Shown: positions 1 through 32,843 of the stretch, piece after piece
Numbering within the stretch: position 1 is the first letter of the stretch
How the letters are laid out: every line of letters starts with the position of its first letter
NCBI GenBank assembly: GCA_945876945.1
Contig: CAMCQE010000033.1
Location: forward strand, 1-32,843
Reading direction: 5' to 3'
Source: Klebsiella pneumoniae
Lineage (GTDB): Bacteria > Pseudomonadota > Gammaproteobacteria > Ga0077536
DNA: 32,843 nt
Made by a program: the position numbers and the translations under genes
The notes under the pieces: generated by a model
Databases searched by the model: none
What the model was told of the DNA's origin: nothing
The model's input: only the letters and a program-made list of their open reading frames with translations

Positions 1-578
1 CACAGGAGCCGGCGGCGCCGGATTTCCCCCACTTGCCGGGGGAAGTCGTTCAAGAAATTGACGAGGGGTTCAATGCGTCCGCGCCGACCCTGGAGGCGAC
101 GGCTAGTGCTGGCAAGCCGCTACCGCCGGTGGCGGTGGCGCCCCTCCCGCCGGCCGCGCAAGTGGCACCGGCAGGCAGTGCCGCGGTGCCTCCGCCCAAG
201 CCAAAACCGCAGCCTCGGCCGGCAGAATCCGCGAAGGAAAAGCCCCTCGCGCCCGTGCCTGATTCGATGAAAGCCAAGGCGCCGCCTCCACCTGTAGAAG
301 CACCACCGCCCAAACCGGCGCCGGCCGCCGCTCAAGCAGAGACCGCTGAGCGCTGGGCCGTGCAATTGGGGAGCTTTTCGAGCAGGGAAAATGCCGAGTT
401 ACTGGTGCGGCGACTGCAGGCCAGCGGCGTTGCAGCGCATATGACGCAGGTGAAGGACACTCACGGCCTCAGCTTTCGAGTCCGCGCAGGCCCGGTGAAC
501 GGTCGTGCGGCGGCGCTGGACCTGCGCAATCGGCTCGCCAAATCGCCTGACCTTCGCGGCATTCTGGTCCGGGAATAA
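1..578 (+). CDS. SPOR-domain protein (DedD-like), 5' partial
   Basis: This is the 3' part of a gene that enters from the left edge: the frame is open from base 3 with no convincing start, and the TTG at 33 is probably internal. The visible protein has a low-complexity Pro/Ala/Lys linker (roughly bases 90-340), followed by a C-terminal SPOR domain of about 75 residues that begins at WAVQLGSFSS and ends at the TAA at 576-578. SPOR domains bind denuded septal peptidoglycan. In DedD-type proteins an N-terminal membrane anchor, which would lie off the window, places the linker and SPOR domain in the periplasm. The position directly before cvpA-purF matches the folC-dedD-cvpA-purF order common in Gammaproteobacteria. 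The DedD name is inferred from context and architecture, because the diagnostic N-terminus is missing. Confidence 0.85.
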   Translation, partial: QEPAAPDFPHLPGEVVQEIDEGFNASAPTLEATASAGKPLPPVAVAPLPPAAQVAPAGSAAVPPPKPKPQPRPAESAKEKPLAPVPDSMKAKAPPPPVEAPPPKPAPAAAQAETAERWAVQLGSFSSRENAELLVRRLQASGVAAHMTQVKDTHGLSFRVRAGPVNGRAAALDLRNRLAKSPDLRGILVRE

Positions 579-612
579 GGCTCCCCTTCATGACTGAATC
601 TAGAGGCATCGC

Positions 613-1122
613 GTGAACGTCGCCGACATCGTGATTCTGTCCGTGATCGGCATTTCAGCTTTATTGAGCCTGATTCGAGGTCTGGTGAAGGAAGTCTTGT
701 CGCTGTTGGCCTGGGTGGTTGCGTTCTGGTTAGCCTTCAGCTTCTCCAGTCCGCTGGGCGAGCGCCTGAGCGGGGTCATTACCCAGGCGCCGGCGCGCAT
801 CGCCATCGCCTTCATCGGCTTGCTGGTGGGGAGTCTGATTGTCTTTGGCGTGCTCAATTCACTGATTGGGCGCCTGCTGGCCAGTAGTGGCCTTGGCGAC
901 ACCGATAAATTCCTCGGCATGCTGTTCGGCGCCCTGCGCGGCGTCGCCATTGTGCTGGCACTGGTGCTGCTGGCCGGCTTAACGCCTTTGCCCAGCGAGT
1001 CGTGGTGGCGTAGTTCGTTTTTCTTACCGCAGCTTGCAGTTTTTGCGCATTGGATTATCGGTTGGTTGTTACCGGAATTCGCCGGGCACTTCGGTTACGA
1101 TGCGGGTCCCGTCGGCAGATAG
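613..1122 (+). CDS. cvpA: CvpA family membrane protein
   Basis: Inner-membrane protein of 169 residues, the usual CvpA length. Four hydrophobic segments are visible, at approximately residues 5-20, 28-48, 62-85 and 102-122, with a fifth weaker hydrophobic stretch near 135-150. The N-terminal pattern ([20 protein letters not shown], then [18 protein letters not shown]) is typical of the family. The start is GTG at 613, preceded by GAGG at 603-606. CvpA is known in E. coli for a role in colicin V production and envelope stress/bile tolerance, but its molecular activity is not settled. It lies 34 bases after the SPOR gene and 19 before purF, so co-transcription with purF is likely, as in other proteobacteria. 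Confidence 0.92.
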
Positions 1123-1141
1123 TGACAGAGGCAATTCAGAC

Positions 1142-2674
1142 ATGTGTGGCATCGTCGGTATCGTCGGTAAGGCAGCGGTCAATCAGTCCATCTACGACGC
1201 CTTAACCGTTTTGCAGCACCGCGGGCAGGATGCCGCTGGCATCGTGACCTGCGAGGCGGGTCGCTTGTACCTGCATAAGTCCGAAGGCCTCGTGCGCGAC
1301 GTCTTCCACACCCGCCATATGCTCAATCTCAAAGGCCGGATGGGCGTAGGCCATGTGCGCTATCCCACCGCTGGCGAGAGCTCGACGGCCGAAGCGCAGC
1401 CGTTCTACGTGAACTCCCCTTACGGCATCGTGCTTGCCCACAACGGCAACCTCACCAATACCGATCAGTTGAAGCACGAGCTGTTTCAGGACGGCCTGCG
1501 TCATGTGAACACCGACTCCGATTCCGAAGTGCTGTTAAACGTCCTTGCTTACGAATTACAAAATTTGGGCAAGGTCAGCATCGGCCCGGAGGACGTGTTT
1601 GCCGCTGTCGCGAAACTGCACAAGCGCTGCACCGGCGGCTATGCGGTGGTGGCGATGATCACCGGGGTCGGCATCGTGGGTTTCCGCGACCCGTTCGGGA
1701 TCCGCCCCATCGTTTTTGGCAGCCGCGAAACGGCCGAGGGTCAGGAGTACATCATCGCGTCTGAATCAGTCGCGATCGACGTGCTGGGCTTTGAGCTTGA
1801 ACGCGATATCGCGCCCGGCGAAGTGGTGTTTATCAGCGAGCAGGGCGAGGTTCACACCCGCCAGTGCGCGGAGCGCCCGCAGCTCTCACCCTGCATTTTT
1901 GAGCTGGTTTATATGGCCCGTCCGGACTCCATCATGGACGGCGTTTCGGTGCATCGCGCCAGAATGCGCATGGGCGAAGCGCTGGCCGCCAAAATTCGCC
2001 GCGAGTGGCCCAACCACGACATCGACGTGGTGATTCCAATTCCCGATACGGCCCGCACGGCGGCGATGGAACTTGCGCATGGTTTGGGTGTGGATTACCG
2101 CGAAGGCTTTATCAAGAATCGCTATATCCCGCGCACGTTCATCATGCCGGGGCAGGCCATGCGCCGTAAGTCGGTGCGCCAGAAACTGAACGCCATCGAC
2201 CTCGAGTTCTCGGGGCGTAATGTGCTGCTGGTCGACGACTCTATCGTGCGTGGCACGACCTCCAGCCAGATCATCCAGATGGCACGCGAGTCGGGCGCGA
2301 ATCGGGTGTACATGGCGTCTGCCGCGCCGCCGGTGTGTTACCCGAACGTCTATGGCATCGACATGCCGACCGGCGAAGAACTCGTTGCCCACGGACGCTC
2401 TGTCGATGAAGTCTGCGAACTGCTGGGCGCCGACAAGCTCATCTATCAAGACTTGAGCGATCTGGTCGAATGCGCGCGCAAGGGCAATCCGCTGATCGAA
2501 CATTTCGACCTGTCCTGCTTCAACGGCGAATACGTTGCCGGCGACGTCAGTCAGGGCTATCTCAATCACGTTGAATCGCTACGCTCCGATGAGGCTAAGG
2601 CCAAACGGGCGGCGGTGAGCAACTCGCTACAAGACCTGCACACGTCCGCCGGTACCACCGCCGAGGCGAGATAA
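1142..2674 (+). CDS. purF: Amidophosphoribosyltransferase
   Basis: First committed step of de novo purine synthesis: PRPP plus glutamine gives 5-phosphoribosylamine. The start is placed at ATG 1142 because this gives MCGIVGIVG, with Cys2 becoming the N-terminal nucleophile after Met removal. A longer open frame upstream runs through cvpA and is not used. AGAGG at 1127-1131 serves as ribosome binding site. The N-terminal class II glutamine amidotransferase domain covers about residues 2-235, with the HVRYPTAG and HNGNL motifs. The C-terminal phosphoribosyltransferase domain carries the PRPP loop [14 protein letters not shown] at residues 361-374. The length of 510 aa matches the proteobacterial enzyme. 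metZ follows after 7 bases. Confidence 0.98.
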
Positions 2675-2681
2675 GCGCACC

Positions 2682-3869
2682 ATGACCAATGAGGATTTTG
2701 CCGGGGCGCTCGCCCTGGCCACGCTGGGTTGTCAGGCCGGGGTTGAACCCGGGAACGAATACGAAAACAGCCCCCCGATCTATCTCACCTCCAGCTTCTG
2801 CTTTGATAACGCCGCGCAGGCTGCGGCGCGTTTTGCCGGCACCGAAGAAGGCAACGTTTACTCGCGCTTCACCAATCCCACCGTGCGCGCCTTTCAGGAC
2901 CGCCTCGCCGCGATGGAGGGGGGCGAAGCCTGCATCGCCACTTCCAGCGGCATGAGCGCCATTCTCACCACGGCGCTGTGCTTGCTGAGCAGCGGCGACC
3001 ACGTGCTGTGTTCGCACAGCGTATTCGGCACCACCGTTGGTCTGTTCACGATGCTGGCCAAGTTCGGCATCGAAACGACGTTTGTCAGCCCGACCGACAA
3101 CGCGGCCTGGGCCGCGGCGATGCGGCCGAACACGCGGATGCTGTTCCTGGAAACGCCGTCTAATCCCCTGACCGAAATTTCGGATATCGCGTGGCTTGCC
3201 GAACTGGCCCATCAAAACGACGCGCTCTGCGTGGTGGACAACTGCTTCTGCACCCCGGCCTTACAGCGTCCACTGGCGCTCGGTGCCGATATCGTGACGC
3301 ACTCGGCGACCAAGTTCCTCGACGGCCAGGGCCGCTGCGTGGGCGGCGCGGTGGTGGCGCCGGCCGCGCTGGTGAAGGAGAAGTTTTTTCCGTTCCTGCG
3401 CACGGCCGGACCGAGCATGAGTCCCTTCAACGCCTGGGTGTTTCTGAAAGGCCTCGAAACGCTCACGCTGCGGATGGATGCGCACAGTCGGCACTCCTTG
3501 GAACTGGCGACGTTTCTGGAACAGCATCCGCGCGTGTCGCGGGTGTTTTATCCCGGACTTGCGAGTCATCCCCAACACGCCCTCGCGGTCCGTCAGCAAA
3601 CCGGTTTTGGCGGCGTGGTGTCGTTTGAAGTCAAAGGCGGGCGCGCCGCCGCCTGGCGACTGGTCGACAGCCTTAAACTCTTCTCCATCACCGCGAATCT
3701 GGGTGACACGCGCAGCATCGTCACGCATCCCGCCACCACCACCCACGGTCGGCTCACCGCTGCACAACGGACCGCGATGGGCATTACCGAAGAACTGGTG
3801 CGGCTGTCGGTGGGGCTTGAAGCGCCTGCCGATTTGATCCGTGATTTGAGTCAGGCGCTGGACGCCTGA
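2682..3869 (+). CDS. metZ: O-succinylhomoserine sulfhydrylase
   Basis: Cys/Met-metabolism PLP enzyme of 395 aa. MetZ makes homocysteine directly from O-succinylhomoserine and sulfide, bypassing cystathionine. The PLP-binding lysine is Lys211 in HSATKFLDGQGR. Other family landmarks are YSRFTNPT near residue 65, ATSSGMSAI near 90, the ETPSNP motif near 160 and VVDNCFCTPALQ near 185. The DNCFCTP and SATKFLDGQGR segments fit MetZ better than cystathionine gamma-lyase or MetB, but substrate choice (succinyl or acetyl homoserine) is inferred from family and locus. The start ATG at 2682 lies 7 bases after the purF stop. The purF-metZ order is classical in Pseudomonas and relatives. Confidence 0.95.
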   Translation: MTNEDFAGALALATLGCQAGVEPGNEYENSPPIYLTSSFCFDNAAQAAARFAGTEEGNVYSRFTNPTVRAFQDRLAAMEGGEACIATSSGMSAILTTALCLLSSGDHVLCSHSVFGTTVGLFTMLAKFGIETTFVSPTDNAAWAAAMRPNTRMLFLETPSNPLTEISDIAWLAELAHQNDALCVVDNCFCTPALQRPLALGADIVTHSATKFLDGQGRCVGGAVVAPAALVKEKFFPFLRTAGPSMSPFNAWVFLKGLETLTLRMDAHSRHSLELATFLEQHPRVSRVFYPGLASHPQHALAVRQQTGFGGVVSFEVKGGRAAAWRLVDSLKLFSITANLGDTRSIVTHPATTTHGRLTAAQRTAMGITEELVRLSVGLEAPADLIRDLSQALDA

Positions 3870-3888
3870 CGCCACTCGGGTGGAAGCG

Positions 3889-3918
3889 TTTACGCGCCGC
3901 ATTGGCCGCGTGTAGAGT
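3889..3918 (+). promoter_or_regulatory. Candidate sigma-70 promoter for the sga-reductase pair
   Basis: TTTACG at 3889-3894 and TAGAGT at 3913-3918 are separated by 18 bases. Each matches four of six consensus positions. It lies in the 156-base gap before the aminotransferase gene and would put the transcript start near 3925. No experimental support; a weak match. Confidence 0.3.
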
Positions 3919-3932
3919 GCCCGCCTGTTCAT

Positions 3933-3949
3933 GGGACTTCGTCCCTTTT
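3933..3949 (+). terminator. Short hairpin plus T-run after metZ
   Basis: GGGAC at 3933-3937 and GTCCC at 3941-3945 form a 5-bp stem with a three-base loop, followed by TTTT. This could be a weak intrinsic terminator for the purF-metZ transcript. It could also be a leader hairpin of the next gene, because the candidate promoter lies just upstream of it. Confidence 0.35.
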
Positions 3950-4025
3950 CCCAGCCCGCGCCGTAATCCTTCTGCCGCCGCGAGAGAGCGATTACCGGTC
4001 ACCCACACGCTACCGGAGGTCTCTC

Positions 4026-5210
4026 ATGCCTGGCCGTAATCATCTGTTTATTCCTGGTCCGACCAATATCCCCGAGCGCATTCGCCGCGCCATGGACGTG
4101 CCGCTCGAAGACCATCGTCGCGCCGACTATCCGCAGACGGTGTTGCCGCTGTTTGAAGATCTGAAAACGGTTTTTGGCACCAAAGATGGCAAGGTGTTTC
4201 TTTTCTCCGCCTCCGGCACCGGTGGGTGGGAAGCGGCGATCAGCAACACACTCTCGCCCGGCGACCGCGTGCTCAATGCGCGCTTCGGCCACTTCAGTCA
4301 TCTGTGGGGCGAGTTGTGCAAACGCCTTGGGCTCGACACCCACATCGAACAAGTGGAGTGGGGCTACGGCGTACCGCTCGAGCGCTATCGCGAAATTCTG
4401 GCCGCCGATACGGCGCATACCATCAAGGCCGTGCTGGTTACGCACAACGAAACCGCCACCGGTGTCACCAGCAGCATTCCTGCCGTGCGTGCGATTCTCG
4501 ATGAACTCAATCACCCGGCCTTGCTGTATGTGGACGGCGTGAGCGCCATCGGTTGCATCAAGTTCCAGATGGACGAGTGGGGCGTTGACCTTGCCGTGGC
4601 CGGCTCCCAGAAAGGCTTTATGTTGCCCACTGGTCTCGGCATCGTCTGCGCCAGCCAGAAAGCCTTGAATGCGCGTCATACCGCGCAGCTCAAACGCTAT
4701 TACTTCGACTTCGACGACATGCTGAAGTCGAACGCGGCGGGCTGGTTTCCGTATACGCCGGCGATGACGCTCATCCACGGCCTGCGTGAGTCGGTCAACA
4801 TGCTGCTGGAGGAAGGCCTGACCAACGTCTACGCCCGCCACTATCGCTATGCCGAGGCCACACGCCGCGCGGTTAAGGCCTGGGGCTTGCCGCTGTGCGC
4901 GAAAGATCCGGCTTTGTATTCGGACACGGTCAGCACCGTGGTGGTGCCGGCCGGGATCGATAGCAATCTGGTGGTGAATCTTGCCTACGAACGCTACAAC
5001 CTCTCGCTCGGGATGGGCTTGGCGGACGTCGCCGGCAAGGTGTTCCGCATCGGCCATCTCGGCGACCTCAACGAACTGATGCTGCTGGGCGCGCTGTCCG
5101 GCGTTGAAATGGCGCTGCAGGACGCCGGCGTGGAAGTCACGCTGGGCAGTGGCGTGGCGGCGGCGCAGGCCTGGTTGCGCGAATCGCATCCGGCGCACAA
5201 AGCCGGCTGA
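4026..5210 (+). CDS. Serine-glyoxylate aminotransferase
   Basis: Class V PLP aminotransferase of 394 aa, resembling the serine-cycle and photorespiratory serine-glyoxylate aminotransferases (SgaA/AGT1). It converts glyoxylate plus serine to glycine plus hydroxypyruvate. The N-terminal HLFIPGPTNIPE motif, SASGTGGWEAA near residue 63 and the PLP lysine Lys196 in AGSQKGFMLP are visible. The TGWFPYTP-like segment is present here as AGWFPYTP. The start ATG 4026 has a strong GGAGG at 4015-4019. The gene 11 bases downstream encodes a D-2-hydroxyacid dehydrogenase, the expected partner that reduces hydroxypyruvate to glycerate, which strengthens the call. Alanine-glyoxylate transaminase activity is an alternative or additional possibility. 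Confidence 0.9.
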   Translation: MPGRNHLFIPGPTNIPERIRRAMDVPLEDHRRADYPQTVLPLFEDLKTVFGTKDGKVFLFSASGTGGWEAAISNTLSPGDRVLNARFGHFSHLWGELCKRLGLDTHIEQVEWGYGVPLERYREILAADTAHTIKAVLVTHNETATGVTSSIPAVRAILDELNHPALLYVDGVSAIGCIKFQMDEWGVDLAVAGSQKGFMLPTGLGIVCASQKALNARHTAQLKRYYFDFDDMLKSNAAGWFPYTPAMTLIHGLRESVNMLLEEGLTNVYARHYRYAEATRRAVKAWGLPLCAKDPALYSDTVSTVVVPAGIDSNLVVNLAYERYNLSLGMGLADVAGKVFRIGHLGDLNELMLLGALSGVEMALQDAGVEVTLGSGVAAAQAWLRESHPAHKAG

Positions 5211-5221
5211 GCAGGCTGGCA

Positions 5222-6193
5222 GTGAGCAAACCCCGCGTCGTCCTGACGCGTCGCTGGCCAGCGGAGGTCGAGGCGGAACTGGCGGCGCGTTTCGATGTGG
5301 TGTTAAACCTCACCGACACGCCGTTCGATGCCGACCAACTGCAGCGCGCCCTGCATACCGCCGACGCGCTGTGTCCCACCGTCACCGATCGAATGGACGC
5401 CAGCGTGCTCGGGCTCGCCCGGCCGCGTACTCGACTGATCGCCAACTACGGTGTGGGCTTCAATCACATCGATCTCAACGCGGCCAAGGCCTTGGGGATT
5501 GCCGTAACCAACACCCCGGGCGTGCTGACCGACGCCACTGCGGATCTGGCGCTCACGCTGCTCCTCATGGCGGCCCGTCGGGCGGGCGAAGGGGAACGTG
5601 AAATTCGCGCCGGGCGCTGGGACGGTTGGCGTCCCACTCAACTGCTAGGCACCGAAGTCACTGGCAAAACGCTGGGCCTCATCGGCTTTGGCCGCATCGC
5701 GCAGGCCGTGGCGCAGCGGGCGCATTTTGGCTTCGGCATGAAGATTCTGTTTCAGACCCCACGCCCGCCGCCGGGCGAGCTGGTCGCGCAACTGAACGCC
5801 ACCGCTTGCGGGAGCGTCGAGCAGCTGCTGGCCGAGGCTGATTTTGTCTCCCTGCACTGTCCGGGAGGGGCTGCGACCCGACACCTCATCAACGCCGAGC
5901 GCCTCGCGCTGATGAAGCCTTCCGCATTGCTCATCAACACCGCCCGCGGCGACGTGGTGGACGAAGCCGCCCTCGCAGTCGCGCTGGCGGAGCGACGCAT
6001 CGCCGGCGCCGGGCTCGATGTCTATGCCGCAGAGCCCGAGGTGCCGGCCGCTTTGCGCGATCTGGAGAACGTGGTCTTGCTGCCCCATCTGGGCAGCGCG
6101 ACGACCGCCACGCGGATCGCGATGGGGCGACGCGTGCTGGCGAATCTCGAGGCATTTTTTGCGGGAGAAGCTCCGCCCGATCGGGTGATTTGA
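5222..6193 (+). CDS. Hydroxypyruvate/glyoxylate reductase (D-isomer 2-hydroxyacid dehydrogenase)
   Basis: NAD(P)-dependent oxidoreductase of 323 aa. The C-terminal Rossmann fold begins at GKTLGLIGFGRIAQ (about residue 147). The catalytic set is complete: Arg242 (NTARGD), Glu271 (AAEPEVP) and His289 (LPHLGS). NYGVGFNHID near residue 76 is the substrate-loop motif of glyoxylate/hydroxypyruvate reductases. The start is GTG 5222, 11 bases after the aminotransferase stop, without a strong ribosome binding site, so translational coupling is likely. Together the two genes would carry serine nitrogen and carbon to D-glycerate. Cofactor choice (NADH or NADPH) cannot be fixed by eye, although FQTPRP after the second strand would be compatible with NADPH. 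A bare glyoxylate reductase is the main alternative. Confidence 0.88.
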   Translation: MSKPRVVLTRRWPAEVEAELAARFDVVLNLTDTPFDADQLQRALHTADALCPTVTDRMDASVLGLARPRTRLIANYGVGFNHIDLNAAKALGIAVTNTPGVLTDATADLALTLLLMAARRAGEGEREIRAGRWDGWRPTQLLGTEVTGKTLGLIGFGRIAQAVAQRAHFGFGMKILFQTPRPPPGELVAQLNATACGSVEQLLAEADFVSLHCPGGAATRHLINAERLALMKPSALLINTARGDVVDEAALAVALAERRIAGAGLDVYAAEPEVPAALRDLENVVLLPHLGSATTATRIAMGRRVLANLEAFFAGEAPPDRVI

Positions 6194-6227
6194 CGCGCGC
6201 CGGCGCTATCGCCGTCAGGGTCTGCGA

Positions 6228-6236
6228 TGGCAGAAT
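6228..6236 (+). promoter_or_regulatory. Candidate extended -10 promoter before the peroxiredoxin gene
   Basis: TGG followed by CAGAAT (6231-6236) gives a TGN-extended -10 element followed by GCGGCC. No matching -35 is seen at normal spacing. It lies 37 bases before the GTG start. Confidence 0.3.
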
Positions 6237-6272
6237 GCGGCCTCGTTCAATTCAGCATGACAGGAGGCTTAC

Positions 6273-6755
6273 GTGACGATCAAAACCGGTGACAACATGC
6301 CCGCGGGCTCGTTTGGCCAGATGACCGACAAGGGACCTGGTTCCATTTCTTCAGATGAACTCTTCAGTGGCAAAAAAGTCGTGCTGTTCTCGGTGCCGGG
6401 TGCTTTCACTCCCACCTGCTCCGCCAAGCACCTGCCGGGCTACCTCGAGCTGGCCGACCAGCTGAAGGCCAAGGGCGTTGACACCATCGCCTGCATCGCC
6501 GTTAACGACACCTTCGTCATGGGCGCCTGGGGCAAGCATGCCGGCGCTGAAGGCAAAGTGTTGATGCTGGCCGACGGCAACTGCGCGTACACCAAGGCCC
6601 TCGGTCTTGAACTCGACGCCAGCGGCTTTGGCATGGGCACCCGCGGCCAGCGCTTTGCGATCGTGGTCGACAACGGCGTGGTTTCCCATCTGTTCGTCGA
6701 AGCGCCGATGGAGTTCAAGGTCAGCGCGGCCGAGCACGTGCTCGCCAACCTGTAA
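6273..6755 (+). CDS. Prx5-type peroxiredoxin
   Basis: Thiol peroxidase of 160 aa in the Prx5/PMP20 family, reducing H2O2 and alkyl hydroperoxides in the cytoplasm. The peroxidatic Cys49 sits in PGAFTPTCSAKHLPGY, the family signature. Two more cysteines, Cys74 and Cys104, are present; which, if any, resolves the sulfenate is unclear. There is no fused glutaredoxin domain, so an external thiol (glutaredoxin or glutathione) is the likely reductant, by analogy with the family. GTG start at 6273 with a perfect AGGAGG at 6262-6267, suggesting high expression. The PLP decarboxylase gene follows 8 bases after the stop, pointing to a shared transcript. Confidence 0.95.
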   Translation: MTIKTGDNMPAGSFGQMTDKGPGSISSDELFSGKKVVLFSVPGAFTPTCSAKHLPGYLELADQLKAKGVDTIACIAVNDTFVMGAWGKHAGAEGKVLMLADGNCAYTKALGLELDASGFGMGTRGQRFAIVVDNGVVSHLFVEAPMEFKVSAAEHVLANL

Positions 6756-6763
6756 GACTGGCG

Positions 6764-8242
6764 ATGCCGACGGTCGACGCCAGTCGCCCGTCGGTGTCAT
6801 TACCCGCTGTGTCTGCGGTTCCCCAAGCTTTCGAACCAGACGCCTTCCGTGCGCAACTCGCGGCCTTGGCCGACTGGATCTGTGCTTACTACGAACGCCT
6901 GCCCGGTTTACCGGTCCTCTCGCAGGCCGCTGCGGGCGAAGTCTTTGCGGCATTGCCGCCGACCGCACCGGAGTTACCCGAACCTTTTGATGCCGTGCTG
7001 GCAGACCTCGACCGCATCGTCGTCCCCGGCCTGACCCACTGGCAGTCGCCCAATTTCTTCGCCTATTTTCCGGCCAATGCCTCCGGGCCTTCGATGCTGG
7101 CCGAACTGCTCAGCGCCGCGCTGGGCGTGCAGGGCATGCTGTGGCAGACGAGTCCGGCTTGTACCGAAGTGGAAACCCGCATGCTCGACTGGCTGGCCGA
7201 GGCCAGCGCTGTGCCCGAGCGGTTTCGTGCGGGCGGCAAAGGCGGTGGCGTGCTGCAGGATTCGGCGTCCAGCGCCGCGCTGGTTGCGCTCATCGCGGCC
7301 CGTGAGCAGGCTACAGAAGGCGCAAGCAATCACACCGGCTATACCGGCGGGCTGGTGGCCTATACCTCCTCGCAGGCGCATTCCTCACTGGATAAAGCCG
7401 CAATGCTGGCCGGGATCGGGCGCGCGAACTTGCGCAAGGTCGACGTCGACGCACGCTTCGCCATGGCGCCGGACGCCCTGCGTGCCGCCATTGCAGCAGA
7501 CCGGGCCGCGGGTCTTAAACCCTTCTATGTGTGCGCCACCCTTGGCACCACCTCTTCACTCGCCTGTGACCCGCTGCGCGAGCTGGGCGAGATTTGCCGT
7601 GAGGAGGGCCTATGGTTGCACGTGGATGCCGCGATGGCGGGCAGCGTGGCCCTGTTGCCCGAGCAGCGGGCCCGCTTTGATGGCCTTGAACTGGCCGACA
7701 GCTATTGCTTCAACCCGCATAAATGGTTGCTGACCAATTTCGATTGCAGCTGTTTTTACGTGGCCGACCGGCGTGCACTGACTAACGCGCTGAGCATTAC
7801 CCCGGAATACTTGCGCAACGAGGCCAGCGACAGCGGGGAAGTGTTCGACTACCGCGACTGGCAGGTGCCGCTGGGCCGGCGGTTTCGGGCGCTCAAGCTC
7901 TGGTTTGTGCTGCGCGGCTTTGGCCTGGCCGGCCTGCGGGCGCTGCTGCGCGAACACCTCGAACTCGCCAGCCTGTTCGGTACCTGGGTGGCGGCCGATC
8001 CCGACTTTGAACTTGTCACGCCGGTCTCGCTCAACCTTGTATGTTTCCGCTATCGCGGCAGCGATGCCTTTAACCGCCAGCTGCAGGCCTGTTTGAACGA
8101 GGAAGGCAGCCTGTTCATCTCGCATACGGCTTTGCGCGGACAGCATGTCTTGAGACTCTGCGTGGGACAGGCCGCAACCGCTGCTCACCACGTGGAAAAC
8201 GCCTGGCACACCATCCGCGAGACCGCGCGCCGGCTCGCTTAA
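6764..8242 (+). CDS. PLP-dependent decarboxylase, aromatic-L-amino-acid decarboxylase family
   Basis: Group II PLP decarboxylase of 492 aa with close similarity to animal and plant aromatic amino acid decarboxylases. Landmarks: LTHWQSPNFFAYFPAN (about residues 90-105), SPACTEVET, a PLP-stacking His206 in SSQAHSSLD, HVDAAMAGS with the cofactor aspartate, and the Schiff-base Lys320 in NPHKWLLTNFDC. Tyr349 (PEYL) corresponds to the catalytic-loop tyrosine that distinguishes true decarboxylases from aldehyde synthases, where it is Phe. Decarboxylation of an aromatic amino acid (Trp, Tyr, Phe or Dopa) is therefore expected, but the substrate cannot be read from sequence. ATG start 6764 is 8 bases after the peroxiredoxin stop. 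Confidence 0.92.
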   Translation: MPTVDASRPSVSLPAVSAVPQAFEPDAFRAQLAALADWICAYYERLPGLPVLSQAAAGEVFAALPPTAPELPEPFDAVLADLDRIVVPGLTHWQSPNFFAYFPANASGPSMLAELLSAALGVQGMLWQTSPACTEVETRMLDWLAEASAVPERFRAGGKGGGVLQDSASSAALVALIAAREQATEGASNHTGYTGGLVAYTSSQAHSSLDKAAMLAGIGRANLRKVDVDARFAMAPDALRAAIAADRAAGLKPFYVCATLGTTSSLACDPLRELGEICREEGLWLHVDAAMAGSVALLPEQRARFDGLELADSYCFNPHKWLLTNFDCSCFYVADRRALTNALSITPEYLRNEASDSGEVFDYRDWQVPLGRRFRALKLWFVLRGFGLAGLRALLREHLELASLFGTWVAADPDFELVTPVSLNLVCFRYRGSDAFNRQLQACLNEEGSLFISHTALRGQHVLRLCVGQAATAAHHVENAWHTIRETARRLA

Positions 8243-8261
8243 GCAAAAGGACAACTTAACC

Positions 8262-8963
8262 ATGCGCCAAATAGTTTGTGGATTAGCTGTGGGGGCGTGT
8301 TTGTTTTCTGCCATGTCAGCCGCCGAGCCGGTGCGGCTGGATCAGGTGCAGCTGGCCGCCTCGGCGGAGCGCGAAGTGATTAACGACATCATCGTGGCGA
8401 CGCTGTTTATCGAGCGTGAAGGGGCCGATCAGGCGAAGCTTGGCGCGCTTGTGAACGAGGCGATGAGCTGGGCGCTGGCGGAAGCCGGCAAAGCAAAAGA
8501 AGTTAAAGTGACCACCGGCCAGTACACCACCTTCCCGGTGTACACGGAGAAGTCTAACGGGGTCAGCGCCTGGCGCGTACGCCAAAGCCTGCGTCTGGAA
8601 GGCCGCAACGGGCAGCAAGTCGGCCAACTCATCGCTCGCCTGCAGGAAAAACTGGCGGTTGAAGCGGTGGACTACGCGGTGTCGGCCGAAGGCCGCGCCG
8701 GCGCCGAAGAAGCCTTGACGAGCGAGGCGCTGCGCCGCTTCCAGCAGCGTGCCCAGCAGGTGGCCGCTGCGCTGGGGCGCAAGGGCTACAAACTGGTGAC
8801 GCTGGAGGTCGGCGCGCTCGGGGCGCGGGGGATGCCCGTTCATCCCATGATGTATCGCGCTCAGGCCATGGTCGCGGCAGACGCCCCCGCGCAGCTCTCA
8901 CCGGGCACCCAGAATCTGTCGCTCACGGTGACCGGCACCGTGCAACTGGATAACCTGCCTTGA
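8262..8963 (+). CDS. Exported SIMPL-domain (DUF541) protein
   Basis: Protein of 233 aa with an N-terminal signal peptide; cleavage is likely after AMSA (residue 20). The mature part has the alternating pattern of SIMPL/DUF541 proteins: a conserved start with VINDIIVATL, a middle TTGQYTTFPVYTEKS section, and QQRAQQVAAALGRKGYKLVTLEVG, ending in a beta strand with VTGTVQLD. Periplasmic location is inferred from the signal peptide. The biochemical role of most SIMPL proteins is unknown; oxidative-stress and outer-membrane roles are reported for relatives. The start ATG 8262 has AAAGGA upstream. The stop TGA overlaps the TTG start of the next gene, so the two are probably made together. Confidence 0.85.
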   Translation: MRQIVCGLAVGACLFSAMSAAEPVRLDQVQLAASAEREVINDIIVATLFIEREGADQAKLGALVNEAMSWALAEAGKAKEVKVTTGQYTTFPVYTEKSNGVSAWRVRQSLRLEGRNGQQVGQLIARLQEKLAVEAVDYAVSAEGRAGAEEALTSEALRRFQQRAQQVAAALGRKGYKLVTLEVGALGARGMPVHPMMYRAQAMVAADAPAQLSPGTQNLSLTVTGTVQLDNLP

Positions 8964-9637
8964 CGCCGTCCAGCGGGTGGGTCGCGCGGTGCCTGCAATT
9001 CTCGCTCGCACTCGCGATGAGCTTGGCGACAGGCAGCGCTGCCGCCAGCGAGGACTACGCCGCGCTAAAGCAGCGACTGCTGGGCGGCGACACTGGAATC
9101 GACTTCCTTGCCTTACGCCTGAGCTATGCCGCGTCGCCCGAATACTCCCCCAATCGGGCGTCGTCACTGGAGCAGCGGCGCAAGCTCGAGCAAGCGCTGA
9201 AGCAGGATCAGTTCGAAGCCGCCGTGCCGCTGGCAGAAGCCTGGCTGAAGGACGATTACCTCAACCCCTTCGCCCACCTGGGCGCGGCTCGCGCGTATGA
9301 GAAAACCGGCAAGGCGGCGCAGGCCAAGTTTCACAACGCGGTGGTCGATGGGCTGTTCAAATCGATTTGCGCCGAAGGTGAAGGGCAGTCGGATAACACC
9401 CCGTGCCGCGTGCTCTCAATCGACGAGGAACATTTTTTTCTGGTGATGAACGGCTTCAAGCTTGAGGGCCAACACGGGCTCATGTGCGCCGGCGAGCGGC
9501 CTTGTGAGGTCTTCGACGTGACCGATCGGAAAACGGGCACCGGCTATTCGGTCTTCATGGATATTTCGATTCCGCTCAAATTCCTGGAGGCGCAGCGGGG
9601 CAATGCAGAAGCGCCTCTGCCGCCGCCCGGTCAATAA
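8960..9637 (+). CDS. Exported cysteine-containing protein, DUF4919-like
   Basis: Protein of 225 aa. It begins at TTG 8960, which overlaps the preceding TGA (TTGA); the next in-frame Met (residue 20) falls inside the hydrophobic signal segment, so TTG is the better start. The signal peptide covers about residues 1-28 (LALAMSLATGSAAA). The mature part starts with YAALKQRLLGGDTGIDFLAL and RLSYAASPEYSP, a pattern I associate with DUF4919, then a helical stretch resembling a TPR-like repeat (residues 70-115). Four cysteines (KSICAEG, NTPCRV, LMCAGE, RPCEVF) could form two disulfides in the periplasm. Function unknown. The family name is from memory and is less certain than the gene itself. Confidence 0.75.
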   Translation: MTPSSGWVARCLQFSLALAMSLATGSAAASEDYAALKQRLLGGDTGIDFLALRLSYAASPEYSPNRASSLEQRRKLEQALKQDQFEAAVPLAEAWLKDDYLNPFAHLGAARAYEKTGKAAQAKFHNAVVDGLFKSICAEGEGQSDNTPCRVLSIDEEHFFLVMNGFKLEGQHGLMCAGERPCEVFDVTDRKTGTGYSVFMDISIPLKFLEAQRGNAEAPLPPPGQ

Positions 9638-9732
9638 GGGCATGACATTTAGCGCTGCCCCTTCAGGCTTGCCTGCCCGCCTGGCGGGGCGCTTTGAACG
9701 CGTTCAGGCCGGCAATCGATAGAGGTGCAGTC

Positions 9733-10512
9733 ATGGCTGATCCGGTGTTGAGCAAAGAGCCTGTGTTCGTGTTTGGTGCCAGAGTGTCTGGTTCCCATCG
9801 CGAGAGCAGCGCAGCCGTGGCTCAACGCTTTCATGGCGCCGAGTCAACGGTTGCCGAGGGCCGTACCGGCAATGCTTACGCCATTCCCCACCGCGGCGCC
9901 GACGGCAAAATGCTCACGCCATCGATGCTTTCCAATCACGTGCAGGCCTTCCGTCGCTATGCCGCCGGCAACGGGGGCACCGCCTTCCAGATCGTGCGCT
10001 TTGGCTGTGAGCCGGATGGTTTGGGCGACGACCGGATGTCGGAGATGTTCCGGGCTTTGCCGCGTAACTGCTTCCTGCCGGGGGTGTGGCAACGCTTGCT
10101 GGCGCCGGAAACCCCGGCCCGCGTGCTGGTGTTTGATCCTGAAGGTTTGCTGCGTGCTGTCGCGGGGCAAGTCTCGCTGTACCAGTATCTGACTGCGCGG
10201 CGCGCGGAATGGCGCACGGAGGAGTTTGAGCTGGTGAGCGTAGGAGGAGGATTCGGCGTGGCCGCAACGGCCGCCGTGGCCCGCAAACTGAAGGCCCGGC
10301 ATCGGATTCTGGGGGAGAACGCCGCTTACTACGGGGCGCAGTCGGCGGTGGCGGCAGAGATGAAAGCGGTGTGGTTTAGCACCCATCTTCTCAGCGTGGC
10401 CAATCCCGATCGGACTGCCGACAACAGCCACGTTCGGATGCTGTCTTTTGCCGCCCGCGACGGCTTGAAGTGCGAGGATCTGCGCTTAACCGACAACACC
10501 GAGAGCACCTGA
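9733..10512 (+). CDS. Two-domain protein: A1S_2505-like N-terminus, possible SLOG-like C-terminus
   Basis: Protein of 259 aa starting at ATG 9733, chosen over a TTG at 9694 because AGAGG at 9721-9725 precedes it. Residues 10-120 (VFVFGARVSGSH, GRTGNAYAIPHRGADGK, FQIVRFGCEPDGLGDDRM, PRNCFLPGVW) parallel the short A1S_2505-type phage-associated proteins, which carry FGSNLAGRHG, GNSYAIPTKD, TRIGCGLAGY and P.N..LP..W. Here the N-terminal Ser-Asn and Arg-His-Gly of that family are changed. Residues 129-250 are a second domain with VLVFDPEGLL and VSVGGGFGVAATAAVA, faintly like SLOG/DUF2493 nucleotide-binding folds; this second assignment is speculative. No signal peptide, so cytoplasmic. It stands alone between a 95-base gap and a terminator. 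Function unknown. Confidence 0.75.
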   Translation: MADPVLSKEPVFVFGARVSGSHRESSAAVAQRFHGAESTVAEGRTGNAYAIPHRGADGKMLTPSMLSNHVQAFRRYAAGNGGTAFQIVRFGCEPDGLGDDRMSEMFRALPRNCFLPGVWQRLLAPETPARVLVFDPEGLLRAVAGQVSLYQYLTARRAEWRTEEFELVSVGGGFGVAATAAVARKLKARHRILGENAAYYGAQSAVAAEMKAVWFSTHLLSVANPDRTADNSHVRMLSFAARDGLKCEDLRLTDNTEST

Positions 10513-10527
10513 GGCAGCGCTACTCTG

Positions 10528-10545
10528 GCGGCTTCAGCCGCTTTT
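10528..10545 (+). terminator. Rho-independent terminator
   Basis: GCGGC (10528-10532), loop TTCA, GCCGC (10537-10541), then TTTT. It starts 16 bases after the stop of the plus-strand gene ending at 10512 and separates it from the convergent ybdD-cstA transcript. There is no T-run on the minus side, so it should act in one direction. Confidence 0.7.
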
Positions 10546-10556
10546 CTGAGCGGCGT

Positions 10557-10748
10557 TCAACAGCAGCGCCGCACCCCGTTCCAGCGCCGTTGTTGCTCCT
10601 GCCGGTAAAAATCTGCCCGCGATAGCGGTGGGGTATCGCCATGATGCATCCGCAGATGCCGGCAGTAGTGCGCATAGGCGGCCCCGCCGTTCAGATAACT
10701 CAGGCTGGCGCAAAGCGCGCGCCAGACGCGTTGAATGCGGTGCTTCAT
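10557..10748 (-). CDS. ybdD: YbdD/YjiX family (DUF466) small protein
   Basis: Protein of 63 aa, the normal size for this family, with its hallmarks: GGAAYAHYCRHLRMHHGDTP (compare D/Y..Y..H.R..HP in E. coli YbdD/YjiX), FYRQEQQRRW, and the C-terminal RRCC cysteine pair. Its ATG (10748-10746) overlaps the cstA stop in an ATGA, so translation is coupled to cstA. In E. coli the equivalents follow cstA and btsT, and are linked to pyruvate uptake; the exact role of the small protein is not settled. The C-terminal double cysteine is conserved and may bind metal or be modified, which is inference. Confidence 0.9.
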   Translation of the reverse strand: MKHRIQRVWRALCASLSYLNGGAAYAHYCRHLRMHHGDTPPLSRADFYRQEQQRRWNGVRRCC

Positions 10749-12826
10749 GGCCGCTCCATCGCGGTGGCAACATAGGGCGATTCGGCCAGCGGGCGCGTCG
10801 GTGCGCCGCGCAAGACCCGCGCACAGGTGCGAGCTGTTTCAAACACCACCACCCAGGCAATCACCAGAAACAACAGGGTGAGACCGGCGTTGAGATGGTC
10901 GTTAAAGATTAGGCGCGGGGCCTGGGCCGCGAGGGCCGCCGGCAGTTGGCCGGCGTCAAGCTTGGTCTGCAGGTCGGCGGCGTGCGCCAGAAACCCAAGG
11001 CGCGGTGAGGGGCTGAAAATTTTCAGCCAGGCGGCAGTGGAGGTCACCACCACCAACCACAGCAGCGGCAGGCCGGTGATGAGCGCGTGTCGGGGTCGGC
11101 GTGACTTGACCAGAATGGTGGTCGCCACGCAGAGCGCAATCGCGGCCAACATCTGGTTGGCGATCCCGAACAGCGGCCACATGCTGTTGATTCCGCCTAG
11201 CGGATCCCGTGTGCCCTGATACAGAAAATAGCCCCACGCGGCGACCACGAGGGTGCTGGTGAGGATCACGCCCGGGTACCAGCTGGTTTTGCCGAGACGC
11301 GGAAAGAAATTCCCCAGCATGTCTTGCAGCATGAACCGCGCGACGCGGGTGCCGGCATCCAGCGTCGTCAGGATGAACAGGGCTTCGAACATGATCGCGA
11401 AGTGGTACCACAGGGCGAGCAGGCCGCCGCCGGAGAGTTTGGAGAAAATATTGGCCATCCCGAGCGCCAGTGACGGTGCGCCGCCGGTGCGGGCAAACAG
11501 GCTGGTCTCGCCCATCTCGCGGGCCAGCACGTCCATCTGCTCGACGGTGACCGGAAAACCCCAGCCGCTGATGGTGGCAACCGCCGCCGCCGGCGTCGCG
11601 CCGACCACGCCGGCCGGACTATTCACGGCGAAATAAACGCCCGGCTCCAGCACGCAGGCCGCAATCATCGCCATGATGGCGACGAAGCTTTCCATCAGCA
11701 TGCCGCCGTAGCCAATCATCCGGGCGTCGGCTTCGTTGGCGATGAGCTTGGGCGTGGTGCCGGATGAAATCAGCGAGTGAAAGCCGGAAATGGCGCCGCA
11801 GGCGATGGTGATGAACACGAAGGGAAAGAGGGGGCCGGCAAAAATGGGCCCGCTGCCGTCGATGAACGGCGTCAGCGCCGGCATGTGCATGGTGGGGCGC
11901 ATGATGAGAATCGCCACCGCCAGCGCGCCGATGGTGCCGATCTTCATGAAGGTAGAGAGGTAATCGCGCGGCGCGAGGAGTAACCACACCGGCAGCACCG
12001 CCGCGCAGAACCCATAGGCGATGATCATCAGCGCCAGCGGCGATGCCTCGTGGTCGAACCAGCCGCGCAGCACCGGGTGGTGATCGATAAAGCCACCGCC
12101 GACCACCGCCGCCATCAACAGCACCACACCCAGTACCGATCCTTCCAGCACCCGCCCCGGCCGCAGATAGCGCAAATAAACGCCTACCAGTACGGCAATG
12201 GGAATGGTCGCGGCCACGGTAGAGGTAGCCCAGGGGCTGTGCTTCATGGCGTTGACCACCACCAGTCCCAGCACCGCGATGAGGATGATCATGATGGTCA
12301 TCACGCCCAGGGTGGCCGCCGCGCCGCCGATGGGACCGAGTTCCTCGCGCGCCATCTGTCCGAGCGAGCGGCCGTTGCGGCGGATGGAAAAAAAGAGAAT
12401 CACGAAGTCCTGCACGCAGCCGCCTAGCACGCCGCCGATCAGAATCCACAACGTGCCAGGCAGATAGCCGAACTGGGCGGCGAGCGTGGGGCCAATCAGC
12501 GGTCCGGGCCCGGCAATCGCCGCAAAATGGTGACCAAACACAATCCAGCGATTGGTGGGCACGAAGTCGCGTCCGTCGCTGAAGCGTTCCGCCGGTGTGG
12601 CTCGCGTAGGGTCGAGTAACAGCACCTTGCTGGCGATGAACAGGCTGTAGAAGCGGTAGGCGATCGCGTACACGCAGAGGGCGGCGACAATGAACCACAG
12701 GCTGTTAATGCTTTCACCACGCGAGAGCGCGATGCCGCCCACCGCGGCGGCGCCGACGATGGCCACCGTGAGCCAGAGCAGGGTGCTGAGTTGAGCGCCT
12801 CCGGTGTGCGCGCGCTTGAAGTCCAT
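10745..12826 (-). CDS. cstA: CstA-family pyruvate/peptide transporter
   Basis: Polytopic inner-membrane protein of 693 aa, typical for CstA/BtsT. Many hydrophobic segments run from about residue 18 to 680. The conserved block FVPTNRWIVFGHHFAAIAGP (about residues 86-105), the following GPLIGPTLAAQFGY, GAISGFHSLISSGTTPKLI near 350 and SMWPLFGIANQ near 570 are family signatures. CstA proteins import pyruvate (shown for BtsT and CstA in E. coli) and were first linked to peptide use in carbon starvation. The start ATG 12826 has GGGAGGA at 12831-12837. The gene overlaps ybdD downstream and lies 61 bases after fhs, which is on the same strand, so the three may be co-transcribed. Confidence 0.96.
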   Translation of the reverse strand: MDFKRAHTGGAQLSTLLWLTVAIVGAAAVGGIALSRGESINSLWFIVAALCVYAIAYRFYSLFIASKVLLLDPTRATPAERFSDGRDFVPTNRWIVFGHHFAAIAGPGPLIGPTLAAQFGYLPGTLWILIGGVLGGCVQDFVILFFSIRRNGRSLGQMAREELGPIGGAAATLGVMTIMIILIAVLGLVVVNAMKHSPWATSTVAATIPIAVLVGVYLRYLRPGRVLEGSVLGVVLLMAAVVGGGFIDHHPVLRGWFDHEASPLALMIIAYGFCAAVLPVWLLLAPRDYLSTFMKIGTIGALAVAILIMRPTMHMPALTPFIDGSGPIFAGPLFPFVFITIACGAISGFHSLISSGTTPKLIANEADARMIGYGGMLMESFVAIMAMIAACVLEPGVYFAVNSPAGVVGATPAAAVATISGWGFPVTVEQMDVLAREMGETSLFARTGGAPSLALGMANIFSKLSGGGLLALWYHFAIMFEALFILTTLDAGTRVARFMLQDMLGNFFPRLGKTSWYPGVILTSTLVVAAWGYFLYQGTRDPLGGINSMWPLFGIANQMLAAIALCVATTILVKSRRPRHALITGLPLLWLVVVTSTAAWLKIFSPSPRLGFLAHAADLQTKLDAGQLPAALAAQAPRLIFNDHLNAGLTLLFLVIAWVVVFETARTCARVLRGAPTRPLAESPYVATAMERP

Positions 12827-12852
12827 CGTTCCTCCCGGCTGGATGATGTATG

Positions 12853-12872
12853 GCGCGCCAGATTGGGCGCGC
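12853..12872. repeat. Perfect inverted repeat between fhs and cstA
   Basis: GCGCGCC (12853-12859), six-base spacer, GGCGCGC (12866-12872): a perfect 7-bp GC stem readable on either strand. On the minus transcript it lies between fhs and cstA with no T-run after it, so it looks more like a stability or attenuation hairpin than an intrinsic terminator. Confidence 0.6.
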
Positions 12873-12887
12873 GGGCTAGGTGGGACC

Positions 12888-14558
12888 TTAGAACAGCCCG
12901 CTGATATTGCCGTGGGCGTCGACGTCGATGTGCTCGGCCGCCGGCACTTTGGGCAGGCCCGGCATGGTCATCAGGTCGCCCGCAATCACCACCACAAAGC
13001 CGGCGCCGGCCGCCAGTCGCACTTCGCGCAGATTAACGGTGTGACCGCTCGGCGCGCCGAGCGCAGTGGGGTCGGTCGAAAACGACATCTGGGTTTTGGC
13101 CATGCACACCGGCAGGTGCCCCCACTGGGCGTTCAGTTCGTTGATTTGCGCCCGGACTTTGGCGTCGGCGGTGATGTCTGCCGCCCCGTAAATGTGGGTG
13201 GCGACCGCCTTGATTTTGTCCCATAGCGGTAGGTCATCGGCATACACGTAGCGATGCTCGCCCTGGTTGTCCGCGACCGCTGCCACCACGGCTTCGGCCA
13301 GCGCCTCAGCGCCGGCGCCACCTTCCGCCCAGTGTCGGGCCACTACCGCCCGGCCGCCGAGGCTCGCGACCTTGGCTTCGATCAGCGCGAGTTCGGCCGG
13401 GGTATCGGCCGTGAAGTGATTGATACAGACCACGCAGGGCAGGCCGTACTGGGTGGTGATGTTCTGGTAGTGCCGCTCAAGGTTGACCAGGCCGCGTTCG
13501 AGCGCGCCAAGATCTTCGCGGCCGAGCGCATCCCGCGCCGCGCCGCCGTGATATTTGAGCGCCCGGGCGGTGGCAACCAGCACCGCCGCACGCGGCTTCA
13601 GCCCTGCTTTTCGGCATTTGATATCGATAAATTTCTCGGCGCCGAGGTCCGCGCCAAAGCCCGCTTCGGTCACCACAAAATCGGCGAGCTTCAGCGCCGC
13701 GCGCGTGGCCGAAACGCTATTGCAACCATGCGCGATGTTGGCGAACGGACCGCCGTGAACGAAAGCCAGATTGTTTTCAAGCGTCTGTACGAGGTTCGGT
13801 TTGATGGCGTCTTTCAGCAGCGCCGCCATCGCGCCGTGGGCTTTCAGATCGCGCGCCCGCACCGCTTCGCGTTTGCTGGTGTAGCCAATGACGATCTCGC
13901 CCAGACGGGTTTTGAGATCGGTCAGCGAAGTCGCCAGACAGAAAATCGCCATCACCTCGGAGGCGACCGTGATGTCGAATCCGTCTTCCCGCACGTAGCC
14001 GTTGGCGGTGCCGCCAAGGCCCACCACAATCCGGCGCAGCGCGCGGTCGTTCATATCGACGACGCGTTTCCAGCTGATAAGCCGCGGGTCGAGGTCGAGC
14101 GCGTTACCGTGATTGATGTGGTTGTCGATCATCGCGGCCAGCAGGTTGTGGGCCGCGCCGATGGCGTGAAAATCCCCGGTGAAGTGCAGATTGATGTCTT
14201 CCATGGGAACGACTTGCGCATAGCCGCCGCCCGCCGCGCCGCCCTTCACCCCGAAGCAGGGGCCTAGCGAGGGCTCGCGGAGACAGATGATGGTGCGCTT
14301 GCCCAATCGATTGAGCGCGTCGCCCAGACCTACGGTGGTGGTGGTTTTGCCTTCGCCGGCGGGCGTTGGACTGATCGCAGTGACCAGAATGAGCTGGCCG
14401 TCGGGGCGGCCCTGCAGGCTTTCGATGTACTCGAGAGACAGCTTGGCCTTGAAGTGGCCGTAGGGTTCGAGGTGTTCCGGAGCGATGCCGTACTGGCTTT
14501 CGGCCAGACCAAGAATGGGCCGTTTCTGCGCGGCCTGCGCAATTTCGATGTCGGACAT
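12888..14558 (-). CDS. fhs: Formate-tetrahydrofolate ligase
   Basis: Enzyme of 556 aa that makes 10-formyl-THF from formate, THF and ATP. The N-terminal nucleotide-binding motif [12 protein letters not shown] is at residues 64-75, preceded by LVTAIS. Other family motifs are [27 protein letters not shown] (residues about 108-135; only key parts are listed), [14 protein letters not shown] near 270, and [13 protein letters not shown] near 300. ATG 14558 is taken as start, with AGGAG at 14568-14572 at 9-base spacing; a GTG directly before it (14561) is equally possible. Together with the serine-glyoxylate aminotransferase at 4026 it hints at C1 flux through glycine/serine. cstA lies downstream on the same strand. 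Confidence 0.97.
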
Positions 14559-14590
14559 CACTCGCTACTCCTGATGGCTGACCCTGTAGG

Positions 14591-14615
14591 GCGGCGGGCA
14601 TCGGTGCCCGTCCGC
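14591..14615. repeat. Palindromic element with GTAG start, REP-like
   Basis: GTAGG at 14586-14590 is followed by GCGG, CGGGCA (14595-14600), TCGG loop, TGCCCG (14605-14610), one bulged T and CCGC (14612-14615). This makes a ten-pair hairpin next to a GTAG tetranucleotide, the layout of gammaproteobacterial REP elements. It would lie in the fhs 5' leader. Only this copy is seen in the window, so the REP label is tentative. Confidence 0.4.
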
Positions 14616-14625
14616 AGGGGAGGGC

Positions 14626-14634
14626 ATTCTAGCA
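14626..14634 (-). promoter_or_regulatory. Extended -10 promoter candidate for fhs
   Basis: On the minus strand the sequence reads TGCTAGAAT, a TGN-extended -10 with five of six matches to TATAAT, followed by GCCC. A good -35 is missing at 17 bases, as is usual for extended -10 promoters. The transcript would carry the palindrome at 14591-14615 in its leader. The rest of the 14562-14842 divergent region holds no further clear site; the pyrG promoter was not identified. Confidence 0.45.
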
Positions 14635-14803
14635 CTGGCATTGCCCGCTTTTTCCCGGTCTGGCACAGCGTTCGGCAGTCATCATTTTTTAACCGCCCGG
14701 TGGCATGCGGCGATTGAGAAAGGGCGGCGCATCTGATAGCTTCCAGCCCTGTCACAAGAGCGGCAGCGAGTCGCCAGACGCGCCCTTTAAAGCATCGCTC
14801 TAA

Positions 14804-18654
<3,851 letters not shown>

Positions 18655-18668
18655 GTCTTAAGCCGCCC

Positions 18669-18974
18669 GTGCGCCCGCTCATCCTCTCCCTGTTGGTGGT
18701 GCTGGCGGGTTTGCAGTGGGCGCTATGGTTTGGGCGCGGTGGCCGCGGCGATGTGCGGGAAATCCGCGAGCAGATTGAACAGCAGCGCGCCTTCAATACC
18801 GAGTTTGAGGCGCGTAACCGGGGCCTTGCGGCGGAAGTCATGGATTTAAAGCAGGGGCTCGACGCGGTGGAAGAACTTGCCCGGAGTGAGATGGGCATGA
18901 TTCGTCAGGATGAAATCTTCTTCGAAATGCTGGAACCCCCGGGCGTCATGCGTGCCGCGCCGGTAGCGCAATGA
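18669..18974 (+). CDS. ftsB: Cell division protein FtsB
   Basis: Small bitopic membrane protein of 101 aa. A single membrane helix (LILSLLVVLAGLQWALWFG, residues 4-22) is followed by a periplasmic coiled coil (about residues 29-65, REIREQIEQQ...ARNRGLAAEV) and the conserved EELARSEMGMIRQDEIFF stretch. FtsB works with FtsL and FtsQ in the divisome. GTG start at 18669, 14 bases after eno; its TGA overlaps the ispD start in ATGA. The eno-ftsB-ispD order is characteristic of Gammaproteobacteria. Confidence 0.95.
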   Translation: MRPLILSLLVVLAGLQWALWFGRGGRGDVREIREQIEQQRAFNTEFEARNRGLAAEVMDLKQGLDAVEELARSEMGMIRQDEIFFEMLEPPGVMRAAPVAQ

Positions 18975-19681
18975 CTTCAGCGAACAAGATTTGGGCCGTG
19001 GTGCCGGCCGGCGGACGCGGTGCGCGCATGGGCAGCGAGCTGCCCAAGCAATACCTGCAACTCGCCGGTAAAACGATCCTCGAACACACGCTGGCGCGCC
19101 TGCTGGGCGAGCCGCGTATCGCGGGCGTGGTGGTGGCGATGGCGGCTGGGGATGACTTAGGGCAGGCGATCGTTGCCGCACATGCGCCGCGGGTTCGTAC
19201 GGCCGCCGGCGGCGCGGAGCGCTGTCATTCGGTGTTGAATGGCATTGAGGCGCTCGCGGCTGCCGACAACGACTGGGTGCTGGTGCACGATGCGGCCCGG
19301 CCCTGTCTGCGTCAGACCGATCTGGCCGCGCTGCTGGAGACGCTGATGGACGATGCGGTCGGCGGCATTCTGGGCGTGCCGGTACGTGACACCCTTAAAC
19401 GCTGCGGCAGCACCGGCGATATCGAACAAACCATCGACCGCGCCAGCCTGTGGCATGCGCTCACCCCGCAAATGTTCCGGGTGGGGCTGCTTCGTGGGGC
19501 GCTGCGCGAGGCCTTGGCGGCGGGTCGGATCGTGACCGACGAAGCTCAGGCTATCGAACTGGCCGGGCGGGTGCCGCGCATGGTGGAAGGGCACGGCGAC
19601 AACATCAAAATTACGCGTCCGGAAGATTTGCCGCTTGCAGAGCTGTATCTGCGAACCCTGCCGACGCCCAGCGGAGCTTGA
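18971..19681 (+). CDS. ispD: 2-C-methyl-D-erythritol 4-phosphate cytidylyltransferase
   Basis: MEP-pathway enzyme of 236 aa that makes CDP-methylerythritol from MEP and CTP. The nucleotidyltransferase motif [20 protein letters not shown] (residues 10-29) carries the CTP-binding Gly-rich loop with Arg and Lys. Further landmarks are [26 protein letters not shown] and the MEP-binding DTLKR. ATG 18971 overlaps the ftsB stop, and ispF follows two bases after the stop, so ftsB-ispD-ispF form a tightly coupled unit. CTP for this reaction comes ultimately from PyrG, encoded upstream. Confidence 0.98.
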
Positions 19682-19683
19682 AT

Positions 19684-20154
19684 ATGCGCATTGGTCAGGG
19701 CTTTGACGCCCATTGTTTTCGGGACGGCGATTTCGTGATGTTGGGCGGGGTGAAAGTCCCGCACCACCGGGGGCTAGCCGCCCACTCCGACGGTGATGTC
19801 TTGTTACATGCCCTGTGCGATGCGCTGCTGGGCGCGGCGGCGCTGGGCGATATCGGCAAGCATTTCCCCGATACCAGCGGCGAGTTCAAGGGTATCGACA
19901 GCCGCATTCTCCTGCGTCGCACGGCGGCGCTGATCGCCGAAGTGGGTTTCCGCATCGTGAACGTGGACTGCACCATCATCGCGGAGCGGCCAAAAATCGC
20001 CCCGCATGTGCTGTTGATGCGAGAACGCATTGCCGAGGATTTGGGTTTGCCGGTGGCGACGGTGAGCGTGAAGGCCACCACCACCGAGAAAATGGGCTTT
20101 GCGGGGCGCGAAGAAGGTATCGCCGCCGCTGCAATTGTCTTGCTCGATAGCTAA
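19684..20154 (+). CDS. ispF: 2-C-methyl-D-erythritol 2,4-cyclodiphosphate synthase
   Basis: Fifth MEP-pathway enzyme, 156 aa, normally a trimer with one Zn per active site. Metal ligands Asp8, His10 (GQGFDAH) and His42 (VLLHALCD) are in the canonical positions. [21 protein letters not shown] and the C-terminal [13 protein letters not shown](E)EGIA motif are also present. ATG 19684 lies two bases after the ispD stop; a longer open frame through ispD is not used. The TAA at 20152-20154 shares two bases with the stop codon of the convergent mutarotase gene, so no terminator separates them. Confidence 0.98.
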
Positions 20155-20984
20155 GCGGGGCCGTCGGGCAGGGCGCGCAGCGTTTGGCGTCCTCGCCATT
20201 GGGCGCCAGGCGCGAGGGTGACGGGTTCGCCAATCACGGCCGCTTCCACACACACCATTCGTAGATAGTCGTCGGGCGGCATATCGCTGAGTTCGCGCAC
20301 CTTGTCCGGGCCCGGATTCCACACCACCACATCGCAAAAACCCTGCTGACTGACCAAGGTCCGCCGATGTGCGTCGACGACTTCCACGGGCGTAGACGCG
20401 TTGAGATACACCCGGTCGATCTCACCGCGTATCTGCACCGCCTCGGCCGTTTCCGTGCAAGACATGAGCGCCTGCGTGGCGTCGAGATACTGCAATCCCT
20501 GCAGCCCCTTAATGCTGAGTGTGGCCAGATCCGCCACCGCCAGATAGGTATGCAAGCCGACGGTGAATGAAAAGGCTTCGTTGCCGGTGTTGTCGATCGC
20601 GAGCGAGGTGGTGAGCGTCTGGCTTTCGAGTTCCACTTCAAGCGCGGCCCGAAACGCGTGCGGCCAGTGGCGGTGGGACTCAGGCGTATCTTCCAGCGTC
20701 AAACGGGCGTGACGGGGAGAATCTGTTGCCTGCTGCATCCAGTCGGCGTCGCGCACCAAGCCATGCTTGGGTAAGTCGCCAAACAGCCCGAACTGTGGAA
20801 ACAGCACCGGAATCCCGCCGCGAATGGCCCGCGAGGGGGTGAAGATCGCCGCCGTGCTGAGATACAAACGCTCCTCACTGCCCCCCGGACACCAGTGCAA
20901 AAGCTGGGCGCCGTGCCGACACAAGCTCGCGCGGTCGCCATCTTCGGTGCGCAGGCTAATCGGCGCGAAACGCTCGTCACTCAT
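20151..20984 (-). CDS. D-hexose-6-phosphate mutarotase (YeaD family)
   Basis: Aldose-1-epimerase-fold protein of 277 aa, resembling E. coli YeaD, which interconverts anomers of glucose-6-phosphate. Landmarks: [54 protein letters not shown] and [13 protein letters not shown] 20984 is preferred over a TTG one codon before it. No clear ribosome binding site is present, and the gene begins 9 bases after the Smr gene stop, so coupling is likely. The stop overlaps that of ispF on the other strand. Exact sugar-phosphate preference is not readable from sequence. Confidence 0.9.
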
Positions 20985-20993
20985 CAACGGCGC

Positions 20994-21578
20994 TCAGCGT
21001 TGCCCTTTAAGCAGGACGTAAATCGCGCCCGTGCCGCCATCAGTCGCCGGCGTGGAGATAAAGGCCAGCACCTCGTCCCGCTGCGACAGCCAGTGGCTGA
21101 CCTTGGGTTTGAGCACCGGGATCTGGCCGGGCGAACGCAAGCCCTTGCCGTGCACGATGCGCACGCAACGATGGCCGCGCTGAAAGCAGTCCATCAGGAA
21201 GCTGGCGAGGGATGTTTTCGCCTCCGGTGTGGTGAGGCCGTGGAGGTCGATATGGCCTTGAATGGCAAATTGGCCGCGACGAAGTTTGCGCATCACGCTG
21301 TTTTGCACGCCCTCGCGCTTGAAGATGAGTTCATCGCCCGTCTCCATCTCACCTTCGCCGGGATCCTGCATCATCATTTCTTCCAATACCGAGCGCTGGT
21401 CGCGGCGGGACTGGGTGGGGACCGGCGGTGGTGCCGGTGGTCGCAGATCGACGGTGTCGTGATGCAGCCGTCGCACGCCCGCCAATGCCGCGCGCAGGGC
21501 GGCATCGTCCTCCGGCGGCAGGACGCCCCTCGCGGCGGTAGGAAGGCCCTTGACGGGCGGGCGATTTCGATCGGTCAT
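20994..21578 (-). CDS. Smr-domain protein (putative DNA/RNA endonuclease)
   Basis: Protein of 194 aa from ATG 21578 (GGAG nine bases upstream); an extension to TTG 21620 lacks support. The N-terminal part is Pro-rich and probably disordered; the C-terminal Smr domain covers about residues 108-190. The Smr motifs are IDLHGLTTPEAK, VRIVHGKGLRS and ATDGGTGAIYVLL. Stand-alone Smr proteins of this kind (YdaL/SmrA/SmrB-like) are nickases or RNA endonucleases; SmrB cleaves mRNA at collided ribosomes in E. coli. Which role applies here is open, although the N-terminal extension with GDELIFKREGVQ is SmrA/YdaL-like. It lies between purL and the mutarotase. Confidence 0.92.
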   Translation of the reverse strand: MTDRNRPPVKGLPTAARGVLPPEDDAALRAALAGVRRLHHDTVDLRPPAPPPVPTQSRRDQRSVLEEMMMQDPGEGEMETGDELIFKREGVQNSVMRKLRRGQFAIQGHIDLHGLTTPEAKTSLASFLMDCFQRGHRCVRIVHGKGLRSPGQIPVLKPKVSHWLSQRDEVLAFISTPATDGGTGAIYVLLKGQR

Positions 21579-21668
21579 GTGGGCGAACTCCGGCCTGACC
21601 AGGTCTGGTAACCGCGTCAATCGACGGGCGCCCTTAGCGCGAAGAGCCCCGCAATCTGCGCTGGCTCG

Positions 21669-21695
21669 ATTCTAACTGATGCCTGCGCCCGTCAC
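21669..21695 (-). promoter_or_regulatory. Weak promoter candidate for the Smr-mutarotase pair
   Basis: On the minus strand TAGAAT (complement of 21669-21674) and GTGACG (complement of 21690-21695) are spaced by 15 bases, shorter than ideal. It sits just downstream of the purL stop and about 90 bases before the Smr start, so the Smr gene may have its own promoter besides read-through from purL. Confidence 0.25.
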
Positions 21696-21703
21696 AGCGG
21701 GAA

Positions 21704-24700
21704 TCAAGCCAACCACAGACGCGCGTTGCGGAACATCTCGAACCAAGGACCCTCGGCGCCAGCCGCCGAGGCGGGCAACCACGAATATTGCTTGCGTAGA
21801 TACACGCGTTCCGGGTGCGGCATAAGGATAGTGACCCGGCCGTCGTCGGTGGTGAAGCCCGCGCTGCCGCCGGGCGAGCCGTTGGGATTTTCCGGATAGC
21901 GACTGGCCGCCTCGCCGCGATAGTCCACGTAGCGCAGGCACAGCCGTGACCCATCGGCCAGCGCATCCACCCGCCCTTCCCCGTGTGAGACCACCAGCGG
22001 CGCCATCATGCCGGTGAGGCCGTCAAAGAAGAGCGACTTGGAATCCAGCACTTCGGCCATCACCAGACGGGCTTCAAATTGTTCGGAGCGATTGCGCAGA
22101 AAGCGCGGCCATGCGGCGGCGCCGGGGATCAGGTCTTTCAGTTGAGAGAGCATCTGGCAGCCGTTACACACGCCCAGCGCGAAGCTGTCGCTGCGGGCAA
22201 AAAACGCGCTGAACTGATCGAACGTGCGGGCGTTGTAGAGAATGGAGCGCGCCCAGCCGCTGCCGGCGCCCAGCACGTCGCCGTAGGAGAAACCGCCGCA
22301 GGCCACCGCGCCCTGAAAGCTCTCCAGCGTGGCCGAGCCGTTCAGCAGTTCCGACATATGCACGTCCACAGCGCTAAAGCCGGCGCGCCGGAACGCGGCA
22401 GCCATTTCCCGCTGACCGTTCACCCCCTGCTCGCGCAGGATGGCAACGCGGGGCTTGGCACCGCGCGGCAAGGGGCGCGTGGCGCGAGCGACGCTGGGCT
22501 GGCGCAGGAATAGACCGGTGGATTCGCGATCGAGAATGCCAACGAGTTCCTCGCTCGCGCAGTCCGGATTATCCCGCAGGCGTTGTAGGTGATGCGAAGG
22601 CGCCGACCATTCGGCCAACAGCTCAAACAGATCGGCCTCAAACACGGGCTGCCGGGCATCAAGGATTCGAATCAGGGGCTGTTCGGTCACCACGCCCAGC
22701 AGATGCACGCACTCGGCAAGACTGGGGTAATGGCTTAGCTGCTTGAGGACCGTTGAAACATCGCTGGCGTCGACTTGTACCACCAGACCCAGTTCTTCGT
22801 TGAACAAGGCCGCCAGGGAATCGGCACCCAGGCTTGAGATGTCCAGCGACAGGCCGGCGCGGGCGGCAAAGGCCATTTCGCAGAGCGTAACGAACAGGCC
22901 GCCGTCGGCGCGGTCGTGACAGGCTTTCAGGTAACCGGATTCGTTCAGCAGCTGCAGCGCCTCGAAGGCGTCACGAAGTCGGGCTGGAGTATCGAGGTCG
23001 GGGGGTTCGTGCCCAAGTTCGCCGTACACCTGCGCCAGCACCGAACCGCCGAGGCGCTGCGCGCCGCCGGCCAGATCGATGAGCATCAGCACGCCCGGCG
23101 AGTCGCCCACTTGCAGCTGCGGGGTGAGTGATAGCCGGACATCTACCACCGGCGCGAAGGCCGTGCAGATGAGCGAGACCGGCGAGCTAACCGCTTGCTG
23201 ACCCTCCGCATTGCGCCAGACGGTCTTCATCGACATCGAATCTTTCCCCACCGGGATACAAATGCCGAGTTCGAGGCAGAGCGCGCTCGCGGCCTGCACG
23301 GCGGCGTAGAGCCGCGCGTCTTCGCCGGGATGTCCGGCCGCCGCCATCCAGTTGGCCGAGAGCACCACATCGCGCAGGTGTTTGATGCGGGCTGAGAGCA
23401 GATTCGTGAGGGATTCGCCGATCGCCATGCGCGCTGACGCAGCAGCATTGATGAGCGCGAGCGGCGTGCGCTCGCCGAGCGCGAAGGCCTCACCTGCATA
23501 GCCTTCGTAGTCCAGCGCGGTCACCGCGCAGTCGGCGACCGGCACCTGCCAGGGGCCTACCATCTGATCGCGCACCGTGAGGCCACCGACGGTGCGGTCG
23601 CCGATAGTGATGAGAAAACGTTTGTCGGCGACCGCCGGGAAGCGCAGCACGCGGCGTGCGGCTTCGTGCAAATCCGGTCGCTGGGCCGCCATGCGCGGCG
23701 GGTTGGGCAGGGTTTGCACGTCGCGGAACATCCGCGGCGGCTTGCCGAAGATGACATCCATGGGCAGGTCGATCACCGCTTCCTTGCGCAGGCTGTCCCA
23801 CAGGCGCAGATGCCGTGCCTCGGTCGCCGTGCCGACCACGGCCATGGGGCAGCGTTCGCGGGCGCAAATCGATTGCAGGAAGGGAACAGATTCCGGTGCC
23901 ACGCCCAGCACGTAGCGCTCCTGCGCCTCGTTGCACCAGATCTCCAGCGGCGACATGCCAGGCTCGGCGGAATGAATCGCGCGGAGTTGAAGGTCGCCGC
24001 CGCGCTCGCTGTCGTTGAGCAATTCCGGAATGGCGTTTGAGAGCCCGCCGGCGCCGACGTCGTGTATCGACACCACCGGGTTCTGCTCGCCCAGCGCCCA
24101 GCAGGCGTCGATCACTTCCTGCACCCGCCGCTCCATTTCGGCGTTGTCGCGCTGGACCGAGGCGAAGTCGAGATCGGCATCGCTGGTACCCGCGCGCTGC
24201 GAGGAGGCCGCGCCGCCGCCCAGACCAATCAACATCGCAGGACCGCCCAGCACGATGATGTTGTCGCCCGGCGCCAGCACGCCCTTCTGTACATGGTCGG
24301 CGCGGATATTCCCGATGCCGCCGGCCAACATCAGCGGCTTGTCGTAGCCGTAGCGGGCGACGCCGCTGTCCAGCAGGTCGGTGTGCTCGAAGCTTCGGAA
24401 ATAGCCCGCCAGCGCCGGGCGGCCAAATTCGTTATTGAACGCGGCCGCGCCGATCGGGCCGTCCAGCATGATTTGCAGCGCCGGCGCGAGCGCCGGATTG
24501 AGCGGGCGCGCGGCTTCCCAGGGTTCGGGTAAGGCCGGCAGGCGCAGGTGCGAGACGGAAAACCCGGTGAGGCCCGCTTTGGGTCGCGCCCCGCGTCCCG
24601 TGGCGCCCTCATCGCGGATTTCCCCGCCCGCGCCGGTCGCGGCGCCGGCATAGGGCGAAATCCCGGTGGGGTGGTTGTGGGTCTCTACTTTCATCAGCAT

Positions 24701-25573
24701 GTGGATGTCTTCTTCCGCATCCACGTACTCCCGAGTCTCTGCGTCTACCCGCAAGCGGCGTCCGCGATAACCGCGCGTCACGGCCGCGTTATCGCTGTAG
24801 GCCGACAGCACATCGTTGGGATGGGCCGCATGGGTGGCGCGGATGTGGGCGAAGAGGCTGGACGGCTGCCGCTGGCCGTCGATGGCCCAGTCGGCGTTGA
24901 AAATTTTGTGGCGGCAGTGCTCGGAATTGGCCTGGGCGAACATCATGAGTTCGGCGTCGGCCGGGTCGCGGCCCAGCGCGGTGTAGCGCTCGGCGAGGTA
25001 ATCGATTTCGTCTTCGGCGAGCGCGAGCCCCAAAGCGCTGTTGGCCGCGCTGAGCGCCGCCCGGCCTTCGGCGTGGAGCGGAATATGGCGCAGCGCGCGA
25101 GGCTCGTGGCTGGCCAACAATGCCGCGTTATCCAGCGCGAGACGCACGCTTTCTGTCATGCGGTCGTGAAGCAGGGCGCCGACCGGGCTGCGTAATGCCT
25201 CGGTCAATCCGCCCAACTCCCAGCGCACCCCACGCTCCACGCGCACCACCTGCGGCAAGCCGCAGCTCTGCGCGATATCGGTGGCTTTGCTGGACCAGGG
25301 CGAGAGCGTTCCCACGCGCGGCGTGACGTAAAGCAGTTCGGGCCCTGCCGGCAGGAGATCGATGGGTTGCGCTTCCAGTAGCACCGATAGTCTGGCAATC
25401 GCTGCGGCGTCGAGTGCGCTATCCGCCGACACCAGATAAACCCAGTGACTGTCGAGCGCGGATAGCGTTGGCAAGACGGCGGCAAGTTCGCTGCGCTTGC
25501 GGGCCAGGCGGAACGCCGAGTGGGCGGCGCTCCCCAGAAATAAATAACAGGTCGCAGTGGAAGGCGTAGTCAT
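21704..25573 (-). CDS. purL: Phosphoribosylformylglycinamidine synthase
   Basis: Fourth step of purine synthesis: FGAR plus glutamine and ATP gives FGAM. At 1289 aa this is the single-chain large PurL of Gammaproteobacteria and eukaryotes, not the PurLQS complex. The N-terminal PurS-like and linker region is followed by two AIRS-type repeats; [20 protein letters not shown] near residue 300 and [17 protein letters not shown] near 445 are ATP/substrate motifs. The C-terminal glutaminase has nucleophile Cys1136 (GVCNGCQ) with His1253 and Glu1255 (MPHPER). ATG 25573 is the start. A TAAACT on the minus strand (25616-25621) could be its -10, but there is no good -35. Confidence 0.98.
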
Positions 25574-25772
25574 AAGGCTTCGTCGGCTAGTGGCGTCGGC
25601 GGGAGGGAGGGTGGAAGTTTACACGCTCGGGCTCGCGGCCATCAGTTAGGAATTGTCGAGAGCGACCGCATCGGCGTCTCGCGCTTGAACCAAAGGCGAA
25701 GCGAAGGCTAATGCAATAGCGCAGCTTGAATGACCCCGCAGGAGCACCGCTGGTTCGCCCGACGAGCGGAGG

Positions 25773-25802
25773 CCGTTCGTCCTGTCGAAGGATGAACGGG
25801 CC
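25773..25802. repeat. Palindromic repeat, copy A
   Basis: CCGTTCGTCCT (25773-25783) pairs with AGGATGAACGG across the loop GTCGA, with one G-U position. It has the same orientation as copy C and is shorter in the centre than the other copies. The sequence type, with TTCGTCCTG/TCGAAGGA arms, occurs as scattered intergenic repeats in many proteobacteria. Confidence 0.85.
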
Positions 25803-25832
25803 TCGCGTCGCCCGGGTGTAACTGCCAGCACT

Positions 25833-25860
25833 CGCCCTTCGACAGGCTCAGGGCGAACGG
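25833..25860. repeat. Palindromic repeat, copy B (inverted)
   Basis: CGCCCTTCGACAGGCTCAGG continues into GCGAACGG. Stem CGCCCT/AGGGCG with an eleven-base centre. It is in opposite orientation to copies A and C, and its end runs into the 24-base tandem repeat. Confidence 0.85.
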
Positions 25861-25920
25861 TGGTGCCGGTATTGGCGCGAGCGGTGTGGCCGGTGTTGGC
25901 GCAAACGGTGGTGCACGCTG
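25853..25920. repeat. 24-base imperfect tandem repeat, about 2.8 units
   Basis: Units at 25853-25876, 25877-25900 and a partial unit at 25901-25920. Each begins GCRARCGGTG and full units end in TTGGC. Translated in one frame it reads Gly-rich (ANGGAGIG, ASGVAGVG, ANGG), but that frame has no plausible start and ends at a TGA near 26018. Confidence 0.7.
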
Positions 25921-25950
25921 TCGCCGGGCGGATGTGGCGGCGGGGTTGAT

Positions 25951-25987
25951 GCCCGTTCGTCCTGAGCTTTTCGAAGGAAGAACGGGC
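25951..25987. repeat. Palindromic repeat, copy C
   Basis: GCCCGTTCGTCCT (25951-25963) pairs with AGGAAGAACGGGC (25975-25987) with a single mismatch around GAGCTTTTCGA. It is the longest and most complete hairpin of the three; it lies about 100 bases past the secretin-like stop and could stop or stabilise that transcript. Confidence 0.85.
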
Positions 25988-26084
25988 CGGCACGGCCTCA
26001 TCGACCGCGCCCTCGTTTGACCACAAACCGGGTGAATTAGCGCGAAAGCTTGAAGGGATGCGCCCAACGCCGTGCGTGCCGCCA

Positions 26085-26873
26085 TTACGGCACGCGTTCG
26101 ACCCGTACCCACAGCGCGTAATCCACGCCTTGCTGCTGATAGTCGCTGGTGTGGCCTTGCGACATCGTGCCGCCAACGGGGATCCATTCGCCCAATTGGC
26201 CGCTCAGATTGACCGTGGTGCTGTGTGTGGCGATTGGCGATCCGTCGTTGCCGGCGGGGGATTGCAAACGCGCATTGAGCGCGAGGTCCACGGTGTTGCC
26301 ATGCACCTGGGGCGTGACATAAAACCCGGAGGAGCTTGTTTGATAGCTCATGCCTACCTGCGCCGAGGGACCGTCAGCCGTTGAGGTGTAGCCGAGCACG
26401 ACGGGCGTGGGGCTGATTTGCCCGATGTCGATAAATGCGGATTGGCCATCGAGCGTGAGCAGGCTTTGCACGACTTTGCGGCCTTGGTCGCTGCGGGTGC
26501 CGATCACTTCGGCTTCCAGCGCCAGCGATGAGGCTTCCGCCGCATTGCCCTCTACGCGATAGCTCACCCTGCCGCCGCTTGACGCCTCGCTGCGCGATTG
26601 ACTGACTGAAATCCGCAGGCGACTGGCGGGCTGGTCGAGGGCCTCCAGCGCGGCCCGGATCTCGGCCAGATTGTCGGCCGTGGTGCGGACAATAAGTTGA
26701 TTACGGTCTCCGGTGAGCGTGCCCTCCGGCGCGAGCAGCGGCTGCAACTGGGGCAGGACGTCGCGCACCATGCGGTGCTGCAGGGAAATAATTTCAAGCT
26801 TGCGCTCGGTCGCTGGTACCGCTGCGCTGACACAAGCCAGCAGGATTCCTGCCACAAGCGTCCAGCGTTTCAT
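26085..26873 (-). CDS. Short secretin-like exported protein
   Basis: Protein of 262 aa with a signal peptide (residues 1-21, LLACVSAAVPA). Residues 26-80 (LEIISLQHRMVRDVLPQLQP, then DRNQLIVRTTADNLAEIRAA and LDQP) look like a secretin N-domain of GspD/PilQ type. Residues about 135-235 have the order of a secretin core in miniature: LDGQSAFIDIGQISP, GFYVTPQV, VDLALNARL, and WIPVGGT. It is far shorter than true secretins (500-700 aa), and the membrane-spanning barrel could be incomplete. The ATG overlaps the stop of the PLD-like gene (ATGA), so it belongs to the purB transcript. Role unknown; a pilotin-like or periplasmic part of an envelope complex is speculative. Confidence 0.8.
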   Translation of the reverse strand: MKRWTLVAGILLACVSAAVPATERKLEIISLQHRMVRDVLPQLQPLLAPEGTLTGDRNQLIVRTTADNLAEIRAALEALDQPASRLRISVSQSRSEASSGGRVSYRVEGNAAEASSLALEAEVIGTRSDQGRKVVQSLLTLDGQSAFIDIGQISPTPVVLGYTSTADGPSAQVGMSYQTSSSGFYVTPQVHGNTVDLALNARLQSPAGNDGSPIATHSTTVNLSGQLGEWIPVGGTMSQGHTSDYQQQGVDYALWVRVERVP

Positions 26874-27382
26874 AGCTGCAAGCGCCGGAGGTTGGGGTCG
26901 GTCACCGCGCGGCTCCAGAGCTCGTCAAAGCGGTGCACGAGTTGGCTGGCTTCGCGGACATCGTGAAAATTGACCGTGGATTCGTAGCGATCGCTGAATT
27001 CCCGATACAGATAACCCCTTCCATCCGCCACCAGCCAGGCCGCGTTAAACCGGCGGTGGGGCAAGCCCTGAACCCGCATCTCGATAAAGCCCGAGAAGGT
27101 TTGGGCGAGTTCGATCAAGCGGTGACTGCGGGCCACCGCCGGGGCGGCGTCCAGCACCAGAATCCGCACCCGGGCATGGGGACTCCCGAGCACCAGACGG
27201 CGCACCGCGCCAAGAAACGCCGCCTGATCGAACAAGAGCGCGTCGAGATGTCGGCTAACGATGTCCAGCGTTCGCGTGGCCTGGGCCGCGAGCAGCTGAA
27301 CGGCGTCGCGAACCTCCTCGCTGCGGTCCAGTTCGAAGGCGCCCGCGCTGACGCCCAGTTGCAGAGTTGTCGGCAACGCCAC
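26870..27382 (-). CDS. PLD-like conserved protein found after purB (DUF7931 type)
   Basis: Cytoplasmic protein of 170 aa. It matches the conserved protein that follows purB in Pseudomonas and relatives: EVRDAVQLLAAQATRTLDIVSR near the start, then LFDQAAFLGAVRRLVLGSP, ARVRILVLDAAPAVARSHRL, and ADGRGYLYREFSDRYESTVNF near residues 118-138. The overall layout recalls a phospholipase D-like half domain, but a complete HxKxxxxD motif is absent (HRRFNAAWLVAD sits at that place), so activity is doubtful. GTG start 27382 with GAGG (complement of 27390-27393) that overlaps the purB stop. The DUF number is from memory. It overlaps the secretin-like gene by four bases. Confidence 0.8.
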   Translation of the reverse strand: MALPTTLQLGVSAGAFELDRSEEVRDAVQLLAAQATRTLDIVSRHLDALLFDQAAFLGAVRRLVLGSPHARVRILVLDAAPAVARSHRLIELAQTFSGFIEMRVQGLPHRRFNAAWLVADGRGYLYREFSDRYESTVNFHDVREASQLVHRFDELWSRAVTDPNLRRLQL

Positions 27383-27391
27383 GCGCGAGCC

Positions 27392-28789
<1,398 letters not shown>

Positions 28790-28889
28790 TCAGTTAGGAA
28801 GCAGGGAAGGCGGTGCCTACCTTAAGGGCCCGGTTTGCAAGGCGCAAATGCGCGCGGCCGAGATTTGATCCAACGGGGTCGCGATCGCC

Positions 28890-28898
28890 TGTTAGAAT
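28890..28898 (+). promoter_or_regulatory. Extended -10 promoter candidate for rnt
   Basis: TGTTAGAAT: TGN plus TAGAAT at 28893-28898, followed by GCGCGCCC. The -35 region is poor (CAACGG at 28871-28876, 16 bases). The predicted transcript start near 28905 lies 29 bases before the GTG, supporting the GTG start of rnt and ruling out upstream codons. Confidence 0.5.
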
Positions 28899-28933
28899 GC
28901 GCGCCCTTACGATTTTCAGGGTTCTTCGGCATC

Positions 28934-29572
28934 GTGCAGAAATCTCCTCTTGCGCAACGCTTTCGCGGTTTTCTCCCGGTAGTGATCGATATCGAAACCG
29001 GTGGTTTCAACTGCGAAACCGATGCCCTGCTCGAAATTGCCGCCGTGCTGGTGGATGTCGATCCGGCCGAGGGCTGGAAGCGCGTGGCCACCATCGGTCA
29101 CCACGTCAAACCGTTTGAAGGGGCGCGACTCGAAGAGGCCGCGCTACGCTTCAATAAAATTGACCCCTGGCACCCGTTCCGACTGGCGGTGAGCGAAGCG
29201 CATGCGCTCGACAATATTTTTGAACGGGTGCGCAAGATGGTGCAGGACCATGGCTGCTCGCGTGCCATTCTGGTGGGCCACAATCCCGCGTTTGATTTGT
29301 CGTTTCTGAAAGCTGCCGTCGAGCGGTGCAAGACCAAACGCAATCCGTTTCACGCCTTCAGCACTTTTGACACCGCCTCGCTGGCCGGGCTGGCCTACGG
29401 CCAAACCGTGCTGGCCCGTGCGGTCGCCGCTGCCGGGATTCCCTGGCAGGCAGAGGAAGCCCACTCGGCGGTATACGACGCCGAGAAAACCGCTGACCTG
29501 TTCTGCGCGATCGTCAACCGCTGGGATAGCGTCAAAGCGGGTTCTGATTCGGCCCCCGACCTCGAGGCCTAG
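28934..29572 (+). CDS. rnt: Ribonuclease T
   Basis: DEDDh 3'-5' exonuclease of 212 aa that trims the 3' CCA ends of tRNAs and other stable RNAs and acts on DNA ends. Exo motifs: PVVIDIETGGFN (Exo I, Asp/Glu), VGHNPAFDLSFL (Exo II), and AHSAVYDAEKTADLF (Exo III with His and Asp). LAQRFRGF, RFNKIDPWHP and KRNPFHAFSTFDTASLAGLA are strongly RNase T-like. GTG 28934 is chosen because it follows the promoter and aligns with the E. coli N-terminus; the frame is open further upstream. RNase T is largely confined to Gammaproteobacteria. Its TAG overlaps the stop of the convergent mtaD. Confidence 0.96.
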   Translation: MQKSPLAQRFRGFLPVVIDIETGGFNCETDALLEIAAVLVDVDPAEGWKRVATIGHHVKPFEGARLEEAALRFNKIDPWHPFRLAVSEAHALDNIFERVRKMVQDHGCSRAILVGHNPAFDLSFLKAAVERCKTKRNPFHAFSTFDTASLAGLAYGQTVLARAVAAAGIPWQAEEAHSAVYDAEKTADLFCAIVNRWDSVKAGSDSAPDLEA

Positions 29573-30885
29573 CCCCCGGCGATCTTGTCCCGCCAGCGCT
29601 GGGCGGTTTCGCCCAGTTCATATTCGTTGATGGTCTGCAAAACGCCTTCGCGGACCACGCGGCGTCCCGCCACCCACACATCCGTCACCTGATCCCGATG
29701 CCCCGCGTACACGATTTGCGAGATCGGGTCGTACACGGGTTGGGCGCGCAGGTCGCCCAAGTTGAAGGCCACGATGTCGGCGCTCTTGCCAGCCGTGAGC
29801 GAACCAATTTCGGCGTCGAGTCCGAGCGCGCGCGCGCCGTTAAGCGTGGCCATTTTTATCACCTCGTGCGCAGGTGCCGCGCAAGGATCGCTGGCCACCG
29901 CTTTGGCCAGCAGTGCCGCGGTGCGCATCTCGCCCAGCATATCCAGATCGTTGTTGCTCGCCGCCCCGTCGGTGCCCAGCGCGCAGTTGATGCCGGCCGC
30001 GAGCAGGCGTCCCAGCGGACAGAAGCCGCTGGCCAATTTGAGATTCGATTCCGGGCAATGCACAACGCTCAGCCCGGTCTCGGCGATGCGGGCAATTTCG
30101 GCGTCGTTAAGTTGTGTCATATGGACGGCCGCCATGCGATGGGACAACAGCCCCAGCCGATCCAGGCGCGCCAGCGGTCGTTCGCCGTGGGCGGCCAGCG
30201 CCTCGGCCACTTCGTGGGCGGTTTCGTGGATGTGCATGTGAATGGGCACATCGAGTTCTTCAGCCAAGGTCGCAATTTCCGCCAGCGCGGCGTCGTCTAC
30301 CGTGTAGGGCGCATGGGGCGCGAAGGTGGTCTTGATCAGCGGATGGCTGCGATAGCGGTCATGTACCGCCTGACCGTTGGCAAAGTACTCACGCGTGCTA
30401 CGCGCCCAGGCGGTGGGGAAGCCAATCACAATCATGCCGACCACCGCGCGAATGCCGGCTTCGGCGGCGGCGGCGGCGGTTTCATCCGGAAAGAAATACA
30501 TATCGTTGAAGCAGGTCGTGCCGCCTCTCAACATTTCTGCGGCGGCGAGCCGGCTGCCGTCGCGCACGAACTCGCGGTCGGCCCAGCGCGCCTCGGCGGG
30601 CCAGATGTGTTCTTCCAGCCAGGTTTTAAGCGGCAGGTCATCCGCAATGCCGCGCAGTAGCGACATTGCGGCGTGGCAGTGCGCGTTCACCAGGCCGGGC
30701 ATCAAGGCGTGCTGCGCCAGCGTGACTTCGGCCGGCGCAGTGAAATCGCGCTTGGCCATCAGGGTCGGGAGGATGGCGACGATGCGACCTTCCCGAATGA
30801 CCAGACTGTGGTCGGTCAGGACTTCGCGGGCGGGTTCGACAGGAATAATCCAGCGGGCATGGATAAGTTGGTCGGCTTGCGGCAC
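29569..30885 (-). CDS. mtaD: 5-methylthioadenosine/S-adenosylhomocysteine deaminase (TRZ/ATZ family)
   Basis: Amidohydrolase of 438 aa. Metal-binding HxH is His69/His71 (VNAHCHAAM); HMHIHETAHE near 225, VHMTQL near 260 and GTDGAASNND near 307 supply the remaining ligands. Family relatives in Pseudomonas deaminate methylthioadenosine to methylthioinosine, which is then phosphorolysed. The divergent neighbour mtnA, whose product acts on methylthioribose-1-phosphate, supports this role. SAH and adenosine deamination are alternatives that cannot be excluded. GTG start 30885 without a strong ribosome binding site; a GATAAT hexamer on the minus strand (30956-30961) might be its -10. The stop TAG shares bases with the rnt stop in a CTAG. 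Confidence 0.92.
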   Translation of the reverse strand: MPQADQLIHARWIIPVEPAREVLTDHSLVIREGRIVAILPTLMAKRDFTAPAEVTLAQHALMPGLVNAHCHAAMSLLRGIADDLPLKTWLEEHIWPAEARWADREFVRDGSRLAAAEMLRGGTTCFNDMYFFPDETAAAAAEAGIRAVVGMIVIGFPTAWARSTREYFANGQAVHDRYRSHPLIKTTFAPHAPYTVDDAALAEIATLAEELDVPIHMHIHETAHEVAEALAAHGERPLARLDRLGLLSHRMAAVHMTQLNDAEIARIAETGLSVVHCPESNLKLASGFCPLGRLLAAGINCALGTDGAASNNDLDMLGEMRTAALLAKAVASDPCAAPAHEVIKMATLNGARALGLDAEIGSLTAGKSADIVAFNLGDLRAQPVYDPISQIVYAGHRDQVTDVWVAGRRVVREGVLQTINEYELGETAQRWRDKIAGG

Positions 30886-31012
30886 GGCTCGATTCCGGAC
30901 AGTTGGAGAGTAGTGGGGGCAGCGCTGGTCGCTGCGCGAGCAGCCGGGGCGCCGGATTATCTGGGGTCGTAAGGTAACATACGGTTTTTATCCCGCAGCA
31001 GAGCCAAGCACC

Positions 31013-32050
31013 GTGAATCCCAGCGACATCAATCCCCTCAAATGGCAGGACGACGCCCTCGTTCTCATTGACCAACGCGTGCTGCCTGGCGAAGAAATCT
31101 GGACTCAAAACCGAACGGTCGCCGAGGTCGTCAGCGCGATTCGGGACATGGTCGTGCGCGGCGCGCCTGCCATCGGCATCGCGGGCGCCTACGGCATGGT
31201 GTTCGCCGCCGACGCCGCCTGGCAGCAGGCCGGCACTGATTGGCGTCAAGCCTGGTTGGCCGATGTAAACGCCTTGCGTCATGCCCGGCCCACGGCAGTC
31301 AATCTGGCATGGGCGATAGACGTCATGCTTGAGCGTGCGGCCGGCATTGAAGGCGCTCCCCGTGACGCCATGCTGGCCGAAGCCATCCGCATTCACACCG
31401 AAGACCTCGCTGCCAATCACCGTATGGGGGAACTTGGGGCCGCCTTGATTGAGCCTGGCGTGCGGGTGATGACCCACTGCAACGCGGGCGCTTTGGCCAC
31501 TGCGGGGCACGGCACCGCGCTCGGCGTGATTCGCGATGCCTATGCTGCGGGGCGCATCGTGGAAGTGTTTGCGACTGAAACCCGGCCTTGGCTGCAGGGC
31601 GCACGACTCACCTCGTGGGAACTGTCCCGTTCCGGGATTCCGGTGCGACTGATTACCGACGGCAGTGCCGCGCACGTGATGCGCACGCAGGGCGTGCGCT
31701 GGGTGATCGTCGGCGCGGACCGCGTGGCCGCGAACGGGGACGTGGCCAATAAAATCGGCACGTATTCGCTGGCTATCGCGGCTAAAGCGCATGGCGCCAA
31801 AGTGATGGTGGTAGCGCCGCGATCCACTATCGATCTCGCCACGGCGACCGGCGACGACATCGAGATTGAAGAGCGCACGGGCAGCGAAATTACGACCATC
31901 GGCGGGCGCCGTTACGCGCCAGAGGAAGTCACGGCATTTAATCCCGTTTTTGATGTGACCCCGGCGCATTTGATCGATGCGCTGGTGACCGAGGTAGGCG
32001 TGGTGCACAAGCCCGATCGCGAAGGCCTGGCCCGCTTGCTTGCCCCATGA
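31013..32050 (+). CDS. mtnA: S-methyl-5-thioribose-1-phosphate isomerase
   Basis: Isomerises methylthioribose-1-phosphate to the ribulose form in methionine salvage; 345 aa. Active-site Cys156 (MTHCNAGALAT) and Asp236 (VGADRVAANGD) are visible, along with MVVRGAPAIGIAGAYG near the start, TRPWLQGARLTSWEL, and NKIGTYSLAIAAKAHG. GTG start 31013; the ribosome binding site is weak. It is divergent from mtaD across 127 bases, and lies upstream of gyrA as in Pseudomonas. Other salvage genes (mtnB-D) are not in this window. Confidence 0.97.
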   Translation: MNPSDINPLKWQDDALVLIDQRVLPGEEIWTQNRTVAEVVSAIRDMVVRGAPAIGIAGAYGMVFAADAAWQQAGTDWRQAWLADVNALRHARPTAVNLAWAIDVMLERAAGIEGAPRDAMLAEAIRIHTEDLAANHRMGELGAALIEPGVRVMTHCNAGALATAGHGTALGVIRDAYAAGRIVEVFATETRPWLQGARLTSWELSRSGIPVRLITDGSAAHVMRTQGVRWVIVGADRVAANGDVANKIGTYSLAIAAKAHGAKVMVVAPRSTIDLATATGDDIEIEERTGSEITTIGGRRYAPEEVTAFNPVFDVTPAHLIDALVTEVGVVHKPDREGLARLLAP

Positions 32051-32069
32051 ATTGAGCAGGTCTGACGGG

Positions 32070-32098
32070 TTTAGCCATCAGTCTTGCCGTGTTACACT
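32070..32098 (+). promoter_or_regulatory. Promoter candidate for gyrA
   Basis: TGTTACACT: extended -10 with TACACT at 32093-32098, followed by CCGGCTC. TTTAGC at 32070-32075 is a poor -35 at 17-base spacing. It is located 59 bases before the gyrA ATG. Confidence 0.45.
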
Positions 32099-32156
32099 CC
32101 GGCTCTGTTCGGGGAGTGTTCTTTGTCTTCAAATTTAATAACTTATGAAGTGATTG

Positions 32157-32843
32157 ATGGTTGACTTCGCGCGCCAGCTATTTCCGGTAAACATCGAAGA
32201 CGAAATGCGTCAGTCCTATATGGACTACGCGATGAGTGTAATCGTGGGCCGCGCCCTGCCGGACGCGCGTGACGGTCTCAAACCTGTGCATCGCCGCGTG
32301 CTCTACGCCATGCACGAGGCGAACATCGCCTGGAACCGCCCCTATGTGAAGTGCGCCCGCGTCGTCGGTGAGGTGATGGGTAAATTTCACCCGCACGGCG
32401 ACAACGCCATTTACGACACTCTGGTCCGCATGGCGCAGGATTTCTCGCTGCGCTACACGCTCGTCGATGGTCAGGGCAACTTTGGCTCCATCGACGGCGA
32501 TGCCGCCGCCGCGATGCGTTACACCGAATGCCGTCTCGACCGCATCGCCTCCGAGCTCCTCTCCGACATCGACCGTGAAACCGTCGATTTCGTCCCGAAC
32601 TACGACGGCAAAGAACTCGAACCCACTGTTCTTCCCGCGCGGATACCCAATCTGCTGATCAATGGCTCCGACGGTATCGCCGTCGGCATGGCCACCAAGA
32701 TTCCGCCGCACAATATTGGCGAAGTGGTCGATGCCTGTATCGCACTCATCGATGACCCCGAGCTCGATCTTGATGCGCTGATCAAAATTATTCCCGGACC
32801 AGACTTTCCCACCGCTGGCATCATCAATGGTGCGGCTGGCATT
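32157..32843 (+). CDS. gyrA: DNA gyrase subunit A, 3' truncated by the window
   Basis: First 229 codons of GyrA; the frame stays open to the last base. ATG 32157 gives [20 protein letters not shown], aligned with E. coli GyrA at equal numbering. Landmarks: [20 protein letters not shown], the quinolone-resistance segment [10 protein letters not shown] with Asn83 and Asp87, [10 protein letters not shown], and the DNA-cleaving Tyr122 in [27 protein letters not shown] follows near residue 162. Asn at position 83, Ser in E. coli, is notable. GyrA makes ATP-dependent negative supercoils together with GyrB. The ribosome binding site is weak (GAAGTG). Confidence 0.98.

Follow-up and report, generated by a model that had tools for sequence, protein, structure and literature searches.

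A chromosomal Macro-SLOG fusion protein with altered pockets, a candidate re-specialised binder of a nucleotide-type ligand

The gene described here lies in a window of 32,843 nucleotides (the whole stretch of DNA that was analysed) and encodes a protein of two predicted domains, a macrodomain followed by a SLOG domain. This chromosomally encoded protein is related to the Macro-SLOG proteins that occur in phages and plasmids, for which a role in sensing or processing ADP-ribose-derived signals is predicted. Computation gives the two folds, the loss of canonical pocket residues, purifying selection on the gene and a fixed chromosomal slot. The reading that we favour, with a confidence slightly above even, is that the protein would have become re-specialised as a binder, sensor or sink of a nucleotide-type ligand, in place of the ancestral hydrolase. 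The coordinates of all features are collected in Table 1.

The gene and its chromosomal slot

The open reading frame begins with an ATG that has a Shine-Dalgarno-like GAGGTG upstream. An in-frame TTG at 9694, 13 codons 5′ of this ATG, could give a longer protein; the ATG has the better ribosome site and agrees with the closest homologue. The sequence landmarks quoted in the initial annotation, namely VFVFGARVSGSH, GNAYAIP, RFGCEPDGLGDD, PRNCFLPGVW and VSVGGGFGVAATA, are all present in the product. A Pfam search with the window protein returned zero matches at E-values up to 10, macro models and YAcAr included, and the same search on 24 aligned homologues gave isolated weak matches only, the best being to DUF7931 in one member (E 4e-4). 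These 24 homologues keep the full length as a single unit. Between the window gene and a 93%-identical relative, dN/dS is 0.10, and in four other pairs it is 0.10–0.25, with the N-terminal half (N-half) evolving faster than the C-terminal half (C-half) in four of the five pairs. The gene is still maintained by purifying selection, and the value of about 0.10 rules out a pseudogene; taken together with full-length conservation and the A1S_2505 score given below, it is therefore a real gene.

The flanking block reads, in order, aminotransferase, 2-hydroxyacid dehydrogenase, redoxin, PLP decarboxylase, SIMPL, DUF4919, the Macro-SLOG gene, YbdD-like, CstA, FTHFS and CTP synthase. A housekeeping region had been proposed from the sequence, and this is borne out both by the neighbours that could be assigned (Pyridoxal_deC, SIMPL, DUF4919, Sel_put (YbdD-like) and CstA) and by the neighbourhood survey, which gave a conserved block. 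In two genera the gene occupies exactly one slot, between the DUF4919 and YbdD-like genes, and in six relatives (G003, G004, G005, G008, G027 and G033) the block is intact, DUF4919 adjoins the YbdD-like gene and the Macro-SLOG gene has left no trace. The simplest reading of this history is that a resident gene was cleanly lost several times, gain by transfer into the one slot being a possible but less simple alternative. An origin of the locus in a prophage or island is ruled out by the conserved flanking block and the empty sites.

The initial annotation had also described a stand-alone gene with its own terminator. The first description holds in so far as the neighbourhood comparison found no partner gene conserved across all lineages, but a co-oriented DUF4919 gene precedes it at a gap of about 95 bp. 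As for the second, a perfect 5-bp hairpin, GCGGC-TTCA-GCCGC, followed by TTTT can be read by eye downstream of the stop codon, but it is weak and was not reported by a consensus terminator scan.

Distribution and relationship to phage and plasmid proteins

The window's own genome holds one copy of the protein. Across its order, 18 of 36 genomes carry full-length relatives at 26–93% identity, for a total of 25 copies, some of them as tandem pairs; three more families within the class (G154, G374 and G105/G234) also have full-length relatives. Among 398 sampled genomes of the phylum, besides the window, only short or differently continued A1S_2505 proteins were found. Tandem Macro-SLOG duplicates are seen in four genomes: L017 (G023:C74), L018 (G017:C279), L007 (G016:C54) and L020 (G030:C63); the second copy of L020 has lost loop 1 of its macrodomain.

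The window gene belongs to a separate chromosomal clade. In a tree of the N-half, a branch with support of 98/84, present in 99% of bootstrap trees, sets the 28 clade members apart from 67 rows of viral, plasmid or other bacterial origin. The tree is unrooted and its nearest plasmid row sits on a long branch; the earlier suggestion of capture from a phage is not carried by it, since it gives one separate clade with neither a source nor a direction (phage to chromosome or the reverse).

The N-terminal half is a predicted macrodomain

The assignment of the N-half to the A1S_2505 type was confirmed by NCBIfam NF049995 (A1S_2505_Nterm), which matches residues 11–119 over the whole model (positions 1–109 of 109) with 82.6 bits against a curated cut-off of 45 bits; the A1S_2505 part also matches PHROG 2072 (E 2e-23). 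Matches to the family occur in 328–368 of 50,697 phage records, its members include gp14 of phage N4 (EF056009.1, 4157-4498; H168), and its NCBIfam and PHROGs entries carry no function. The initial annotation had missed that this domain is, by its predicted fold, a macrodomain, as well as that fusions of this kind are already known.

Modelled alone from 22 clade and 44 viral sequences (mean pLDDT 89.4), the N-half was aligned by VIA-align 2 with DarG 5m31 (Z 10.4, rmsd 2.7 over 112) and TARG1 4j5r (Z 10.1, rmsd 2.6 over 111). Every one of the 50 rows listed for it is either a macrodomain or a serine hydrolase designed on a macrodomain scaffold. With the same model, Foldseek against the PDB placed TARG1 structures best (E 0.013–0.024, probability 0.98–0.99) and DarG among the next. 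The full-length model, built from clade sequences only, gave no PDB match below 0.001 in Foldseek, and its residues 2–118 matched TARG1 2l8r (Z 9.7, rmsd 4.8); it was VIA-align and the modelling of the N-half alone that brought out both domains. In sequence comparisons, a profile of the 44 viral A1S_2505 proteins searched against the PDB had macrodomains as most of its ten sub-threshold matches, and aligned the lysine of the PTK motif with the TK of TARG1, whose lysine is K84, the catalytic residue. When the full clade profile was run against PDB sequences, only chance matches came back. On the strength of these models, the A1S_2505 part, folded alone, is predicted to be a macrodomain. The VIA-align alignments of the N-half to solved macrodomains mostly start at chain residues 12–28, past the first strand, the element that in canonical macrodomains bears an Asp in contact with the adenine; because of this, ADP-ribose binding by the A1S_2505 family is not assured.

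Depositors of some phage homologues had used names in keeping with this fold ('macro domain Poa1p family', 'O-acetyl-ADP-ribose deacetylase 1', 'ADP-ribosylglycohydrolase'). Annotations of the N4 gp14 homologues disagree, ranging over hypothetical, macro domain, ADP-ribosyltransferase and ADP-ribosylglycohydrolase. On a viral contig, L089:1483-2898 (IMGVR_UViG_3300010965_000002), the A1S_2505 macrodomain is fused to an ATPase of the DNA polymerase III clamp-loader type (PF13177, E 4e-30). AdfB of phage ICP1 was considered as a possible lead and dropped, relatedness not having been shown.

The C-terminal half is a predicted SLOG domain

A SLOG-like second half had been suspected from the sequence, and the comparisons support this. 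In the full model, VIA-align matches the C-terminal domain (residues 114–257) to YpsA 2nx2 (Z 11.7, rmsd 2.9 over 124), ThsA 6lhx (Z 9.1) and DprA 3maj (Z 8.2). An hhalign comparison of the clade alignment with 11 YAcAr (DUF2493) SLOGs from plasmids and phages gave E 4e-9 at a probability of 96%, and the C-half alone gave E 6.5e-9, both being values for a single pair and not those of a database search. A PDB search with the C-half profile yielded a sub-threshold match to Tex, and tblastn of the C-half alone against the phage records gave zero matches. Residues 127–257 are thus modelled as a Rossmann-like domain of the SLOG type.

Both pockets depart from the canonical residues

The altered motif noted at the outset is real: FGSN is found in 44 of 44 viral relatives, and the window protein reads FGAR at that place. 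The position aligned with K84 of TARG1 carries no lysine in any of the 28 clade homologues; its arginine is not invariant, with L, A or T in other members. Y49 and G43/G46 are still conserved in the macro half of the clade.

In the SLOG half, as judged from 11 canonical SLOGs at the positions that could be aligned, the invariant G, R, D, G, G, D, R, N and G at window positions 135, 137, 141, 170, 174, 176, 208, 209 and 229 are all replaced, and one further invariant position retains its Ala. The invariant positions of the GxxxGxD loop and the RN motif are replaced in nearly all clade members too, and several canonical pocket positions vary within the clade. At the same time, the clade has fixed residues of its own: D135 and E209 occupy former invariant ligand-loop positions, and S169 (26 of 28) and T217 (25 of 28, the remainder Ser) are conserved besides the residues of Table 1. 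These new conserved residues, read from the alignment, may suggest re-specialisation rather than decay, other pocket positions being variable.

Table 1. Features of the Macro-SLOG gene and its product (window coordinates)
Feature	Position	Strand	Basis or comparison
Macro-SLOG fusion gene	9733..10512	+	259 aa; AlphaFold mean pLDDT 91.6
A1S_2505 family domain, predicted macrodomain (TARG1/DarG-like), residues 11-119	9763..10089	+	NF049995 E 2e-23; DarG 5m31 and TARG1 4j5r folds
Altered macro loop 1, residues 14-27: FGARVSGSHRESSA, against FGSNxxGxHGxGxA of viral relatives	9772..9813	+	comparison with viral sequences
R54, at the place of the PTK lysine aligned with TARG1 K84	9892..9894	+	Lys in 43/44 viral relatives, Arg in 19/22 of the clade
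Altered macro loop 2, residues 91-96: GCEPDG, against GCGLAG of viral relatives	10003..10020	+	comparison with viral sequences
Predicted SLOG domain (YAcAr/YpsA-like) with non-canonical pocket, residues 127-257	10111..10503	+	YpsA 2nx2; hhalign E 4e-9
D135, replacing an invariant SLOG Gly	10135..10137	+	26/28 in clade
Residues 168-180, VSVGGGFGVAATA, instead of the SLOG nucleotide-binding loop VSGxARGADxLGE	10234..10272	+	SLOG alignment
E209, replacing the invariant Asn of the SLOG RN motif	10357..10359	+	Glu 25/28, Asp 3/28 in clade
T228, in the loop that reads GxSxGT in canonical SLOGs	10414..10416	+	26/28 in clade
Possible weak intrinsic terminator, GCGGC TTCA GCCGC TTTT	10528..10545	+	read by eye

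Interpretation and alternatives

We propose that a small nucleotide-type ligand would be bound in one or both pockets; by analogy with related domains this would most likely be an ADP-ribose-type molecule, either ADP-ribose or a cyclic or linear derivative of it. The lysine chemistry proposed for macrodomains of the TARG1/DarG type would not be used by the window protein, and a binder or sensor is favoured over a hydrolase because this lysine and the glycine-rich loop of the SLOG half have been lost. The loss of that loop and the gain of acidic residues could also mean that the SLOG half binds no phosphate-containing ligand at all. A bolder version of the proposal, which we hold to be doubtful, is that one gammaproteobacterial lineage domesticated a Macro-SLOG module on its chromosome. 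Both pockets would have been rebuilt around new conserved residues (in the SLOG half D135, E209 and T228) to recognise a ligand different from those of all described Macro and SLOG proteins, and the protein would be a new intracellular receptor of a nucleotide signal.

The initial annotation had envisaged an enzyme that senses or processes a nucleotide or nucleotide derivative. Such a role fits both folds, and the part that sits poorly with the data is the word enzyme: the lysine aligned with K84 is lost, as are the GCGLAG loop and all the canonical SLOG pocket residues, and R54 varies across the clade. The protein could nevertheless still break down an ADP-ribose-derived metabolite or signal, as a hydrolase through its macrodomain or a glycosidase through its SLOG domain, if catalysis had shifted to other residues (e.g. 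R54 with D135/E209). In favour of this, macrodomain subclasses differ in their catalytic residues, the SLOG pocket loops have newly fixed acidic residues, and the macro half retains Y49 and G43/G46; on balance we regard an enzyme as unlikely. The disappearance of both canonical pockets, the faster evolution of the N-half and the variability of several SLOG pocket positions would suit a protein that binds no ligand, in which the two folds serve as a rigid scaffold or protein–protein interaction module around decayed pockets. What speaks against such a scaffold is that polar residues in or next to what were the SLOG ligand loops (D135, E209 and T228) are kept in 26–28 of 28 members, Asp being counted with Glu, and this conservation is not expected from plain decay; a scaffold role seems to us decidedly unlikely.

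A gene for defence or counter-defence, resembling Thoeris or the antitoxin of DarTG and situated by chance in a housekeeping region, would explain why the SLOG of ThsA and the macrodomain of DarG are among the best fold matches, and the patchy clade with a slot cleanly empty in six relatives is a pattern often seen with accessory genes. Its surroundings tell against it, for no SIR2, TIR, ART or toxin gene adjoins the Macro-SLOG gene, its chromosomal position is fixed with no island or prophage, its own genome holds no TIR_2 protein, and PADLOC gave no model match of note for the gene and its sampled neighbours. A link to Thoeris in particular was rejected, as the own genome lacks TIR_2 and TIR_2 carriers do not follow gene carriers across the order. 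A defence function is thus very improbable in our view.

The chromosomal branch offers a case in which to ask whether Macro-SLOG modules that process signals as enzymes can become receptors. The 'phage non-structural protein' family A1S_2505, with PHROG 2072 and N4 gp14, also gains a predicted fold and a likely chemical theme, and the Macro-SLOG architecture, so far discussed for viruses, gains a chromosomal branch with altered pockets.

Comparison with known systems

Iyer et al. (2022, PMC9503650) report viral SLOG domains fused to Macro and NADAR domains and predict for them a role in the sensing or processing of ADP-ribose derivatives, and the SLOG of ThsA binds isomers of cADPR (PMC9503650, PMC11204291). 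Fusions of the present kind were found on plasmids, where the proteins L022, L023 and L025 (Rhodanobacter, Acidiphilium and Halomonas) join A1S_2505 (NF049995) to YAcAr (PF10686) and a Tolypothrix plasmid protein, L024, joins it to YpsA (PF06908), as well as on the viral contig L081, which has A1S_2505 with YpsA. The plasmid proteins are annotated 'SLOG family protein', with motifs intact. A relative from the same class, L052:1165-2346, holds DUF4326, A1S_2505 and a YAcAr SLOG in one protein, and this three-domain protein ties A1S_2505 to the DUF4326/Macro/SLOG network of PMC9503650.

With the Macro-SLOG and DUF4326-Macro-SLOG proteins of caudoviruses, plasmids and giant viruses (PMC9503650), the window protein shares the domains and their order (L022, L023 and L025; L081; and L052, with DUF4326). 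Those proteins keep FGSNxxGxHGxGxA, PTK, the GCGLAG-type loop and GxxxGxD/RN (L022 and L023, others with variations), whereas the window clade has lost them, and the latter is chromosomal and syntenic over two genera. Within the A1S_2505 family (NF049995, PHROG 2072, N4 gp14), the window protein lies above the cut-off over the whole model; the phage members, on the other hand, are mostly single domains of about 110–135 residues with intact motifs, in contrast to its two domains and altered motifs. TARG1/OARD1 and the DarG macrodomains are the closest solved folds to the N-half, but the window protein has R54 at the lysine position, alignments begin past the first strand, and DarT is absent among the assigned neighbours. 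The YpsA/YAcAr SLOGs and the SLOG of ThsA are the closest in solved fold and profile to the C-half, but the Pfam YAcAr model is unmatched, the canonical pocket motif is missing, and the SIR2 effector domain is absent. Thoeris (ThsA/ThsB) consists of a SIR2 effector with a TIR partner, whereas the window protein has no SIR2 domain and its genome no TIR_2. The Macro-SLOG fusion is thus an architecture already described, of which the chromosomal clade, with its altered pockets, forms a distinct variant.
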